In this document: piece by piece, positions 1 to 64,000 of the stretch
Layout: each line of letters starts with the position of its first letter
Numbering within the stretch: position 1 is the stretch's first letter
From: a virus
Virus record (IMG/VR): IMGVR_UViG_3300009551_000049
Coordinates: 1-64,000 of that record
Reading direction: 5' to 3' (one strand)
DNA length: 64,000 nt
Notes under the pieces: generated by a model
Told to the model about the DNA's origin: nothing
The model's database searches: none
What the model saw: the letters and a program-made list of their open reading frames with translations, nothing else
Made by a program: the position numbers and the translations under genes

Positions 1-1
1 G

Positions 2-250
2 CAAAAACGTCAGACCAGCCTGAATACGGAACTGGCTCCGGTGGAAAAGCAGGGATTGGATGCAAACGGAATCGTACTCGATCCTCAAACCGGACAGTGG
101 AAACCGGCTTCCACACCATCTTGGCTTGCCCGCCAGCCAAAGCCGCTGAAACAGCTCGACCGCGCCACGGCATTGCAATATCTGACCAAGGCGAACGGTG
201 ATAAAACTGTTGCGCGTCAGATGGCCTCCGCTGACGGATATTCTTATTGA
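2..250 (+). CDS. 3' end of a phage gene, probable virion protein (partial)
   Basis: The reading frame is open from the window edge to a TGA at 248-250, so only the last 82 or so residues are present and the true start lies outside. A GTG at 41 is inside the frame and need not be a start. The visible part is hydrophilic and ends in DGYSY. No family is recognised. Its place just before two very large virion-type genes suggests a structural role, by context only. The stop codon is the first part of a recurring near-palindrome (249-270). Confidence 0.6.
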   Translation, partial: QKRQTSLNTELAPVEKQGLDANGIVLDPQTGQWKPASTPSWLARQPKPLKQLDRATALQYLTKANGDKTVARQMASADGYSY

Positions 251-270
251 CCGTGCCAAATCTTGCACAC
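249..270. promoter_or_regulatory. Recurrent intergenic near-palindrome, copy 1
   Basis: The element starts GACCGTGCCAAATCTTGCAC and overlaps the stop of the preceding gene, 51 bp before the GTG of the 956-aa virion gene. It shares its first ten bases and the TTGCA right arm with the copies at 20508 and 31544. The right arm ends CAC rather than CGG, so the hairpin here is weaker. Function is inferred from recurrence at unit boundaries. Confidence 0.45.
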
Positions 271-320
271 TCTAATTATTTAAGCTTGTATTGACAAGGG
301 TTCGGGTGTAGAAAGTTTTT

Positions 321-3191
321 GTGGATATTTTTGACCAGCTTGATGATGGCGCGAAACCGGCACCCGCTCAGGATATTTTTGACACGCTCACGACCCAGAA
401 GCCGCCCGCGCAAAAACCTGCCACCGATATTTTTGACGAGGTTGCGCCACCAACTCCACCCCCGGCTCCCATCGCTGCGCCAAAGGTCGTCGCGTCACCC
501 AAGTCCGCTCCATTGCCTCCGATAGACTTCAGCAATGTTGATGCTACCAAGGGTTCTGAAAGCGGCGGCTTCGGTGAAATAACGGGCAACGAATGGCAGG
601 CAAAGCAATTGGCGAAGTTCACCAAACCAGCGGATGCAGTGCTGGCGAAGCTGGCCCCGAAGGTCGAGACACCGGAACAAAAGGGGCAGCTCGAAAAGGC
701 TGTCGCGGACATTAATGCGTCCAAACTGGAAACGCCCGGCACGGCCAAGCAGGCTCTCACCGCCGCATTTTCTCCACCCAAGCCTTTTACTGACTTGGTT
801 GAAATCGGTCGCGGCATCCAGCAAGACAACCGTGACACTGTTTTGGCCATGCGAAATCTGGCGGCAAAGCATGGCATCGACCCAGACAAGGCCGCAAAGC
901 TTCCGTCGCTGGCCGAGCAGTACATGCGGGGCGGTGCCAATGCCCTCCTTGATACGGCCCTGTCATTCACGTCCCCCGGCGGGTTGGTAACCCTCGGGTT
1001 TGGATCACTGCCAAAGGCGGTTCAAAAATCTGCCTCGGTGGGATTCTCCGCGCAGATGCTTTCACAATTTCCAGATGCAGCCCAACAGTTGCTTGATGAG
1101 GAGTCGAAGCCAGACAGTGAAAAGGATCACGTTAAAATCGCTCAACTGTATCTTGGCGCGATGGGTGACGCCGGTTTCGGCATCCTCGCCGGTACGCACG
1201 GGCTTTTACCTTCCGTTCCTGAAACCATAACCCCCCAGAAAGGAGTCCCCAATGCCAGCCAAATCACAAGCCCAGAGAGCGTTCTTGAATCTCAAGTACG
1301 GCCACAAGTGGGTGAAGAAACACGGATTCGACAACAAGGGCAAGCTGCCGAAGCACGTCCCGAAAAAACGCAAGTTGTCCCTTCGCCGGTCGAGGCGCAA
1401 AGCGTACTAACACCGCCGCCCGCGCCCGAGCCGGTCGTATCACCGACCACCAAGCCGGTTGATGTCATCCAGAAAGTGCTGGCCATTCCGCCAAAGGATT
1501 TGATGGCCAGCTTTCCGATGGGTGAAAACAACCTCACAGGCAGTGCGTACCGCCTTGGCCGCAACCTCACAAGCCCTGATGAGCTTACGGCCTTGCAGGA
1601 CGCCCAGACGGAAACCAAGGCCCGTGTGGACAAGTTCAGGAAAGATGGCGACCTGAACAACGCGATGATTGAAGCCGCGCGCCACCAGTTTTTTAACGAG
1701 GCGTATCAAGCGGCTACCGGCACTGGTAGCGCGAGGCTCGCGCTTGCAAAAGACCCGAACTACAAGCCTCCGTTTCCTGTGCCTGCTGAAAAACAGTCAG
1801 CAGTTTCCGTGGCGCAACCAGAAAAAACGCCAGTTGCTTCCGATATTGAGCTTGCACGTCAGACACTAGAAAAAGAAGGCAAACTGACAGTCTCGTTAGT
1901 ACAGCGCAGAAATAAACTAGGATATGTCAAATCTGCCGCTGCGGTTGATGCGTTGGCTGCGAATGGTGAAATTGTAAAACAGCCGGATGGAACATGGGTA
2001 AAATCTCCTCCACGCGAAATAATCGAGCCATCTCAAGACACCCAAGTTGGCGAAAACGCGGCTGGCGAAAAACTGTACGAGCGCAAGGATGGTTCGAGAT
2101 ACCGGATACAGGGCGGCAAACCCAATTTCGGCGGCGACCTCGCGCCAAAGCCTGCGGTTGAGAAAGCGGCTCCTGTTGCTGCTGAATTGAAAGTTGGCGA
2201 TCCAATAAAACTCATGGGTGTTGACAGCGTTCTTGCCGATACGCACACCGAGGACGGGATGAAGTATGAGATTTTCAACGGTGCCGCGCTTGGCGAGAAA
2301 AGGGCGGCGATTCGCGCCACAAACCTCGACACCGGCAACATCACAACCCTCAAGCAGTATCCCGACTACGATGCCGCAATGAAGGATTGGAATGGCGTGG
2401 TGAAGCGCGAAAAGACATGGGAGGAAACCGCCCGTGGCCGCAGCGTCTATAAATCCAACCTCGCCACTGAAAATGCCAAGGATGAAAAAGTCGTTGCTGC
2501 GATGAAGGCCGCGCCTTCGTATCCTAAGTTAAAAGCCGCTTACGATAGATTTCGCCGCAGCTTGTATGGAAAATCGTACAATCCGACAGTCATCGAAACG
2601 AAGCCTTGGGATATGCTGGATTCCAGTTCCGGCGTGATGAACGCCAAAAGCGCGATGGCAAAGACGTTGCGTGAACTGGAAAGCAAAGTGTTCGCCGAAT
2701 CTGGATTGCCTCGCAAAAAGCCTGACTCGAAGTTTCGCGGCGGCACGGGTGTTGATTGGGATAAGGTTCAGGTCGAAAAGCCCAAACCCGCCGAATCAGC
2801 CGCCGTTCCAAACCACATCCAAATTCGTCAGGAGGGCCAGCGTCAATTCGAGTTCGACAACAAGTACGCGAAGCTGATGAAGGCTGGAAAAGGCGAAAAG
2901 GATGCTGCTGCCAACGAGTTTTCACCGGAGGATGCAAAGACTGCACTGGCAAGGCTTGAGGCCGCGCCGGGATTTGATGCAGAGGCAAAGGCATCACTTG
3001 AGCGTCGAATCGGTGGCGTATCTGAAACCCCCAAACTCGCCGTCGAAAACGGATACGAATCACCCGAGGCGTTCGCCGATGACTTCGCCAAAAACCGTGA
3101 TGCCGAAGTGAACGAAACCGAGGAGGAATTTTTGAACCGGAGGCATTGCATGGGCACCATCCCGAGCCGGAAATCCATGCTCAACGAATAA
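321..3191 (+). CDS. Large polyvalent virion protein, 956 aa
   Basis: Starts with GTG. The N-terminus carries three spaced copies of the tetrapeptide DIFD (about residues 2, 19 and 36) separated by Pro/Ala linkers. Residues 200-300 contain hydrophobic Gly/Ala-rich stretches, residues 310-390 are a Pro-rich linker, and the rest is charged and helix-prone. This architecture and the position beside an 1841-aa gene match the large internal or ejected proteins of podovirus-like phages; no enzyme motif was found. The Pro-rich linker coincides with a small gene in another frame (1252-1410). It is followed two bases later by a small protease-like gene. Role in the virion is inferred from context and length. 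Confidence 0.7.
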   Translation: MDIFDQLDDGAKPAPAQDIFDTLTTQKPPAQKPATDIFDEVAPPTPPPAPIAAPKVVASPKSAPLPPIDFSNVDATKGSESGGFGEITGNEWQAKQLAKFTKPADAVLAKLAPKVETPEQKGQLEKAVADINASKLETPGTAKQALTAAFSPPKPFTDLVEIGRGIQQDNRDTVLAMRNLAAKHGIDPDKAAKLPSLAEQYMRGGANALLDTALSFTSPGGLVTLGFGSLPKAVQKSASVGFSAQMLSQFPDAAQQLLDEESKPDSEKDHVKIAQLYLGAMGDAGFGILAGTHGLLPSVPETITPQKGVPNASQITSPESVLESQVRPQVGEETRIRQQGQAAEARPEKTQVVPSPVEAQSVLTPPPAPEPVVSPTTKPVDVIQKVLAIPPKDLMASFPMGENNLTGSAYRLGRNLTSPDELTALQDAQTETKARVDKFRKDGDLNNAMIEAARHQFFNEAYQAATGTGSARLALAKDPNYKPPFPVPAEKQSAVSVAQPEKTPVASDIELARQTLEKEGKLTVSLVQRRNKLGYVKSAAAVDALAANGEIVKQPDGTWVKSPPREIIEPSQDTQVGENAAGEKLYERKDGSRYRIQGGKPNFGGDLAPKPAVEKAAPVAAELKVGDPIKLMGVDSVLADTHTEDGMKYEIFNGAALGEKRAAIRATNLDTGNITTLKQYPDYDAAMKDWNGVVKREKTWEETARGRSVYKSNLATENAKDEKVVAAMKAAPSYPKLKAAYDRFRRSLYGKSYNPTVIETKPWDMLDSSSGVMNAKSAMAKTLRELESKVFAESGLPRKKPDSKFRGGTGVDWDKVQVEKPKPAESAAVPNHIQIRQEGQRQFEFDNKYAKLMKAGKGEKDAAANEFSPEDAKTALARLEAAPGFDAEAKASLERRIGGVSETPKLAVENGYESPEAFADDFAKNRDAEVNETEEEFLNRRHCMGTIPSRKSMLNE
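1252..1410 (+). CDS. Nested out-of-frame small basic protein, 52 aa
   Basis: This frame lies wholly inside the 956-aa gene, shifted by one. It has an AGGAG Shine-Dalgarno at 1241-1245, six bases before the ATG, one of the best ribosome sites in this part of the window. The product starts MPAKSQAQRAFLNLKYGHKW, continues with many Lys and Arg and ends KAY. The MPAKSQAQR-type beginning is familiar from small phage head-region proteins, and the composition is typical of a real basic protein rather than a shadow frame. The enclosing frame reads as a low-complexity linker here, which would tolerate overprinting. Function unknown; nucleic-acid binding is possible from charge. Confidence 0.6.
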   Translation: MPAKSQAQRAFLNLKYGHKWVKKHGFDNKGKLPKHVPKKRKLSLRRSRRKAY

Positions 3192-3192
3192 T

Positions 3193-3573
3193 ATGAGAAT
3201 CTTAATCGAAACAATTCCTCACGCATCGCAGGCTTACCCGACTGTGGGCGACTGGCGAAGGGATTCCGATGGCACATTGCACATCAAGGTAAGCGAAGAA
3301 ATCGGCGACAAGTTCGCACTGCTGGTGGCCTTGCATGAGCTTATTGAGGTCACACTTTGCGAGGAACGGGGTGTAACTTGCGAACAAGTGGACGCCTTTG
3401 ACAAGGAATTCGAGGCCATGCGAAAAGAGGATGATGACAGCGAGCCGGGCGACCACCCAGAAGCCCCGTACCGCAGGGAGCATTTTTTCGCCACCAGCAT
3501 TGAACGCCTGATGGCCGCTGAAATGGGCGTTGACTGGCAAGCCTACGATGGCGCAATAATGAAACTGCCATGA
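3193..3573 (+). CDS. Phage protein with HELIE motif, 126 aa
   Basis: Begins at ATG 3193, one base after the preceding stop, and its stop overlaps the next start (ATGA). Residues 44-52 read VALHELIEV, a helix with His-Glu-x-x-Glu resembling a zincin HExxH helix but with Glu in place of the second His. Later residues include HFFATSIERLMA, also helical. Small proteins of this type are common in phage genomes without an assigned role. A metal-dependent peptidase or a metal-binding structural protein is possible; no activity can be claimed from this sequence. Confidence 0.7.
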   Translation: MRILIETIPHASQAYPTVGDWRRDSDGTLHIKVSEEIGDKFALLVALHELIEVTLCEERGVTCEQVDAFDKEFEAMRKEDDDSEPGDHPEAPYRREHFFATSIERLMAAEMGVDWQAYDGAIMKLP

Positions 3574-4871
3574 GCGAAGATTTATCAAGCAGGACTTTTT
3601 GCGTTTTTGACCACTTTGGTTTGTTTGTGGGTTTGGCCCAACGGCTTTCCGAAAGTGGGGCGCGCGTCCTATACTGTACTCCCGTGGATCGGTATGACCG
3701 CATCACCGAGGCGGCGGTAGGCGAGGGGCTGAAAGGAATCGAACACGTTGAGGAGTTTTGGAAGTACAAAAGCGAAATCGACTGCTTTGTTTTTCCTGAC
3801 ATCCGGCACAGCGGACTTCAAAGCGAACTTCGGTCACAGGGGCTACCCGTCTGGGGAAGCCATGACGGGATGGAGCTAGAACAGGCCCGCATCTTTTTCC
3901 TTAAAAAACTCGACGAGCTTGGGTTGGACGTTCCGCCATACCAAGTCATCGTCGGCATGACAAATTTAGGCCTTTTCCTGAAGGATAAAAAAGACATCTG
4001 GATAAAAACCTCGAAGTGGCGCGGCACATGGGAAACAACCCATTGGCGGGACTGGAAAAAAGACCACCAGCGGCTTGATTACTGGTCTGTGAAATATGGC
4101 GGACTCAAAGAGCAGATAAAATTTATCTGCTTCGAGAAAATCGAAACCGACCTTGAAATTGGTGCCGATACATATTGCGTGGACGGTCAATGGCCATCGC
4201 ATATGCTTCACGGCATCGAGCGCAAAGATGCCGCCTATTTTTCAGCCGTCACCGAACGCGAAAAGATGCCAGAACAGCTATTGCCCATCATGGAGGCGTT
4301 GTCGCCGTATCTCAAAGAGGTCGGTTATCGCAACCAATGGAGCATGGAGGTTCGGGTTACGAAGGACAAAAATTACTTCATTGATGCCACCTGTCGTGGC
4401 GGGTTGCCTTCCACCAATAGCTTTCTCGCGGCAAAGAACGTGGCCGAGGTAATCTATTATGGTGCGCGCGGCGAATTCGTTGAGATTGATTACGGCTTCA
4501 AATTCAGCGCAGAGTGCATGGTAAACGCCAAGGCTGACTCCGACACTTGGATTTCGCTGGAGCTTGACCCGAAGGTGCGGGCCAACTTTTTGGCCCAACA
4601 ATGTTGTGAAGAAGACGGGCTGCTCTGGTATCCCCCGCTGGACGGTGGTGGCAATAACCTCGGCTGGCTCCGGTCGGTCGGTAACACGCCCAAGGAGGTT
4701 CTTGAAAATATGAACAAGCTGGCGGATGCCCTGCCGGACGGCGTTGATGCCCAAGTCGAGGAGCTGGCGGATGTCATCCGTGAAATAGCGTCCGAACAGG
4801 ATCAAGGGATTCATTTCACCGATGCCCCGATGCCCGAACCAAGCGTAGTGCTTGAACCCTCCAAAAAATGA
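3570..4871 (+). CDS. ATP-grasp family ligase, 433 aa
   Basis: The first 100 residues resemble the N-terminal fold of phosphoribosylglycinamide-synthetase-like ATP-grasp enzymes (short beta strands, VFDHFGL, CFVFPDIRHSG). The ATP-grasp part follows: a lysine-bearing strand IWIKTSKWRG near residue 146, a glycine-rich segment around GADTYCVDGQW near 197, and the metal/ATP-binding stretch EVRVTKDKNYFIDATCRGG near 259-278, where Glu, Asp and Arg stand at the expected places. These enzymes join a carboxylate to an amine or thiol through an acyl-phosphate. The acceptor is unknown. It sits between virion-protein genes with overlapping starts, so modification of a virion component or a host metabolite are both open. 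Confidence 0.7.
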   Translation: MSEDLSSRTFCVFDHFGLFVGLAQRLSESGARVLYCTPVDRYDRITEAAVGEGLKGIEHVEEFWKYKSEIDCFVFPDIRHSGLQSELRSQGLPVWGSHDGMELEQARIFFLKKLDELGLDVPPYQVIVGMTNLGLFLKDKKDIWIKTSKWRGTWETTHWRDWKKDHQRLDYWSVKYGGLKEQIKFICFEKIETDLEIGADTYCVDGQWPSHMLHGIERKDAAYFSAVTEREKMPEQLLPIMEALSPYLKEVGYRNQWSMEVRVTKDKNYFIDATCRGGLPSTNSFLAAKNVAEVIYYGARGEFVEIDYGFKFSAECMVNAKADSDTWISLELDPKVRANFLAQQCCEEDGLLWYPPLDGGGNNLGWLRSVGNTPKEVLENMNKLADALPDGVDAQVEELADVIREIASEQDQGIHFTDAPMPEPSVVLEPSKK

Positions 4872-5032
4872 GCAGAATGCCTATATTAAAAAATACCTGC
4901 GTCGTCCGCTGCGAGTGCGGATGCAAGCGCGATGTACGAACCAGTCCGCGCTGGCTAAAGAGCGGCAGGCATGTTTTCTTTGAGAAAGCCTGCAATATAA
5001 GATTCAATAGTGAACATCCGAACAAGCCATAA
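4868..5032 (+). CDS. Small Cys-rich protein, 54 aa
   Basis: ATG 4868 overlaps the stop of the ATP-grasp gene (ATGA), and its TAA shares a base with the ATG of the giant virion gene, so it is tightly coupled on both sides. Cysteines cluster at residues 11-19 (CVVRCECGC) with another at 42, suggesting a zinc- or disulfide-bound knuckle. The rest is basic. No family is recognised. Confidence 0.6.
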   Translation: MSRMPILKNTCVVRCECGCKRDVRTSPRWLKSGRHVFFEKACNIRFNSEHPNKP

Positions 5033-8000
5033 TGATTAAGTGTCCTCCAAAAAATTACGCTTTCGGCCTGCTCAAAAGCGGCCTCGGTGAAGCCCGCGCC
5101 CACATCGCCTACCAACGCAATGGATTTGAAGTGCCTGAAATTGAGAAGGCGTTGGACTTGCTTGGAATGGACAAAGAGGCATGGCGCGACAGCAAAGGCC
5201 GCACACTGCATCAGGTGAAAGCTCTGAACGCTACTGCTAAAACTGTTCGTGAATCTGGGGGGCCGATTCTTCCAAAATCTGAACCATCCGCACCTTCTGG
5301 AATTGCCCCAGAATCAAAAGTGCGCGTAGGCAAAGACCCGAGGCTTCACACCGTGGTTCGGGAGCTTCCAAAGTCACAAGGCGACCTGCCGGACGAGAAA
5401 TTTTATGAAGTCAGAAACGACAAAACCGGAGAAGTCCAGACGGTCGAATCGAAAGACATTACGCCCGTCACTGAGCGGACTGCTGCTGAAAAATCTGCTG
5501 TTAAGCCCGATAGCCTTGACGACCAATTGCGGTCATACAAGCTCGACCCATCAGCATTCCCAGACGCCGCCAGCAAGCGGGCCGCACTGAAGCGGGCGAA
5601 AGCCACATCCGAACCGGCGGCAAATCTCGGAGAAGGCTTGCCCGCCGGTCAAGGTTCATCTGATGCCCAGATACTTGAATCAATCAAGGGCGAGCCTACT
5701 CACGGATTCAGGGTCAATGTCATCTCGCGGGATCAGGCCGAACAAATCACCAGCAGGCCCGAGGCGCGCGGCTACGGCGGTTTCTTTGGTAACGGCGAAA
5801 TCTATTTCGTGCGCGAGAACGTGAACACGAAAAATCCCGAGCTGGTACGCCAGTTGTTACGGGAGGAAATCGGCCACGGACTTTTACGCACCGAGAACGG
5901 GGCTAAATTGCTGGAAGAAGTCTTTGGCCGCGCCCGCCGTGAATTGACGGAGGCTGAAAAGGCTCCGCTCCGTGCCGCTGGTTACAAAGAGCATCAGTTG
6001 CTTGACGAGTTCATTGCCAAGTCAGCGCGGGAGAACCGGCCTTGGTGGTCGGAGGTCATTCTTACCATCAAGTCTTGGCTGGCCAAGCTCGGGTTGAATC
6101 TTTCCAACGAAGATGCCGCCCGCTTGCTGCTACGTCGAATCAAGGAAAATCAATCCAGTCAAATTGAAGGCGTCGACATTGCACCGGGCCAGCCCGTGCC
6201 ACCGGACGAAGCCTTGGATGAAGAAAAACCACCCACGATCCAGATTGCCGGTCGCACCTATGTTGTCCCAGATGAAACGCTGATTGCGTCCAAGTTCACA
6301 CCTGAACAGATTGAAGACGGCAAGAAACGCGCAACCGCCGTTGCCGCTAGTCTTAAACTTCCGGGCAACGTGGATACGCGCGCAGACGGCTCGCTTTTCA
6401 ACGTGGACGGCGACTCCAATGTTGGCAGCGATGGCAAGCCGGTTTTCGACTATTCCACCGAAGTCAGCAGGCTGCGCGATGAGCTTGTCAAAGCGCATCA
6501 GGCCAACGACGAGGTTTTGACCGCCCAGTTGGTCAAGCTTATCAATTACAACCACGATGAGTGGCCAAAGCTAGTGGCCAAGCCGCTGGCGGATGAATTG
6601 AGGGGGCTGGCGGCGGCAAAGTCGAGCTTCTATGGCCAAATGTTGCGGATGATAAAGGGCGCGGCGGTGTCGAAAGACCTGCGCTCCATCGCCCGTAATC
6701 TTGATTTCTCACTGAAGCGTCTTTACTCCGCCAATTTCGGGGGCGATGCGTATGAGACTTTTGTAAGCCGTATCATACAAAACTTTCGTGACTATTTCAC
6801 GCCCGAGCAGTTGGACAAATTTGGCACCGACAATCCCAATCTGGTGGAACAGGTTGAATTGCTGGCCGCGACCGCACGGGCGGAAACTGCGAACCGGCTG
6901 TACCGCCAGATTCAGTCCAAGCTGAACCCTAAGAATATCACGCCCGCCAAGCTCGAAAAAAATGCCATCGCGCGCGAGGAATTCGAGGCCTTGATTCAGC
7001 AGCTTGAAAAAATCGGCGTGGACATCCCCGAGAAAAAGAACGCGAAGATGTCCGCGCGCGAAAAACTGCTGTTGCTGGTCAAAGACAAAACCATCGAGAA
7101 GGTGAATGCCGATGTCGAAGCGGCCATCAAATACGGTTTGAGCGAAGCGGGCAAACAGGCTGCTCGCAATGAACTGCTGGGCAACAAGGCCGCTATCGAG
7201 GAGCTGGATGCGCGCTACCTTGCGGGCGAGGAACCGACGCCAGAGCAGATTACCAAGGGTCTTGAGTTACAGGCTTTCCGTGGCATCAAAGGGCTGCGCG
7301 ATACATGGCTTAGTTATGATCCGGTGACGACCAAGCTGGTACAGGACATTGTTAAGGGCGATTTCAAGGGCGTTCGTTTCGGCATTCCGAAAAAGCAGCC
7401 GGTGGACACCCGTTTGAGCCTGACGGAACTGGCCAAGCAGCCGGATGCCGAGATTACCCGCGTTCTGGATGCGTACCTGAAGAACATCGAGGACAATCTG
7501 GACATCGCGGGCGCATCGCCGGAAACACGCCAGCGCATCCGTGACACGGTTCAAAAACAGGTTGCCGACCAGATTGAAAACGTCATCCGCCCCAAGGTGC
7601 GCGACATCATGTTTAGCGCGCCCAAGGAAAAAGGCTCGGCCAAGACTGACGAGCAAAAGCTGGCGGAGCAAATCAACGCCGGGTTGTTCAAGGATGAACG
7701 GCTGAAGGTACCGGAGATGGTTGAGCACGTGGCGGGCAAGAGCCTTGTCAAAAAATTAACGCCGAAAGTTGGCGATTTGGCACGGGTTATTCTGGATACG
7801 CCATCGTTCAAGCAGGCGGACATGGAGAAGCAGATTGCCGACAAGGTTGTTTCCGACCTCGGAGTTACACCCGATCAGGCTGAGAATCTTGCCAAAGTCA
7901 TTTACGCTTCGCTGAAGCCGAAGATTACCGAGGCCCGCGCTGCCGCCCAAGAAAAAGCGGTGAAGTCGATGACACCGCGTGAGCAGGCGGTGATTCCAAA

Positions 8001-10557
8001 GACGGATACAAAGCTGTGGGACAACATCACCCAGTTTTTCAACGCCGGGGGCAAGGACTACGAGGAACTGCTGAAGCGTGTTGCCGTCATTCGCGGTCTG
8101 CCCGTGCCATCCGCTGTTGAGATGGCCAAAATGAAGGCTTTGGCGGACAAAATCGACCGCCTCACAAATTTAAGCCCCGATGCGGAGGAAAAAATCCGCA
8201 ACGATTCCAGCTTGAATGATGCGGAAAAGGCACAGGCGATTGATAACGAGCGCAACAAAATCGAGGCCATCAACGCCTCTGAAATTGGACGCGCCACCCG
8301 TCAAATGGCCGTGGAATGGGCGAAGTTCTCGAAGCCGTACAACTGGCTTCAAAAGCGCAATATCGCCGATGCCGGATACGAGCTGGCCACGGCCAACCTG
8401 CTGGCAAAATTCGGATTCCCCATCCGGCTGGCAACGCATATCACGACCCAGTTGCTTGTCAGGACGCCCATTCGTCCGCTGGCCGTAGCATTGGAACAGT
8501 TTTATGCCGACCGTGCGGCGGGCAAGCAGACCGAATTTTTCTCTGACGCCTACAACGCTGTCAGGGAGACTTTTGACCAGACTTTCAAGGCCGTGCCGCA
8601 AGCCCTGCGGGCAGGCCGGTCACAGTTGACCGCGCGCGGCGAAGTAAACTCGTCGCGGCTAGCGGCGGGTGTCAACGCACTGGAACGCATGGCGACACAG
8701 GCCAAGGAATACGCGAAGAAGGGCGATTATGTCCGGGCGACCATGCTTTATACCGTGGCCTCGCTGCGGATGGCCCAGCGTGTTGTCAGCGGCATCGACG
8801 CTTTTCAGGGCGAGTTCGTCGAGATGCAGGAATTGAGGCATCAAATTTTCATCGAACTGGCCAAGCAGGGAAAATCCCGCGCGGAAATCGAGATGCAGAT
8901 GGAAAACATCTTCGGCAGCATGGCTGCGGACTGGGCCATTGCACTGGCCGATGCCCGCCGTGGATTTGACGAGTTCGACATCCTGAAGGACTCCAAAAAC
9001 TTCGTGCGCGAACAGGCGTTGACCGAGGCGGCTGACCGGCTGTTGAAAGAGCGGATGTATCAAAAGGCCGAACTGATGGGTTTGCCCTCGGACTCGATGC
9101 GGGCGTACATCCTGCGACAGCGCATGGCGGAGGCTTGGCAGACGGCGACAAAGACAGGGTTGGGCGGTGCGCTCACCAAGGGCATGGTAGCCGCCCGTCA
9201 GTTTGCAACCGAAAAAGGCCTGCCATTCCTGCCTGTGGAATTCTCTAACGCGATTGGCGCGGGTGTGAATTATCACCTGATGCTCACCCCGTTCTACAAG
9301 CTCGCGCTGGGCAAGGTCGATGCCGCCGGGGTCGGCGAGTCCGCTTGGAACGAAACCCGGCTGGATCGGACAAACCGGCAGCTCATGGCCCTTGCCGGAA
9401 CCATGCTGGGGGGCACGATGGCCGCGCTGGTGCTATCCGGCCAGCTCCGGGTGCAACTCCACAGCCCAACGGACAAGAAAGAGCGCGAGAAGTTTATTGC
9501 CGAGGGCCACAAGGTCGGTACGGTCGAATGGATGCTGCCGGATGGCAACTTCATACCCTTCAGCCTCACCGTGGGGCCGTTCTCGCTCGTTTCGCCGTAT
9601 CTGGCGGCAGCGGGCCAAACCGTGCATCTGGTACAGTCACGGGAGAAGAAGCAGGCCGCTCTGGACGCGCAGGCGGCTAAGACCGGCCTTCCAGCGGGCA
9701 AGATAGACCCTGTGACAGTAACGGACGTTCTGGGCGTGGCCGGGCAGGCTGTATGGGCCTCCCTGCTTGGTGGCTCGACCGCCGGGGGCTTGGTGTCGTC
9801 TTACTCCGAATTCCAGACTCCGAATGCTAATAAGGCGGTTTCCGCCACGATTGCCCCGCTCCTGCCGTACATTCCCATGCTTCAGGAGGTATCGCGCATG
9901 ATTGGCGTGGGGCTGGACTCCAAGACCGCCACGGTCTTTGACTACCTGCTTCCGCTGCCAACGTCAGGCGCACGGGCCATCAACGCGCTGGGCGACCCTG
10001 TACGAACGCCGGATGCTATCCAGAGAGTCATTCAGGCGATTACTGCCGGAACATACCCCGGCATCGTTTCCAGCAAACCGGACGAATCGTATGATTATGA
10101 GACACGCTCGGCATATTCTGCCCTGCTGGCCACCAGATACGCCCCGCCGGAGATAAATCCGGCCAAAGGGTACGCTATCGGCGGCACCTTCAGGCCAATG
10201 ACCCAGCCCGAGCTTGAGCAGTACACGGAATTGCGCGGGCAATACCTGAAAGAGAATCTGGCAGCACTCGGAGCCAGCGCGACCAAGCAACAGGTCAGGG
10301 CCGCGTATCAGCAGGCCAACGCGCAGGCTTTGACTGACATGGGTATCACCACCGCGCGATCCACGGCGGCGACCTCTGGGACTGCTGCCGCGGCACCCGC
10401 CGGACAGCGCAGGCTGTCCCTTGGCCGGAGCCGGTCGAGCGGGCTGAAAGTCAGCCTAAAAAAACTTCACCGCACAAAAATTCGCAGACCGCGTTCACTT
10501 CGCCTGCGTAGCTCCAAAAAATCGCGCCTGCATCGTCCAAAATTAAGCTTTACATGA
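5032..10557 (+). CDS. Giant polyvalent virion protein, 1841 aa
   Basis: The largest gene in the window. Residues 225-360 resemble a metallopeptidase-like module of large phage polyvalent proteins: REEIGHGLL at 277-285 has the zincin helix layout but Glu at the first ligand position, so it may be inactive. Residues 380-1100 are long charged helices. Residues 1440-1480 hold a Gly/Ala-rich hydrophobic segment (LAGTMLGGTMAALVLSGQL) that could span a membrane, and later segments near 1520 and 1580 are also hydrophobic. This pattern fits a protein packaged in the head and ejected to form or line a DNA channel. The last 50 or so residues become Arg/Ser/Leu-rich and look like an out-of-frame read (see findings). 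Confidence 0.75.
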   Translation: MIKCPPKNYAFGLLKSGLGEARAHIAYQRNGFEVPEIEKALDLLGMDKEAWRDSKGRTLHQVKALNATAKTVRESGGPILPKSEPSAPSGIAPESKVRVGKDPRLHTVVRELPKSQGDLPDEKFYEVRNDKTGEVQTVESKDITPVTERTAAEKSAVKPDSLDDQLRSYKLDPSAFPDAASKRAALKRAKATSEPAANLGEGLPAGQGSSDAQILESIKGEPTHGFRVNVISRDQAEQITSRPEARGYGGFFGNGEIYFVRENVNTKNPELVRQLLREEIGHGLLRTENGAKLLEEVFGRARRELTEAEKAPLRAAGYKEHQLLDEFIAKSARENRPWWSEVILTIKSWLAKLGLNLSNEDAARLLLRRIKENQSSQIEGVDIAPGQPVPPDEALDEEKPPTIQIAGRTYVVPDETLIASKFTPEQIEDGKKRATAVAASLKLPGNVDTRADGSLFNVDGDSNVGSDGKPVFDYSTEVSRLRDELVKAHQANDEVLTAQLVKLINYNHDEWPKLVAKPLADELRGLAAAKSSFYGQMLRMIKGAAVSKDLRSIARNLDFSLKRLYSANFGGDAYETFVSRIIQNFRDYFTPEQLDKFGTDNPNLVEQVELLAATARAETANRLYRQIQSKLNPKNITPAKLEKNAIAREEFEALIQQLEKIGVDIPEKKNAKMSAREKLLLLVKDKTIEKVNADVEAAIKYGLSEAGKQAARNELLGNKAAIEELDARYLAGEEPTPEQITKGLELQAFRGIKGLRDTWLSYDPVTTKLVQDIVKGDFKGVRFGIPKKQPVDTRLSLTELAKQPDAEITRVLDAYLKNIEDNLDIAGASPETRQRIRDTVQKQVADQIENVIRPKVRDIMFSAPKEKGSAKTDEQKLAEQINAGLFKDERLKVPEMVEHVAGKSLVKKLTPKVGDLARVILDTPSFKQADMEKQIADKVVSDLGVTPDQAENLAKVIYASLKPKITEARAAAQEKAVKSMTPREQAVIPKTDTKLWDNITQFFNAGGKDYEELLKRVAVIRGLPVPSAVEMAKMKALADKIDRLTNLSPDAEEKIRNDSSLNDAEKAQAIDNERNKIEAINASEIGRATRQMAVEWAKFSKPYNWLQKRNIADAGYELATANLLAKFGFPIRLATHITTQLLVRTPIRPLAVALEQFYADRAAGKQTEFFSDAYNAVRETFDQTFKAVPQALRAGRSQLTARGEVNSSRLAAGVNALERMATQAKEYAKKGDYVRATMLYTVASLRMAQRVVSGIDAFQGEFVEMQELRHQIFIELAKQGKSRAEIEMQMENIFGSMAADWAIALADARRGFDEFDILKDSKNFVREQALTEAADRLLKERMYQKAELMGLPSDSMRAYILRQRMAEAWQTATKTGLGGALTKGMVAARQFATEKGLPFLPVEFSNAIGAGVNYHLMLTPFYKLALGKVDAAGVGESAWNETRLDRTNRQLMALAGTMLGGTMAALVLSGQLRVQLHSPTDKKEREKFIAEGHKVGTVEWMLPDGNFIPFSLTVGPFSLVSPYLAAAGQTVHLVQSREKKQAALDAQAAKTGLPAGKIDPVTVTDVLGVAGQAVWASLLGGSTAGGLVSSYSEFQTPNANKAVSATIAPLLPYIPMLQEVSRMIGVGLDSKTATVFDYLLPLPTSGARAINALGDPVRTPDAIQRVIQAITAGTYPGIVSSKPDESYDYETRSAYSALLATRYAPPEINPAKGYAIGGTFRPMTQPELEQYTELRGQYLKENLAALGASATKQQVRAAYQQANAQALTDMGITTARSTAATSGTAAAAPAGQRRLSLGRSRSSGLKVSLKKLHRTKIRRPRSLRLRSSKKSRLHRPKLSFT

Positions 10558-10578
10558 CCGTGCAACTTTTGGCATGGT
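10556..10578. promoter_or_regulatory. Recurrent intergenic near-palindrome, copy 2
   Basis: GACCGTGCAACTTTTGGCAT followed by GGT overlaps the stop of the giant virion gene and precedes the tRNA cluster. It is the reverse complement of the version at 20508 with one change, and folds as a 7-bp stem (one G-T pair) around eight bases. It could be a promoter or operator for the tRNA region, or an RNA hairpin at the 3' end of the virion mRNA. Confidence 0.45.
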
Positions 10579-10658
10579 TGAAGCGTGGCCCGAATAACGG
10601 AGCGTTACCGTAACTACGAAGTCTTTTGGATGGAGTGTGCAAGCGCAGAGGCCACGTT

Positions 10659-10736
10659 GTAAGCGTAGGAAAGTCTGGTTAATCCGCCGCGTTTGGGACG
10701 CGGAAACCGCAGGTTCAAATCCTGCCGCTTGCACCA
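10659..10736 (+). tRNA. tRNA-Pro(UGG)
   Basis: Full cloverleaf: acceptor GTAAGCG pairs with CGCTTGC (one G-U), a short D stem GGA/TCC, anticodon stem CCGCG/CGCGG around TTTGGGA with anticodon TGG at 10694-10696, T stem GCAGG/CCTGC around TTCAAAT, and an encoded CCA end. The genomic CCA and the following AATTTT recur after other RNAs in this cluster. Confidence 0.88.
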
Positions 10737-10744
10737 ATTTTAAC

Positions 10745-10879
10745 CGGGGGATAGTGTAAGAAGTTTGCGAGATAGACAGCGTTGTTCTAGAGCAATGTTG
10801 GAACGGCGTGAAATCCTCGACTTACAAGCACACACGGCTTTGGGCCGTAAAGTTACGTGAAAATCGTATCCTCCGACCA
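10745..10879 (+). ncRNA. tRNA-like sequence with enlarged D region, isotype uncertain
   Basis: The ends CGGGGGA and TCCTCCG pair over seven positions (one G-U) and an encoded ACCA then AATTT follows, as after the true tRNAs. A T-arm-like hairpin (TACG/CGTA around TGAAAAT) and an anticodon-like hairpin with loop CTTTGGG (would read TTG, Gln) are present. About 60 extra bases, closed by TGTAAG/CTTACA, sit where the D arm should be. The total of 135 nt is too long for a tRNA and too short for a usual group I intron. Could be a degenerate or unusually processed tRNA. Confidence 0.3.
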
Positions 10880-10883
10880 ATTT

Positions 10884-10982
10884 GAACGCATCGGTATCCG
10901 GGCGTTCATGGGGCGGACAGAGCGCGGAAGACGCCTTGGAAAACAAGCAGGGCAGTCACGGGCTTGCTAGTTGCCCCGACCA
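10884..10982 (+). other. Unresolved RNA-like spacer with hairpin and CCA end
   Basis: Begins with a strong hairpin at 10884-10907 (GAACGC/GCGTTC enclosing CGG/CCG) and ends CCCCGACCA followed by AATTTT, the same signature that follows the real tRNAs. TGGGGCG at 10909 can pair with TGCCCCG near the end, giving a 74-nt unit, but no proper T arm or anticodon arm can be drawn, so it is not called a tRNA. Confidence 0.25.
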
Positions 10983-10987
10983 ATTTT

Positions 10988-11062
10988 GCGGGTGTAGTTC
11001 AGTGGCTAGAACATCTGTTTTCCAAACAGAGTACGGCAGTTCAATTCTGCTCACCCGCTCCA
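10988..11062 (+). tRNA. tRNA-Gly(UCC)
   Basis: Acceptor GCGGGTG pairs with CACCCGC, anticodon stem TCTGT/ACAGA encloses TTTCCAA with anticodon TCC at 11021-11023, T stem GGCAG/CTGCT (one G-U) encloses TTCAATT, and the discriminator T is followed by an encoded CCA. 75 nt, canonical. Confidence 0.92.
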
Positions 11063-11181
11063 GATTTATAGGACGGTACGACGAGCCTTATCAGCTTGCA
11101 CGACCGCCCTTGGGTGAAACGAGATGTGGATTGAGGCGTGATTGCCGAAATGAAGCTGAACACAGTAGCCCTAAATTTAAA

Positions 11182-11257
11182 TGGCTTGTAGCTCAATGGT
11201 TAGAGCAGGACACTCATAATGTCTTGGTTCTTGGTTCGAGTCCAAGCAGGCCAACCA
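11182..11257 (+). tRNA. tRNA-Met(CAU) (or Ile-lysidine type)
   Basis: Acceptor TGGCTTG pairs with CAGGCCA, D stem GCTC/GAGC, anticodon stem GGACA/TGTCT around CTCATAA with anticodon CAT, T stem CTTGG/CCAAG around TTCGAGT, encoded CCA. The first pair is U-A and the anticodon stem lacks the three G-C pairs of initiators, so it is elongator-type; an AUA-reading tRNA-Ile needing lysidine cannot be excluded. Confidence 0.9.
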
Positions 11258-11265
11258 GTTTTAAT

Positions 11266-11358
11266 GCGAGTAGAGGCGATTAGAAGCGCGACGGCTTGCA
11301 AGACCCGTATTCCGGGGATACTCCGTCAAATCGGGTGCAAATCCCGACACTCGCACCA
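11266..11358 (+). tRNA. Class II tRNA-like gene, isotype unresolved
   Basis: The ends GCGAGTA and CACTCGC pair at six of seven positions, the T arm TCGGG/CCCGA encloses TGCAAAT, and CCA is encoded. The 93-nt length and a possible variable arm near 11313-11325 suggest class II. The anticodon arm is irregular: one reading gives an 8-nt loop TTGCAAGA with a mismatch; another pairs GACGG with CCGTC and leaves a 28-nt loop. No anticodon can be assigned with confidence, and the T loop lacks the usual TT. Confidence 0.5.
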
Positions 11359-11365
11359 ATTTTAA

Positions 11366-11752
11366 ATGAGTCAACACGACCCAGACGGGCCAAAGAACCT
11401 CGGAAAACTTTTCGGGGACATGAATGACTACATCCGGCAGCATAGTCGTGGCGAGCTTCCGGCGCAGAAGGCCAAGGCTTCAGAAAAGCCGGTCATGCCC
11501 CACAATGTCTGCCGCGTTTGCAACAAGCCTTTCAACCATTCCCGCATTATCGTTGAGCGACCGATTGTGACCGACCCGTGCCCGCAGTGTAACACCCTGC
11601 TGAAAGATGGATTCACCGCGCTTACCGATGGCTCGCGGTTTGCGTTTGTAAAGATGCCGCCCACCTGTGCCGACATGGTTGGAATGATTGTTGACCTGAG
11701 CAAAGAGGAAATGGATCAGGTCGAGAAAAAGAAAAATGAAAAGACAAGCTGA
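11366..11752 (+). CDS. Zinc-ribbon phage protein, 128 aa
   Basis: Starts at ATG 11366, a few bases after the last tRNA-like unit. Two CxxC pairs, CRVC near residue 49 and CPQC near residue 72, are spaced for a zinc ribbon. Hydrophilic flanks and a Lys-rich C-terminus follow. It overlaps the next gene by 17 nt. No specific family is recognised; nucleic-acid contact is plausible for a zinc ribbon. Confidence 0.7.
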   Translation: MSQHDPDGPKNLGKLFGDMNDYIRQHSRGELPAQKAKASEKPVMPHNVCRVCNKPFNHSRIIVERPIVTDPCPQCNTLLKDGFTALTDGSRFAFVKMPPTCADMVGMIVDLSKEEMDQVEKKKNEKTS

Positions 11753-12092
11753 TGTTCTGAAATGGGCACCCCCGTTTTTGGTTTATGCCCTCGCGCGCGA
11801 CGAAAAAGGACGCGGACTGACCGCCGACCAAATCGCCGCCAGCGCGGGCATGTCAAAACGCAATGTGGTGCGTATCTCGCAAATGCTGAGTTGGGACGCC
11901 GTGAAGGCTGGCACCATCGAGGCGTTCATGCGCGGGTGTAATTTCACGGCTGCTAAACAGGTCGATTACATCCGCAAGACCACTGGCACGAACAGAAAGT
12001 TTTCCCACCTTTCAAAGCTGCGGATGAAAAGTTTTGAGGAACGCATTGTGGCCTTTAATGTGTTGCATGAATCGAAGAAAGCCAAAAAATAA
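11736..12092 (+). CDS. Putative helix-turn-helix phage protein, 118 aa
   Basis: Residues 28-52 (GLTADQIAASAGMSKRNVVR) read like a helix-turn-helix: a turn around AGMS followed by a recognition-type helix. The C-terminus is basic (KKAKK). It overlaps the end of the zinc-ribbon gene by 17 nt and precedes another small gene by two bases. It could be a DNA-binding regulator or a small packaging-type protein; the fold assignment rests on pattern only. Confidence 0.65.
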   Translation: MKRQADVLKWAPPFLVYALARDEKGRGLTADQIAASAGMSKRNVVRISQMLSWDAVKAGTIEAFMRGCNFTAAKQVDYIRKTTGTNRKFSHLSKLRMKSFEERIVAFNVLHESKKAKK

Positions 12093-12094
12093 CC

Positions 12095-12625
12095 ATGAAC
12101 CAGAAAGACAAGCCGGTTAAATACTGGGTCACAATTTCGATGATCGAAGGCTATATCGCAATGTGGTCAGTTCGCCAATCCCCATACCACCAGCCGGATT
12201 ACCTGCTTGGCGTCATAAAACAATTTCGTGATTCGGTAAGGCCATTATTTGACGCAAATGAAATGCTCCAGATAAGCAGGACTGACTTACGGGTTTTGCT
12301 AAACAGCCACCTTCTGACCCAGCGGCAAGTCCAGCTTTGGAACGAACGTAAAAACGGTAACCAAAATCCGATTGGGTTCGTGTCGCGTTACGACAGGCCT
12401 GACCCAGACAATGATTTCATCGACCTCCACGCGCTTTCAAGAAACATTGAAATGGGAGTTTTCCGTGAATGTGAGCACGATGCTATTTCTGACCACAAAA
12501 TAACCCAAGATTGGAGACGTGGTTGGCTTTCAAGAAAGCTGTTCCGGCTCAAGCAGCGAATTTTCAAGACATCAACGCCATCACCCGAAAGTCCATCTTG
12601 TACCAGTGCGTGTCGCCCCCAATAG
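12095..12625 (+). CDS. Hypothetical protein, 176 aa
   Basis: Unrecognised. The first 150 residues have a balanced, protein-like composition with YWVTISMIEGYIAMW near the start. The last 20 residues (from SKR/TSTPSPESPSC onward) run across the 3' end of the oppositely transcribed structural gene and become Ser/Pro/Cys-rich, so the C-terminus may be an extension into antisense sequence. Two transcription units converge here without an obvious terminator. Confidence 0.6.
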   Translation: MNQKDKPVKYWVTISMIEGYIAMWSVRQSPYHQPDYLLGVIKQFRDSVRPLFDANEMLQISRTDLRVLLNSHLLTQRQVQLWNERKNGNQNPIGFVSRYDRPDPDNDFIDLHALSRNIEMGVFRECEHDAISDHKITQDWRRGWLSRKLFRLKQRIFKTSTPSPESPSCTSACRPQ

Positions 12626-14408
12626 CGGGTGACCCGTCCGCGTTGAGAATGGTAATCTCGAAATAAAGATAGTTCCCCTGCTCGTAGCAATCCCAGTGTG
12701 CGTCTTGGGATGGAATCTCACCAGCCGCCTCAAGTTGCGCGGCTGTTAGGCTCTCGGGGCATTTCAACACCAAGTCAGGCGTGATGGAATGCCACACAAT
12801 CTGGCAATACGTGGTGTTGTTGGGGTCGGTGTACTGATGGCTAGTACCGATCCGCAGGCGCGCAATGCACGGGTTGTCCTGCTTTGCCGTGTATGCCCCA
12901 ACGGTAAGCCGGTCGATGATTTTGGCGATGTCAAACAGGCCGATGGGAATGACACCGCGCAGCAGGCTCGTAAATCCGGTCGCGTTCCAGACAGGGTTGG
13001 TGATGTTTTCGGAAACAGGCGGCGTAGGGTCGGTTACGCTCGGTATCTGGGTGACGAATTCGCGCGACAAAACACCGTTCAGTTGCTTGAGCGCATAATC
13101 CACATTTGAACACGCCACAAGCAGTTGAAGCGTGTTACAGTCCGCCGTGCCGGTCGGGTTCGGTATGTAGTCGCAGAACGAGCTGAAGCCCGTATCCATG
13201 TAATAGCCGGTCAAAAACTTCGTGGATAAAATCATCGACTGGTTATTGACACAGCCACGACCGACAGCGGGCCAACTTACCCAGATTTCATTCGTGATTG
13301 GCTTGAAGGCGGCGACCATCGAGTTGCAGCAATTCGGATCAACCTTTCGCGTCCGGTCGGAGTAAACCAGCCCCGTGGCCTGCCGCAGCCATTCCGGTGC
13401 CTCGGGCGCGGGCAGGTATTGATTGTAGGTGTAAAACGATTCGCGCGAACCGTAGTAAAGATTTTGGCCATCGGATACCAGCGAATCAGGGTACACCAAG
13501 CAACCGGCAAAGTTCTTTGGCTCGGTATAAACACGGATGAAGGCAAGGGCGGTGTTAGCCACGGCATCAACCGAGATGGTGCTTTTCCAGATTGATTTCT
13601 GGGTGAAAATATAGAGGTACTGACTTAACTCGATGGCCGCAATGATTTGCTCGGTGCCACCGAGGTCTTGAAAATTGGCTATCGAATCCGTTCCGGGTGC
13701 CCAACTTTTCGGCAGGTTCAAATCAGAGTACCGCACCCGGCTTGGAAATGACTGACCGCCCTCGACCGTATTCATCAGGATCATCAATCCCCCAAACTCG
13801 ACGACCACACGGGCCTTGGTCAAACCCAGCGTTCCAGTCAGGTCGGATATGGTCACCGCCGATGACGCGCCAAGATCATACGAATATACGTTGTCCTTGT
13901 TGTTGGTGAAAATCACCGTGTTATTGAGAAATGCACCGCGCATCTTCGCGCTGCCTGATAGGCCGGTGAGTACGTCCACCCAAAGTCCGGTAGGCTCTAC
14001 AAGGTAGGAGATTTCAGACTCGGTACACGCGAATAACGTCCTGACACCGGCATTGCTTTCAACCTGTAGCATCGAAGTGACCGGCTTGCGGGTGCCGACA
14101 CCGCGCTGGTGAAAATCCCAGTTGATGTACTCCATGCAATTCCAAACGCCGCCTGAAAAAACACGCTGGCCGGTCGGGCAAATGAGCTGGCCTTCCGTTG
14201 GTGCCGTATGAGTGGCTACACGGTAACTAGCGAGAAATCTTTCAAATCCGCATTTTCGGGTAAGCCTGCCGTTGTCTGAAACCGACCAGTTTTGCTTCTC
14301 TTTAAATCCCGCATCCGGCACCTCTGTTGGCCTAAACCGGGCGTCAAGCTGCCCGGTCAGCGGTGACATTGAGATTGTTTGCCAACGAGATTTGGTCTTG
14401 GAGGCCAT
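12564..14408 (-). CDS. Virion structural protein, 614 aa
   Basis: The ATG at 14408 is preferred over a GTG at 14414 that overlaps the upstream stop. The N-terminus MSPLTGQLDARFRP and a following WS..NGRLTRKCGF segment, then long beta-rich stretches with evenly spaced aromatic and Gly residues, match the look of phage tail or head-tail connector proteins. No enzymatic motif is visible. It is the last gene of the leftward structural and glycan unit and converges with 12095-12625. A specific tail position cannot be assigned. Confidence 0.65.
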   Translation of the reverse strand: MASKTKSRWQTISMSPLTGQLDARFRPTEVPDAGFKEKQNWSVSDNGRLTRKCGFERFLASYRVATHTAPTEGQLICPTGQRVFSGGVWNCMEYINWDFHQRGVGTRKPVTSMLQVESNAGVRTLFACTESEISYLVEPTGLWVDVLTGLSGSAKMRGAFLNNTVIFTNNKDNVYSYDLGASSAVTISDLTGTLGLTKARVVVEFGGLMILMNTVEGGQSFPSRVRYSDLNLPKSWAPGTDSIANFQDLGGTEQIIAAIELSQYLYIFTQKSIWKSTISVDAVANTALAFIRVYTEPKNFAGCLVYPDSLVSDGQNLYYGSRESFYTYNQYLPAPEAPEWLRQATGLVYSDRTRKVDPNCCNSMVAAFKPITNEIWVSWPAVGRGCVNNQSMILSTKFLTGYYMDTGFSSFCDYIPNPTGTADCNTLQLLVACSNVDYALKQLNGVLSREFVTQIPSVTDPTPPVSENITNPVWNATGFTSLLRGVIPIGLFDIAKIIDRLTVGAYTAKQDNPCIARLRIGTSHQYTDPNNTTYCQIVWHSITPDLVLKCPESLTAAQLEAAGEIPSQDAHWDCYEQGNYLYFEITILNADGSPAIGGDTHWYKMDFRVMALMS

Positions 14409-14413
14409 TTCCA

Positions 14414-15331
14414 CTACAGTAGCGGGATTTCAAACTTTTTCAACAACCATTCAATATCGTTGACAAACAGGCTTTTATTTCGCTCTCGTTCCAGTTCAAC
14501 CAGCCGCCAGTCTTCCCGCAGTTTCTCGACGGCCTGATTCGTGTCGAAGCATCTCGGCAGCGCGGCAATCATGCGGTCTGCTATCGAGCGCGGGAACATG
14601 GTTTCAATCAAAAAAAGCTTGTTGTATATCAGCGTCCAAAGCGAGTTGTGGAACGGCAGCTTTTCGCCATCGCGGAACCGATGCCATGTGACAAAGTTTT
14701 TCATCAGCCGGACATCCGATCCAGAAAGCCAGAATTTCAGGCTCATCAGTTGCTCCTCGACGCCCCAAACGCGAAAATGATTCATGCCGCCCAGTTCAAG
14801 AAAACGCTTCCGGGGCATGACGTAATTCGCGCCCATGACACACGAAATCTCCTCCATGTCATCGCGTTCACCGGCCCAGACGCCCTCCAAAACCTGATTT
14901 CCGCTGCCGTCCGGCTGCTTGCCTATAAACTGGAGGTCTGCCCCGTAGTAAGTACCGGCAGGTTGTCCAAATGGCTTTACCTTTGGAGTGAATCCCTTAC
15001 ACACCCCACAGAAAAGAGCATCCGGATACTGCATAATGCCACTCATCACATCGCTTACCCATCCGTCTTCAAAGCGGACGTGAGAATCTGTCATTACCAG
15101 ATAATCGCCATCAGCAATCTGCGCCCCCACATGACGGGAGCCGCCGGAGCCGATACGGTAAAAATTACGATGCAGCACAACATTCAGGTCATCGGGTACA
15201 ACCACATCATACGCGCTACAGTCATCTATCACAACAATCTGGGTAGTTGGCGCGGTCTGGCGTATGCTCCTGATGGTGGCCAGCAATTCCTCTTGGTCGT
15301 TTACGGTGGGAATGACAACTGAGATTTTCAT
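14414..15331 (-). CDS. GT-A glycosyltransferase, GT2/GT27-like, 305 aa
   Basis: N-terminal MKISVVIPTVN is the nucleotide-binding strand of family 2 type glycosyltransferases, followed by IVVIDDCS. The metal site VMTDSHVRF (about residues 97-106) has Asp-Ser-His as in polypeptide-GalNAc-transferase-like enzymes rather than DxD. It probably transfers a sugar from a nucleotide donor onto a glycan or protein. It is one of several glycan genes in this unit. A C-terminal helical region of about 80 residues precedes the stop. Confidence 0.82.
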   Translation of the reverse strand: MKISVVIPTVNDQEELLATIRSIRQTAPTTQIVVIDDCSAYDVVVPDDLNVVLHRNFYRIGSGGSRHVGAQIADGDYLVMTDSHVRFEDGWVSDVMSGIMQYPDALFCGVCKGFTPKVKPFGQPAGTYYGADLQFIGKQPDGSGNQVLEGVWAGERDDMEEISCVMGANYVMPRKRFLELGGMNHFRVWGVEEQLMSLKFWLSGSDVRLMKNFVTWHRFRDGEKLPFHNSLWTLIYNKLFLIETMFPRSIADRMIAALPRCFDTNQAVEKLREDWRLVELERERNKSLFVNDIEWLLKKFEIPLL

Positions 15332-15336
15332 GCTCG

Positions 15337-16107
15337 TTATTTCAAAATATCCACTTCAGCAGACTTGTCCGCCCAGTGGAAAAAATGCCTCAACTTGACC
15401 GGAAAATTACGATGCGCCTGAAGCCGTTTCCAGTCCTCAATGGATTGCTCGCCATAGCCGTAGAATTTCAGTTTGGCCATGACATTGGCCTCGTCGTCCC
15501 AGCTATGATGGTCGAAAACAAGGTCAAGCTTTCTGGTCTGCTCGCGGGTCAGGCACGGCCCCCGGTTGCTGCCAAATACCGGCGGCTCATGCGATGAGAA
15601 AGTCCAGCCCGGATAATACCGGAAGGCGCGCAACCACTCGCCCGGCCTGTTACCGTATCCATTGTCGCCGATTGTCACCAGATTCTTGCCGACGAAATAC
15701 CGGCAAAAGAAAAAGGCCCGCATCAATTCGCGGTTTGATTCAAAAAGACCGAGAATTTTTTCAAGCTGTGGTGCCGTCCAGTATTCGTCCACATCCATTT
15801 GCAGCAGGGCGCACTGGTCGGGTATCAGGTTGATGCAGGCATTACACATCTCGACTTTGCCATTCCAGAGCTGCTTACGGATTATCCTGACGCGCGGATG
15901 ACCTAAAATCCTGTTGAGATACTCAGTCGTGCCGTCCCTTGAAAGGCTTGGCTCCTGTGGTTTGCACCATGAAGTACACCGGATGTTTGCCGCCGCGCCC
16001 TCGGCAATGCGCCACTCCCAATCACATTGCAGCTTCTCGAATTCATACAGATGCCTTTGAATATGGGGCATTCCGTCTTTGACTATCGTGAAGATGACGA
16101 GCCTCAT
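15337..16107 (-). CDS. GT2-like glycosyltransferase, 256 aa
   Basis: Begins MRLVIFTIVKDGMPHIQRHL, typical of family 2 and related enzymes that open with VKDG and an aromatic-rich helix. The metal-binding motif is LLQMDVDEYW near residue 103. A basic helical C-terminus could contact the membrane or acceptor. Its start overlaps the stop of 16107-16802 (TGATG), so the two are coupled. Substrate unknown. Confidence 0.75.
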   Translation of the reverse strand: MRLVIFTIVKDGMPHIQRHLYEFEKLQCDWEWRIAEGAAANIRCTSWCKPQEPSLSRDGTTEYLNRILGHPRVRIIRKQLWNGKVEMCNACINLIPDQCALLQMDVDEYWTAPQLEKILGLFESNRELMRAFFFCRYFVGKNLVTIGDNGYGNRPGEWLRAFRYYPGWTFSSHEPPVFGSNRGPCLTREQTRKLDLVFDHHSWDDEANVMAKLKFYGYGEQSIEDWKRLQAHRNFPVKLRHFFHWADKSAEVDILK

Positions 16108-16802
16108 CAGATCATCCCCCGCTTGCGTAGTTCATCCAATTCAGAGTGAGTCCATTTCTGGGCGTAAAAAACAGGCCGGTCAAAATCAATGGGCCGATTC
16201 CGACCATACTGCATGTCAAACATGAACCAAGTGGCAGGGTTCTGCTGTGCCAGCCGTAGGAAAATATGTTCACCAAGATTGGCCTCACAATTTTGCGGGC
16301 CTTGGCCCAAGAACAGCCGAACGAATTCAGGAATGTACCAGTGACGGACGAGAAACAGGCTTTGCTCACAGGGCATCCAGTCACATTTTCCGAAGATAAT
16401 TCCAGCGTCCTTGATTTCAGAATACATCTGCTCAATGACCGGCCCGAATGCCAGTACGTCCTGCTCAAAAAAAACAAAGTCCTTTTCGTCGTTGTAGGCA
16501 TCCATCGCCAACGCGCATACCGCGCCCGTCCATCCTGAAAACTTGTGCTTTTTAATACCATGCAACAGCACATGACAATTCCCGAGGTCGCCAGTGTAAT
16601 AGTTCACTTCGACCGGCAACGATGCAGGAATCCAACAGCCAGCGACCGGCGGACGCGCCCCGCTATCGGCCTTGATTACCACCTTGGCCGGAGCGGGATT
16701 AAGCTTGGCAATGTTTTCTATCCAAGTCTGAAAGAATGTGTCAGCCCCGCGTGAGAATTCCCAGTGGTAGCCGGAGCCGATGATGTAAGGCTGTGGATTC
16801 AT
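16107..16802 (-). CDS. GT-A-like glycan enzyme, 231 aa
   Basis: A GT-A-like core is suggested by FVFFEQDVLAFG near residue 109, where the acidic EQD replaces the usual DxD, and by FIIGSGYHW at the start. The remainder, with FRYGRNRPIDFDR-type segments, resembles small glycosyltransferases in phage and capsule loci. Activity is inferred. It follows a tiny membrane-protein gene in the same unit. Confidence 0.65.
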   Translation of the reverse strand: MNPQPYIIGSGYHWEFSRGADTFFQTWIENIAKLNPAPAKVVIKADSGARPPVAGCWIPASLPVEVNYYTGDLGNCHVLLHGIKKHKFSGWTGAVCALAMDAYNDEKDFVFFEQDVLAFGPVIEQMYSEIKDAGIIFGKCDWMPCEQSLFLVRHWYIPEFVRLFLGQGPQNCEANLGEHIFLRLAQQNPATWFMFDMQYGRNRPIDFDRPVFYAQKWTHSELDELRKRGMI

Positions 16803-16805
16803 ATA

Positions 16806-16889
16806 TTATTTTCTACCAATTAAACACATGACAAAAATCCACAATATAGTTGCGGCCATAAACCCGCATGTAAAAGATTCCCAGTTCAT
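16806..16889 (-). CDS. Membrane micro-protein, 27 aa
   Basis: The ATG overlaps the TGA of the epimerase gene (ATGA), the usual coupling signal in this genome. After MNWES the product is one hydrophobic stretch, about 18 residues including FMAATILWIFVMCLIG, followed by RK, as expected for a single membrane helix with a positive inside end. Too short for normal gene callers. Two products of 28 aa with the same design occur at 53306 and 54460. Confidence 0.5.
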   Translation of the reverse strand: MNWESFTCGFMAATILWIFVMCLIGRK

Positions 16890-17863
16890 ATCGTTTTCAC
16901 AATCTGCCTGATAGCGTGTTTAACAGCCTCGTCCGATGAGCGTTCAAGGCTAAAACCAGCCTCATTTAACTTTGCCATGTTCATGCGCGAGTGTGGCACG
17001 TCACCAGCCCACCCCGCTAGGTCTGATCCGTAATTCACTTTGCATTTGTGAATTTTTGGGATTTTTCCGGTGGCGTAAATTTCGCTTATCAGCTCTTCGA
17101 CAATGAACCTGACATTGGTTGCTCCAAACGGGGCAAGATTGTACGGCGCAACCCATGTATCAGGCGCATCGTTCAAAATTTTGATGCCATGTAGCAATCC
17201 GGCCACCACCTCCTTGACGTAAAGATACGGCTTAGACTGCCCGCCATTGCCAAGTACGTCAAGATGGTCTGGATGCTCTTTGAGCTGTTTGATGAAATCG
17301 AAAATGCAACCATGAGTCGCGCGTTCTCCGACCACGTTGCCAAACCTGAAAATCACGGACGAAAACCCGAACGTCCCGCAGAACGCCGAAATGAGGGCTT
17401 CCGAGGCCACTTTGCCCGCCCCATACAGGCTGATAGGCAATCGCTCCCCAACGCCTTCTTTGCAGACGGTAAATCCAGAGTCTCCGTAAACCGTTCCCGA
17501 GCTGGAGAAGATGATTTTTTTGGCACCAGCTCGACGCATCGCTTCCAGCACATTATATGTAGCGATAGTCTCAAGTTCCAAATCCAAGCGGGTGTTTTCG
17601 ATTCCGCGACGGGCATCTGGATTAGAAGCCAGATGGAAAACACACTCAACGCCATCGAAATGTTTGTCATAAATTGGATTAACGAGGTCAAGCCGGGCAA
17701 TTTCAAGTCGTAAATCGTCTTCATGCTGGCCCAAATGTTCCCTGCAACCAGACGAAAAATTGTCGATAACGACCACTCTTTCAGTCTGCACGTCGGCGAG
17801 CAGCGCATCAATCAAATGTGATCCGATAAAACCCGCGCCTCCGGTTACAAGGTAATTTTTCAT
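16886..17863 (-). CDS. NAD-dependent sugar epimerase/dehydratase, 325 aa
   Basis: ATG 17863 overlaps the stop of the GT32 gene (ATGA); a longer frame to 17902 has no support. Residues 5-15 hold the NAD-binding VTGGAGFIGS, then VVVIDNFSSG for adenosine ribose, SSSGTVYG for the catalytic Ser/Thr, and YGAGK as the YxxxK pair. This is the extended short-chain dehydrogenase fold of UDP-glucose-4-epimerase and nucleotide-sugar dehydratases. It would supply an activated sugar to neighbouring transferases. The exact substrate cannot be told from sequence alone. Confidence 0.85.
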   Translation of the reverse strand: MKNYLVTGGAGFIGSHLIDALLADVQTERVVVIDNFSSGCREHLGQHEDDLRLEIARLDLVNPIYDKHFDGVECVFHLASNPDARRGIENTRLDLELETIATYNVLEAMRRAGAKKIIFSSSGTVYGDSGFTVCKEGVGERLPISLYGAGKVASEALISAFCGTFGFSSVIFRFGNVVGERATHGCIFDFIKQLKEHPDHLDVLGNGGQSKPYLYVKEVVAGLLHGIKILNDAPDTWVAPYNLAPFGATNVRFIVEELISEIYATGKIPKIHKCKVNYGSDLAGWAGDVPHSRMNMAKLNEAGFSLERSSDEAVKHAIRQIVKTI

Positions 17864-18438
17864 TTGTTCTTGTTCCAACTCCCGTCCCAGTGATGGACGC
17901 AAAAGCTGCTTGGATGGGCCTTTTTTCTCTCTGGCGGAAAGTCATAAAAAAACGGGTAAATCCAAGGCGTAGGAAGTACCTCAAGACCGTCTCGCGGAGC
18001 CTCCGTCATCAGAAAAACTCCCTCGGCTGCGTTCTGGGTCATCAGCCTGTTTTGAAATTGTATCTGCCACTTGATCCAAGGATGCCCGGCGACCGCACCA
18101 AAAACTGCATTGCAAAGCCTGTCCTCATCCTGACGGGCGGCGAATGCCTTATGGTTTAGTAATGGAGTGAATGGCTTCAATACCTCAACATCGGTATCCA
18201 TCCAGATTCCACCAAGCTGATTCACTGCATGAAGACGTACAATGTTTGAAACACCAGCCCAATTCACACACTTTGATTTCAGGTGGTCGAGGTCTAGGCC
18301 AAGCCTTTTGGTACTATTTTCATTAAAGATAAATATTTCCCAATCGCGGTGATGCCTGCGAACGCTGGACATCATCTGCCGTATATGATTTGGAGGGTCT
18401 TGGCCAAACCAGCATTGAATTATGCGCTTCGGAATCAT
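17860..18438 (-). CDS. Glycosyltransferase family 32 (OCH1/capsular type), 192 aa
   Basis: ATG 18438 is chosen because it overlaps the preceding stop (ATGA); a TTG at 18453 is in frame. IPKRIIQCWFGQ at the start and NIVRLHAVNQLGGIWMDTD near residue 75 are the two signatures of this family; the DxD in MDTD binds metal and nucleotide sugar. It probably adds a hexose to a surface glycan. C-terminal HHWDGSW is also family-typical. Part of the glycan island. Confidence 0.85.
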   Translation of the reverse strand: MIPKRIIQCWFGQDPPNHIRQMMSSVRRHHRDWEIFIFNENSTKRLGLDLDHLKSKCVNWAGVSNIVRLHAVNQLGGIWMDTDVEVLKPFTPLLNHKAFAARQDEDRLCNAVFGAVAGHPWIKWQIQFQNRLMTQNAAEGVFLMTEAPRDGLEVLPTPWIYPFFYDFPPERKKAHPSSFCVHHWDGSWNKNK

Positions 18439-18995
18439 TTTGTTCTCAGGCAATACGATTTGAAATCCTCGTTGTCCAGATGGGTGATGCGCCAGCCATG
18501 CGACTTGCAGAAATCATTGACGGCCTCGACGACGCCAAAATTCCACTTTTTAGCCTGCTCGTTCTGGGTGTAATCGTGGCCCATTAAATACCCATTGGGG
18601 CCAACTACACGACTCCATGCAACCAAGTCGGAGTAGCAGGCTTCATAGAGATGGTCGCCATCAATGTAAACGGCTGTCAGTGCGCCATCCATAAACTGCT
18701 TTGCGGCGTCCAACGAGTCGGCGCGCAATATCGTGTAACGACCTCCTTGAGAATGGCCACGGATGTTGTGCTGGGTTTCACGAAGATTGGCTTCATGGTC
18801 ATCCTGCTTTAACGGATCGTTATACTCCGGCCTCGGTTTCCAGCTATCTATCAGATAAACATGCCGGAAATTCGGCATACTCAGGATTTCGTTGCTGAGA
18901 TACCCGCGCCAGACACCAATTTCAGCAATGGTGCTGTTCATCGGCAGGGTGCGGATGAGGTCTAGCCGGGTTGGTACATGAATGATTTCGCTCAT
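18435..18995 (-). CDS. Class I SAM methyltransferase (family 24 type), 186 aa
   Basis: ATG 18995 is preferred; a TTG at 19001 overlaps the upstream stop. Motif I is IAEIGVWRGYLSNE, and the second signature VYIDGDHLYEACYSDL is the DGxHxYE pattern of Methyltransf_24 enzymes, followed by GHDY. In surface-polysaccharide loci such enzymes methylate sugars. It is next to a second enzyme of the same kind, and both are read with the glycosyltransferases. Confidence 0.8.
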   Translation of the reverse strand: MSEIIHVPTRLDLIRTLPMNSTIAEIGVWRGYLSNEILSMPNFRHVYLIDSWKPRPEYNDPLKQDDHEANLRETQHNIRGHSQGGRYTILRADSLDAAKQFMDGALTAVYIDGDHLYEACYSDLVAWSRVVGPNGYLMGHDYTQNEQAKKWNFGVVEAVNDFCKSHGWRITHLDNEDFKSYCLRTK

Positions 18996-18997
18996 GG

Positions 18998-19549
18998 TCA
19001 AATTTTTCTGAAGGCTATGAAACCACCGGCCTTGGATTCAACCTCAATACCGTGCTTTGTGGACGCTTCCATGATTTCGTTCAGGGCGCGCGTACCACCT
19101 TGAAAATCGACATGGCCGTAGTCATGGAACGCCATGATTCCACCCTCGGTAATCATCGGCCAAAATTTATCGAAAGCGGCCATTGTGTTTTCATAGGTAT
19201 GGTCGTGGTCAATGAAGCACCAGCAAAATTGGGGGTTTGTTTTTAATTTTGGAATCTCTTTGAAATCTTGATTTAAAACGCCGACTTTGTGGCCTTCGCA
19301 TAAACCGTATTTATCCAAATTTTCTTTCAAGGTTTCGACCTGTCCGCATTCGACACAAATAAGCGTCTTCCATGAAGGCAATACTGATAGCGTCAAAAGC
19401 GCACTCAGACCATTCAAGGAGCCGACTTCAATAGCATCGCCAAGAATGTTCGTTACCTCAAGGACACACAACTGTAGGGCTATGCGCTCCTGTTCTGAAA
19501 TATAGCCGACGACTTCAGGAAATTTTCCACTGGTGTTTAGGGGGTTCAT
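18998..19549 (-). CDS. Class I SAM methyltransferase, 183 aa
   Basis: Motif I IEVGSLNGLSALL near residue 41, then FIDHDHTYENT and FHDYGH in place of the usual IDGDHxYE and HDY, place it beside family 24 methyltransferases. It probably methylates a sugar. Four bases separate it from the upstream methyltransferase, and its stop overlaps the next start. The pair may be an old duplication, though residue identity between the two looks low. Confidence 0.78.
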   Translation of the reverse strand: MNPLNTSGKFPEVVGYISEQERIALQLCVLEVTNILGDAIEVGSLNGLSALLTLSVLPSWKTLICVECGQVETLKENLDKYGLCEGHKVGVLNQDFKEIPKLKTNPQFCWCFIDHDHTYENTMAAFDKFWPMITEGGIMAFHDYGHVDFQGGTRALNEIMEASTKHGIEVESKAGGFIAFRKI

Positions 19550-19553
19550 AACT

Positions 19554-20024
19554 TCACTTTGTCAGCCGGATGCGAAATGATTCAAGTTCGTCCTTCTCAA
19601 TCCCAATCACACGATGATGGCCATAGATAATTGGCCTGAATTCGTTGTTTCCTGCATTGATGTCAATGTCTTCTTCCATATCTTTGAATCCGGCAAGCGT
19701 ACAAACAGTTCCCAAGCTATCCCGAGTCCACGCCGTCATGTGGCCATGACCTAGAATGATGTCTCGCGCATGATCCGGTTCAAGGTAATCCAAAACCGGC
19801 ATGGACACATGCAGAACACCGCCGGTCTTCAGTATGCGCTTGGCTTCAAGCAGGAACCGGAACATGTCCGGCGCAGAAACATGCTCAAGACAGTGCTCAA
19901 TCAGAATTTCATCAACCGCTCCATCATTGTACGGAAGCCGCTTGGTCACGTCCACATCAGCATCGTGATTCGACCAGCCTTCGAGGATGTTACCGCCGCA
20001 GCCAAATTGGACTTTAAGGCTCAA
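19554..20024 (-). CDS. SAM methyltransferase, type 11 fold, 156 aa
   Basis: The start is a TTG overlapping the upstream TGA (TTGA). The N-terminal VQFGCGGNILEGW is a short motif I with GCGxN, followed by HDADVDVT and, near residue 46, EHCLEHV, the typical post-motif helix of Methyltransf_11 proteins. VLHVSMPVLDYL follows. It is shorter than free-standing members and may act on a glycan precursor in this island. Confidence 0.78.
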   Translation of the reverse strand: MSLKVQFGCGGNILEGWSNHDADVDVTKRLPYNDGAVDEILIEHCLEHVSAPDMFRFLLEAKRILKTGGVLHVSMPVLDYLEPDHARDIILGHGHMTAWTRDSLGTVCTLAGFKDMEEDIDINAGNNEFRPIIYGHHRVIGIEKDELESFRIRLTK

Positions 20025-20275
20025 GATTTTCCTTTCTCGCGTTCGATGAGCATTGCTTGAGCTATTCCATATGCTCCTTGCGCTACAAATGCAGGGTCGG
20101 TTTTACTAATAGATGCACACCGATCAATCATCACAGACAACGCCTTTGCTGCGAAGTAGTCCAACAGGGTCATGCCTTGATGTGGCCTTGTACCGCGTGG
20201 AACACCATTCAATTCGTACTCAGCAAATTCGCTTGGAAACGCTGGCCCGCCATCATTGGTATTATCGTTTTTCAT
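20021..20275 (-). CDS. Phage GMTLLDYFAAKAL-type protein, 84 aa
   Basis: Starts at ATG 20275, overlapping the previous gene by 14 nt; a TTG at 20308 is in frame but less likely. DGGPAFPSEF and GMTLLDYFAAKAL are hallmarks of a small protein found in very many tailed phages, usually in accessory regions. Its function is unknown. A C-terminal helix includes GAYGIAQAML. Confidence 0.75.
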   Translation of the reverse strand: MKNDNTNDGGPAFPSEFAEYELNGVPRGTRPHQGMTLLDYFAAKALSVMIDRCASISKTDPAFVAQGAYGIAQAMLIEREKGKS

Positions 20276-20501
20276 TTTTTGAGTATTCTGGGTAAAGCCT
20301 ACGGTCAACGATGGCGGCGATTTCGTGCATCTGACCGCTGTTCAGGTATCCGCGCTCGTAGGCCGAGGTAATCACGCCTTTGACGAACTTATTGACTGGG
20401 GAGCGAAACCAAAACATGAACGTTCGACCCCAAAACCCAAGCGACTTCTTGTAGCGAAAGTCGATTTGCTTCTGGCCTTGGTTGGCGAATGAATTAACCA
20501 T
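20262..20501 (-). CDS. Hypothetical basic protein, 79 aa
   Basis: First gene of the leftward glycan unit. The product has 14 or so basic residues, an aromatic stretch FWGRTFMFWFRSP near residue 23 and an amphipathic C-terminal helix. Its ATG lies only six bases from the end of a near-palindrome (20508-20530), which occupies the position of a ribosome-binding site. No family is recognised. Confidence 0.6.
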   Translation of the reverse strand: MVNSFANQGQKQIDFRYKKSLGFWGRTFMFWFRSPVNKFVKGVITSAYERGYLNSGQMHEIAAIVDRRLYPEYSKNEKR

Positions 20502-20507
20502 AATTTA

Positions 20508-20530
20508 GACCGTGCCAAAAGTTGCACGGT
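20508..20530. promoter_or_regulatory. Recurrent near-palindrome, copy 3 (best dyad)
   Basis: ACCGTGC and GCACGGT form a perfect 7-bp inverted repeat around CAAAAGTT. It stands six bases in front of the first gene of the leftward glycan unit. As DNA it looks like a site for a dimeric regulator; as RNA it would form a hairpin over the ribosome-binding region. Confidence 0.55.
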
Positions 20531-20541
20531 TTGTCCAGCAT

Positions 20542-21099
20542 TTATTTGGATTTACTTTGCTTGCCCTTCGATACCATATCATCTGAATTTTCTTGATTTG
20601 TGCCAGCCCAAAGATGGTTCGGATTTACACATGGTCGGTTGTCGCAACTATGGCAGATACAGGGTTTTCTTTTTGGAATTTTACCAACAAACCATTGATA
20701 CATCAGCCTATGAGCATGGGTGGATTTTTTATTTATGCTAAAATAGCCATAGCCCTTATTGGTAATTGCACTTTTCCAAATCCAGCAGTCATTATCTCCA
20801 GAAACCTTGACCAGAAGTAGAAACCTTTCCTGAATTGATTTTGGAAACTGACATTTTTCATTACAAAACACCCTTTTTGGACGCCTGATATAAATGGCCT
20901 TCTTCAAGACTGTTTTTCCGCATGAAAAACAGACAACCTCGATCAAATCAGTCGAACGGCTAATGAAGGCTTTTCTTCGGCCTTCCTCCAAGCGCGCCGT
21001 TGCGACGGGCAGCAGACTTTTTCTTTTTGCTTCGGCTTCGACCGCCAATTTTACCGCCCTTCTTGCCAAGAGCAACGGCGTGAGGGTTTTTAAACTCAT
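20542..21099 (-). CDS. HNH homing endonuclease, 185 aa
   Basis: Residues 55-90 hold CFSCGK and CNEKC, a zinc-binding region. The C-terminal half has the HNH_3 layout: [16 protein letters not shown], then [30 protein letters not shown] and [10 protein letters not shown]. The His-Asn-His residues cut DNA using a metal ion. Genes like this are free-standing mobile elements in phages. It lies between the glycosyltransferase fusion and the glycan unit and interrupts an otherwise continuous leftward run. Confidence 0.88.
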
Positions 21100-21130
21100 T
21101 CATAAAATATCCCAAAGCGGTTACGGTTTG

Positions 21131-23455
21131 TCAAATGCAGTTTTCTTTTGTGAATTTCAATTCTGGCAAATGTTTTTCGGCAAAAGCGCGCCAAATTAAG
21201 CGGTTGTGCTGATTTGCTGGAGATACATTTACATAATCAGGCCGCGCCCAGTAAGATTCGTGAGTGATATGGTAGATATATCCGCGAGGGAACTCCGCTG
21301 GGAAAATGTGACGAATGAAGCTCTCTCTGGTAGATTTCATCCCGTGATAAAGGCGTATCAGGGCAGTCATTGCGACATCCCAATCAGATGCGCCTAAAAT
21401 AAAGTCTCCAATTTCATCCCAGTATTCTAAAAGCCAAGACTTTTTGAAAGCGAACAAATCCCGACCAAAATGGGGCGGTGTGATTTTTGCCATCTCGATT
21501 GGATTTAATGTCCGCATTGGCAATGCCCTGTTAATATCGCATCTCTGACTGCATACAGCGTCATAAACACTGACATAAAATTGAAGAACGTCAGGTAATT
21601 CGGCGTGAAGTATGTTGTCGTCATTGGTAAAAAAAATGATGTCATCATATTCCGCCTGATCCATCGCGTTTTTAAGCACGTCCTTGAGATACGGCAGCGG
21701 TCGCTTTTCGCCAATGTCCTCTGCGGTGCGCGGATACTTCCACAAATGGGCCGGAAGCATCCTGCCCGTCGAATACAATAAGTCCCACGATGACTGGGCG
21801 ACCTTTTTACGGTTTGCCACGTCGATATTTTCTTCTTCGTGCCGCTCGGTGGCATGGAAAATCCGACGTGTTGGCGGGTATTTCACGGGATAATTCTTGG
21901 CGAAGAAGGAAAGCGCGCGTTTAATTGCGGCATCTGCCATCTTATGAATAGCCGCAAGGACGACTTCTGGAGTAGCTTTGTCGTATTCAATACGCTCGAC
22001 ACAATTGCACCTAAGAACGCTTCCAGCCCAAGGCAGCGGGTTGACCAAGGCCACCACGGGCACTACGGAGGCGGCGGCAAGGTGGATAACAGCGGTGTCG
22101 ATGGCCACCACCCCAACCGCCTTGTCCATCAGTCCGATGATGTCGTAAATTTTCTCTGCCCGGATAGCGTTCAGGTCGATGACGTTCATATAACCGCCCC
22201 ATTTTGACCTGATGGCGTCCAGAACAGCTACGCCGCCCGGAAACGGGCTACTAACCGAAGACGTGACCTGAACCAAAAGCATCGGCTTTCCGTTGTCCAG
22301 CTTGGAAATCAACTGGGCCTCGCGCTTTTTATCGCGGAGGTCAAAATTCAGCTCAAAGGTCGGATCAGTGAACCGACACAAAAACCCAAGTTCCCGCCAA
22401 CTTTCCATGTTGTAGCTGGCGCAACGCTTTTCTTGCGTATGATTCTTACCCCAAATCTGGCCGCGCAGCACGATTGGGAACCGGCGGCGGGCCATCTGCA
22501 TGGCCGTATCGAGCCGGTCATACGAAAGGTCAACAATTTCAGGAATCACATAGCTGACACCTTCAAGGATGGAGGCGAATTCGCGCGCCACCATCAGATG
22601 CGGCTTGGCGTAGTTTTCCGCAATATGTCGGCAGATTGGCAGAAGGTTTGCTATGTCTCCAAAGCGGCCCAGCTCGACAATGCACACGCGCTGCTTGTTC
22701 TGGGACTTCTCGAATTCGCGCGCCTTGAACTCCTTGACCAAAACGGTCAAATCCTGTGGATCGGCTGGAATCAAATTGATGATGCCCTTGGGTTCAAGAT
22801 TGTTGGTGAACCGGCGGTACAGGTCTTCCGCCACGCGCTCGTAGGCTGGCTTCAATGAGCCTGTGTCTTCTCCGAGACCGGAGACGTGGTATGCGCCATT
22901 ACCCCAGCAATAGATGAAGCTCATGTTATCCTCGGGCAGATTAACCCTCTGGCCGGGGCACAGCCCGGTGACGCGACCGACAAAATGCTTGTCCTCTCCA
23001 ACCGAAAGCTCGTTGTATTTTCCGGCCTTTTCCCAAGCGGGCTTGGTGAAAGCGAACGTGTTGTACGAGCCGCTCATGTGCTTCAAAATCTTTCCACCCT
23101 CGGAATAGAACTGGTTTTCAAACCAGACCCATTCAATCCCATCGGTGAAGTGTTCTGCGAAATTAGAGAAGTGAAATGGCATCACCAAATCATCGTCGTC
23201 ATGCGTGACTATGATTGATCCCGTAGCGGCTTCGACCCCGATGTTACGGCAGGCACCGAGCGAAGGCGGGCGTTTATTGAGGTTCAATATCCTTACGAGC
23301 GGATGCTGGAATTCAAGCGTTTGCTCAGTACATGAATTGACCACGACAAGCTCCCTGTTTTCGTAGTCTTGGGCGAGGAAATCGCGGAGCGCAGTTTGAA
23401 GATGGGAAACACGGCCAAAGGTGACAGTTATGGCTGAAATTTTCGGTTTATCCAT
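21131..23455 (-). CDS. Three-domain glycosyltransferase fusion, 774 aa
   Basis: Residues 1-220: a GT2 domain opening KISAITVTFGRVSHLQTAL, with HDDDDLVMP as the metal site. Residues 250-520: a GT9/heptosyltransferase-like GT-B domain (VELGRFGDIANLLP at the start, VAIDTAVIHLAAA near 455 for the donor site). Residues 560-774: a third, GT-A-like region containing FFTNDDNILHAELPD and GASDWDVAMTAL. Such fusions make several sugar linkages in one polypeptide. It would build part of a surface glycan. It is 42 bp from the adhesin gene. Confidence 0.8.
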   Translation of the reverse strand: MDKPKISAITVTFGRVSHLQTALRDFLAQDYENRELVVVNSCTEQTLEFQHPLVRILNLNKRPPSLGACRNIGVEAATGSIIVTHDDDDLVMPFHFSNFAEHFTDGIEWVWFENQFYSEGGKILKHMSGSYNTFAFTKPAWEKAGKYNELSVGEDKHFVGRVTGLCPGQRVNLPEDNMSFIYCWGNGAYHVSGLGEDTGSLKPAYERVAEDLYRRFTNNLEPKGIINLIPADPQDLTVLVKEFKAREFEKSQNKQRVCIVELGRFGDIANLLPICRHIAENYAKPHLMVAREFASILEGVSYVIPEIVDLSYDRLDTAMQMARRRFPIVLRGQIWGKNHTQEKRCASYNMESWRELGFLCRFTDPTFELNFDLRDKKREAQLISKLDNGKPMLLVQVTSSVSSPFPGGVAVLDAIRSKWGGYMNVIDLNAIRAEKIYDIIGLMDKAVGVVAIDTAVIHLAAASVVPVVALVNPLPWAGSVLRCNCVERIEYDKATPEVVLAAIHKMADAAIKRALSFFAKNYPVKYPPTRRIFHATERHEEENIDVANRKKVAQSSWDLLYSTGRMLPAHLWKYPRTAEDIGEKRPLPYLKDVLKNAMDQAEYDDIIFFTNDDNILHAELPDVLQFYVSVYDAVCSQRCDINRALPMRTLNPIEMAKITPPHFGRDLFAFKKSWLLEYWDEIGDFILGASDWDVAMTALIRLYHGMKSTRESFIRHIFPAEFPRGYIYHITHESYWARPDYVNVSPANQHNRLIWRAFAEKHLPELKFTKENCI

Positions 23456-23497
23456 TTCCAGACCATGCCATATTTGGCTCGCTCAATACAAGCGTAA

Positions 23498-26400
23498 TCA
23501 TGCAGACGTGATATTGAGCGTAAACCCGCCGACAATCTTGCCGATGCTGAGTGCTTTGGTGTCCTGAACCCAGAGTGTCCATGCCCCGTTCGGATTACCA
23601 CCATTGAAAGCAGCCAGTGTGTTGTTTGGCGCACCGGACGGACAAGGCAACGGGAACGGGAAAAATGGCCCAATCTGGGTTGGCTTAAACGTGCCTGAAG
23701 CCATGCTGGAACCATTCAGAGAGCTTCCAGCGGCATCGTCAAAAACAAGATTGATGCCGGTGACATTGATGGAGCCGCCGCAATTACGCATCAGGTTTAC
23801 CAGCACACCGTCCGGCGACATGAGCATGATTGAAACATCGGTTGGAAACTGATGCTGAAACCCGCTGATGGTGGCCGTGACCTTGGTGATATGCCCCGTG
23901 AGGCCGGAGACGCATTTCACAGCCGGATACGGAGTAGCCGCCGAATTGTCGTTGATCGTGATTTGACCCGCGCTGGTGTCCGTACAGCTACAGGAAAGAG
24001 CTGCATTGGCCTGTGCCGTGGCCTGCGCCAATGCCTGAGTCTGGGCATCCTGCTGGCTGATTAAGCTGATGTATGTAACGCTCTTGGTTACAGATTGGCC
24101 AGTCTGTCCGACCGGGCAATTTGCGGTGTAAGCTTCAGTGGCAGAATACGAATTGATGCACTGGATGGCAGCATTTGCCAGAGCGGTCGCGGCGGCGAGT
24201 GCTTTGGCATCAGCGTCCGCCTGAGAAACAAGGCTGGTTGCCGTCGCGCTCTTGCACAATGTCGGGCTTGGCGCAAAAATCACGCCTCCAAAACTTGCCC
24301 TTACAAACGTGGCCTTGGTCTTGTCATAAACAAGCTTGAAGTATTTAAACTGCGCCGGGTCAAACGTGCAACAGTTGGCAAGCTTGACCGTCATATCAAC
24401 ATCGCCATTTGGATTGGCTGGGTAGCCACGGTCAGAAGTCAGGAAAATTTTTTGCCAAGTGATACCATCATTCGATCCGTTGACCGACAATGTAAAATTA
24501 TCGACGCTTGTGAACGTCCAGCAAATGATGTTTAAAATTGGAGGCGTGGCAAAATTAAAATACGTTCCATCCGCTGCCGAATTTTGGGTAAAAGATGGCA
24601 GCGCGCCTTCGTCGGCTAACACCTGAGTTCCTCCATTTGGGCACTGTACGCAAGCCTGCTGGGTGCTTGCGTATTGCTTGGGCGGAGTATATCCGGGCAC
24701 TTCGATGTTTGGCAACGGATTCGGGTCTGGCAGTTGAACGGGTGGCGGTGTATCGAGACATCCGGTGCCATAGCAATTGTATCCGCTGATGTAAGAGAAA
24801 ACCGCGCCTGCCCCAAACATTTGAAGCTTTGATACCGCAACGCCAATAAACCCGGTGGACGTAGTTTTTGTGATGTAAATCCGGTAATTGGTGAATGCTT
24901 GAGGCGATGCGACATTAAATGTGAGCGCGTCCGCCGCCTCGGTTCCGGTAAATACAACCCCGGTTCGACTATCAACCGTAGTCCAATCCGTGCCATTGTT
25001 TGAGCCTTGAAAAAGCCAGTCTGTCGGAATCAATTGAGGGTCAATGTAACTTGCCCGCATCAGATACGATCCGACTACTTTTGGGGAATCAAATTCGTAG
25101 GCCAGCCATTGTGGAACATCTTCCCCAGTCGCCCAAAATGTCGCCGTTGGGTCGGGGCCATCTTGGTCATCAAAAGCCTGAAACGGGTAATAAGAATTGT
25201 TGGTGGATGAGGCAGACGCAATACCGCTTGGGGTGGTGTCGTCTGTCATCGCAGGAATCAATGCGCCTTCGCTTCCGTATCCAGTTTGAACATAGGTGGT
25301 GCCAATGCCACAGGCAGGCGGGACGTAAACCACATTCTCGGTTGAAAACCCATCGCTCAAAATGTTTATGATATTGGTCGTATCATCGAACGAAACATTA
25401 TCGAGTAACGCCCCGGCAGAAGCCGCGCCCGACGAGGCCGATGTCTGCTGAAACCTGATCCAGACAGAGATATTATCGGGGGCCGTAAATGTGAACGACT
25501 GGGGCTGAAACGGTTGCTGGTAGTCATTTATTGTCACCGATTGATTCAAGTAATTGACCTGAGAGCCGGTGGTATTTTCAGACGGCGCAACCGAACAGGC
25601 GTCAATCGTGCCAACCAAAAATGCCGCCAGCATGTCAGTTTCGCTCATGTGGTCAACATAGGCGGGTGCCGTGGGGGCGATGGTGGCGATAAGATAGTAC
25701 GCGCTATCTGGACTCTCTCCGGTTGTGCGGTAGATGTTTATCGCGGTCGCCGACGCGGAAGCTGTGGCTTGGACTGTGATGGACGCATTTGCTGTTGTCG
25801 GCGTTGCCGACGAAACAGGGCTTGATGCGGTTTCACCATTTGCATTGACGTAGGTGTAAACATATTTGTAAGTCGGAGTTCCAACCAGCGGTGTACCGGA
25901 TTCGTTCACCGTCAGAACCGGAGCAACGTCCGGGTTGGGAATGCCATCATTATTGCGGCCAAAAATTCGCATGTTGACCGTGCTTGAAGTTCCTGCCGCG
26001 CGCTGGTTTCCGGCCAGAACCAAGGAAAGCCGGTAAGAGTGTCCTTTGGTAAGGGCAAACGAATTCTTGCTTTCCATTATTCCGTTGTGAGGAGCACTCG
26101 AACCCGCCAGCTCCACGTAAAGCCCGTTACCGGGCAGAAAATCAAGAAATCCGTTGCCAATCAAATCAACATGACCGCTGATGACATTCCAATTTTTGAA
26201 CTTGCAGTAATCCAGCTTTCCCTTGGCTTCAAAATCGTCACCGACCGGCGCACAGTTACCAGCGCACAGATAGCCACGCAACCCGTTGATAGCCCGCAGG
26301 GCATCAGTATCAACGCCGTTGTAACTGTTCACAAAAAAACCGCCGGTCGAAAAAGTTTCCAACAATGAAAATGCAGTTCCGGTGGCACGAACACCAAGAC

Positions 26401-27211
26401 AAAGTACAACCCCGCCCGAGGACTTGAATGCAGCCAGCGCGGCCAGCGCATCACTGGCATCATTCGCTGTGGCGGACGAGTCCTCGCCATCGGTCAAAAG
26501 CATCAAAACCTTTTGGTCAACCGAAACTGATCCAAGCGATGCAATCGCAGAATTGGCAGCGACTTTATATCCAGTCAATTGACCGGCTGTGGTGATTGTG
26601 TCAACCAGTGCGGAAACCGAGGCCGCGTTTGAAATCGGGGCGGACAAAACCGTGTATCCAGTGTCATAAAAAACAGCAAGTCCGACCAAATCCTTTTGCG
26701 TGTTCACCGAATTTATGAACTGCTTGGCGGCGGCTTTTGCAAAATCAATCTTCTGAGAATAAGACCCGCCGAAAGCCTGAGTCATCGACTTGCTGATGTC
26801 GATGACGACCATTATGCCGACTGCAATATCTGCACAGCAATTGACCCCACCCAATACCGACAAGCTCGCACTGGCAGTCAGGCCCGTGTAGGAGGCGGTG
26901 ATGACAGCCTCTCCATCAGTTAATCCGGTGGCATTTCCTGAAGATGACCCGACCACGGCAACGTCTGGATTTGAAGTGGTAAAAACGGTCTGGTTGGTCA
27001 CATCCTTTTCTTGACCATTGCTGACAATAAAAGCCTTGAATTGAACACTGCCAAGCTGGCAGCAAAGCGAGACTTCAGGCTTGATGATGAGTTGGGAAGA
27101 TACGCCACAAACATTCGGGTTTAGCAGTGCAAAAACCGGATCGTTACAGCGCGCGTCCGGCGGGGGCGGCGTATTGGAGCACGGCTGATTTGTGATTCTG
27201 CCTAGATTCAT
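23498..27211 (-). CDS. Large adhesin-like virion protein with VWA domain, 1237 aa
   Basis: ATG 27211 overlaps the upstream stop (ATGA). In order: a bacterial Ig-like (Big_2) region about 35-120; a von Willebrand A domain about 130-320 with metal site DISKS and LTDGED; beta-rich segments about 335-620; discoidin-like jelly-roll segments about 670-830 and 860-970; about two copies of a Cys-ended repeat (SQADADAKALAAATALANAA) near 990-1110; and a C-terminal P/proprotein-convertase-like domain with FPTDVSIMLMSPDG and NGAWTLWVQDT. This is a cell-surface-adhesion toolkit, so it is probably the receptor-binding or fibre protein. Confidence 0.78.
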   Translation of the reverse strand: MNLGRITNQPCSNTPPPPDARCNDPVFALLNPNVCGVSSQLIIKPEVSLCCQLGSVQFKAFIVSNGQEKDVTNQTVFTTSNPDVAVVGSSSGNATGLTDGEAVITASYTGLTASASLSVLGGVNCCADIAVGIMVVIDISKSMTQAFGGSYSQKIDFAKAAAKQFINSVNTQKDLVGLAVFYDTGYTVLSAPISNAASVSALVDTITTAGQLTGYKVAANSAIASLGSVSVDQKVLMLLTDGEDSSATANDASDALAALAAFKSSGGVVLCLGVRATGTAFSLLETFSTGGFFVNSYNGVDTDALRAINGLRGYLCAGNCAPVGDDFEAKGKLDYCKFKNWNVISGHVDLIGNGFLDFLPGNGLYVELAGSSAPHNGIMESKNSFALTKGHSYRLSLVLAGNQRAAGTSSTVNMRIFGRNNDGIPNPDVAPVLTVNESGTPLVGTPTYKYVYTYVNANGETASSPVSSATPTTANASITVQATASASATAINIYRTTGESPDSAYYLIATIAPTAPAYVDHMSETDMLAAFLVGTIDACSVAPSENTTGSQVNYLNQSVTINDYQQPFQPQSFTFTAPDNISVWIRFQQTSASSGAASAGALLDNVSFDDTTNIINILSDGFSTENVVYVPPACGIGTTYVQTGYGSEGALIPAMTDDTTPSGIASASSTNNSYYPFQAFDDQDGPDPTATFWATGEDVPQWLAYEFDSPKVVGSYLMRASYIDPQLIPTDWLFQGSNNGTDWTTVDSRTGVVFTGTEAADALTFNVASPQAFTNYRIYITKTTSTGFIGVAVSKLQMFGAGAVFSYISGYNCYGTGCLDTPPPVQLPDPNPLPNIEVPGYTPPKQYASTQQACVQCPNGGTQVLADEGALPSFTQNSAADGTYFNFATPPILNIICWTFTSVDNFTLSVNGSNDGITWQKIFLTSDRGYPANPNGDVDMTVKLANCCTFDPAQFKYFKLVYDKTKATFVRASFGGVIFAPSPTLCKSATATSLVSQADADAKALAAATALANAAIQCINSYSATEAYTANCPVGQTGQSVTKSVTYISLISQQDAQTQALAQATAQANAALSCSCTDTSAGQITINDNSAATPYPAVKCVSGLTGHITKVTATISGFQHQFPTDVSIMLMSPDGVLVNLMRNCGGSINVTGINLVFDDAAGSSLNGSSMASGTFKPTQIGPFFPFPLPCPSGAPNNTLAAFNGGNPNGAWTLWVQDTKALSIGKIVGGFTLNITSA

Positions 27212-29211
27212 ACATTCAAATTGTAAGTGCCGCACAGGTTATTTTGTGCGCGCTGTTGAGCGGTTCCAGCAGCCAGTGAGTTGGCATAATTGATGGCGGC
27301 GGCATTAGCCGCCGCCTGAGAAACGGTCGATGTGTACTTGCCTGCACCGACATTCACGGTGACAGTTGCCGTGCAATAACCTCTTACACCCAAATTTAAG
27401 GTGATAGATTTTGTCACCGACTGGCTGGTATTGTAGAACGTGGGCGAAACAGAGTTGCAAACCAGTGCAGCGTTTGCTTGCAGGGTCGCAGAATTCAAAG
27501 CTTGGGCATCAGCGTCCGCCTGCGAAAGCGTCGAGCTGAAGGTGTGGGCTGCAACCGTCTTTGTGACCGACGCGCCAGTTTGACCCGCCGGGCATACGGC
27601 AGTGTACGTCTGGGCAGAATTCCAGAACGTGCAAGATAGCAGAGATTGAGCCTGCGCCTGAGCAGCGGCAAGGGCTTGGGCGTCCGCTTCAGCTTGAGAT
27701 ATGGTCGAAGTAAACTGACCGGCGGGTATATTTACGGTCTGCGGCGTTCCGTCCGGGTTCGGGGCAATGCCGTTACCGGCGCAGACAGCCGTGTAGCTCT
27801 GGGCGGCATTAGTATAGGTCGTTGGCGGGGTATTGCAGTTCAATTGGGCCTGCGCTTGGGTCTGGGCCTGAGCCAATGCCTTGGCATCCGCGTCCGCCTG
27901 AGATATCGCACTGGCCACCAAGCCCGCGCTGATGGTGATAGTAACCGGATTGCCAGTCGAACCCGCCTGGCAGTTCGCAGTAAAAATCTGCTGGGTGTTG
28001 TAGAAAAGGGCGTTTGTCGCCGCCGGATTCGATTGGCGGGCAAAACTGGCCTCGTCTCCACGAACACGGGTTTCTTCACGGCATTCGTGAATCAATTTGG
28101 CTCGGGACTCATTGTAATCCGACTGGGCGGAAGCCGCCGCCTCGTAATCGCGCTCGTAATTCTTGAGATGATCCCAGCGCACAAAATGGCGAATGGCCTC
28201 GGCAAGCATCGGGTCATCATCAACCGGATCGCCATCCGACCAGTTGCGCTTGATGCCATCCCACTTCACCACGACATACTCAGTGCTGTTAATCCAAGGA
28301 ACGATATAGATTTTTTGACGCTCCAAAGCCCAAAGTCCGCGCTCGGCCCGATGCTTTTTATCTGTGTCTGACTGTGGATAATGGTATCCAAGCGGAAGCA
28401 GCGGGAGTCCGGGGGGCACGTTCGCATCGGTCGGAACCGGCGGTTTCAAGTCAAAGAAATGCCACCAGTTTAAGCAGCCGTGGTGATGCCTTGAAGCCGC
28501 CCAGTATTTTTGGACATACGCCGGTTCGGTCTGCTTGTATTCAATCTCCGAGCACCAGTCTATTTCCGGCGTGGTCACGTCCATCGGGTTGAAATTCCTG
28601 ACGTTTACCACGATATTTGCGCTGCCAGAGGTTGCGACAGGGAAATTGAACGGCTTCACCGAAACATAAACCTGTGTGCCCGGAGCGTTTGAAATCTGCT
28701 GGGTCTGGTTGGTGTTCTGGTCGGATACATAAACCTTCCGGTCGAAAGATTTTACCGTACCGCTTACATCCGTGTAGCTGACAGTGACCAGAAAATACTG
28801 GGCCACCGGCTTTGTGCTTGAGCCTTGGCCGACAATTTCAACAACGAAGGCGTCAGACGGAATTATTGTGCCGATTGAGGCGGGAGCGGTAGGCGCATCT
28901 CCGATGTTTGGAGTGAGCGTGGTTGAAAATAATACGGTGCCGGTCGGGGCCGGAACCGGCTTTGAATTCACCACCGAAATCTTTTTGATGCGACCGCGCG
29001 GAGCGTCGAAAGTGGTGATCCCGCAATTGTAGAACGTGGCACACTGGGGAAACACCGAGGTATTGTCCTGCTGCAAACAGTCACACCATTGCTGGAGGTC
29101 AATGATGGCGGCTAGAAAGGCGGCGTCGTGGGCGGCTACAAGATTCGACGCCTCGCCACTTGGAAACAAAATGCTCCTCGCGTCCGATTTTAATGTCCCC
29201 CAAGTTGCCAT
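27208..29211 (-). CDS. Structural protein with C-terminal DUF5977-like repeats, 667 aa
   Basis: The N-terminal 400 residues have a virion-connector or tail look (MATWGTLKSDARSILFP; aromatic-rich WWHFFD near 245). The last 270 residues are four repeats, each with an aromatic start, a glycine turn, SQADADAKALAQAQ-like helix and a Cys at the end, as in DUF5977 repeats known mainly from Bacteroidota. The same repeat type recurs in the adjacent adhesin, so the two may interact or exchange segments. It starts one base from 29211-29654. Confidence 0.7.
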   Translation of the reverse strand: MATWGTLKSDARSILFPSGEASNLVAAHDAAFLAAIIDLQQWCDCLQQDNTSVFPQCATFYNCGITTFDAPRGRIKKISVVNSKPVPAPTGTVLFSTTLTPNIGDAPTAPASIGTIIPSDAFVVEIVGQGSSTKPVAQYFLVTVSYTDVSGTVKSFDRKVYVSDQNTNQTQQISNAPGTQVYVSVKPFNFPVATSGSANIVVNVRNFNPMDVTTPEIDWCSEIEYKQTEPAYVQKYWAASRHHHGCLNWWHFFDLKPPVPTDANVPPGLPLLPLGYHYPQSDTDKKHRAERGLWALERQKIYIVPWINSTEYVVVKWDGIKRNWSDGDPVDDDPMLAEAIRHFVRWDHLKNYERDYEAAASAQSDYNESRAKLIHECREETRVRGDEASFARQSNPAATNALFYNTQQIFTANCQAGSTGNPVTITISAGLVASAISQADADAKALAQAQTQAQAQLNCNTPPTTYTNAAQSYTAVCAGNGIAPNPDGTPQTVNIPAGQFTSTISQAEADAQALAAAQAQAQSLLSCTFWNSAQTYTAVCPAGQTGASVTKTVAAHTFSSTLSQADADAQALNSATLQANAALVCNSVSPTFYNTSQSVTKSITLNLGVRGYCTATVTVNVGAGKYTSTVSQAAANAAAINYANSLAAGTAQQRAQNNLCGTYNLNV

Positions 29212-29654
29212 TATTGAGTTTTGGCTTCAGTTTTGGTTTTGACGGGCTGGCCGGAGGCGGGCCGGAAAGGTGTGGTATCGACGACTTGACCAGCTTCTTT
29301 TGGAACACGGTCTGCTTGGCGAACTGGACTGTTAGCCTCCGCAGCCGCAGCCGCTTTTTTTTGCGGGAACATTGGCGGGAGCGGGCGCAATTTTTCGGGC
29401 TGCAAGAATACTGCGGATACCTTCCCGTTCTCGTTTTTTTTTATTGCCTCGTATTCCTCCTCGTTGATGAGAGCGATGCCGCCCCGGTGCTGCTCGATGG
29501 CAAGATGCAGAGCCTCGGCAAGTTTCGGATCGTCCTTGGTGTCGTCGAAACGCAAAACACCTTGGTTGGAAGAATTGACCTCGAATGTAACTGGCTGGTT
29601 GTTGTAATAAAACGGATTGCTGGCCAGTTCTTTTTTGAAGTATTTGAATGCCAT
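29211..29654 (-). CDS. Hypothetical structural-region protein, 147 aa
   Basis: Residues 1-70 have a compact alpha/beta look (FEVNSSNQGVLRFDD, LAIEQHRGGIALINEEEYE). The C-terminal 60 residues are Ala/Lys/Pro-rich and probably disordered (KKAAAAAEA then KTKTEAKTQ). It is the first gene after the capsid terminator, so it likely belongs to a separate transcript with the tail genes. A head-completion or decoration role is possible but unsupported. Confidence 0.6.
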   Translation of the reverse strand: MAFKYFKKELASNPFYYNNQPVTFEVNSSNQGVLRFDDTKDDPKLAEALHLAIEQHRGGIALINEEEYEAIKKNENGKVSAVFLQPEKLRPLPPMFPQKKAAAAAEANSPVRQADRVPKEAGQVVDTTPFRPASGQPVKTKTEAKTQ

Positions 29655-29696
29655 AACGATTCGACATTAAATCCTCACCAAACCATTTGCAATGAA

Positions 29697-29727
29697 AAAC
29701 GGCGCAGCCGGGTTGGCTGCGCCGTTT
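29697..29727 (-). terminator. Intrinsic terminator of the capsid gene
   Basis: A perfect 13-bp stem AAACGGCGCAGCC/GGCTGCGCCGTTT with a 5-nt loop lies just past the capsid stop. On the minus strand it is followed by a run of five T, the classic rho-independent form. It separates capsid from the downstream structural genes. Confidence 0.85.
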
Positions 29728-29743
29728 ATATTCACCCAACGGC

Positions 29744-31465
29744 TTAATGATAGGTCGTGGTGGTCGTCGTGCTGGTGCCGCCGTAGTTCGCGCCGTTGTC
29801 AATCAGCGGCTCAATTGCGGACGAATCCCAGTTCTCAATGATGAGATTCGACTTCGGGCACTCCACAACCACGGTGTACGTGGTGGACATCAGGGTTTGT
29901 TCCTGAGTCGGAACCTTCATCACACAAGCAAAGCTGGAGTTGATGGACTGGAGGTTTTTCAGATCACCAGTCTTGGCGATGATTTTGTTTGTGGCGAGGA
30001 TGCCGGGATATATCCCAGCAAAGTCTAAAATCCACAGCACCCTCGCCATAGTCGTCTGCCCCTTCATGGCCGCAGCCGAAATGTAGTCATCAAAGAAGTT
30101 GTGGGTCACCACGTTCAATTTGACATTCGGCCACTGGAGCTGGTACGTGCGGTAGGCGAAGCCAAACGCGGCGTCCTTGGTCTGGATGGCCAGCGGCCCG
30201 TTGAATTCTTTCACGGCATTTTCAATCGGCAGGGTCATCCGCAAGGTGTTGTTCGTCTTGCCGGAATAATACTTAATCATGGCCTGATTGATGGCCTCCG
30301 CCGTAACGGAGTCGGTGAACAGGTCGATGGACGACGCCTTGCCATTGTTGTTCTGGCGGACGCGCATGATGTTGTAAATTTCTCGGAACAGGGCGGGCAG
30401 GTTGAGGCCACCGCCCTGAAGATCAACCACGCGGTTGCACTGGGCCATCTGCTCGTAAATGCCGATGACATTCGCGCGCTTGCCCTGACAGGTCGCACCG
30501 TCCACACCGAGGCCGAAGGCAGACCCGTCATAAGCGTCGATTTCGGCGAGGTTGTTGTACGTCGAGAGCGACTGGTTGGGCAGCGGCTTCGAGAAAAACA
30601 TATTGTGAACCATCTGCTTCTGGAACGACCGGCCCAACTGCTTGTTGCGCTGGATGTCATCGAGGTCGCCAAACTCCGCGTACAGCGGGTTGTTTTCCAG
30701 CAACAGGGCGCGCCACTTGTCGTAGTTCGAGGACTTGCAAAGCGACGTGCGCGTGGTTTCAAACCAGAATTCCGTGTTTTTCCAGTTGATGTACGCCGGG
30801 TCTTCGTTGCAGAACTTTTCGTAATCACCCACGTTGTTGGTGCCCACGGTCATAATGCCATTGACCGGGTTGGCCAGCTTGTCCACGCTCAGAAACGAAT
30901 TCGTGTTCTGCGAGGAAAGCACCAGATCGGCGGTGCCGTCGCCGTTGTCGGTCGCGCTGACAATGGCCCAAGCCGTCACCGACTTGCTGCCCGCGTTCGT
31001 CCGGGCGTCGATGTAAACACGGCGGTTGGCCGGGAAAAGACGAAGATCAATCGGGATATTGGAGCTGGACGTGATTTCAACAACCCAGTTGCCGCCCGAG
31101 GCGCGGCCATTGCCGACCAGCCAGTATTCGTCATTGATGGGACTATACTGCCGGGCGAGCACAAAGGGCATGATTTCAATGGTGCCGCCGCCCGAGTTGC
31201 GCGTTTGGATGCGCTTCGACATATTGACCTTGTTGGCCATCAGGAAATCGTACATCCCGTTCTGCTGGGCCTCGCACATCTTGATTTCCATATCGTGATG
31301 GAGCAAGGCCTCCATGACGCGGTAATTCGCGCCGGACATATACACGCTGGTCAGGTCACCGACTTCCAGCGGAATGGCTTGGCAGAGGGTCACCGAGCCG
31401 CATTGCTTGATGTTTGTCGAAATTGCGGGCGCGCATTTCGAGAAGGAGTTTGCAGAGAGTGCCAT
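29744..31465 (-). CDS. Major capsid protein (probable), 573 aa
   Basis: Placed between a scaffold-like gene upstream and tail genes downstream in transcription order, as capsid genes are. The N-terminus has a short Ala/Ser/Cys region (MALSANSFSKCAPAIS), then long balanced sequence with FFSKPLPNQSLSTYNNLAEI and RVLWILDFAGIYPG, and a Thr-rich tail before YH. The length is large for an HK97-type subunit but within the range of some phages. The monocistronic arrangement between two terminators fits a highly expressed protein. The name is by synteny; no short diagnostic motif exists. Confidence 0.72.
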   Translation of the reverse strand: MALSANSFSKCAPAISTNIKQCGSVTLCQAIPLEVGDLTSVYMSGANYRVMEALLHHDMEIKMCEAQQNGMYDFLMANKVNMSKRIQTRNSGGGTIEIMPFVLARQYSPINDEYWLVGNGRASGGNWVVEITSSSNIPIDLRLFPANRRVYIDARTNAGSKSVTAWAIVSATDNGDGTADLVLSSQNTNSFLSVDKLANPVNGIMTVGTNNVGDYEKFCNEDPAYINWKNTEFWFETTRTSLCKSSNYDKWRALLLENNPLYAEFGDLDDIQRNKQLGRSFQKQMVHNMFFSKPLPNQSLSTYNNLAEIDAYDGSAFGLGVDGATCQGKRANVIGIYEQMAQCNRVVDLQGGGLNLPALFREIYNIMRVRQNNNGKASSIDLFTDSVTAEAINQAMIKYYSGKTNNTLRMTLPIENAVKEFNGPLAIQTKDAAFGFAYRTYQLQWPNVKLNVVTHNFFDDYISAAAMKGQTTMARVLWILDFAGIYPGILATNKIIAKTGDLKNLQSINSSFACVMKVPTQEQTLMSTTYTVVVECPKSNLIIENWDSSAIEPLIDNGANYGGTSTTTTTTYH

Positions 31466-31543
31466 AAGTTTTATGTTCTAATTTCTTGCGTCAAAACTTA
31501 CACATTCTGTCAAACGAAAATTGAATAATTTCAAAGTTTTTTC

Positions 31544-31566
31544 GACCGTGCCAGATTTTGCATTGA
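31544..31566. promoter_or_regulatory. Recurrent intergenic near-palindrome, copy 4
   Basis: GACCGTGCCAGATTTTGCAT lies in the 212-bp gap between the scaffold terminator and the capsid start, 79 bp before the ATG on the minus strand. Since the capsid must have its own promoter in this gap, the element is a candidate part of that promoter or its operator. Confidence 0.5.
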
Positions 31567-31627
31567 GCAAATCGGTTGGAAATTAAATCATTAGCCGTAT
31601 TTATTAAACGATTTCGACATAAGCTAA

Positions 31628-31661
31628 AATGGCCATTCCGAGATTTCTCGGAATGGCCATT
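31628..31661 (-). terminator. Intrinsic terminator after scaffold gene
   Basis: A perfect 15-bp inverted repeat (AATGGCCATTCCGAG and its complement) with a 4-nt ATTT loop lies 17 bp past the scaffold stop. On the minus strand it is followed by four T. It would end the portal-scaffold transcript and isolate capsid. Confidence 0.82.
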
Positions 31662-31677
31662 GATAAAAACAGGTCTT

Positions 31678-33051
31678 TCAGGTTGATTTGCCTAGAAAGC
31701 TGTTGGTGAATTTCTGCTGTGGATCGGCTTCAATCACCTTGCCACCCTTGCCATCATCGCGCGGGCCGGTGGCGACGACCGGCGTATTTGGCTTCAATTC
31801 CGGCTCGTCTTCGACCACGACCGGAGCGGGTTTTGAACCAGCGACCGGAGCGGGCTTGCCGTTCAACTGGATTCCACGTGCGGTGGCCTGACGCTCAAAC
31901 TTTTCGCGCTCCGCCTTGATTTGGGCCTTGGCCTGAGACAAGGTGGCCTTGATAAGCAGCCGCTCGATGTGAGATTGTTCGAGTGTCCAGTAATTTTTCC
32001 GCTCCTCGGGTTTCAGGTTCCAGAATTTTTCACCCGGCATGAACTTTTTACCATCGGCATCAAGCTGCTTTTCCGGCGGCTGGTTCAAAAGCCGCTGTTC
32101 CGTGTTCAACACGAAGTTATTTACGGTGACATGCAGCGGGTTTTTGGGGTCAAACGGCGTTAGCAGGTTGAACAGCTTGAAGTTTTCTTCAACCAGCTTC
32201 TCGGTCAGGTCGCCAGAATTGATGGCGATTTCGGTCGCAACCGGATCGGCGGCGGCTATGGCCTGCGCCTCCTTGGTGTTCTGGCTCCCATCTTCGTTCA
32301 GGAACTTCTCGAATCCGTCACCAAGCTGTTTGAAAAAATCCACTGCGGACTTGGCCCGGACGGCGGCTATCGCCGGTTCGGCCTTGCGAAGATTTTCGGC
32401 CTGCTCAATCTTCGTAAATTTTTCATCCGTCTCCTTCGACTTTTTGGAGATGACTTCATTCGCCTTGATGTCGGCCAGAGCGTCGGTGTAATGCTCGTCA
32501 TCCCAGTCCAGACCGGCCTCAAGGTTCTTCTTGAAATCCTTGTGCTCGTCAGCGTCTTCGTCGAACGTCTCACCCGGATGATCCGCCTCCCACTTGTCGG
32601 CGTATTCCGCGAGCTTGGTCAAAGACTCCTCGTACTTTTTGGAGATGCCCTTGTACGCCTCCGAATCCGGGTTCAGCTCCTCCATCCGTCTGAGGATGTT
32701 GATGCGCTTTTGCTCATCCGGCGGCAGCGTTGATTTTTGAGTCTCGTCCGGCTTCTTTTCGTCGGCCTTTTTTTCCAGAACGCTGGCCACACCGCGAGCG
32801 GCGGCTTCGGTCACTTCGGCCAGACTCGGGGCGGCTGGCGCGACCACGGGCGCGGCCTTGGCTTTCGGTTTGGGCTTCGGGGCGGGCGCGGCAGCGGCGG
32901 GCTTTGGCGGCTCATCGGTCTTTTTATCGACCAGCGGCGTTTCCTTGCCGAGAAACGAGCTGGTGAATACGTCGATTGGTTTCCCCTCGGCGAGCTTGTC
33001 AGCCGATGGACTGCTTGGTTTGTCTTTTTTTTCGATTACGGTTGTTTCCAT
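31678..33051 (-). CDS. Scaffold-like protein, 457 aa
   Basis: Between portal and capsid, with the highly charged, low-complexity, coiled-coil-like sequence of phage scaffolds. An Ala/Pro/Lys-rich stretch spans residues 50-75. The motif SFLGK occurs twice: FTSSFLGKETP near residue 30 and FTNSFLGKST at the very C-terminus, a possible capsid- or portal-docking element. Scaffolds assist assembly of the procapsid and leave the head afterwards. No protease motif is seen, so removal by a protease cannot be inferred. Ends in a strong terminator. Confidence 0.72.
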   Translation of the reverse strand: METTVIEKKDKPSSPSADKLAEGKPIDVFTSSFLGKETPLVDKKTDEPPKPAAAAPAPKPKPKAKAAPVVAPAAPSLAEVTEAAARGVASVLEKKADEKKPDETQKSTLPPDEQKRINILRRMEELNPDSEAYKGISKKYEESLTKLAEYADKWEADHPGETFDEDADEHKDFKKNLEAGLDWDDEHYTDALADIKANEVISKKSKETDEKFTKIEQAENLRKAEPAIAAVRAKSAVDFFKQLGDGFEKFLNEDGSQNTKEAQAIAAADPVATEIAINSGDLTEKLVEENFKLFNLLTPFDPKNPLHVTVNNFVLNTEQRLLNQPPEKQLDADGKKFMPGEKFWNLKPEERKNYWTLEQSHIERLLIKATLSQAKAQIKAEREKFERQATARGIQLNGKPAPVAGSKPAPVVVEDEPELKPNTPVVATGPRDDGKGGKVIEADPQQKFTNSFLGKST

Positions 33052-33054
33052 AGG

Positions 33055-33348
33055 TCATGCTGGGTTGACTTTGGTGGTTGTTATTACGAACTCCTTGTAC
33101 TCGCGGACTTCCTTCAGGACTTCCAACGCGGTCTGATAGCGAATGGCTTTCTTTAAATCGTTTTCAGCGGCTTCCAACATGGTCGGAAACTGGCCCATCT
33201 GCATGGCGCTTTCAGTCGCCTTGACAGAATGCTCCGTAAGCTTAGAGAGAATGACGCGCTCAAGATTCTTGAATTCATCGCGTCCGAAAAGTGTTCTGAT
33301 GTCAGCCTGACGGTTGGCCTCCAGCGGAGTATTTTCCAATGTAATCAT
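33055..33348 (-). CDS. Small helical protein, 97 aa
   Basis: Its ATG overlaps the stop of the portal gene (ATGA), and it ends three bases before the scaffold start. The sequence is mostly helix, with ILSKLTEHSVKATESAM in the middle and a C-terminal LEVLKEVREYKEFVITTTKV. It could be a head-assembly accessory. No family recognised. Confidence 0.65.
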   Translation of the reverse strand: MITLENTPLEANRQADIRTLFGRDEFKNLERVILSKLTEHSVKATESAMQMGQFPTMLEAAENDLKKAIRYQTALEVLKEVREYKEFVITTTKVNPA

Positions 33349-35795
33349 GCGGGTGATACGGGCTCGGGTGCCGGAGCCGGAACGGGTGAAGCCGTGCGTT
33401 TCAACAGGGCTTCAATCTGTTGTACCAAAGCTCCAAGTTGCTGAATCTGTTGCTCCTGTTTTACGATTTCATCAGCTACCGGCTTGGCAAATTTTTCCTG
33501 AACCATCGTCATCACCGCCTGCTCAAGTTGCGGGACAAGGTGGGCAAGCTGCGATTGAATATCAGGCTGAGGCGCGGGTTGTCCGGCGGGCGCGGGTTGG
33601 GCCGGTGCCGCACCGGGGGCAGGCTGACCGGGCTTCGCCTGTGGTTGCGAAGTAATGGGTTCGCCTGTCTCGGGATGAACCGGGGCACCGGGAGTAACCG
33701 TCTTGGGCGCGTCTGCATTGAGCTTGAAATCTTTGTCCGCACCCGCGAGCTTTGCCGCCTGTTCGAGCAATGAGATGACGCGCTTGGCACCGATGGGTTG
33801 AAAAATCTCCTCATGTGATGCGATGATGCCGATGACATTGAACATCGCCTGCGCCGTCTGCTGGTCGGTATCCTGCTCATGGTCGCCACCCGTGCGCGCG
33901 AACTGGTCAAGCCGGAGCTTTGACTTGTGGCCCTTGACGTGAATTTTTCCTTTTGAGCGTCCGGTGATTGTAAAACCAAGCTCATCAATGATCCCCTCGA
34001 CACCGGGAATATCGTCCGAAACCTCGGATTCAAATCCTGCATCCATGTAAGAACGCGCGGCCTCGTAAATCTGTTTCTTCCAAGCATCGCGCCCGGCGTC
34101 GATGGCCGACCCGGTGTAATTCGTTTTCTGGTCGGAAGACTGGTTGACAGTTTTAATTTCCTCGGCTGACTGGTAATGCTTCGCCGTGGAACCAACCTCC
34201 TGCGCGGTGAACTGCAAAACCCGCTCCATCAGGTCAAGAATCGTGCCCATCATCTGAACCATGTCTTGAATCGAGCGGTAATTGAGCTGGACGGAAACAA
34301 AGGCGTCTTTCGGGTTGTTGCCCGACCGGCTCGTTTTCATCGAGTTGTACGGGATGAAATTTAGGCTGCGATAACGACCCTCGCCAAGATTTTTCAACTC
34401 GTCGATGTCATCTTTGTCCACCATGTTGGTGTCATAATAGATGACGTTCGACAAATTTTGTTTTGCCGTAAGCATCATCTGACTGACGATGTTTCCAAGA
34501 TGGTCTTGCCAAGGAATCGTCTCCAGACCGAGGCCGGACTGCCTGCCCGATTTCGAGTCGTAGTTGTAACCCATGAACCAGCTCGGGACATACGCGCAGG
34601 GTTCGGCCCAGATGATCGTCGAATCGTTGGCGACGTAAAAGCGATGCCAAACATAATGGTCATACGTCTTGACCAGCTTGTTTACTTTCTTGCCGGTGGC
34701 ATCCGTGACAGTTTCGTATTTGCCCAAGTCCCAGTCACGAGGCCGGAGCTTCATAAAAAACTGGGTGAAGAAAACCGCCTTGTCGCGTTCGGACGAACTG
34801 TAAAGCGCGGCCTTATCTTCGCGCTTCATTTCCCCATCCAACCCAACAGTCGGAAATTTCAGACGGCAGGGATAAAACTCGTTGAAATAATTTCCAGCCA
34901 GTTCGTGATTGAACCAGTTCGTTCCATACGTGATGCGGCTGCGGTTCCAGAAATTACGGTTGTCGAGCAGCTTGCTGTACGGGACGACATCCCAAAAATA
35001 AGCGAACTCACACCCGCTGTCAGAATTCAGCGAAGTCAGAGGATGATACAGGTCATACCCCATTCGCGTGGGGTGCGGGAAGATGTACCGCAAACCCTCC
35101 TTGACCGTGACCTTTTTGAACTTAGGATTTTCCTTGGTGGAATCCTCGTCAACCTCCATCTGTTCCTCGCAATCCCATTCTTCGAGCGGGAAGGAAAGTG
35201 CCAGACCGTATTTCACGGTCTGCTTGATGGCCTGATCCAAATATGCAGCGTATCCGTAGTCGGTCGAAATTTTACTTACAAGGTCGGTGATGACTTCGGA
35301 GATGACGCGATTCTTGGCCGTCTTTTTCAGAGGCTTGTACGGCAGCAACGGGGTGGTGTTGCGCTCGTTAAACAGCGTGGCAATGCGCGCATCGCAGTAA
35401 GATTTTACAATCGGAATCAGGACGTTGAAAAAAACCGGCACGTTCAAAACCTTGGCCTGTTTTCCATCTTTCAGATTTACATCAAGAAAAAGGTCGCTCT
35501 CTTTGAGTCCCCACTTGGCGACATCGGCCAGCATCTCCTCGGCCTTCTCGTATTTCTTTGCCAGCAGATGCCGGACAAACGTGGCCGTGGTCTGGTTAAA
35601 CGGGGCGTCGTAGGCGATGTCAACGGCGGCGTAGGTCTGCCATTCGGAAAGGTTCCGGTTGAAGCCGTCTTTCACCCGGTTGGTGATGAGGTCGATTAAC
35701 TTCTGAACACGACCCGGCTTCTCCGGCATCGTAAAAATCTTTTTGTAATCGCCTGACGATATGCCGTGTGCCTTGAGTACCTTCGGGTCTGGCAT
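33345..35795 (-). CDS. Portal protein, 816 aa
   Basis: Large, acidic-basic mixed protein at the expected place before scaffold and capsid. Features include an N-terminal helical region with IPIVKSYCDARIATLFNE near 130, a wing-like Trp/Tyr-rich section (residues 250-450), helices with MQMMGTILDLMERVLQF-like character near 510, and a Pro/Gln/Ala-rich tail from residue 700 ending in a coiled coil. Portals form a twelve-subunit ring at one head vertex through which DNA is packed and ejected. The size resembles portals of podovirus-like phages. The first gene on this strand in the head module apart from a small acidic protein. Confidence 0.78.
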   Translation of the reverse strand: MPDPKVLKAHGISSGDYKKIFTMPEKPGRVQKLIDLITNRVKDGFNRNLSEWQTYAAVDIAYDAPFNQTTATFVRHLLAKKYEKAEEMLADVAKWGLKESDLFLDVNLKDGKQAKVLNVPVFFNVLIPIVKSYCDARIATLFNERNTTPLLPYKPLKKTAKNRVISEVITDLVSKISTDYGYAAYLDQAIKQTVKYGLALSFPLEEWDCEEQMEVDEDSTKENPKFKKVTVKEGLRYIFPHPTRMGYDLYHPLTSLNSDSGCEFAYFWDVVPYSKLLDNRNFWNRSRITYGTNWFNHELAGNYFNEFYPCRLKFPTVGLDGEMKREDKAALYSSSERDKAVFFTQFFMKLRPRDWDLGKYETVTDATGKKVNKLVKTYDHYVWHRFYVANDSTIIWAEPCAYVPSWFMGYNYDSKSGRQSGLGLETIPWQDHLGNIVSQMMLTAKQNLSNVIYYDTNMVDKDDIDELKNLGEGRYRSLNFIPYNSMKTSRSGNNPKDAFVSVQLNYRSIQDMVQMMGTILDLMERVLQFTAQEVGSTAKHYQSAEEIKTVNQSSDQKTNYTGSAIDAGRDAWKKQIYEAARSYMDAGFESEVSDDIPGVEGIIDELGFTITGRSKGKIHVKGHKSKLRLDQFARTGGDHEQDTDQQTAQAMFNVIGIIASHEEIFQPIGAKRVISLLEQAAKLAGADKDFKLNADAPKTVTPGAPVHPETGEPITSQPQAKPGQPAPGAAPAQPAPAGQPAPQPDIQSQLAHLVPQLEQAVMTMVQEKFAKPVADEIVKQEQQIQQLGALVQQIEALLKRTASPVPAPAPEPVSPA

Positions 35796-35799
35796 AGTT

Positions 35800-36159
35800 T
35801 TACTCTCCCATCAAACTTTCGATGGCAGGATTTTTCTTGCCGGTGTAACCGCCCTCGCCGCCAGCGGTTTCCTCCTCGCCGCTGATTTCATCGCCCGCGC
35901 CCTCCTCGCCCTCGGAGGCCTTGGCATCAGTGACGCCGGTAACCTCGAACTCGCCGGGGGAAATCTGAGTGATTTCCAGAGTGACGGCGTACTTTTCGCC
36001 GTCGCCCCATGCGTCGATTTTATCCGCCCACTTGGGGTCGGACGGGTCGAGCGAAAGCCGGTTGTCAACCGATCCGGGTTCACGTCCGGTGACGCCGCCG
36101 CCACCAGCCGTGTTGTCAGTTCCGGGCGCGGCAGCGAGAAGAAGGCGGGCAAGTTTCAT
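35800..36159 (-). CDS. Small acidic protein, 119 aa
   Basis: The first gene of the leftward head unit. Residues 35-80 contain an ordered piece (DPKWADKIDAWGDGEKYAVT); the remainder is Gly/Glu/Ala-rich and acidic. It ends four bases before the portal start. No family recognised. An alternative frame here is Arg/Pro-rich and looks like a shadow. Confidence 0.55.
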   Translation of the reverse strand: MKLARLLLAAAPGTDNTAGGGGVTGREPGSVDNRLSLDPSDPKWADKIDAWGDGEKYAVTLEITQISPGEFEVTGVTDAKASEGEEGAGDEISGEEETAGGEGGYTGKKNPAIESLMGE

Positions 36160-36194
36160 GGGTTTTTGAAATTTAAGGTTGAACTATCTTCGAG

Positions 36195-36216
36195 GCGACT
36201 GTAACACTGGTATAAC
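36195..36216 (+). promoter_or_regulatory. Candidate extended -10 promoter for terminase
   Basis: TGGTATAAC at 36208-36216 fits an extended -10 (TGnTATAAT with one change). No good -35 is at 17 bp; TTCGAG at 16 bp is poor. It lies in the 77-bp gap between the divergent head and terminase genes, 20 bp before the GTG start, which itself lacks a Shine-Dalgarno. Confidence 0.35.
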
Positions 36217-36236
36217 GAAAACGTCAACAGCGATTT

Positions 36237-39206
36237 GTGGAGACTTCCCAATACCTATTAAAACCCCTGAATGAAAAAGGCAGGGCTTTATTATCCCTGT
36301 GCAAGAAAAAGCGGCTGGTTTTGGCGACCGGCACAAGGCTCAGTACGAAGTGCGTTTCGCCAGATACGCTCATTTGCACAGAAGACGGCATTGTTTCAAT
36401 AGGGGGTTTGGCAAAATGTGCCGAAGGGGAATCCGTCTCAATTTCTAAAAAAGTCCTCTCATTCAATCCAAAGACGAACCAGATTACAAAATCAGACGCC
36501 ATTGAGTTTTATAGCTCTGGGTTCAGAACCGCGTTAAAAATCAAAACTGTGTTGGGTTATGAACTAATATGCTCTCAAGAACACCCAATTTGGTCTGAAT
36601 TTAATGGCGAAATGAAATTCAGGACTTCCACCGAAATTAAAGAGATTTTGATGGCTGGTGGAAAGGTCTGGCTGCCGCTATCAAAAAACGATCAGTACCC
36701 GGAGGTTGAAAAATTCAAGTCTGTTGAAATCGAGTGGTTGAACAGAAACGACCACTACAAAGTCAGGGCCATGCAAAGGATACAGAAGGCGATAGATGGG
36801 GGTGCTAAAAGCATCTCACAGATTATGAAGTCGGCCAAGTCCGCGCTTCCAACAGTTCGCGCCTACCTGAACAATCCAAATCATACAATCCATAGCAGGC
36901 AGTCAATCCTTATTGATGACGACATGGCTTATTTTATCGGCCTGCTGGTCGGAGATGGTTGCTATACAAAAAAAGTTCTTGAGGCAGCAGCTATCGGTTT
37001 TTCGTCAAACGACCAATTCTTGATTGATTTTGTAAAAAAGATTTCGGAGTCGAGATTTAAAAACACTACTTTCAGCCATCGCACAGGGTGCGATTGGGTC
37101 ATCAAATCAGCCCCACTCAAGGCATTGTTAAAAATTTCCGGCATGGCTGGAAATTATTCGCATGAAAAGTTTGTTCCAGATTTTGTGTTTGGGTCACCCA
37201 AGTCCGTTGTCCGCGCATTCTTGCAGGGGCTTTTTGATACAGATGGAACGGTTTGTAAAAATGGTCAACCAAGATACTGCTCAACGAGCGAGCGTTTGGC
37301 CAAACAAGTTCAAGACCTTTTGCTTTATTTAGGCGTTAGAAGTTCAAGGGTTTTTAGCAGAAATAACTTTAAGGGTGCTTGGATTTTGTCCGTTCTGATG
37401 GAGGACGAATTTGCATCCAAGGTCGGGTTCAGACTTGAGAGAAAACAGTTGAAACTTTTTACCCAAAAAAAGTTCAGCATGAGCCGACCTGCCTTCGCGC
37501 CTTCTTTACTCAAAGTGCTTGAGCAATTAAAAGATAACCGAAAATCTCGCGGAGTACCAAAGCTTCCGAGAATCGTTCATTTGAGAACGATTGGCGGGTT
37601 GTTGCGGCAAAATCTGGCGTTGTCGCACAAGCGAATAATGCCGTTCATGCAGGCTATAAGGTGCGAAACCGAGCCTTCATTTCAAGCGCATTGGATCGGC
37701 GGGAATGTTTTCTGGAATCAAATTGAATCGTGTGAAAAAACCGAAAGTGAATTGGTTGACATTTATGTTCCAGAAACAAATTGCTTCATTGGAAATGGAT
37801 TTATCAACCACAACACAATGGGTTGTCTCCACGTCCTGTGTGACCACGCTTGGAATACGATGCTCGGCAACATCGTCCTCATCACCATCAGCCAGAGCGC
37901 GGGCATCAACAGCGGTGTATGGGAGCAACTCACGCAAATGGTAATCCCCGCCTTCGGACTTAAATACGCGAAAGACCCGTATAACCAAGGCGCGTCCAAA
38001 AAACCTTGCTGCGAAGTCTGGAACCGGCATGGTGGAAAAACAAAAATCATGCTCGAATCCCTCAAGGACGAAAAAGAAGTCGAGGAGCGTTTCAAAAACA
38101 AATCGTACTCGATGATTTTCGTGACCGAGCTGGACATCTTCAAATTTCAAAAGACATTCCTGACATGGGCGGCGGCTTTGCGTATGCCCCATCTCGGGCT
38201 AAACGAGCATCTGCTTTTGGCCGACTGCAATCCGGCGGATGAGGGCACCGCGCACTGGATTTACAAGATGTGGTACGAGCTTCGCATTGACCCCGATTGC
38301 CGCCCTGAGCTGCGGGCGATACGCGACCAGCTTGGCCTGTTGGAATTCAACTTGGATGACAACAATTATTCGACCAAGGAGGAAATCGAACTCATCAAAT
38401 CGCAGTACGCGGACTCGACTGACCTGTATGACAGGTACATCAAGGGACTGTGGGTCACCGCGAGCGAGAACGCGCTTTTCAGGTCAGTATTTAAGGAGCA
38501 GATTCACATCATCGGCGACGTGGCCACCCGCACAAATCCCAGCCCGTCCATCCTGATTCCAGAGCCGGAGTGCTTCGAGTTGTACGGCGGCTGGGACATG
38601 GGCGTTGTGAACAGCGCGTTTGTCGTCATCGAAAAGGTTGTGCGTAACGTGGGCGGAAGGTCGGTGCCGTTTTTCAAAATCCTTGATGAGCTGGTGTTGG
38701 TGGATCAGGATTTTTTGATGTCCGCATACGTCGAGGCCGTGATGGAAAAGATGAAGTTCTGGGAGGACTTCATCGGCAAGCCGGTGCAATGGACTCACTG
38801 GAGCGACCGGAGCGCGTTTGATTTTCACGACAAGCTGGCTGGCCGGTATGACCATCAGGAGGTTGCGGACGTGTCCGGCGGCAAGATTCAGTTGATGGCC
38901 GCGATGGACGGACGGCGCACAAACGAAACCGTCAGGCAGCGCATCGACCTTTTCCGAAAGCTGCTTTTCCAGACCCGCGTATTTTTCTCAGCCGAAAAAA
39001 CACCCATGTCGATTGAGATGTGCAAGTCGCTTAAAAAAGGGCGTGGCCAGTTTTCAACCATCCAGAAGGATTCCAAGCACAAGCACGTATTCGACGCCAT
39101 CACCTACGCCATCGCCACGGAATGTTCGGAGGAATTAAACCGCAACGTCATCGGGCAATTGCACCCGCAAACATCTGAGTCCGGTCTGGTCAGGGTCGAG
39201 CTATGA
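36237..39206 (+). CDS. Terminase large subunit interrupted by an intein, 989 aa precursor
   Basis: GTG start. Residues 1-38 and 527-989 make a 501-aa terminase after splicing. The ATPase P-loop is GTRLSTK|T, split by the intein between Lys38 and Thr527. Walker B is probably SMIFVTELD near 620. The nuclease part contains GGWDMGVVNSAFVVIE with a first metal Asp, WTHWSDRSAFDF, and KHKHVFDAITYA with a late Asp. The enzyme pumps DNA into the head through the portal and cuts it. No small subunit was recognised with certainty; 39574-40137 is a candidate by position. Confidence 0.88.
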   Translation: METSQYLLKPLNEKGRALLSLCKKKRLVLATGTRLSTKCVSPDTLICTEDGIVSIGGLAKCAEGESVSISKKVLSFNPKTNQITKSDAIEFYSSGFRTALKIKTVLGYELICSQEHPIWSEFNGEMKFRTSTEIKEILMAGGKVWLPLSKNDQYPEVEKFKSVEIEWLNRNDHYKVRAMQRIQKAIDGGAKSISQIMKSAKSALPTVRAYLNNPNHTIHSRQSILIDDDMAYFIGLLVGDGCYTKKVLEAAAIGFSSNDQFLIDFVKKISESRFKNTTFSHRTGCDWVIKSAPLKALLKISGMAGNYSHEKFVPDFVFGSPKSVVRAFLQGLFDTDGTVCKNGQPRYCSTSERLAKQVQDLLLYLGVRSSRVFSRNNFKGAWILSVLMEDEFASKVGFRLERKQLKLFTQKKFSMSRPAFAPSLLKVLEQLKDNRKSRGVPKLPRIVHLRTIGGLLRQNLALSHKRIMPFMQAIRCETEPSFQAHWIGGNVFWNQIESCEKTESELVDIYVPETNCFIGNGFINHNTMGCLHVLCDHAWNTMLGNIVLITISQSAGINSGVWEQLTQMVIPAFGLKYAKDPYNQGASKKPCCEVWNRHGGKTKIMLESLKDEKEVEERFKNKSYSMIFVTELDIFKFQKTFLTWAAALRMPHLGLNEHLLLADCNPADEGTAHWIYKMWYELRIDPDCRPELRAIRDQLGLLEFNLDDNNYSTKEEIELIKSQYADSTDLYDRYIKGLWVTASENALFRSVFKEQIHIIGDVATRTNPSPSILIPEPECFELYGGWDMGVVNSAFVVIEKVVRNVGGRSVPFFKILDELVLVDQDFLMSAYVEAVMEKMKFWEDFIGKPVQWTHWSDRSAFDFHDKLAGRYDHQEVADVSGGKIQLMAAMDGRRTNETVRQRIDLFRKLLFQTRVFFSAEKTPMSIEMCKSLKKGRGQFSTIQKDSKHKHVFDAITYAIATECSEELNRNVIGQLHPQTSESGLVRVEL
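36351..37814 (+). mobile_element. Intein with LAGLIDADG homing endonuclease, 488 aa
   Basis: Begins with Cys39 (CVSPDTLICTEDG, splicing block A), has a block B His in ICSQEHPIW, and ends VPETNCFIGNGFINHN followed by Thr, the usual His-Asn plus nucleophile junction. Two endonuclease motifs, FIGLLVGDG near residue 233 and LQGLFDTDG near 330, are the paired LAGLIDADG helices with acidic ends. All splicing and cutting residues look intact, so it should excise from the protein and home into empty terminase genes. Insertion within the P-loop is a known favourite site. Confidence 0.92.
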
Positions 39207-39571
39207 AAAAGATTCGCATCGCCACCGCCATCATCGTAGCAATCGGTTCCTGCATTCTTTCGCCGCGCGAATCATGGGGGCGTATCACCGGCACGATTGC
39301 CCTGCTGTGGAACATAGCCCGCAAGAAAACGCACCTTGCGTCAGCCGATGTCTTAAAGCGAAGACTGGATGCCTGTGAAAAATGTCCGCTGTTTTATCCG
39401 CGCCTACGAACTTGCGGAACCCCACTGGTCAAAGACTTGAGGGGACTTGGTTGCTATTGCAATATGGATTTGAAGGCCCAAATAAAAGAAGCGGGTTGCT
39501 GGGGCGACGACAATCTTAATTCTGATTTCAGTTTTGGCTGGCAAAAAGATGACACAAATGGCACGGTCTGA
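39203..39571 (+). CDS. Cys-rich protein with N-terminal membrane helix, 122 aa
   Basis: The ATG overlaps the terminase stop. Residues 5-22 (IRIATAIIVAIGSCILSP) form a hydrophobic helix or signal-type segment. Cysteines at CEKCPLFYPRLRTC and GCYC, plus one in GCWG, suggest a metal-bound domain. Similar Cys-rich small proteins follow terminases in other phages, with no known role. The end of the gene carries the ten-base GGCACGGTC part of the recurring near-palindrome. Confidence 0.65.
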   Translation: MKKIRIATAIIVAIGSCILSPRESWGRITGTIALLWNIARKKTHLASADVLKRRLDACEKCPLFYPRLRTCGTPLVKDLRGLGCYCNMDLKAQIKEAGCWGDDNLNSDFSFGWQKDDTNGTV

Positions 39572-39573
39572 GC

Positions 39574-40137
39574 ATGGCGACACGATCCAAAAATGCGGTA
39601 ATCAAAGATTTAAAGTCGGTAACGTATATCAACGAGGAGGGGAAGGAGGTTTCAATACCCGAAAGCGAAATCAACCGATTCGTGCTGATTTCAAACCTTC
39701 AGATGAAGAAGGGTTTCAACAAGGAGGGCTTCATTGACAAGATGGCCGCTGGATACCTGATGGATTCCGAAACCGTCCGCCGGTTCCTTGTCGTTAACGG
39801 GCTGAACCAGATGAAAAAGATGGAAGACGTGGCGGAGGAAATTCGCGTGAGGGTTGTAATCAAGAAGGCAGCATTTTCTGAGGACGAGGTTGCCACCATG
39901 AAAGTCATCTGCGACGTGGCCAAGGCTTTCAACGAAATGTCTGAGAGTATCATCAAAATTGCCGGAGCGCGGACGAACCGCACCAAGAGCCTGCCCGCAC
40001 TGCATCTTCCTGATGGCGTGGCACCGCAAACGGCACCCGGTTTTTACAGCCAAAACAAAACCGATATTCACGTCCATGTTGATGGGAAAAATGGCGAGAA
40101 ACCTGCGGTGAATGTTGAAGAAGCTCCAGTAGCGTAA
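39574..40137 (+). CDS. Hypothetical protein, 187 aa (possible small terminase by position)
   Basis: Two bases after the Cys-rich gene. Residues 1-110 are helical with NRFVLISNLQMKKGFNKEGF and a repeated basic/acidic pattern; residues 140-187 are a Pro-rich then Asp/Gly tail with HVHVDGKNG. A DNA-recognition role would fit its location beside terminase, but no helix-turn-helix is clear, and the label is only a suggestion. Confidence 0.6.
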   Translation: MATRSKNAVIKDLKSVTYINEEGKEVSIPESEINRFVLISNLQMKKGFNKEGFIDKMAAGYLMDSETVRRFLVVNGLNQMKKMEDVAEEIRVRVVIKKAAFSEDEVATMKVICDVAKAFNEMSESIIKIAGARTNRTKSLPALHLPDGVAPQTAPGFYSQNKTDIHVHVDGKNGEKPAVNVEEAPVA

Positions 40138-40155
40138 AATAATTTCAAAAACCTA

Positions 40156-40184
40156 TTGACGCTAGGTGGGGCAGTATGGTATCA
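40156..40184 (+). promoter_or_regulatory. Candidate promoter, TTGACGCTAGGT type
   Basis: TTGACG at 40156 is followed after 17 bp by GTATCA (or TGGTAT after 15), a weak -10. The ATG at 40193 is about nine bases past it with no Shine-Dalgarno, implying a very short or absent leader. The same TTGACnnTAGGT start occurs at 63265. Confidence 0.4.
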
Positions 40185-40192
40185 ATCGGTGC

Positions 40193-40360
40193 ATGGCAAA
40201 GACCGACTCTCGTACTTACGTTAAAATAAACAACAAGAACGCTCGTTCTTTGAGGGCTTACAAAGTCCGCACAAACAATCCCGCTACACTTCCTGCGCTG
40301 GTCAATTGCGCCCTTGAATTGGGAATCCTCCAGCTTCCTGAAACGAAATACGGAAAATGA
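40193..40360 (+). CDS. Small basic protein, possibly ribbon-helix-helix, 55 aa
   Basis: ATG 40193 is chosen over an in-frame GTG at 40166, which would lie inside the promoter. Residues 8-16 could form a strand (TYVKINNKN) followed by two helices containing PATLPALVNCALELGI, the size and order of a ribbon-helix-helix repressor. The Lys/Arg content is high. It is the first gene behind a likely promoter and overlaps the next gene (ATGA), so a regulatory role is possible. Confidence 0.55.
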   Translation: MAKTDSRTYVKINNKNARSLRAYKVRTNNPATLPALVNCALELGILQLPETKYGK

Positions 40361-40752
40361 GCGGCATATCTACATCTCGCGCCCTGCTGGATGCCCATGT
40401 TCGGGCCATCGGTCATACTACCGCTGCAATTGAGATTGCAGAAAAGTGCAAAGGTTGCTTAGTGGTTTCACACCAGCCGCAAAAGAATGAAATCTGGATG
40501 CGCCTTAGCAGGAACTCCGGTGTATCTGTTTTAACATTAGCCGACATTGAGCACGGGCGTATGATTGGCTTAAGAAAGCCAATCATAGTTGACCACCATG
40601 CTTATGCTGTGCTTCTGAGTGAAACATTGGCCGAGGTTGATGAAATCCTAAAGTCTTCGCGTAAAACATCACTTGAGCTAGAGGCGGCGTTGAATTTAAT
40701 TCATGGTCTGCAATTAAAACTTTCAAAGAAATCAAAGTCCCGCCGTAAATAA
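40357..40752 (+). CDS. Hypothetical protein, 131 aa
   Basis: Unrecognised. The middle has strand-like pieces (GCLVVSHQPQ, PIIVDHHAYAVL) and the end is a long basic helix (SKKSKSRRK). The alternation of hydrophobic strands with KCKGC and DHH suggests a small alpha/beta nucleotide-type fold, but no P-loop is present. It is coupled to the preceding gene and leads into the recombination genes. Confidence 0.6.
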   Translation: MSGISTSRALLDAHVRAIGHTTAAIEIAEKCKGCLVVSHQPQKNEIWMRLSRNSGVSVLTLADIEHGRMIGLRKPIIVDHHAYAVLLSETLAEVDEILKSSRKTSLELEAALNLIHGLQLKLSKKSKSRRK

Positions 40753-40755
40753 TTT

Positions 40756-41523
40756 ATGAAACCCGTTGATAAAAATTCTGACTTACAGCCACCGCTTGCC
40801 GTGATGGCACCCGAACCAAACAGCGTTGGCCAGCCCCAGCCCAATGTTGCTGAAATGCTTCAGTCTGTAATCAGAGGTGGGGTAACGACCGAAAATGCAG
40901 CAGCTCTCGAAAAGCTGGTTGGCCTTTATGAACGGATGCAGGATCGGGACGCTGAAAAAGCTTTCAACACCGCTTTCGTAAATCTTCAAGCCGAGATGCC
41001 GGTCATCGTCGCCAAGTCCATCATCCCCAATCGCGGCAAATATCAGAAGTTTGAGGACATCATGGATGAAATCGCACCCCTGCTGAAAAAACACGGCTTC
41101 TCTGTTTCGTTCACGATGGACACGAAGGAGAACCGGATTCTTGAAACCTGCCATCTGCGCCATGTCTCCGGCCATTCCCAATCCAATTCATTCGCTGTGC
41201 GTACCCGCAAGGCCGACAGCGATACCCAAGCTGATTGCATGGCGGCGACCACGGCAAAACGCAACGCTCTTTGCAATGCGCTCAATATCGTCATCCGTCA
41301 GGATTGCTTGAATGAAGAAAATGACGCTGGTATCGAGGGCGACCCAAATTCAAAAATTTCATCCGCTCAAGCTGATGAACTTGAACGCAGGGTAAAAATG
41401 TCTGATTCCAATGTCGCCGCGTTCCTGAAATTCGCAGGCGCAGAAAAATTTTCTGAAATTCCGGCATTCAAATACGACATGTTGGACGCCATGCTCAAAC
41501 GCAAAGAACAGCAAGGGCGATGA
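40756..41523 (+). CDS. ERF-family single-strand annealing protein, 255 aa
   Basis: ERF signatures: an N-terminal helix MQDRDAEKAFNTAFVNLQ, IIPNRGKYQKFEDIMD, then GFSVSF and the alanine-rich helix of AATTAKRNALCNALNIV. These proteins coat single strands and anneal complementary DNA. A YqaJ exonuclease follows, two small genes later, making a lambda-Red-like pair for recombination or circularisation. No host-like RecA was seen. The start ATG is preceded by AATTT rather than a Shine-Dalgarno. Confidence 0.88.
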   Translation: MKPVDKNSDLQPPLAVMAPEPNSVGQPQPNVAEMLQSVIRGGVTTENAAALEKLVGLYERMQDRDAEKAFNTAFVNLQAEMPVIVAKSIIPNRGKYQKFEDIMDEIAPLLKKHGFSVSFTMDTKENRILETCHLRHVSGHSQSNSFAVRTRKADSDTQADCMAATTAKRNALCNALNIVIRQDCLNEENDAGIEGDPNSKISSAQADELERRVKMSDSNVAAFLKFAGAEKFSEIPAFKYDMLDAMLKRKEQQGR

Positions 41524-41699
41524 CTGCCAAGCGTCTAATGCAGGCTGCTTCGGAAGGAAAGGCTGTGATTGGCCATAGCCACCTTGGATGCGGAGACAGG
41601 CACCAGCCCGCCGCGTTCGTTGCCAGTATGCAATTCAGGTACGTCATGCAACATATCGACCAGCTTAAAATTTACAAACCGAAATCAAAACCGAAATGA
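41520..41699 (+). CDS. Small hypothetical protein, 59 aa
   Basis: ATG overlaps the ERF stop (ATGA) and its stop overlaps the next start, so it is part of a coupled string. Residues include HLGCGDRH and a basic Lys/Tyr tail (KIYKPKSKPK). The hydrophobic residues are too few for a membrane segment. Function unknown. Confidence 0.6.
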   Translation: MTAKRLMQAASEGKAVIGHSHLGCGDRHQPAAFVASMQFRYVMQHIDQLKIYKPKSKPK

Positions 41700-41872
41700 A
41701 AAAGTTTTTCATCTGGTGGCATCGTCGTCGTGCTGCAAAGCATGGCGCATGGGCGGCATGTGGTGGAAGCAGAAGCCGCGCCCTTGAGCCATTCATAGGC
41801 CACGATGGCAGTTGGCACGTCCACTATAAAAACTGGCACCTTGAGCAAATCAAACGCTTGGAATCAAAATGA
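41696..41872 (+). CDS. Small Trp-rich protein, 58 aa
   Basis: Begins MKKFFIWWHRRRAAKHGAWA and includes Trp at five positions; the N-terminal FFIWW may touch the membrane but is followed at once by basic residues. The central and C-terminal parts (HDGSWHVHYKNWHL) suggest a small beta fold. Coupled by ATGA overlaps to both neighbours. Unrecognised. Confidence 0.6.
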   Translation: MKKFFIWWHRRRAAKHGAWAACGGSRSRALEPFIGHDGSWHVHYKNWHLEQIKRLESK

Positions 41873-42633
41873 AAATTCACGCTCACTTTCAGCAAAAAAC
41901 CGGAGGCGACCCCACGTTAGAATGGCAACTGGCCAGAGTCGGCATATTCACGGCCAGCGAATTCGATTCCTTGGTGTCGCCAACTGGCGTGATCCGAAAG
42001 GGTGAGGGGGTTGAAACTTACCTGTGCAAGAAACTTGCCGAGCGTTGGATTGGCGGACAGCTTCCATCATACACCGCGTTTGCAATGGAACAAGGCACCA
42101 TCCTTGAGGAGCAGGCCATTCCCTACGCCGAATTCGAGTACAGCATGAAAATCCGGCAGGTTGGGTTTGTTAGCACTGATAACGGTCGGGTCGGGTGTTC
42201 ACCGGACGGCCTCATCGGCTTCGATGAATCCAAGCTCAGGCCGACCGAGGCCAGTCCCTACGTTTTGAATGGGAACGAATCGGGCATTGAAATCAAGTGC
42301 CCAAACCTCGACACACACATCAAGTATCTGCTGGCCGGTAAGCTGCCGACTGATTACATCGCCCAAGTTCAGGGGTCAATGTTCATCACCGGATGCAAGA
42401 CGTGGCATTTTCTCAGCTACCGCAGGAATCTGCCCGCCCTGCATCTGGTCATCGAGCAGGATTTGAAGTTTCAATCCGCGCTTGAAACGGCTCTGGACGA
42501 ATTCACGGCCCGGTTTGATTTAGCTATGGCCAGACTGGTCGAGATTAACGGCGGCGAGCCTGACCCAAAGCAGCGTGGTACCGTGCCGTTCAAGATTGAA
42601 AAATACGTCTCTGGCGTGGACATCGTTCCATGA
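41869..42633 (+). CDS. YqaJ-like viral exonuclease, 254 aa
   Basis: PD-(D/E)xK nuclease: RVGIFTASEFDSLVSP near residue 22, helix MEQGTILEEQAIPYAEFEY, VGCSPDGLIG with the catalytic Asp near 107 and GIEIKCPN with the Glu-x-Lys near 135, then the QVQGSMFITGC helix that contacts DNA. It chews one strand of double-stranded DNA from an end and hands the single strand to the ERF protein. The length is normal for the family. Confidence 0.9.
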   Translation: MKIHAHFQQKTGGDPTLEWQLARVGIFTASEFDSLVSPTGVIRKGEGVETYLCKKLAERWIGGQLPSYTAFAMEQGTILEEQAIPYAEFEYSMKIRQVGFVSTDNGRVGCSPDGLIGFDESKLRPTEASPYVLNGNESGIEIKCPNLDTHIKYLLAGKLPTDYIAQVQGSMFITGCKTWHFLSYRRNLPALHLVIEQDLKFQSALETALDEFTARFDLAMARLVEINGGEPDPKQRGTVPFKIEKYVSGVDIVP

Positions 42634-42809
42634 GCGAGCTTAACCAACGTCTAATCGCCATCGCCCGCGCGGTGGCAGACACCAAGCGCAGGCGCGTGGC
42701 CGTAATCATCCATGAACCGAAAGAACGTCAGCGCGTGGCCTACCTTCAGCACGATGCAGAGCGGGTCGATGCAATGGCGGATGACTGGGCTAGAAATCCC
42801 ATAAAATAA
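42630..42809 (+). CDS. Small helical protein, 59 aa
   Basis: ATG overlaps the exonuclease stop, and the stop abuts the next ATG. The product is helical and basic with RAVADTKRRRVAVIIHE and a heptad-like end (DAERVDAMADDWARN). Unrecognised. Confidence 0.55.
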   Translation: MSELNQRLIAIARAVADTKRRRVAVIIHEPKERQRVAYLQHDAERVDAMADDWARNPIK

Positions 42810-43691
42810 ATGAAGCTTTACGCAATCAGAGGTTGGGGTGTCCATTTTGAGAACAACCGTTCGAGAACGGTGATTTCGCTGGACTGGATTTCTGTGCCAA
42901 ATCGGCACGATGGCGAGCATTACACCCAGATTGTCACCAGCGAAAACGGGGCCGAAATCTTCGCGGGATGGATTCTGATCCTTCAGGTGGCCTCAAAATG
43001 CAATCCGAGGGGTGTTTTAGTCAGGGACAACGGAATTCCCCACGACTCCGCATCCCTTAGTTTAAAGACGCGCGCGCCAAAGTCATGGTTTGACAAGGCT
43101 TTCAGGTTCCTTGAGGCAAACACAGACTGGTTTGAAGTCACCGACCTGACAGGCTCCTATCAGCCACCTGTCAGGCAAGTACCAGCTAACTGCGAAGAAG
43201 GGAAGGGAAGGGAAGGGAATAGAAGGGAAGGGGAGGAGGGTGACGGACTGCCCAAAGAGGCTTCTTTTTGGAACAACAATTGCGGAACGCTGCCGAAGGT
43301 TTCAAACGTAAGCGCAGGCCGGAGAACCAAGCTCAACCAGCGCAGGCAGGACAAGTTCTGGGTGGCCAACTTTGAGACAGCGGTGGTACGGGCATCAAAG
43401 TCTGATTTTTGCACGGGCAAGAACGACCGGACTTGGAAGGCTGATTTTGATTTCATCCTGCAACCGGACGCGGTTTCAAAAATCATGGAAGGAAAGTACG
43501 ACAACCGGGCACCGTTGCCGAACAGGCCTGCAAAAAATCAAGACCAGTGGAACCTGTGCAATGGCCGGTACAACCTCGAAAACGGCCCGAGGCGCGAACA
43601 CTTCCCGGATCAAAAATCTTTTGACAACCATCTTGGGTGGTACAACGACTGGAAACAAAAACGACTCGCTTTAAAAGCTAAATCCGTATGA
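42810..43691 (+). CDS. Phage replication initiator / helicase-loader-like protein, 293 aa
   Basis: The C-terminal third has the pattern of phage replisome organisers: RQDKFWVANFETAVVR, then WKADFDFILQPDAVSKIMEG and FDNHLGWYNDWKQKR. The N-terminal 110 residues, with KLYAIRGWGVHF and hydrophobic strands, may form the DNA-binding part, although no clear winged helix is seen. The middle is a Glu/Gly/Arg linker encoded by a purine-only tract. The DnaB gene follows with overlapping codons, as helicase loaders often do. It would load DnaB at the origin, perhaps within this gene. Confidence 0.68.
   Translation: MKLYAIRGWGVHFENNRSRTVISLDWISVPNRHDGEHYTQIVTSENGAEIFAGWILILQVASKCNPRGVLVRDNGIPHDSASLSLKTRAPKSWFDKAFRFLEANTDWFEVTDLTGSYQPPVRQVPANCEEGKGREGNRREGEEGDGLPKEASFWNNNCGTLPKVSNVSAGRRTKLNQRRQDKFWVANFETAVVRASKSDFCTGKNDRTWKADFDFILQPDAVSKIMEGKYDNRAPLPNRPAKNQDQWNLCNGRYNLENGPRREHFPDQKSFDNHLGWYNDWKQKRLALKAKSV
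43145..43240 (+). repeat. Inverted repeat plus polypurine tract, origin-like
   Basis: CCTGACAGG at 43145-43153 and CCTGTCAGG at 43167-43175 form a perfect 9-bp inverted repeat. From 43194 to 43240 the strand is all purine but one T, with repeated GGGAA. It lies inside the replication initiator gene, as the lambda origin lies inside O. Confidence 0.5.
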
Positions 43692-45166
43692 TTGATTCTG
43701 TTTCAGATGCAGCAGGCGGAGGCGACGATTTTAAACGCCGCCGTAAAAAATCATTGTCAGAACTCGGGGCGTCTTCACTCGACCGCCTACCACCCCACGA
43801 TTTACAGATGGAAATGGGCGTCATCGGCTGCGTCATGCTGTCACCACGGGAATGCTTGTCAGAGTGCGTGACCACCCTTAAGGACAGTGGCAAGGACGCA
43901 TTTTATGATGTCCGGCACCAGTACATTTACGAAACGCTGGTAAAATTATTTGAGGCCGGAAAGCCAATCGACATCATAACCGTCCAGCAGGATTTGAAAG
44001 ACCGTCAGTTGCTCGAACAGATTGGCGGAATTAGCTACCTGTCGCAGATTCAAGACAGCGTACCCAGCGCGGCAAACCTGAGCTACTACCTCGGGGTCGT
44101 GAAGGAAAAATATCTTTTACGCCTGATGATCCAAACTTGCTCCGGCGTGGTCGGGCGCATCTACGATTACGAGGGCGAGGTTGACGCGCTGCTTGACGAG
44201 GTTGAAAAAGAAGTGCTCAAAGTGGGCGACCTCCGCCGTGGTAGCGACGATATAAAATCAGCCAAGGAGCTGGTCAACGATTCGATAACTGAGATTGAAG
44301 GCCTGTTCAATCGCAAGGGCGCAATCGGCGGCATACCCACCGGGTTCCCTGACTTCGACAAAATGACGGACGGACTTACCGAGGGCATGTACGTCATAGC
44401 GGCCCGGCCCTCAATGGGAAAGACCTCGTTCGCCTGCAACATCGCCGAACACATCGTGCTGGAATCCAAGCTGCCGGTCGGAATATTCAGCCTTGAGATG
44501 AGTGCGGCATCCCTGATGTTACGCATCAACTGTTCCGCCGCCCGCGTAAATCTTCGCCTGATACGCGACGGGTTTATGAACGGGGGTGATTTTTCAAAGC
44601 TGATGACATCCTCGGGCAAGCTTTCAGTCTCAAAGCTGTGGATCGACGACACCGCCGGTCTTTCCATAAACCAACTGCGCGCTCGTGCCCGGCGCATGGT
44701 TCAGCGTTATGGCATCCGCGTTCTGGTCATCGACTATCTCCAGTTGCTTCACTCGACCAATCGCAAGGCCAAAAGCAGGCAGGAGGAAATTGCTGACATC
44801 TCATCCGGCCTGAAGTCGCTTTCAAAGGAGTTGCACATTCCAATCATCGTTCTGGCGCAGCTAAACCGAGACATCGAGCGCGACAACAAGGGAACCAAAA
44901 AGCGCAAGCCGCGCATGAGCGACCTGCGGGAATCTGGATCACTAGAGCAAGATGCTGATTTGGTCGGTCTGCTATACAAGCCGAATGTGGCGGACGATGA
45001 CGAAGAATCGGACTCAGATTCAGCGGATGGAATTGCCGTGAATCTTTTGATTGCAAAGCAGCGCAACGGCCCGACCGGAGATGTGTGTTTCACATTCTTG
45101 AAGGGCATAACACGATTTGAGTCCGCTGCAAAATTTTCAAACGAAGACGTTCCTGACGGTCGGTAA
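43688..45166 (+). CDS. dnaB: Replicative DNA helicase, DnaB family, 492 aa
   Basis: The N-terminal domain begins LPPHDLQMEMGVIGCV, as in DnaB. The ATPase part has Walker A ARPSMGKTSFACN near residue 240, a FSLEMS segment, Walker B VLVIDYLQLL near 347, and LAQLNRDIER and LRESGSLEQDADLV as the later RecA-fold motifs. It unwinds DNA ahead of the fork as a hexamer. The start overlaps the initiator stop (ATGA). SSB follows 20 bp downstream. No primase was found in the window, so it may rely on one encoded elsewhere or on the host. Confidence 0.95.
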   Translation: MIDSVSDAAGGGDDFKRRRKKSLSELGASSLDRLPPHDLQMEMGVIGCVMLSPRECLSECVTTLKDSGKDAFYDVRHQYIYETLVKLFEAGKPIDIITVQQDLKDRQLLEQIGGISYLSQIQDSVPSAANLSYYLGVVKEKYLLRLMIQTCSGVVGRIYDYEGEVDALLDEVEKEVLKVGDLRRGSDDIKSAKELVNDSITEIEGLFNRKGAIGGIPTGFPDFDKMTDGLTEGMYVIAARPSMGKTSFACNIAEHIVLESKLPVGIFSLEMSAASLMLRINCSAARVNLRLIRDGFMNGGDFSKLMTSSGKLSVSKLWIDDTAGLSINQLRARARRMVQRYGIRVLVIDYLQLLHSTNRKAKSRQEEIADISSGLKSLSKELHIPIIVLAQLNRDIERDNKGTKKRKPRMSDLRESGSLEQDADLVGLLYKPNVADDDEESDSDSADGIAVNLLIAKQRNGPTGDVCFTFLKGITRFESAAKFSNEDVPDGR

Positions 45167-45186
45167 ACCAACAACCAAATAAAATT

Positions 45187-45627
45187 ATGGCCAGCTTTAA
45201 CCGCGTGATACTGATGGGCAACTTGACCCGCGATCCAGAATTGCGTTATACACCGAAAGGGACGGCCATCGCCAAGATTGGACTGGCGGTGAACCGCGTC
45301 TGGACGAATGAGGCAGGCGAGAAGAAAGAGGAGGTAACTTTCGTGGATGTGGATTGCTTTGGCCGCACGGCTGAAAATGTCGGTCAATACATGAAAAAAG
45401 GCAGGCCTATTATGATTGAGGGCCGGTTGAAACTCGACCAATGGGACGACAAGGCGACTGGAGCCAAGCGTTCAAAGCTGGGTGTCGTGGCGGAAACAGT
45501 CCAGTTTCTCGGTGGCAAGGATGACGCGCCAGCCGCTCCGCGCACCGCGCGTCCTGCTACCACCGCGCCCGCGTCTGAACCTGTGGAAGGCGACGGCCCG
45601 CCGGAATCGGATGATGTCCCCTTCTGA
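45187..45627 (+). CDS. ssb: Single-stranded DNA-binding protein, 146 aa
   Basis: OB-fold start SFNRVILMGNLTRDPELRYT, then VDVDCFGRTAENVGQYMKKG and PIMIEGRLKLDQWDD, all standard for bacterial SSB. The C-terminal region is a Pro/Ala linker ending DDVPF, the acidic tip that recruits other proteins. It protects single strands during replication and recombination. The upstream AT-rich spacer (aaaattATG) has no Shine-Dalgarno. Confidence 0.95.
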   Translation: MASFNRVILMGNLTRDPELRYTPKGTAIAKIGLAVNRVWTNEAGEKKEEVTFVDVDCFGRTAENVGQYMKKGRPIMIEGRLKLDQWDDKATGAKRSKLGVVAETVQFLGGKDDAPAAPRTARPATTAPASEPVEGDGPPESDDVPF

Positions 45628-45635
45628 GTATTTTT

Positions 45636-45827
45636 ATGACCAAAGAGGCCACCAGAGCGAAGCAAGTCGGCGTGTTATACATGCGCGTCTGCTATGCCGA
45701 GGACTTGGTACGCAAGGTAAACGACCGCCACCACAAGGACGGGATTGTAAACCAAAAGTCACTCGACGACATCGACGAGCTGCTGGCCGAAGGTAGGCAG
45801 GCCATAAAAATTTTGAGAACCACATGA
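45636..45827 (+). CDS. Small helical protein, 63 aa
   Basis: Starts nine bases after the SSB stop. The product is mostly helix (TRAKQVGVLYMRVCYAEDL, DELLAEGRQAIKIL). Coupled by an ATGA overlap to the next gene. No family recognised. Confidence 0.6.
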   Translation: MTKEATRAKQVGVLYMRVCYAEDLVRKVNDRHHKDGIVNQKSLDDIDELLAEGRQAIKILRTT

Positions 45828-46198
45828 TCGATAAAAAAACCAGAGTGCGTCAGGTGTTCGGTCGCCAGCGGATTCAGGCCGGTGACAAGACTTACGTTTT
45901 CGAGATGAGCAAGTCCGGCGTGTCGGTGTGTGCCACTGGTCGCGGTCAGGTCGAATCATCTAAAACATTTGCAGAGCTTTTGTCGTTCATAGCCGGTGTC
46001 GAATTGATGCCGTGCGTGGTTGTTGATTTCGACACCGTTGAAAAAGTAGATGATGCAATTGAAGCCTGTTATCGGGAGCGTCAATCTATCGTGGAGAAAA
46101 TAGAAACATTGGAAAAGGTTCAGATTGCAAAAATATCTGAAACGCTGCGCCGCCTTGGCACTATTCGGGCAACGCTTCAAACCGGAAAACTCCTGTGA
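45824..46198 (+). CDS. Hypothetical protein with C-terminal coiled coil, 124 aa
   Basis: Residues 1-50 look like beta strands (RIQAGDKTYVFEMSKSG). The last 45 residues (ERQSIVEKIETLEKVQIAKI) form a heptad-type helix. It starts at ATG 45824 in overlap with the previous stop and ends in a GTGA overlap with the HNH gene. Function unknown. Confidence 0.6.
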   Translation: MIDKKTRVRQVFGRQRIQAGDKTYVFEMSKSGVSVCATGRGQVESSKTFAELLSFIAGVELMPCVVVDFDTVEKVDDAIEACYRERQSIVEKIETLEKVQIAKISETLRRLGTIRATLQTGKLL

Positions 46199-46737
46199 AA
46201 AAGTATCACAAATTTCCGCATTCTTGCTCGGTACGCAACTGCCGCCGGAAAGTTGGCCTGTCTGAAAAGAGCGACAAGTGTTACAAACACCGGCTGCGGG
46301 CATGGAAGGAAAAGCATCCCCATGCCTATGCTTGGGGGAAATTGAAGCGCAGGGCGCGGGCGCGCGGGATTAAATTCACGCTCACCATTCAGGATTACAA
46401 AGACCTGATGGCCGGTCTGGATTTGACCAAGCTTGTCAGTCACACATCGCTTTCCATCAGCGTGGATCGGGTGGAAAATTCTTTGGGGTACTACCGATGG
46501 AATGTCCAGAGGATGACCCTGAAAGAAAACTCCAGAAAGCAATACGTTCCTTACTGGTCAAACGGCATGAGACATCATCATACGCCGGAAGAAATCCGCC
46601 ATCTCGATGTTGAGTATCGTGACAGATGCGAAAATCTTGCGGATGAAATCGGTCGGACATACGAAAAAGGCAGCGTCAAATTTTGGGAAGTATTCCGCAG
46701 AAAAAAAGTCGCCATGTTTGAATCCTTAACTGTTTGA
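46195..46737 (+). CDS. HNH-like endonuclease, 180 aa
   Basis: GTG start coupled to the previous stop. The N-terminus has CSVRNC and a later CYKHR, a zinc-type knuckle, followed by WGKLKRRARARGIKFTLTI. The stretch SISVDRVENSLGYYRWNVQR then KENSRKQ resembles the S/HDxxxN...GY..xN..N core of phage HNH enzymes; the first His is not obvious. Probably a homing-type gene within the replication module. Confidence 0.62.
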   Translation: MKKYHKFPHSCSVRNCRRKVGLSEKSDKCYKHRLRAWKEKHPHAYAWGKLKRRARARGIKFTLTIQDYKDLMAGLDLTKLVSHTSLSISVDRVENSLGYYRWNVQRMTLKENSRKQYVPYWSNGMRHHHTPEEIRHLDVEYRDRCENLADEIGRTYEKGSVKFWEVFRRKKVAMFESLTV

Positions 46738-46741
46738 AATT

Positions 46742-48487
46742 ATGAAATTGAACCTATCTGACACATCTGATGCCGCGATTGATTTGGGCGTCTTGTTAAA
46801 AACTCGGCTGTTGATCCAAACAAACAGCGGCGGCGGAAAAAGCTGGCTGCTGCGACGGCTGGCCGAACAGGCTTTCGGCAAAGTACAGGTCATCATCATT
46901 GACCCTGAGGGTGAATTTTCAACGCTGCGCGAAAAGTTTGATTACGTTCTAGTTGGCAAGGGCGGCGAGACGCCCGCTGATTGCCGCTCCGCCGCTATGG
47001 TCGCGCACAAGCTGCTTGAGCTTCATGCCTCGGCAGTGTGCGACCTCTACGAGATGAAGCCGCAGGACAGGCACCACTGGGTAAAGCTATTCATCGACGC
47101 CCTGATTGATGCCCCTAAAAACCTCTGGCACCCAGTTATCGTAATCGTGGATGAGGCGCATGTTTTTTGCCCCGAATCAAAGGCGGGCGAGAGCGAGGCC
47201 AGCGGTTCGATGATTGACCTCGCCACTCGGGGTCGCAAGCGCGGTTACTGCGCCGTGTTCGCCACCCAGCGGCTTGGTAAGTTAAAGAAGGATGCCGCTG
47301 CCGAACTTACCAATGTTATGATTGGTCAGACCTTCATTGACATCGACCGCGACCTGGCGGCTGATTGTCTTGGAGTATCCGGCCCGGAACGCCGGGCATT
47401 CGACAACGAAATAAAAACTGTCCAGCAAGGCAACTTTTATGCTCTGGGCCGGGCGATTTGTACCACCCGCACCAAGGTTCAAGTCGGCAAAGTTCAAACT
47501 ACACATCCTGAAATTGGTGGTAAAAAATTCAGCGCGGAGCCTCCGCCCCCGTCTGAAAAGGTCAAGCTGATGATGCCGAAGCTTGCCGACCTTCCAAAGG
47601 CGGCTGAAGAAAAGGCTAAAACTGAATCTGAGTTGCGAACTGAAGTGAGGGTACTCCGGCAACAATTGGCGGATGCTAAACGAACCAACCCAGTTGAAAA
47701 AAGTATTACCGAAATCAAAAATGTGCCCGCTTTGACCGATGCGGAGCGTAAACGTCTGACCAAGGCCATCGAGACGGGCGACAACATCATTTGCAAGTAT
47801 GAGGTAATTCAAAACCTGATTGGAAATCAGGACAGTGACATGATTGACCTGAGGTCAGACTTGAGGTTTTTCAAAGACCTTTTGACCGGAAAATTGACGC
47901 CACCAAAACAGTTTAGGCCCGCGCCATTGACGCGGCAGACTTTCCCGATAGTGACCATGCACCGTGAAAAAATTGCGTCCGTTCAAACCAATGGCGACAT
48001 ATCTCCGGTTGGCCAACGTATCCTGAACGCGCTTGCTGAAATGGAAATGCTTGGCACAAAGACACCGGATCGAGAGCTTGTCGCCCTACTCGCAGGTTAC
48101 ACACATCTGCTTTCCAAAGGATTCGTAAATGCAGTGGGCGAGCTACGCACCGCAGGTTTGGTGTCGTATCCTAACTCTGATTCAATCCAATTCACCGATG
48201 CTGGCCGTGAAAAGGCCCAGTTCCCTTCGAGGCCGAGCACTTCGGAGGAGATTCAGAACCGCGTTTGCAATCTGATTGGCGGCAAGGCCAGTCAGATTTT
48301 GCGCCCGCTTATTGACAACTATCCCAATCCATGTGCCCGGACTGACATCGCGGCGGCGGCGGGATACACACATCTGTTGTCAAAGGGATTTGTGAATGCT
48401 ATTTCAAGACTTCGCACACTCGGGTTTGTGGAATATCCTGACAGTCAGAGCATCGTCGCCACCAAAATCTTGTTTCTCAATGATTGA
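46742..48487 (+). CDS. HerA-like P-loop ATPase with duplicated C-terminal module, 581 aa
   Basis: Walker A is TNSGGGKSWLLRRL (residues 28-41), Walker B VIVIVDEAHVF (135-145), and RKRGYCAVFATQRLGKL carries the later RecA-fold features of HerA/DUF87 ATPases, which move along or unwind double-stranded DNA. Residues 290-420 are charged linker. The last 140 residues hold two related units, each with GYTHLLSKGFVNA (near 452 and 541) and a following LRT.G.V.YP segment, probably two winged helices. A VRR-NUC nuclease gene follows with overlapping codons, as HerA and NurA do in other genomes. A packaging or segregation role is the alternative. Confidence 0.75.
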   Translation: MKLNLSDTSDAAIDLGVLLKTRLLIQTNSGGGKSWLLRRLAEQAFGKVQVIIIDPEGEFSTLREKFDYVLVGKGGETPADCRSAAMVAHKLLELHASAVCDLYEMKPQDRHHWVKLFIDALIDAPKNLWHPVIVIVDEAHVFCPESKAGESEASGSMIDLATRGRKRGYCAVFATQRLGKLKKDAAAELTNVMIGQTFIDIDRDLAADCLGVSGPERRAFDNEIKTVQQGNFYALGRAICTTRTKVQVGKVQTTHPEIGGKKFSAEPPPPSEKVKLMMPKLADLPKAAEEKAKTESELRTEVRVLRQQLADAKRTNPVEKSITEIKNVPALTDAERKRLTKAIETGDNIICKYEVIQNLIGNQDSDMIDLRSDLRFFKDLLTGKLTPPKQFRPAPLTRQTFPIVTMHREKIASVQTNGDISPVGQRILNALAEMEMLGTKTPDRELVALLAGYTHLLSKGFVNAVGELRTAGLVSYPNSDSIQFTDAGREKAQFPSRPSTSEEIQNRVCNLIGGKASQILRPLIDNYPNPCARTDIAAAAGYTHLLSKGFVNAISRLRTLGFVEYPDSQSIVATKILFLND

Positions 48488-48896
48488 CCTTTCAACAACT
48501 GAAGGATTGCGCGCGGCTGGCTATGTCGAGATAAAGCCCGGTCAGTGGCATCGCCCAAAGTTTCTGCCGCCGGTTGTTAACGAACCGGAAACCATCAACG
48601 TGCCAGTCAATGCAGAGGGCAAATTGCATGAGCAGATTATGGATTGGTGTGATACGCAATGGCCTCGCGTGAAATACATCCACGCCCGCATGGATCAAAG
48701 GTCTTGCATCGCAGTTGGCGCACAGGATTTCACGCTATTTCTTCCGAATGGCAGAACACTCTGCGTGGAGTGCAAGGCCAAGAGCAAGAAGCTCGAACCC
48801 GACCAGCGTAATTGGCACAAAGAAATGGCTATGGTCGGTCACAAGGTTCATACGGTCTGGTCGTTTGAAGATTTCAAATCACTGTTAAATAAATAA
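48480..48896 (+). CDS. VRR-NUC domain nuclease, 138 aa
   Basis: ATG 48480 inside the end of the ATPase gene is chosen because the product begins MIDLSTTEGLRAAGYVEI and a further upstream extension is a shadow. Residues 45-138 fit VRR-NUC: an initial helix HEQIMDWCDT, GAQDFTLFLPNG for the catalytic Asp, LCVECKAKS for Glu-x-Lys, and PDQRNWHKEM then GHKVHTVWS. Such stand-alone VRR-NUC enzymes act on branched DNA. Coupling to a HerA-like ATPase suggests joint processing of ends or junctions. Confidence 0.85.
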   Translation: MIDLSTTEGLRAAGYVEIKPGQWHRPKFLPPVVNEPETINVPVNAEGKLHEQIMDWCDTQWPRVKYIHARMDQRSCIAVGAQDFTLFLPNGRTLCVECKAKSKKLEPDQRNWHKEMAMVGHKVHTVWSFEDFKSLLNK

Positions 48897-48898
48897 TT

Positions 48899-49570
48899 AT
48901 GTCTCTATTTTTTAAAGACGATTTGTGCGAAATCCATAATGGTGATTCGCGCGATTTGCTTCCAAGCATGCCTAGCGGAATAGTTATCACTGACCCGCCA
49001 TTTAACATTGGATACAAGTACGACCAACACAAAGACAGGATGCGGCTTGACGAATATCAAAATCTTTTGAAAGCAACCCTTGTTTGCCCGTGCGTTATTA
49101 TCCACTATCCAGAGCAAATTATTTCTGCCAGCGTGATATTATCTGAAATACCGACTCGAATTGTAGCTTGGGTTTACCCTTCAAATACTGGCCGGATGTA
49201 TCGGAGCATTGCATGGTTTGGAAATGTTCCAAATTTCAAACGGGGGGGGCAACCTTACAAAAACCCGAAAGACAAACGGGTAAGGAAATTGATAGCCGCC
49301 GGTCGTCAGTGTCGCCTTTACGATTGGTGGGAAATCAATCAGGTCAAGAACGTAAGCAAGGAAAAAACTGGTCATCCGTGCCAGATGCCGCTCGAAGTAA
49401 TGATGAGAATTATACGCATTACAGATTGCAAGCTAGTTATCGACCCATTTTGCGGGAGCGGAACCACTTTGCTTGCTGCAAAAAAGCTCGGAATAAAATC
49501 TATCGGAATAGACAAAAGCCCGGCCTATTGCCAGATAGCTGCCGACAGGGTGATTCGCAACACGTTTTAA
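48899..49570 (+). CDS. DNA methyltransferase (N6-A/N4-C type), 223 aa
   Basis: VITDPPFNIGY near residue 30 is motif IV (DPPF) and PFCGSGTTLLAAKKLG near 185, followed by SIGID, is motif I with motif II. DPPF before FCGSGTT is the order of beta-class enzymes. It adds a methyl group to an exocyclic amino group of DNA, possibly protecting phage DNA from host restriction. No restriction gene is next to it, so an orphan methylase is likely. Target sequence unknown. Confidence 0.9.
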   Translation: MSLFFKDDLCEIHNGDSRDLLPSMPSGIVITDPPFNIGYKYDQHKDRMRLDEYQNLLKATLVCPCVIIHYPEQIISASVILSEIPTRIVAWVYPSNTGRMYRSIAWFGNVPNFKRGGQPYKNPKDKRVRKLIAAGRQCRLYDWWEINQVKNVSKEKTGHPCQMPLEVMMRIIRITDCKLVIDPFCGSGTTLLAAKKLGIKSIGIDKSPAYCQIAADRVIRNTF

Positions 49571-49571
49571 T

Positions 49572-49775
49572 ATGAGTAATTGCCCATATAGCGATACTCA
49601 TCCACAGTGTATGAACGGTAACAGTTGTGTATGCGGTTACCGTTTCGAGTCCGAAAAATCACCATGCTGGAAAGAGAATTTCAAAACGGGCGAGACGTTC
49701 CATATAAAAAGCGTCCGGTTTCAACTAGCCGCCATCAGCAAGCGGGGTCTTGTATTGAGGAGGGTAAGCCCATGA
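49572..49775 (+). CDS. Cys-rich small protein, 67 aa
   Basis: Six Cys are in the first 32 residues (CPYSDTHPQC, NSCVCGYR and later SPCW), fitting a small zinc-binding fold. The stop at 49773 overlaps the ATG of the exonuclease (ATGA), so it is a real coupled gene rather than a leader. No family recognised. Confidence 0.6.
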   Translation: MSNCPYSDTHPQCMNGNSCVCGYRFESEKSPCWKENFKTGETFHIKSVRFQLAAISKRGLVLRRVSP

Positions 49776-50695
49776 AGCTTCTTATTATCGACGGCAGCAA
49801 CATCGTGATGCGCGCTTCATTCGGCGGAGAAATTGGAGTCGAGCAATCCGTTAAAACCGCGACGGGCATGATTGAGCGGGCGATACGCGATTTGGAGGCA
49901 ACGCACTTCATGGTTGCGATGGATTGTCCCGGCGTGGAGACATGGCGCAAAAAACTTTTCCCGGAGTATAAGGCGCACCGGATGACCGACACCCGGCCTT
50001 GGATCGAGGGCGCGGCAAAAGAATGGTCTGGCATGGGATGGTGGGTGGAATCTGTTGGGGGATACGAGGCCGACGATGTGATTGCCACCATCAGCGCGCG
50101 GGCGCAAGGACAGTTCGAGGTTTTGATTCTGTCCAGCGACTCAGACCTGTTGCAGCTTTCAAGTCCTGATGTTTGTGTGTGCCGACCTATGAACGGTGGC
50201 GGTGTTTCGGCCATGACCGTTGAAATGGTGTGCAAAAAATATGGCATCGCATCACCCAAGCTGCTGGTGGATTTGAAGGCCATGACCGGCGAGCCGGGCG
50301 ACAACGTGCCGGGCGTGGAAGGAATCGGGCCGGTGCGCGCGGCAAAGCTGCTGGCGGACTACGGAACAATTGAAGACATCATAGTTGCTGGCACATTTGA
50401 TACATGCAAGATGTCACAAAAAGTTGCAACTCAAACTGAAACCGCCTGCATTGCCAAAAAACTAATCACGCTCGACGCATCCGCTCCGGTTGAAAACCTG
50501 CTGCTGAAATTGTTTTGCCTCGCCGAAGGATTGAAGATGGTAACCAGCCCGATGACTGATGCTGAACAGAACGAGTTTATTTATCACTATTCCGAAAGGC
50601 TCAGAAATCTTTGCGGCCAGTTAAAACCAAACCAGCAGCAAATCAGCATGGCCATCAAGGATGCTGAATCAGCGGTGGACAGAATGAGATTATGA
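49772..50695 (+). CDS. 5'-3' exonuclease / flap endonuclease, 307 aa
   Basis: The start is at MKLLIIDGSNIVMRA, with a GGAGG Shine-Dalgarno about ten bases before; a much longer frame from 49625 is a shadow. GGYEADDVIAT and LSSDSDLLQL give the acidic metal cluster, and GEPGDNVPGVEGIGPVRAA is the helix-hairpin-helix DNA-binding element with the helical arch. It resembles the PolI-type 5' nuclease. It removes flaps and RNA primers during replication. Position 3' to the methyltransferase and 5' to a glycosylase-like gene fits a repair and replication unit. Confidence 0.9.
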   Translation: MKLLIIDGSNIVMRASFGGEIGVEQSVKTATGMIERAIRDLEATHFMVAMDCPGVETWRKKLFPEYKAHRMTDTRPWIEGAAKEWSGMGWWVESVGGYEADDVIATISARAQGQFEVLILSSDSDLLQLSSPDVCVCRPMNGGGVSAMTVEMVCKKYGIASPKLLVDLKAMTGEPGDNVPGVEGIGPVRAAKLLADYGTIEDIIVAGTFDTCKMSQKVATQTETACIAKKLITLDASAPVENLLLKLFCLAEGLKMVTSPMTDAEQNEFIYHYSERLRNLCGQLKPNQQQISMAIKDAESAVDRMRL

Positions 50696-51153
50696 AAATC
50701 GTAGCCTTTATGCAAAATATGTGGTTGAAAAACCCTGATAGTTTTCACCGCAACATGGCCGGTATAAAAGACGTGGCGGAAAAGGAAAAGTACCGCCGTC
50801 GCATCATCCATTACGCGCTATTCGCTGGATGCCTAACAGGTCGCAGGTTGAAATATGCTTTTGAAGAAGATGTATGCAGACGCATTATTTGGGAGGAGTC
50901 CACACGCGAAATAGCCAGCGACCCGCGTAAAATCTTCCCCGCCCAGCCGGAGCATATCAAGGCTGTGCTTGAGATTGAAAAACCTGACGTGGTTATTACG
51001 TTCGGGAAAATCGCCAGCAATGCGCTCGCACCATTATGGAAGGGCCGTATAGTTACCTGTATCCATCCAGCGGCCCGTGATCCATTGATACTTTCAAAGC
51101 TAAAGATAGCGGCGGAAGATTTGAAAACCCGCCAGCAGTCACTTGCTCTATGA
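50692..51153 (+). CDS. Uracil-DNA-glycosylase-like protein, 153 aa
   Basis: Starts MKIVAFMQNMW with QN-type strand, then LFAGCLTGRRL, VVITFGKIASNAL near residue 100 and CIHPAARDP near 121, laid out like the strands and active loops of the UDG superfamily (a hydrophobic strand followed by Gly-Lys, and an HP/HPS-type loop). The catalytic GxDPY motif is not seen, so activity is uncertain. It could act on uracil in DNA or be a binding homologue. Coupled (ATGA) to its neighbours. Confidence 0.45.
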   Translation: MKIVAFMQNMWLKNPDSFHRNMAGIKDVAEKEKYRRRIIHYALFAGCLTGRRLKYAFEEDVCRRIIWEESTREIASDPRKIFPAQPEHIKAVLEIEKPDVVITFGKIASNALAPLWKGRIVTCIHPAARDPLILSKLKIAAEDLKTRQQSLAL

Positions 51154-51356
51154 GCCGCACAGCCTTAATCCTGAAGCCTTACGACCACGCGAAGGCCGCG
51201 CAGAACCGGAAGGGCTGGATTGCCATAGCCCAGCGCGTGATAAACGGTGATTATAATAAGGCGGACGGTACAACCGTCCACAGCCTTTCGATTGGACTTC
51301 GAGGATACAACGACGAGATTTGCCAGCGGGCACTTCAGATGCTTAAAAAATTATGA
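51150..51356 (+). CDS. Small protein, 68 aa
   Basis: ATG overlaps the previous stop and its stop overlaps the next start. The sequence is compact and basic with YDHAKAAQNRKGWIAIAQRV and a C-terminal helix. No family recognised. Confidence 0.6.
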   Translation: MSRTALILKPYDHAKAAQNRKGWIAIAQRVINGDYNKADGTTVHSLSIGLRGYNDEICQRALQMLKKL

Positions 51357-51901
51357 CCGATAGCGATTACATAAAGCAGGCGGAAAAGATTGACCCGCAG
51401 AAAGCAGCAAGGATGCAGCGGCAGTTCAACCAGCTCTGGGCATTGTCGGAAGTCACCTGTCATTGCAAAGCCACGGTTCACTTCATGTCCGCGTTCCGCT
51501 GCCTTTACTGCGGTGAATTTTTCTGCATGGCCTGTGCCGAAGTCCATTTCGGCCAGACCCAACGTGACTGGATGAAACAACGCCACCCCGATGTATTGAA
51601 GCAGCTCGACGGCGAGGCGATGTTGAGTATTACAAGCAACCGGAAAGCCGCACACTGGCATGAGTGTAGAGAACCTCAAAAAAGTTTTTTCTCAGGCGAC
51701 TCCGCACGACATCGCCGAAGGCCGCGATTCCTACCCGAGATACCGGCGCATCATGGAGCTGATGGGGGCCAAGCACGGGTTCGACCACCGCACCGCCGCC
51801 GCCGTGTTCTGCGCCCTCAGCCCAAACAACGACTACTACGGAAACCTGCGGGACGCTTCCACATTGCTGCGAGCGAAGCGAGCTTTGAAAAATTTGGATG
51901 A
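51353..51901 (+). CDS. Cys-His zinc-binding protein, reading frame probably shifted near its end
   Basis: Residues 30-60 hold CHCK, CLYCGEFFCMACAEVHFG, a treble-clef or ring-like arrangement. The frame continues to 51901, but from about residue 98 it turns Arg/Pro/His-rich and overlaps the next gene by 242 nt, unlike every other junction here. In the frame shifted by -1 the sequence reads VEYYKQPESRTLA and ends at a TGA (51661-51663) that overlaps the next ATG as usual. The natural product therefore most likely ends at 51663, through a sequence error, a real frameshift mutation or programmed slippage. Confidence 0.5.
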   Translation: MTDSDYIKQAEKIDPQKAARMQRQFNQLWALSEVTCHCKATVHFMSAFRCLYCGEFFCMACAEVHFGQTQRDWMKQRHPDVLKQLDGEAMLSITSNRKAAHWHECREPQKSFFSGDSARHRRRPRFLPEIPAHHGADGGQARVRPPHRRRRVLRPQPKQRLLRKPAGRFHIAASEASFEKFG

Positions 51902-52316
51902 TTTTCGGGTGTCCACCTACGGTAACAACAAGCGCAAGGCATGGGCCTTGGCGGGCGGTGCCGATCCGTTGGAACTTATCAAGGCACCTAAGACACGTTC
52001 CTTTTTTCTTAACGTGTGCGACCCCGCTGACCCAGTGCCCGTCACCGTGGACGGCCACATTTACAACTGCTGGAACGGCAGGCGTGTGAATCTCGTAGGC
52101 CTGCGCGGGTTGCCCGACTACGACGAGGTTGCCGAGGGTGTGCGGTGTCTGGCCCGCGAACACGGCATGGTGCCCTGCCAGATGCAGGGTGTGCTGTGGA
52201 TGACGTGGAAGCGGATGCACGGCATCCTGATTACGCCCCAGACAACATTCTGGTGTGATGATTTGATTTACGCGGATGTCGGATTTCAGAAACAAGTCGA
52301 ACTGGAGCCAGCATGA
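51660..52316 (+). CDS. Phage protein of unknown function, 218 aa
   Basis: Begins MSVENLKKVFSQATPHDIAE. Segments ALSPNNDYYGNLRDASTLLRA and VTVDGHIYNCWNGRRV look like a conserved phage family in which a helical core is followed by a D.H loop; this is faintly like the Asp of helix-hairpin-helix glycosylases, but no helix-hairpin-helix was found, so no function is given. It starts at the ATGA normally expected for the previous gene and is coupled to the next. Confidence 0.7.
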   Translation: MSVENLKKVFSQATPHDIAEGRDSYPRYRRIMELMGAKHGFDHRTAAAVFCALSPNNDYYGNLRDASTLLRAKRALKNLDDFRVSTYGNNKRKAWALAGGADPLELIKAPKTRSFFLNVCDPADPVPVTVDGHIYNCWNGRRVNLVGLRGLPDYDEVAEGVRCLAREHGMVPCQMQGVLWMTWKRMHGILITPQTTFWCDDLIYADVGFQKQVELEPA

Positions 52317-52744
52317 AAATAACCATCAATCGTCAAATGAGAATCATCTTGGAGATGATTGAAATGTACCAGCGTTCCCATACTCATCTCGTTGGTAAAT
52401 TTAAGGGGCGCATTCCGCCGGGAAAAGCTCTTGATGAAATCAATGCCCTGAAATCAGTGCTTGATACTTTAGGCATGTTCACAAACAAAAAAAATAAAAT
52501 GAAAACTAGAACTTGGCAGTTCGGCACCCGTATCAACGGCGTGGTTCAGGAGGTCATCGAAAGCAAGGACGCGCTATGCCCGCGCATGACGTTGGTGCTG
52601 GGCGATGGCGAGGGGTTTGTCATCATGGGTGTGACCCACGAAGTCATGCCGATGAAGCGACAACCAGCGACCATCGAATTTACCAAGGGCGGGCCGACCG
52701 GCGGATACTGGCGCATCGTCAAACCGGAGGAAAAACCGGCATGA
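52313..52744 (+). CDS. Hypothetical protein, 143 aa
   Basis: Residues 1-55 are helical (MRIILEMIEMYQRSHTH, DEINALKSVLDTLGM) with a KKNK linker; residues 66-143 read as a beta domain (WQFGTRINGVVQEVIE, MTLVLGDGEGFVIMG). It could be two genes in one frame, since a second ATG sits at residue 63. Both ends are coupled by ATGA. Unrecognised. Confidence 0.62.
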   Translation: MKITINRQMRIILEMIEMYQRSHTHLVGKFKGRIPPGKALDEINALKSVLDTLGMFTNKKNKMKTRTWQFGTRINGVVQEVIESKDALCPRMTLVLGDGEGFVIMGVTHEVMPMKRQPATIEFTKGGPTGGYWRIVKPEEKPA

Positions 52745-53304
52745 AGCGCAAGATTTTTGAAATCCGGCTGCGTTACCGGCCCATACCGCTGGCACCTGTG
52801 ACGGAGCGCATCTGTCTTTACGAGCGCGCGCTGGCGTTCAAGACCCAGAAGGAATTGGGCGATTACCACACAAAGAACTGCCCGTCCTGCGCCATCTACC
52901 GCAAGTGGCTGTGTCCGGTGTGCAACGGTTATCATTTTCTGGCCAAGGAGATGCCCGGCTCGGGCGGATCATCGGGCAACCAGCGGGAGAACACCATGCA
53001 CCTTCCGCGCGCGGAATGGGAGGGACGCATCAAGCCCGAGCTGCCGGACACCACGCTGTATGTCCTGCGCTTCACGGTTGAAGACCAGCAGAAGTTTCCC
53101 TACCCGCTGGCCGAGATTGTCCGTCGGCTGCGCGAGGACGGCGCGCCCGTGGAACTGGATACCGAGCAACTGACTTACAACCGGCGGCACGGCGGCACGG
53201 GAGATAGCGGGCGGTTTGCGCTCTGCAATCTCCATCAGAGGCGGGATGAGAACGGCGACATACTTTACGGCTGGCACATCACAACAAACACCAAATCAAA
53301 ATAA
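52741..53304 (+). CDS. Zinc-binding phage protein, 187 aa
   Basis: ATG 52741 overlaps the previous stop; a longer frame from 52513 is Arg-rich and rejected. CPSCAIYRKWLCPVCNGYH near residue 43 is a two-pair zinc ribbon. The C-terminal half (LPDTTLYVLRFTVEDQQKFP, ALCNLHQRRDENGDILYG) is alpha/beta. No family recognised. Confidence 0.65.
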   Translation: MKRKIFEIRLRYRPIPLAPVTERICLYERALAFKTQKELGDYHTKNCPSCAIYRKWLCPVCNGYHFLAKEMPGSGGSSGNQRENTMHLPRAEWEGRIKPELPDTTLYVLRFTVEDQQKFPYPLAEIVRRLREDGAPVELDTEQLTYNRRHGGTGDSGRFALCNLHQRRDENGDILYGWHITTNTKSK

Positions 53305-53305
53305 T

Positions 53306-53392
53306 ATGATTCACTCACCTATATTTTGGATGGTATTGATTTTCATTTCTGGAGTCTGGCTTGGGAGATTCTTGCAACGGAGGGGGCTATGA
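53306..53392 (+). CDS. Membrane micro-protein, 28 aa
   Basis: An ATG two bases after the previous stop opens a frame whose product is a single hydrophobic segment (PIFWMVLIFISGVWLG) ending RFLQRRGL, a positive tail. Its stop overlaps the ATG of the next gene (ATGA). Too small for standard calling but coupled exactly as the annotated genes are. Confidence 0.5.
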   Translation: MIHSPIFWMVLIFISGVWLGRFLQRRGL

Positions 53393-53649
53393 ACCGCATC
53401 AAATTCATCTTCGCTTGGTATGACCTTTGGGTTGGGGTTTACTATGACCGGAAGGCGTACAAACTTTATATCCTTCCGTTGCCCATGCTTGGCGTGGTCA
53501 TCGACTGCCTTGGTTATTATGCCATCCGTTCACCGTATGTTGCCGATGGGCCTGTCGGATATTGCACTTCTATTGGCGTAAATGGTGGCGATGTTGACCG
53601 TCATTGCACCCTGACAAAAATCAGCAAGCGTGAATTTTTGAAACATTAA
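53389..53649 (+). CDS. Hypothetical protein, 86 aa
   Basis: ATG 53389 overlaps the micro-protein stop; a longer frame from 53326 is the shadow of that gene. Residues 1-50 are hydrophobic and aromatic (FIFAWYDLWVGVYYDRKAYK, YILPLPMLGVVIDCLGYY) and may include one membrane helix. A Cys/His-containing end follows. Unrecognised. Confidence 0.6.
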   Translation: MNRIKFIFAWYDLWVGVYYDRKAYKLYILPLPMLGVVIDCLGYYAIRSPYVADGPVGYCTSIGVNGGDVDRHCTLTKISKREFLKH

Positions 53650-53650
53650 A

Positions 53651-53920
53651 ATGATAACAGCCGACGAAATCAAAAACGGAACAGTCTGGCGCGCGGCGGA
53701 ACCGATGTGCTGGACTGTGGTGGTTCAATGGGTGGACAGAAACGGCTGGCTGGTTCTGGGCGAGCCGGATCAGTCGGCGCACGGCGGTACGTGCATGATG
53801 CCGCATGTCCGTGACGGGCTTGTGCTGCGGACACAGCAACAGGTGGCCGACCTGTTAAACCGATGGCAGGCGACCAGACTGCCGTGCATGATGGTCATCA
53901 TTCCAATACCAAAAATCTGA
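53651..53920 (+). CDS. Hypothetical protein, 89 aa
   Basis: A compact beta-rich sequence starting MITADEIKNGTVWRAAEPM, with WLVLGEPDQSAHGG and a C-terminal helix VADLLNRWQATRLP. It begins one base after the previous stop. The opening resembles small phage proteins that fold as SH3-like barrels, but no claim is made. Confidence 0.6.
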   Translation: MITADEIKNGTVWRAAEPMCWTVVVQWVDRNGWLVLGEPDQSAHGGTCMMPHVRDGLVLRTQQQVADLLNRWQATRLPCMMVIIPIPKI

Positions 53921-54207
53921 TGAACGCTCGCCGTAAATTAAAACTCAGGACAAGACAGGCATGGCGACGGGCCTTGGCCGTCCGCAATGCCAACCACGGC
54001 CCCGCCGTAATAACGCCGTGCCAGCGGTGTCAACGTCCATTCATGCCGGAGTGGAATGACCGGCTGGGATTTTTCTCGCGTTGCTGCAAGACATGCTCGG
54101 TACGAAACTTTTTTGATGGTCTGGAATTGCCCACGCCGCCAGAGCTGCTTGACCGGCATACCGTGCATCCGACCCTGACCGATGAAGAATGGCGTAGAAA
54201 ACTTTAA
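53920..54207 (+). CDS. Zinc-finger protein, 95 aa
   Basis: ATG 53920 is chosen because it overlaps the previous stop; upstream in-frame sequence is a shadow. The first 25 residues are very basic (NARRKLKLRTRQAWRR). CQRCQRPFMPEWNDRLGFF then CCKTC gives two zinc pairs. Such proteins often bind RNA or DNA. No family recognised. Confidence 0.6.
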   Translation: MNARRKLKLRTRQAWRRALAVRNANHGPAVITPCQRCQRPFMPEWNDRLGFFSRCCKTCSVRNFFDGLELPTPPELLDRHTVHPTLTDEEWRRKL

Positions 54208-54216
54208 CCATAATTT

Positions 54217-54456
54217 ATGACTTCTGACAACGAATCCGAGGAATCGAAGCGCATACAAGACGCGGTGAAAGTCCTGAGCGAGCACTTCGATTCGGTGATG
54301 ATTTTTGCCACCCAGAGCACGGACACTAGCAACGGCACCCGCCACTGGATACACGGTGCCGGTAATTTCTTCACGCGCTACGGTCTGGTCAAAAACTGGG
54401 TCATCGGCGAGGAGGAAAAAACGAGGCAGGACATCCGTGACCAGCGAGGCGGGTAG
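54217..54456 (+). CDS. Hypothetical protein, 79 aa
   Basis: Residues 12-70 form a compact alpha/beta unit (IQDAVKVLSEHFDSVMIFA, TRHWIHGAGNFFTRYG), as seen in small accessory phage proteins with the HFDSVMIF pattern. The C-terminus is charged (EEEKTRQDIRDQRGG). It is the last rightward gene before a leftward block. Unrecognised. Confidence 0.62.
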   Translation: MTSDNESEESKRIQDAVKVLSEHFDSVMIFATQSTDTSNGTRHWIHGAGNFFTRYGLVKNWVIGEEEKTRQDIRDQRGG

Positions 54457-54459
54457 CAG

Positions 54460-54546
54460 TTATATAAAAAGTGAGATGACCGACAGCGCGAAGCCGATGA
54501 CGAAAAACGCCGTCAGTCCGATCCATTTTAAAAGCTGCCAGTCCAT
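54460..54546 (-). CDS. Membrane micro-protein, 28 aa
   Basis: The last gene of the leftward block: MDWQLLKWIGLT then FFVIGFALSVISLFI gives one membrane helix. ATG 54546 follows the preceding gene's stop by one base. A longer frame to 54645 is Ser/Arg-rich shadow. Third of three such micro-proteins in the window. Confidence 0.5.
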   Translation of the reverse strand: MDWQLLKWIGLTAFFVIGFALSVISLFI

Positions 54547-54547
54547 A

Positions 54548-55018
54548 TCAGTAGATGGCATCAGCCTCATGCAGCATGGCAAAGACCTTGCCGATGTCCT
54601 CGCCGGGCCGCGTGTTGAGTTCGTTGTGGACTTTCTGGCCTTCATCCTGCCAGCGGTAATGCTGGTGACCCCCGGCGTCCGGGCACTTCAGCTCGACGTA
54701 TTGCATCGCCCAGTTGCCGTCATTGTGGAAATTGAACGACTGCCAGTTAACGGATGGTGAACACGCAATCCAGCCATGTCGGGGTTGACCCCTTACGAAC
54801 ACCCAGACGGGTTCACACCAGACCTCCTCGATCATCTGCTTGGTGACACCGGGCGACAGCGGGGCATTCGTGTCCCGCATCATCAGGTAGAATGGCTGGC
54901 GGGTGCCATCATGTCGGATGGCCGTGAGATACACCTTGTAAACCGGAACGCCCAGCTTGGGCTGGTGGAAAGTCGCCAACTGGATGACGGCGATGCCGCC
55001 GATGACATCTTTGCTCAT
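54548..55018 (-). CDS. Hypothetical protein, 156 aa
   Basis: Unrecognised. It has a balanced composition with beta strands (GVPVYKVYLTAIRHDGTRQP, VWVFVRGQPRHGWIAC), a NWAMQYVELKCPDAGGHQH stretch containing Cys/His, and a helical end (EDIGKVFAMLHEADA). It may be a small accessory enzyme or binding protein. Coupled by an ATGA overlap to the previous gene. Confidence 0.6.
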   Translation of the reverse strand: MSKDVIGGIAVIQLATFHQPKLGVPVYKVYLTAIRHDGTRQPFYLMMRDTNAPLSPGVTKQMIEEVWCEPVWVFVRGQPRHGWIACSPSVNWQSFNFHNDGNWAMQYVELKCPDAGGHQHYRWQDEGQKVHNELNTRPGEDIGKVFAMLHEADAIY

Positions 55019-55200
55019 TGGATAGACCTTCTGATTTGCCGCATGTATTTACGGCGACGTTTTCGGGTCAGGCTAAAGCTGTGAACGAAGCATTTTATTG
55101 CGTTAGCAACCATTGGTTCGGTGTGAATTTCAATCACTTCACGCCTTGGCATCTTTCGCACCAAGTCAAAAATGGAATAAAGATTTAATGCTTCGCTCAT
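55015..55200 (-). CDS. Small basic protein, 61 aa
   Basis: Residues 1-30 form a helix-strand (LNLYSIFDLVRKMPRREVIE) and the last 20 are strongly basic (SLTRKRRRKYMRQIRRS), suggesting nucleic acid or membrane contact. ATGA overlaps at both ends. No family recognised. Confidence 0.55.
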   Translation of the reverse strand: MSEALNLYSIFDLVRKMPRREVIEIHTEPMVANAIKCFVHSFSLTRKRRRKYMRQIRRSIQ

Positions 55201-55400
55201 GGTTTTTTAATATGCCGTCGAATTTGGCCAGTCGCCCGGTTATCCCGCCAAGCACGCATGACGAGCGTACCGCCCTTGACAGTGAAGTTGAGCCGGTGAA
55301 CCAGCCCGCAGTCACAGCAGGCCATCTTGTAATCCTCCCGCCGCCATTTCACCAGCACACGCTGGCCGGGCTGAACCTGTGGGTACGAGACTTTGGCCAT
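55197..55400 (-). CDS. Small phage protein with CxC, 67 aa
   Basis: MAKVSYPQVQPGQRVLVKWR begins a beta-type fold, and ACCDCGLVHRLNF supplies three Cys and a His, a pattern common in small tailed-phage proteins. The end is basic (RATGQIRRHIKKP). Probably nucleic acid related, but unassigned. Coupled to its neighbour. Confidence 0.62.
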   Translation of the reverse strand: MAKVSYPQVQPGQRVLVKWRREDYKMACCDCGLVHRLNFTVKGGTLVMRAWRDNRATGQIRRHIKKP

Positions 55401-55401
55401 A

Positions 55402-55650
55402 TCATTTCACCCACAGAAATTGGTTGCCACAGTTCGGGCATTTGACATGCCGGGTGGCCATACCCGGCTGGGTGTCGCGGTCAACGAGTTCCTGCGTTTC
55501 GCCCTCCGCACACTCGACCTTGCATTTGCATTCCTGACAGGTGCCCTGTAATTTTTTAACCTTCCGGCCCTGCTTCAGAATCTTCATACCTCGAGCCTGC
55601 CACCGACTGCCGGGCGTGTCACCCTCATTTTTTATTTTTCGACCCTTCAT
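55402..55650 (-). CDS. Zinc-ribbon protein, 82 aa
   Basis: CQECKCKVEC near residue 38 and CPNCGNQFLW near 71 supply two metal-binding pairs, the second being a knuckle typical of zinc ribbons. The N-terminal 35 residues are very basic. Such ribbons occur in transcription or host-interaction factors. One base separates it from the next gene. Function unassigned. Confidence 0.65.
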   Translation of the reverse strand: MKGRKIKNEGDTPGSRWQARGMKILKQGRKVKKLQGTCQECKCKVECAEGETQELVDRDTQPGMATRHVKCPNCGNQFLWVK

Positions 55651-55651
55651 T

Positions 55652-56185
55652 TTACTTCACAGAAGGCTTGGGCTTTAAATCGGGGCCGGGCTTGCGCCAT
55701 CCAATCGCCCGCCCAACCTTCATCTTTGGCGTGGCCAGCGCGCGCTCCTCAGTCCAGCCAAGGTAATAAACCCGGTTCACGACCACGCGGTAAGAAAGTC
55801 CAGCGCGAATCGCCCGCTGCCGAAGGCTGTCGGGATCACGCACCTGACCCTTGGTAGAACGCCGGTTGGACTGCTGTTCTGACATGGTAGCCCACCGGCA
55901 ATTGTCCGGCTCGTAATTGCCATCGTTATTCTTGCGCTCAATACTATTCTGAGTGCCCTGAGGTTGCCCCATGTCATCCACAAAGTTATCGAATCCAGCG
56001 CGCCCCCGCCAACGGTCGCAAATCGTAATGCCACGCCCGCCGTAAAATTTATAGCCTTGGCTTTTGGGATTGTAGCATCGCTGGTGCATACCCATCCATT
56101 TTACGTACATCACCGTCTTCTTTCCATTTATGGACGTTGGATGCTTGCCAGACTTCCAGCCAACTGGTCTTCCACGTTTTGACAT
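55652..56185 (-). CDS. HNH endonuclease, 177 aa
   Basis: First gene of the leftward block. YVKWMGMHQRCYNPKSQGYK, FYGGRGITICDRWRG, SIERKNNDGNYEPDNCRW and SNRRST are the successive blocks of a widespread phage HNH family; the second (GGRGI..C) and the DG..N..N..CRW run are diagnostic. The C-terminal 60 residues are an extra DNA-recognition region. Probably a homing element. Its 5' side is the long gene-free region. Confidence 0.86.
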   Translation of the reverse strand: MSKRGRPVGWKSGKHPTSINGKKTVMYVKWMGMHQRCYNPKSQGYKFYGGRGITICDRWRGRAGFDNFVDDMGQPQGTQNSIERKNNDGNYEPDNCRWATMSEQQSNRRSTKGQVRDPDSLRQRAIRAGLSYRVVVNRVYYLGWTEERALATPKMKVGRAIGWRKPGPDLKPKPSVK

Positions 56186-56842
56186 TGATTAAAGATAACA
56201 TTGCAGCAACCTTTAAATCAACATAAAAATATAACAATCATCATAACTGTAATTCCTAGGATTCGATTTGCCGCATTTTGTTTCCGGGTGTCACTGACGG
56301 TTCAATAGGTAACTGAACGCACAGGCTGACTAAGGCAGCGCGCAGGGCTATGCCCTGTAGTCGAAGTCTTATATGTGGGTGAATAGTGCCGAGGATTGAG
56401 AAGGCTCCTATCATCGTAAGAACCGACGACCACCCGTACCCCCAAAACCCTCCCCACCCCTTTAAGGTTTATCAAATTGATTATTGTTTTACAATGTCCA
56501 TTATGATTAGACCACACCACAAGCGACAACAAACCGAAGCCCAACAACTTACTACAAATCGGACATGAATTGCCTCGGTTATCTTCAGCGATCCATCAAA
56601 GCGGGCACCACAAGCGAGGCCAAAACACCACCTGTTGTGGTGTCGAAGTCGAGAACGAAGGCCAGCCCCGACGGCGGCGGCGCACGGCCAACTGTCAACG
56701 GCTGGAGGCCAGCGGAGATTGAGAACTGAAGTCCGGCAAGCATCGCTTACCACTGCTTACCAGTACTGACTACGCTCCTTGTCGGCATTTGGGACGCGAC
56801 ATTTTGAAACGCGAATCACACTGTATGCTTCTGCTTCTGCTT
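56186..56842. other. Gene-free divergent region with repeats
   Basis: No plausible gene in either direction. It contains a 6-bp hairpin CAGGGC-tat-GCCCTG at 56343-56357, a C-rich run at about 56441-56460, a perfect inverted repeat ACACCACctgttGTGGTGT at 56625-56643, the 12-bp direct repeat CACCACAAGCGA at 56515 and 56606, GTCGAAGTC at 56359 and 56642, and GCTTACCA twice around 56750. This is the kind of density seen in phage control or origin regions. Confidence 0.5.
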
Positions 56843-56892
56843 GCGTGACGCTACGGCTTGTCACGCGTAGCGTCACGCTTGACACGCGTGAC
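56843..56892. promoter_or_regulatory. Operator-like cluster of GCGTGAC sites
   Basis: GCGTGACGCTAC at 56843-56854 and GTAGCGTCACGC at 56867-56878 are a perfect 12-bp inverted repeat. Inside and after it GTCACGC, GTCACGC and GCGTGAC give four half-sites, the last within the spacer of the promoter at 56879. Binding of a dimeric repressor here would block transcription of the next gene. Confidence 0.6.
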
Positions 56893-56906
56893 TGGTCGGG
56901 TATGAT
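56879..56906 (+). promoter_or_regulatory. Sigma70-type promoter, probably leaderless
   Basis: TTGACA at 56879-56884, 16 bp spacer, TATGAT at 56901-56906: a near-consensus promoter. The ATG of the next gene begins at 56913, seven bases past the -10, the usual place of the transcript start, so the mRNA likely begins at the start codon. Confidence 0.7.
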
Positions 56907-56912
56907 TCGTTT

Positions 56913-57434
56913 ATGGCCTTCGTGAAACTTGATTGTGGGATGTTGGATTCGACCATTTGGCTTGACCGCGAGGCGCGGGAATTGTTTATCACCGCACTGC
57001 TCATGGCCGTACCTTTTGAGCTGAAGGAACCCGCACCACAGATAAGGGTGCAATCGCTGGAGGAAACTGGCTTTATCGTCCCGCCGGGCTGGTATGGCCG
57101 GGTGGAGGCCGCTGGCTCCGGGATCATCCACCGTGCGGGCATGGAGCTACAGGCGGGCATGGCCGCGCTCGTCCGGCTGGGCGAGCCTGAAGTTGACAGC
57201 CGCACGCCCGACTTTGAGGGCCGCAGACTGGTACGCGTGGCGGGCGGTTACCTCGCTCTAAACTTCGCCCGCTACCGGGAGAAGGATCATACAGCCGCCG
57301 AACGATCCAAACGCTACCGCCAGCGCAAAATGACACGACCACGCCGCAAGGGGCCGTCACCGCGCGAGGTCGAAGCCGTCAAAGCTCTGGAGGCCGGGGA
57401 CGAACGACGATTCGACCAGCTTACCGGCGAATAA
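56913..57434 (+). CDS. Phage/plasmid accessory protein, replication-region type, 173 aa
   Basis: MAFVKLDCGMLDSTIWLDRE is the opening of a widespread protein in phages and mobile islands; residues 25-110 contain PPGWYGRVEAAGSGIIHRAG and a helical LQAGMAALVRLGEPE. The C-terminal 45 residues are very basic (RSKRYRQRKMTRPRRK) then acidic. This type is often found near replication or regulatory genes. It is controlled by the operator and promoter just upstream. It could be a regulator or replication accessory. No specific function is assigned. Confidence 0.68.
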   Translation: MAFVKLDCGMLDSTIWLDREARELFITALLMAVPFELKEPAPQIRVQSLEETGFIVPPGWYGRVEAAGSGIIHRAGMELQAGMAALVRLGEPEVDSRTPDFEGRRLVRVAGGYLALNFARYREKDHTAAERSKRYRQRKMTRPRRKGPSPREVEAVKALEAGDERRFDQLTGE

Positions 57435-57520
57435 ACCTTTCCCAGTCTTCCGGCGCACCCGCCAAAATAAATCAACTTTGTGCTTGCATTAGTAATATAC
57501 TATTGTAATGTAGTATCAAG

Positions 57521-57540
57521 TCCGGGCGATAAAGCCCGGA
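57521..57540 (+). promoter_or_regulatory. Hairpin at the start of the next gene
   Basis: TCCGGGC-gataaa-GCCCGGA is a perfect 7-bp stem whose last base is the A of the ATG at 57540. Weak promoter-like boxes (TTGTGC at 57478, TATTGT 17 bp later at 57501) lie upstream. As RNA it would bury the start, suggesting translational control. Confidence 0.4.
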
Positions 57541-57773
57541 TGGTAACAAAAAGCGAATCAATGAATGTTGAAACAAAAATCTTCTTGGCTTTAGGATTAG
57601 ACAAAGCGCACACCATCCGCAAAATTGCGGCAACCGTGGCTTATCGCTATTGGATGGAAATGCACCGCTTTGGCTGGTTTAAATCAAATCAGGACAAACT
57701 GACAAAGCTGGTCAAACGCTTTCGCTTGGGCGATTGGATTTGCGCCCTGTCCGCCCATTATCCCGTTCGCTGA
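57540..57773 (+). CDS. Small helical protein, 77 aa
   Basis: Start taken at ATG 57540; an ATG at 57561 (MNVETKIFLALGLD) is nearly as good. The sequence is basic and helical (HTIRKIAATVAYRYWMEMHR, KLVKRFRLGDWICALSA). No family is recognised. A hairpin covers the first start. A short repeat, aaagcgaatcaATG, also precedes the next small gene at 57848. Confidence 0.55.
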   Translation: MVTKSESMNVETKIFLALGLDKAHTIRKIAATVAYRYWMEMHRFGWFKSNQDKLTKLVKRFRLGDWICALSAHYPVR

Positions 57774-57847
57774 ATTCCCGCCCCCTGTCCATCGGCAACG
57801 GTGGACAGCAGACGGTAATTAAGCCGCAAACAACAAAAGCGAATCAT

Positions 57848-58088
57848 ATGACCAAAATTAAACCAACCAAGGAGGACGCCTTGCAGGAGTCTGCAAAGAA
57901 AGCCCTCAAATCACTTCCGCGTGTCCGTGTTGAGCAATGTATGTACGTCAGTCTGGACACCCTCAGAATACGCGGACTTGAAACGCGAGCTTGAGAATTA
58001 CGGCCCGCCAGACGCGCATTATCAGCTAGACATTCGCAAGCGTGTCACCAAAGCAGACCGCATCGAACGCGAACGCCAGCTAAAATAA
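57848..58088 (+). pseudogene. Small gene split by a frameshift, about 80 aa
   Basis: From ATG 57848 the frame reads MTKIKPTKEDALQESAKKAL and stops at 57994. From about 57950 the next frame gives an obviously protein-like continuation (TPSEYADLKRELENYG, DIRKRVTKADRIERERQLK) to a TAA at 58086. Joining the two by one +1 shift around 57951 makes a sensible small helical protein. Either the gene is broken, the sequence has an error, or a shift is programmed. A TTG start at 57930 for a separate second gene is the alternative. Confidence 0.5.
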
Positions 58089-58115
58089 AATCATCTGCCA
58101 AACCAAATTTAAAAT

Positions 58116-58361
58116 ATGAAAATCACTTTGTTGAATGGCAGATAATACAGCATCCGCGCATGGACTGGTGGCAAGTCTGATTATCGGGCTTGCACCCACC
58201 CGGACTTTGGATGGCTCCGCCGCTGGTTTTTCCGCGAGGAGGTCAAGCGTTGCGGCGGGCTGGACTTCTGGCAGTGTGCGGGCACTTCCGCCTTGCAACG
58301 TGCCCGTATTTTCTGGAACCGCGCCAGCCTTGACGCGCTAGCAACCCTTGAACTGAACTAA
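58116..58361 (+). pseudogene. Small gene with an in-frame TAA near its start, about 80 aa
   Basis: ATG 58116 begins MKITLLNGR and hits TAA at 58143-58145; the same frame then continues YSIRAWTGGKSDYRACTH, WLRRWFFREEVKRCGG and ends LATLELN before a stop at 58359. The downstream part is clearly coding in composition but has no alternative start. One base change would restore it. The other track frame at 58135 is Ser/Ala-rich and unlikely. Neighbour 57848 is also broken, so this short stretch may be decaying or poorly sequenced. Confidence 0.5.
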
Positions 58362-58387
58362 TTTTAACCAATAAACACAAGCATTTT

Positions 58388-60172
58388 ATGAACACTGAAG
58401 AAACAACAGCAAAAGAATTCACAGGCGAAGCCACATATTGCCCCGAAGATAACAAGCTGCGTCTTTACGTTGGACGCGTTCCCCGCGAGGAGTATTTAAA
58501 ATTGAGGGCCGAAGGCTGGACGGCCTTGCCCAAGCAGCGCGAAACCGGGGGCGGAGACTTCGCAGCCATCTGGACGCCCGCTCGCCGCGACACCGCTTTA
58601 GAATACGCCGGATTTATCGGCGATGAGGACAAAGGCCCGGAGGAGCGCGCAGCGGACAGGGCCGAGCGTTTCAGCGGCTACCGTGACAAACGCACCGTCG
58701 AAGCCTGCGGACACGCGGACAGGTACGAGACCGGGCCGAGCGCACACGGTTTCCAATCGCAGGCACGGGCCGAGCGCGCAGCCGCCCGCCATGACCGCAT
58801 TGCCACCCGTGCCGGGGATTCATGGTCTAAAGCCGAATACTGGACACGCCGCACCGCTGGCGTCATCGGACATGCGCTTTACAAGTCAACGCCGGGTGTG
58901 CGTATGGGCCGCATTAAAATCATTGAGGCGGATTTGCGGCGGATCGAAAAACAGCGGGCTGAGAACGCCGCATTTTTTGAATCGTGGCGCGACATTTCGA
59001 CCATGACCGATGCCACCCAGCAAAACGCATTTGCAAAGCGGCTGGCCAGCTCATGTTATGGCCGGATGGATTACACCCACCCGCGCACGGGCAAAACCGG
59101 CAGTTTGTGGGAATTTATCCGCGATGACGCTGCCGACCGGATCACGGGCGCGGAGGCTGCGGCCCTTTACCTCGCGGCCCATGCCGACCCCAAAAAGCCG
59201 GAATGGAACGAAACGCGCTCAGGTGAATGGGTGGCGCATTACAATTTGCGGCTGGCTTATGAAAACCAAATGTGCGAGGCCGCAGGAGGCCGGGCCGCGC
59301 TGGTCGAGATGGTGCCTGGCGGTTTCGTCGGCTCATATCAAATCCGCAAGGTATGCAAGTCGCCTGTGACCGGCCTTGTCGTTTCGGTTGAAGTCATGGG
59401 AACGCATACCGGCTATACCAAGGAAAGCGGATACACCGAGCGCGCCACCCGCCCCGCGCCCGTCCTGTTCAACATCGAGCGGCTGACCGCCGAAGCCTAC
59501 CGGCCCCCAACGGCGGAGGAGCTGACCGCGTTTAAAGCCGCGATGAAGGCGGAGAAAGCCGCCAAGCCCAAGGCCATCAAGCCGCCCTTGATTAACCCTA
59601 CCGACGCGGACGCGGAACGCCTACAAGCGGTTTGGAACGAGCGCGAGCGGGCCGCATACGCCGCCAGCATGGAACGCCAGTACGGGGCAAGCATGGTCGC
59701 AAGCTGCCTGAAGGATTGGAAACCATCGACGGTTTGCCGGATCACGCAAGCCGCCTACTCCGCGAATTCAAAAGGCAGCTACGCGCGGGCGGAGACAAAA
59801 GAAATTTGCTGGCATGGTGTCATCAAACCTCGCCAGTATTTTCACAGCTACGAAAAGCAGGCGAAAGACAACGCGGAACGCGGCCCCGTGGTGTGCGAAC
59901 TGCGAACCACATCGAGCGACGGCCACACCTACGGCGCAAAGCGGGTAATTGTCCTTACTGACAAGGCGCAAAAGACTTTTCCCGCCGAAATCTGGCAGCA
60001 ATTCAAACCCGCTGAAAGCGTGATAAAGTCCCTGTCTTGCGCGCTCAAGCTTTGGGTGTGTGGTTGCGGGCACCGGGAAGAAACTTCAAAAACCTATGAT
60101 TGCAAGGTTTGCCCGAATTGTAACCGGCTGATGCGTGACGAAAAAGGCGAAGTTTGCACCACCAAAAAATGA
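58388..60172 (+). CDS. DUF3560-domain protein, 594 aa
   Basis: Residues 10-70 carry the N-terminal module YCPEDNKLRLYVGRVPREEY. DUF3560 follows about 75-185 with ERAADRAERFSGYRDKR, HADRYETGPSAHGFQSQARA and HDRIATRAGDSWSKAEYW, where the repeated alanine/arginine helices are typical. The rest has a conserved segment around residues 290-350 and a C-terminal CGCGHREET/CKVCPNC zinc pair. DUF3560 proteins are usually plasmid- or island-borne and their role is unknown. It is coupled to a DNA methyltransferase-like gene. Confidence 0.8.
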   Translation: MNTEETTAKEFTGEATYCPEDNKLRLYVGRVPREEYLKLRAEGWTALPKQRETGGGDFAAIWTPARRDTALEYAGFIGDEDKGPEERAADRAERFSGYRDKRTVEACGHADRYETGPSAHGFQSQARAERAAARHDRIATRAGDSWSKAEYWTRRTAGVIGHALYKSTPGVRMGRIKIIEADLRRIEKQRAENAAFFESWRDISTMTDATQQNAFAKRLASSCYGRMDYTHPRTGKTGSLWEFIRDDAADRITGAEAAALYLAAHADPKKPEWNETRSGEWVAHYNLRLAYENQMCEAAGGRAALVEMVPGGFVGSYQIRKVCKSPVTGLVVSVEVMGTHTGYTKESGYTERATRPAPVLFNIERLTAEAYRPPTAEELTAFKAAMKAEKAAKPKAIKPPLINPTDADAERLQAVWNERERAAYAASMERQYGASMVASCLKDWKPSTVCRITQAAYSANSKGSYARAETKEICWHGVIKPRQYFHSYEKQAKDNAERGPVVCELRTTSSDGHTYGAKRVIVLTDKAQKTFPAEIWQQFKPAESVIKSLSCALKLWVCGCGHREETSKTYDCKVCPNCNRLMRDEKGEVCTTKK

Positions 60173-60804
60173 AGGCCGAAACATTCAACCGTTTGCATAC
60201 GTTACGCATGGAAAATGACGCGGCCAAGTACGCACAGGACGAACTTAGGCCGCGCTTTGACCGCTTGGCGGGTCGGCATGAGAACGGCACCGCCCCGCGC
60301 GCGGTGTCCGCCTTCCAGCTGTTCCAGACGCCGCCGGACATCGCCGCCCGGCTGGTGTCCGCGTCGGGGGCAAACCGCAGTTGCCGGGTGCTTGAACCCT
60401 CAGCCGGTCTAGGCCGCATTTTGGACGCGCTGCAAAAGTCCGGGGCGTGGGATATAACCGCCGTCGAAATGGCCGCGAATATCGCTGGGGAACTTTACGC
60501 CCAATGCCGCCCCGAGCTGAAGATTTTACAGCGCGACTTTTTGACGGTCATACCAGAGGAAACGGGGTTATTTGATTGCGTGGTGATGAATCCCCCATTT
60601 CATCTCCGGGCCGACATCCGCCACATTTTACACGCCCTGAAGTTTTTACAGACTGGCGGAACGCTGGCTGCACTCTGCCTTGATACGCCGCACCGCGAAA
60701 AAGCCTTGCGGCCTATGTCCTCCAGCTGGGAGAAACTACCGGCGGGAACCTTTGCCAAGGAGGGAACGTACGTTCCGACCGTGCTTTTGACGATCCGCAA
60801 ATAA
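60169..60804 (+). CDS. SAM-dependent methyltransferase, probably DNA, 211 aa
   Basis: ATG 60169 overlaps the DUF3560 stop. VLEPSAGLGRILDALQ near residue 75 is motif I and VVMNPPFHLRADIRHI near 139 is motif IV (NPPF), the layout of N6-adenine-type or related methyltransferases. Residues 45-55 (VSAFQLFQTPPDIAARLV) match the TPxxIAxxLV start of such enzymes. Coupling to DUF3560 recalls plasmid accessory modules, where the two occur together. Substrate and target are unknown. Confidence 0.78.
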   Translation: MKAETFNRLHTLRMENDAAKYAQDELRPRFDRLAGRHENGTAPRAVSAFQLFQTPPDIAARLVSASGANRSCRVLEPSAGLGRILDALQKSGAWDITAVEMAANIAGELYAQCRPELKILQRDFLTVIPEETGLFDCVVMNPPFHLRADIRHILHALKFLQTGGTLAALCLDTPHREKALRPMSSSWEKLPAGTFAKEGTYVPTVLLTIRK

Positions 60805-60875
60805 TGACCGGCCCTGACGCCGATAAAAAATGAATCCCCAGCCGTACACCACGACCAGTGAACCGTGACTGAATT

Positions 60876-61253
60876 ATGAAAAACACCCCAACCCCAACCG
60901 ATGCCGCCACGCCCATGCTTAAAGTTCTTGAAAAACCGATGTCCATTCGCCTTGTTCAAAGCGACGACAAAACGGTGGCAATAATGCAAGGCGACGACGA
61001 CTCGCGGGAAACAGACTTACAATGGGCTAACAGAATCGTCCGCGCCGTCAACTTGCTGGCCGCGTATGAGGCGATGGCGGTGATGACAGAGAAGTTGCGC
61101 CTCGCAATCAATCCGTTACTGGTTGAACTACCGGACAAATCGGTTGTGAACGGCGAGGATAATTTCCCGTTTCGCTTGAAGATTTTAAAGCTGCAAGTCG
61201 AAGCTGAAACAGCCCTCGCCCAACTCGCCAAGCTCAAGGAGGAATTGAAGTGA
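60876..61253 (+). CDS. Hypothetical protein, 125 aa
   Basis: Hydrophilic, with a helical centre (WANRIVRAVNLLAAYEAMAV) and a C-terminal heptad-type helix (LQVEAETALAQLAKLKEEL). The start ATG is preceded by aatt. Its stop overlaps the next GTG. No family recognised; a small coiled-coil regulator is a possibility. Confidence 0.6.
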   Translation: MKNTPTPTDAATPMLKVLEKPMSIRLVQSDDKTVAIMQGDDDSRETDLQWANRIVRAVNLLAAYEAMAVMTEKLRLAINPLLVELPDKSVVNGEDNFPFRLKILKLQVEAETALAQLAKLKEELK

Positions 61254-61687
61254 ACACAAATCTCCGCCAGTTCAAAACCTGCGCCGGATGCAAAGCTGGC
61301 GTGCTGTCGCAAGGACAACCGTTTAGCTGCGCCCTTGGCTTCAAGGTCAACGGCAAGACCTGTGTTCCGCTTCAAGCCTGTGTGAAGCCCAGAACCATCA
61401 CCGACCTGACTGAAGCCCGTAAGCACAATTGGGAATCACACAGGCTACTTGGCTATTGCTCAAATGATCCCACGATAGTAACTGGCGAAGACCCGGCTCT
61501 AAAACAAATTTACAGAATCGGACTAAATGCCGTCGAATTTGGCTACCGCCAATGCGAGAAGGGCAACAATCTGGAAACCGCCTTGGAAAACTTCAAGGCA
61601 GTTACCAATTCGCAACAACCATGTCCGAATTGTGCCAGCACCACCCACCCGCCGGGATGCTGTGCAAAGGATGGTCACGGCGGATGA
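61250..61687 (+). CDS. Cys-rich protein, 145 aa
   Basis: GTG start overlapping the previous stop (GTGA). Cys occurs as CAGCK, later CALGFKVNGKTC and CVKPRT, and a C-terminal CPNCASTTHPPGCC that could hold two metals. The middle is helical (QIYRIGLNAVEFGYRQCEKG). No family recognised; likely zinc-binding. Confidence 0.62.
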   Translation: MNTNLRQFKTCAGCKAGVLSQGQPFSCALGFKVNGKTCVPLQACVKPRTITDLTEARKHNWESHRLLGYCSNDPTIVTGEDPALKQIYRIGLNAVEFGYRQCEKGNNLETALENFKAVTNSQQPCPNCASTTHPPGCCAKDGHGG

Positions 61688-61712
61688 ATTTGACCGTGGA
61701 AATCGAGGACTT

Positions 61713-61991
61713 ATGAAAATCAAAGCACATTTGCAGCGCGCACGAAGGGCACTAGATGCTGATGCGAAAGCGGGCAGTGTGTGGCGAGCTGGTCAGGCCG
61801 ACACGCTTAGAAACTGTCTTCTCCCCCAGCCACCGGCAAACGCGGGACGGATAAACGCCACGCCGGTTAAAATAAGTTCGCGGGTCGGTAACCGCGCCAC
61901 GGTCTTTAATTTGGCGGCAATGACGCCCCCAAACCGCGCGCTTGGACGGCATTCTATGTCTAAACGAGACAGGCGCGCGGTCACAATTTGA
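61713..61991 (+). CDS. Hypothetical basic protein, 92 aa
   Basis: ATG 61713 gives MKIKAHLQRARRALDADAKA; upstream in-frame ATGs would lie in the previous gene. A tiny frame MNLTVEIEDL (61684-61716) bridges the two genes by ATGA overlaps. The first 35 residues look coding; the rest is Arg/Pro/Asn-rich (TPPNRALGRHSMSKRDRR) and less convincing. Unrecognised. Confidence 0.45.
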   Translation: MKIKAHLQRARRALDADAKAGSVWRAGQADTLRNCLLPQPPANAGRINATPVKISSRVGNRATVFNLAAMTPPNRALGRHSMSKRDRRAVTI

Positions 61992-61995
61992 AATT

Positions 61996-62430
61996 ATGAA
62001 AACCAAAAAAACAAACTGGATACCACGCCGCCGTGGTAAAACCTACTGCTCGTCCGCCTGTGGATCGGGTTGCACATGGGCTGATTATATGTCAGCAAAA
62101 CGCACTGGCGAGCGCGTCCGCAAAATGATGGACACCCCGAACGATTGGGAAGTCGTCGTTTGGGAGAACGGCGGATGGTTCTGGAAGCTCAAGCATATCA
62201 TGGGCCATTTGTCCCTATGGTCGGATTGCCATCGCCTGAGCACTTCGCCAAAATTCCACGCCATGTTGAGCACGGATGCGGACGCTATGGGTTGTGACCA
62301 CACTTGGTACGACAGCCAGCGGTTTGAGAATCCTAACGAGGCGGTTAAACATCGCCTGAAGCTCGCCGCCAGCAAGATGGACGGCATCAACAAGCTGCTT
62401 TTCAAATTCAACCCGCTGCGTGTCAAATGA
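61996..62430 (+). CDS. Hypothetical protein, 144 aa
   Basis: ATG 61996 follows gaaatt. The N-terminus WIPRRRGKTYCSSACGSGCT has three Cys. Central WEVVVWENGGWFWKLKHI and CDHTWYDSQRFENPNEAVK are well-spaced and coding-like. The widespread phage pattern of a Cys-rich start followed by a VWENGG.W strand suggests a small conserved accessory protein. Its stop overlaps the next ATG. Confidence 0.65.
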   Translation: MKTKKTNWIPRRRGKTYCSSACGSGCTWADYMSAKRTGERVRKMMDTPNDWEVVVWENGGWFWKLKHIMGHLSLWSDCHRLSTSPKFHAMLSTDADAMGCDHTWYDSQRFENPNEAVKHRLKLAASKMDGINKLLFKFNPLRVK

Positions 62431-62687
62431 AATTCGAGGAGCTGTCCATGCGCGCGGCCAATGTTGGGGGCAGATTGTATTCTGTTAAAACCGGCCAATA
62501 TGAGGGCCATACTTATATCATGGCCAGCAAGCGCATGATACGCGAAGCGATAAAAGATGGCTCAATCAATAAAATCATTGGGGCTGGTCGAATCACTATT
62601 AACGAGCTTCGACGGTATGCAGGCCTTAAACCTGAAACTATCAAAAGATGTCCTTGCTGTAACCAAACTATAAAATCAAAACCATGA
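62427..62687 (+). CDS. Hypothetical protein with C-terminal zinc knuckle, 86 aa
   Basis: Compact alpha/beta sequence (RLYSVKTGQYEGHTYIMASK, GAGRITINELRRYAGLKP) ending TIKRCPCCNQTIKSKP, where CPCC may bind zinc with other residues. Coupled to both neighbours by ATGA. Unrecognised. Confidence 0.62.
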   Translation: MKFEELSMRAANVGGRLYSVKTGQYEGHTYIMASKRMIREAIKDGSINKIIGAGRITINELRRYAGLKPETIKRCPCCNQTIKSKP

Positions 62688-63070
62688 AACACAACACCAT
62701 CTCCGATGGCAAGCAGCTTGTCCTGCTGGCAAACCCTGACGAACGGGACGTTATATCCATGTTCGACAACCCTAATAACGTGCCGATGGCCACGGTCAAA
62801 AAGCATCTCGACCCGCTGCTTGGGCAGAACGGTCTGGAATGGAAGGTGTGCGACACGCTGACCATTTGCCGGATCGGAGAGCCACAGACCGAAAGAGGCT
62901 CGGACGCCGATGAATGGGTTTACCTTGGCCGTTTTCCAGCCCCCTCGGGCACTACCTACAGGTGGTATGCGCGCGTCACAGATGTCTGGCATTACAACGG
63001 CTCGCCTGGCCAGTTGCTCCTTCAACTGCGCGACCAAGGACAGGCCATATTTGAGGGCGGTGCGGTATGA
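62684..63070 (+). CDS. Hypothetical protein, 128 aa
   Basis: An alpha/beta sequence with NTISDGKQLVLLANPDERDV, then LLGQNGLEWKVCDTLTICRI and WYARVTDVWHYNGSPGQLL. It could be a small enzyme or binding protein; no family is recognised. Coupled by ATGA to its neighbours. Confidence 0.62.
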   Translation: MKHNTISDGKQLVLLANPDERDVISMFDNPNNVPMATVKKHLDPLLGQNGLEWKVCDTLTICRIGEPQTERGSDADEWVYLGRFPAPSGTTYRWYARVTDVWHYNGSPGQLLLQLRDQGQAIFEGGAV

Positions 63071-63264
63071 AACCAGCGGTCATGTGCCGGGTGCCCGCGT
63101 TCTGCGACGAGGTTTCAGCCAAATCGGGCCTTCCCGTGCAATCCCGACTGGATGGGCCGGTTAAGGTCGTGACTTTCGACGGGCGCGACCACCGATTTAC
63201 CGTGACTGAATACGAGCGCATCCGGGGCCAGTTGCCGGGCCGGGTGTTTTTGGAGCAAATCTGA
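63067..63264 (+). CDS. Small protein, 65 aa
   Basis: A hydrophilic protein with two Cys near the start (MCRVPAFC) and strands VVTFDGRDHRFTV and LPGRVFLEQI. Its ATG overlaps the previous stop. It ends right where the promoter-like sequence at 63265 begins. Unrecognised. Confidence 0.58.
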   Translation: MKPAVMCRVPAFCDEVSAKSGLPVQSRLDGPVKVVTFDGRDHRFTVTEYERIRGQLPGRVFLEQI

Positions 63265-63293
63265 TTGACTTTAGGTATATAAACCATTATTCA
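63265..63293 (+). promoter_or_regulatory. Candidate promoter, TTGACTTTAGGT type
   Basis: TTGACT at 63265, 17 bp spacer, TATTCA at 63288-63293, with the ATG at 63300 seven bases on. The first twelve bases match the sequence at 40156 in all but two positions. The start would be leaderless. Confidence 0.42.
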
Positions 63294-63299
63294 TACACC

Positions 63300-63461
63300 A
63301 TGAAAGAAATCAAACTTCCTGAATTCAAATGCCTGCGCTGTGACCATCCTTGGAACCCACGGCTTGCCGCCCTGCCCGCCGTCTGTCCGCGCTGCAAATC
63401 GCCCTACTGGAACAAGCCACGGTCAAAAAAGGCGGGGCCGGTGGCAAAAAAAACAGGCTGA
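63300..63461 (+). CDS. Small zinc-ribbon protein, 53 aa
   Basis: CLRC at residues 11-14 and CPRC at 29-32 form a short zinc ribbon; the C-terminal 15 residues are Lys-rich. Such one-ribbon proteins are frequent in phages. It is the first gene behind a promoter-like sequence, with no Shine-Dalgarno. Confidence 0.6.
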   Translation: MKEIKLPEFKCLRCDHPWNPRLAALPAVCPRCKSPYWNKPRSKKAGPVAKKTG

Positions 63462-63462
63462 T

Positions 63463-63762
63463 ATGTTAATGACCATCAAAAACATCGCGCACCACGCCGC
63501 CATACCCGATGGCGAATTGCGCGTGGTGCCCAGCCGGGGCGGTAAGTCATTTCTCATCATCGCGGCCAACGGTCAGGCCATCGCTGAAACGGTGCCGACT
63601 CAAAATCCACGCAAGAGCATGGCACGGGCCGCGCTGCTTGCCCATTCTCTGAATTCGTTTCCTCGCTCCATCCAAGCCTTGTCAGCCTGCAAGGATGCTG
63701 GCCTCCACACTGCTGGAAAAATCATTGAGTCTCTCGAAGACATTTCCAAAATCGGAATATGA
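63463..63762 (+). CDS. Hypothetical protein, 99 aa
   Basis: ATG 63463 is one base after the previous stop; a frame extending to 63340 is the shadow of that gene. The sequence has short strands (ELRVVPSRGGKSFLIIAANG) and a helical end (SIQALSACKDAGLHTAGKI). Coupled to the next gene. Unrecognised. Confidence 0.6.
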   Translation: MLMTIKNIAHHAAIPDGELRVVPSRGGKSFLIIAANGQAIAETVPTQNPRKSMARAALLAHSLNSFPRSIQALSACKDAGLHTAGKIIESLEDISKIGI

Positions 63763-63956
63763 TTTCATCCGACAAAGACCTAGAAGCCATTTCCGCTTGC
63801 GTGGCCAGTTCGGTATCAGGAGGGCGCGTATTAATAGTTGCAACCAGCAAATCCAAGGCAAGAATCATTTGGACAGACATCCAAACTATCTGCGAAATGA
63901 CTGGAATCAATATCCGAAAAGTCTCCAAAAATTTGAAAATAAGCTGGTCAAAATAA
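63759..63956 (+). CDS. Small protein, 65 aa
   Basis: Compact alpha/beta sequence with SSVSGGRVLIVATSKSKARI and a C-terminal basic helix (NIRKVSKNLKISWSK). Its ATG overlaps the previous stop. No family recognised. Confidence 0.58.
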   Translation: MISSDKDLEAISACVASSVSGGRVLIVATSKSKARIIWTDIQTICEMTGINIRKVSKNLKISWSK

Positions 63957-63959
63957 TTT

Positions 63960-64000
63960 ATGAAAATCCACGAAGCCTTGCTCCTCTGTCTGTTCATGGT
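63960..64000 (+). CDS. 5' end of a small gene (partial)
   Basis: ATG 63960 opens MKIHEALLLCLFM and continues past the window. The hydrophobic start resembles a signal or membrane segment. It is preceded by aattt. Confidence 0.4.
   Translation, partial: MKIHEALLLCLFM

Follow-up and report, generated by a model that had tools for sequence, protein, structure and literature searches.

The window analysed here is a stretch of 64,000 nucleotides (positions 1 to 64,000 of the IMG/VR virus record IMGVR_UViG_3300009551_000049). Near its start, a short ORF lies wholly inside a much longer one on the same strand, and the features of this arrangement, in window coordinates, are the following:

321..3191, + strand: enclosing gene of 956 amino acids with a GTG start, polyvalent-protein-like by its ORF translation and domain matches
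1241..1245, + strand: Shine-Dalgarno (SD) sequence AGGAG, part of AAAGGAG at 1239-1245, six bases 5' of the ATG at 1252
1252..1410, + strand: nested small gene of 52 amino acids, MPAKSQAQRAFLNLKYGHKWVKKHGFDNKGKLPKHVPKKRKLSLRRSRRKAY, in frame +1 relative to the enclosing gene, identified by its homologues and alignment A1
1251..1409, + strand: shadow of the small gene in the enclosing frame, amino acids 311-363, NASQITSPESVLESQVRPQVGEETRIRQQGQ..., a Pro/Glu/Gln-rich linker
1467..1832, + strand: domain of the enclosing protein 3' of the nest, common to L055 (nested) and to L048 and L049 (no nest)
1860..1994, + strand: FtsK gamma winged-helix-like domain of the enclosing protein (Pfam E 3.9e-5, under the gathering score; PHROG 13700)

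An earlier note on this DNA had described an AGGAG followed after six bases by an ATG, opening a 52-amino-acid frame offset by one base from the 956-amino-acid frame, and had called the enclosing frame a low-complexity linker at that place. Both descriptions hold: the coordinates are exact, with a nested ORF of 159 bases, and the enclosing frame reads there as a segment rich in Pro, Glu and Gln. The label of virion gene that the note attached to the 956-amino-acid ORF is plausible from its polyvalent-like features.

A search with the 52-amino-acid product, which the note had proposed, found relatives in IMG/VR at 47 loci directly and at 152 loci by profile, with identities of up to 86%. The consensus of this family, termed A1, is MPAKSQAQRxxLNxKFGHxWVKKHHFDNKGKLPxHV, and 12 columns are invariant among the 34 diverse members of alignment A1 (P2, A3, S5, A7, Q8, R9, G17, H24, N28, G30, L32 and P33). 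The window protein bears the family hallmarks, namely the MPAKSQAQR start, the KGKLP core and the invariant residues. Among cultured phages, tblastn with three family queries found no relative, the sole match being at chance level (E 9); Pfam, PHROGs and NCBIfam contained no match to the 52-amino-acid protein, and PDB sequences none to the small protein. As 84,980 genomes of bacteria and archaea, scanned with a pattern, likewise yielded no relatives, the family looks virus-specific within the limits of such a scan, whose pattern distant copies could escape. Judged by these searches, A1 is a previously undescribed small-protein family, so far seen only in uncultivated phages.

The majority of A1 relatives are free-standing genes, and these free copies often lie near genes for the portal, the head maturation protease and the major head protein. 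We classed a copy as nested when a second same-strand frame spanned the small gene and extended past each of its ends by 100 codons or more. This criterion gave 13 lineages from the first set, in each of which the extension is 200 codons or more on either side, and two from the second; L206, where the ATG of the large ORF stands 66 codons 5' of the small gene, was also counted. The 16 nested lineages are therefore the window, L054, L055, L056, L064, L070, L073, L075, L078, L092, L101, L043, L045, L202, L219 and L206. Their small genes lie wholly inside large ORFs of 745 to more than 2300 amino acids, and the relative phase of the nest is identical in 16/16 lineages, the other phase being used in 0/16. 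In the window's record and in 12/12 nested records tested (those other than L202, L206 and L219, some of them fragments), the small gene is single-copy and the nested copy is the only one. Several candidate nests were rejected. At L008 and L062, a spurious Arg-rich frame runs on for 30 codons beyond the small gene and then stops. L023, L033-L035, L037 and similar loci were set aside because the frame merely opens with the small gene or shortly 5' of it and encodes the downstream head maturation protease.

Other arrangements of the same gene were also found. At L063, a homologous large gene has no nest and a free small gene lies ~220 bases past its end. The A1 motif forms the N-terminus of an 803-amino-acid protein with NUDIX, histidine phosphatase and Peptidase_S78_2 (XkdF) domains at L059 (6001-8412), and it occurs in-frame in longer proteins at L102, L121 and L196. 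The long proteins of L102 (1975-7413) and L121 (1-1797), in which the in-frame motif is internal, have 34% mutual identity and no PHROG match.

The earlier note had named, as an outcome that would speak against a small gene, a lack of homologues together with substitutions in relatives that follow only the large frame. The opposite was observed: besides the existence of relatives in IMG/VR, nested pairs have a mean identity of 0.74 in the small protein and 0.46 in its large-frame shadow, with the small frame the more alike in 78/78 pairs, and changes in these pairs are commonest at the third position of the small frame. These observations indicate that the nested 52-amino-acid ORF is a real gene. 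An SD-like site stands 5' of 13/16 nested starts (L055, L056 and L202 have no clear one), compared to 13.7% of same-phase control ATGs in the same large ORFs, a significant enrichment (p 2e-9, binomial test).

We also asked how readily the large frame would stay open by chance. When codons for the unchanged small protein were sampled according to the usage of the large gene, 0.1-8% of draws per lineage left the large frame open. Treating the lineages as independent, the sum of log10 P is -28.6, a combined figure that overstates the case and is not to be taken literally because the 16 lineages share history. As a T-ending codon of the small gene would put a TNN codon in the large frame, such codons were counted at sites where no stop would result, with codon-usage expectations derived from the large genes. 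They are depleted about fourfold in nested copies (25 observed vs 98.5 expected), while free copies, which served as the control, show a mild depletion (272 observed vs 334 expected, 0.81). These patterns argue that the large frame is held open by selection in 16 lineages.

Two readings would dispense with a separate small protein encoded at the nest. One takes the small ORF to be a decayed insert that is now linker DNA and whose frame has survived by chance, which would accord with the look of the small gene as the incoming partner, free elsewhere and missing from L048. The start, the SD sites as counted above and the conservation of the protein are, however, intact across 16 nested lineages, and the nested copy is the sole copy in its record; the clustering of changes at the third position of the small frame, with every nested pair favouring that frame, largely refutes this reading, which we find hardly credible. 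The other invokes programmed frameshifting, by which a large N-terminal fragment would be fused to the small domain and no separate protein would be made. Although larger proteins (L059, L102, L121 and L196) do contain the domain in-frame, internally or at their start, conservation begins exactly at the ATG that the free copies use, and it is that ATG which has an SD-like site 5' of it in 13 of the 16 lineages, making frameshifting very improbable.

Turning to the large partner, polyvalent proteins are very large multidomain phage proteins that include the P1 DarB and N4 virion RNA polymerase types (PMC5512222). The enclosing protein of the window has an FtsK_gamma match (E 3.9e-5, below the Pfam cut-off) to its winged-helix-like domain, that of L045 matches a SNF2/Strawberry-notch-type helicase, and the nestless relative L048 has a DarB-like match; as these are polyvalent features (PMC5512222), the enclosing proteins resemble polyvalent virion proteins in their predicted domains. 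Domains are common to them in patchwork fashion. Within its single ORF, L048 has an N-terminal domain in common with L101 and a downstream domain in common with the window and L055, with an 80-amino-acid linker and no nest between the two, and further downstream L202, which is nested, is 68-73% identical to it. The 956-amino-acid (321-3191) and 1841-amino-acid (5032-10557) proteins of the window both match one 2140-amino-acid ORF of L055 (5190-11612). A polyvalent-type gene appears to be split or fused between phages. A search of the window for its portal and major head genes identified none with confidence. Two window ORFs, at 36237-39206 and 46742-48487, both match terminase large subunit families, the N-terminal half of the former (989 amino acids) also matching primase/helicase and endonuclease families, and a 216-amino-acid ORF at 60154-60804 has matches to the methyltransferase parts of very large phage proteins, weakly including a DarB-like family.

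Since free-standing copies of the small gene are widespread, and since L048 has the same flanking domains without a nest, it is probably the small gene that came first, the linker of the large gene being the more recent coding. A hallmark of classic de novo overprinting is that the nested gene is restricted to carriers of the enclosing gene; here, most relatives are free. Of the two origins that the earlier note had offered, overprinting of a real phage gene in a disordered linker is borne out in that the gene is real and has homologues, but the small gene is not a de novo product. The second, entry of a small gene into a large one whose frame stayed open by luck, comes closer in having an existing gene enter, but it errs in the luck, openness being kept by selection in the 16 lineages.

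The small gene may have entered polyvalent genes repeatedly and independently, or there may have been one old nest followed by recombination and losses, and we give repeated entry about an even chance. In its favour, nested copies are spread over several clades, a tree of 103 small proteins requires 11 changes between free and nested forms, at least four of them on well-supported branches, and the AU test rejects a single nested clade (p 0.0036). However, this tree rests on only 40 columns, and the nests of L055 and L202 both sit right after a common N-terminal domain (38% over 180 amino acids) though the two are far apart in the small-protein tree, a pattern that could mean either that the site was entered repeatedly or that an old nest swapped its small gene by recombination. 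The use of one phase throughout also fits a single origin.

We considered, and dropped, easier openness as the cause of the constant phase: in free copies the two alternative phases are open about equally often (36/88 and 31/88), and in nested copies the other phase is often the easier one to keep open. The two phases differ in what they encode. In free copies, the shadow in the phase used by the nests is 27% P/E/Q and 1.6% Cys with a near-neutral charge and resembles the flanks of the nests (26% P/E/Q, 0 Cys, slightly negative charge), whereas the shadow in the other phase is Arg/Ser/Cys-rich and basic. This suggests that the phase is decided by how well the shadow serves as a linker. A constant phase would also be expected from a single origin of the nest. 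Our tentative account, to which we give somewhat less than an even chance, is that a head-region gene entered polyvalent-gene linkers (or re-entered them by recombination) several times, always in the phase that reads as a neutral disordered linker; its alternative frame would have been pre-adapted as a linker, letting the gene live inside others.

We are confident in the broader reading, in which a functional 52-amino-acid gene with its own SD sequence sits inside a polyvalent-type gene, the same bases being read in two phases, with the small gene the older. Its basis in sequence consists of homology, single copy number, same-phase nesting, the start signal, the constraint on two frames and a relative with an empty site. 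The small gene would have started as a free-standing gene, often in the head-morphogenesis region, and in some phages it would have come to sit in the linker of a large gene. Over the nest, the large frame would read as a neutral, Pro/Glu/Gln-rich disordered linker, for which reason both products could be tolerated. A single late mRNA would probably serve for both, with some ribosomes reading the linker as they translate the large gene and others initiating internally at the AGGAG-ATG; we infer that both frames are translated.

In the AlphaFold model (pLDDT 74, modest confidence), the small protein has a basic tail and two helices, both short. Its neighbourhood and one fusion suggest that this small basic two-helix protein most likely acts in head assembly or packaging. 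It could serve in docking or packaging by carrying partner enzymes into the prohead, as opposed to being a DNA-condensing or purely regulatory peptide. The N-terminal fusion to NUDIX, phosphatase and head protease domains in L059, the portal and head protease neighbours, and the location alongside polyvalent-type proteins, for which packaging and injection are predicted (PMC5512222), all point to docking, but the basic tail fits nucleic acid binding equally well and a fold search against viral structures gave no match for the model; we regard the docking role as possible, though doubtful.

Embedded out-of-frame genes with separate counterparts are already known. The two-component spanins Rz/Rz1 are a gene pair that occurs in embedded, overlapped and separated forms (PMC6139136), and in the embedded form, as in the nest described here, a variable part of the larger gene also encodes the small one in another frame (PMC6139136). 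Unlike the spanin case, the A1 small gene also occurs away from any such large partner. Spanins use both phases while the nest uses one in 16/16 lineages, and spanin partners cooperate in lysis (PMC6139136), whereas here a head-region small protein is paired with a polyvalent-type protein. By inspection, the 52- and 956-amino-acid sequences have no lipobox and no N-terminal transmembrane helix, and neither matched a spanin family. The polyvalent-protein paper mentions no nested out-of-frame gene, 'overlap' and 'alternative frame' being absent from its text (PMC5512222). Overprinted viral genes yield two proteins from one DNA stretch in different frames (PMC8227390). Where classic overprinting makes the nested frame the newcomer (PMC8227390), the nest described here contains a gene that is widespread and free elsewhere, and the large-frame segment is probably the newer coding. 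A literature search of incomplete coverage found no earlier report of this nest. New here are the nature of the partners, the probable inversion of age between the two frames and the invariant phase.

Short ORFs somewhat like A1 occur in Rhizobium phage TM3_14A, phiKZ-like phages and Shewanella phage QDWS. This set, A2, has the motif MPSKSKKQxxxMAAAAH..FAKKLGIPQ.V.KEF..AD and was searched for with an approximate sequence. Like A1, the A2 ORFs are short and basic with the same MPxKSxxQ start, and are free-standing or, in QDWS, N-terminal in a larger gene near the portal; the remainder of the motif differs. Remote homology is suggested, with an hhalign probability of 86% and E 5e-6 for the single comparison of the two profiles, that of A2 comprising 4 sequences only. 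The QDWS gene (L131, 4001-5848; 615 amino acids), with its analogous short N-terminal motif, also contains a stretch like the NUDIX region of L059 (31% over 84 amino acids).

Since the small gene is encoded entirely within a large gene in a shifted frame in at least 16 lineages, ordinary gene finders likely miss it there, and gene callers that bar full same-strand overlap would fail to register the A1 family in 16 lineages. Standing free, adjacent, fused or nested in different phages, one gene provides a natural series from which the question of which frame came first becomes answerable, and the series suggests that what the shadow encodes determines the phase in which a gene nests.
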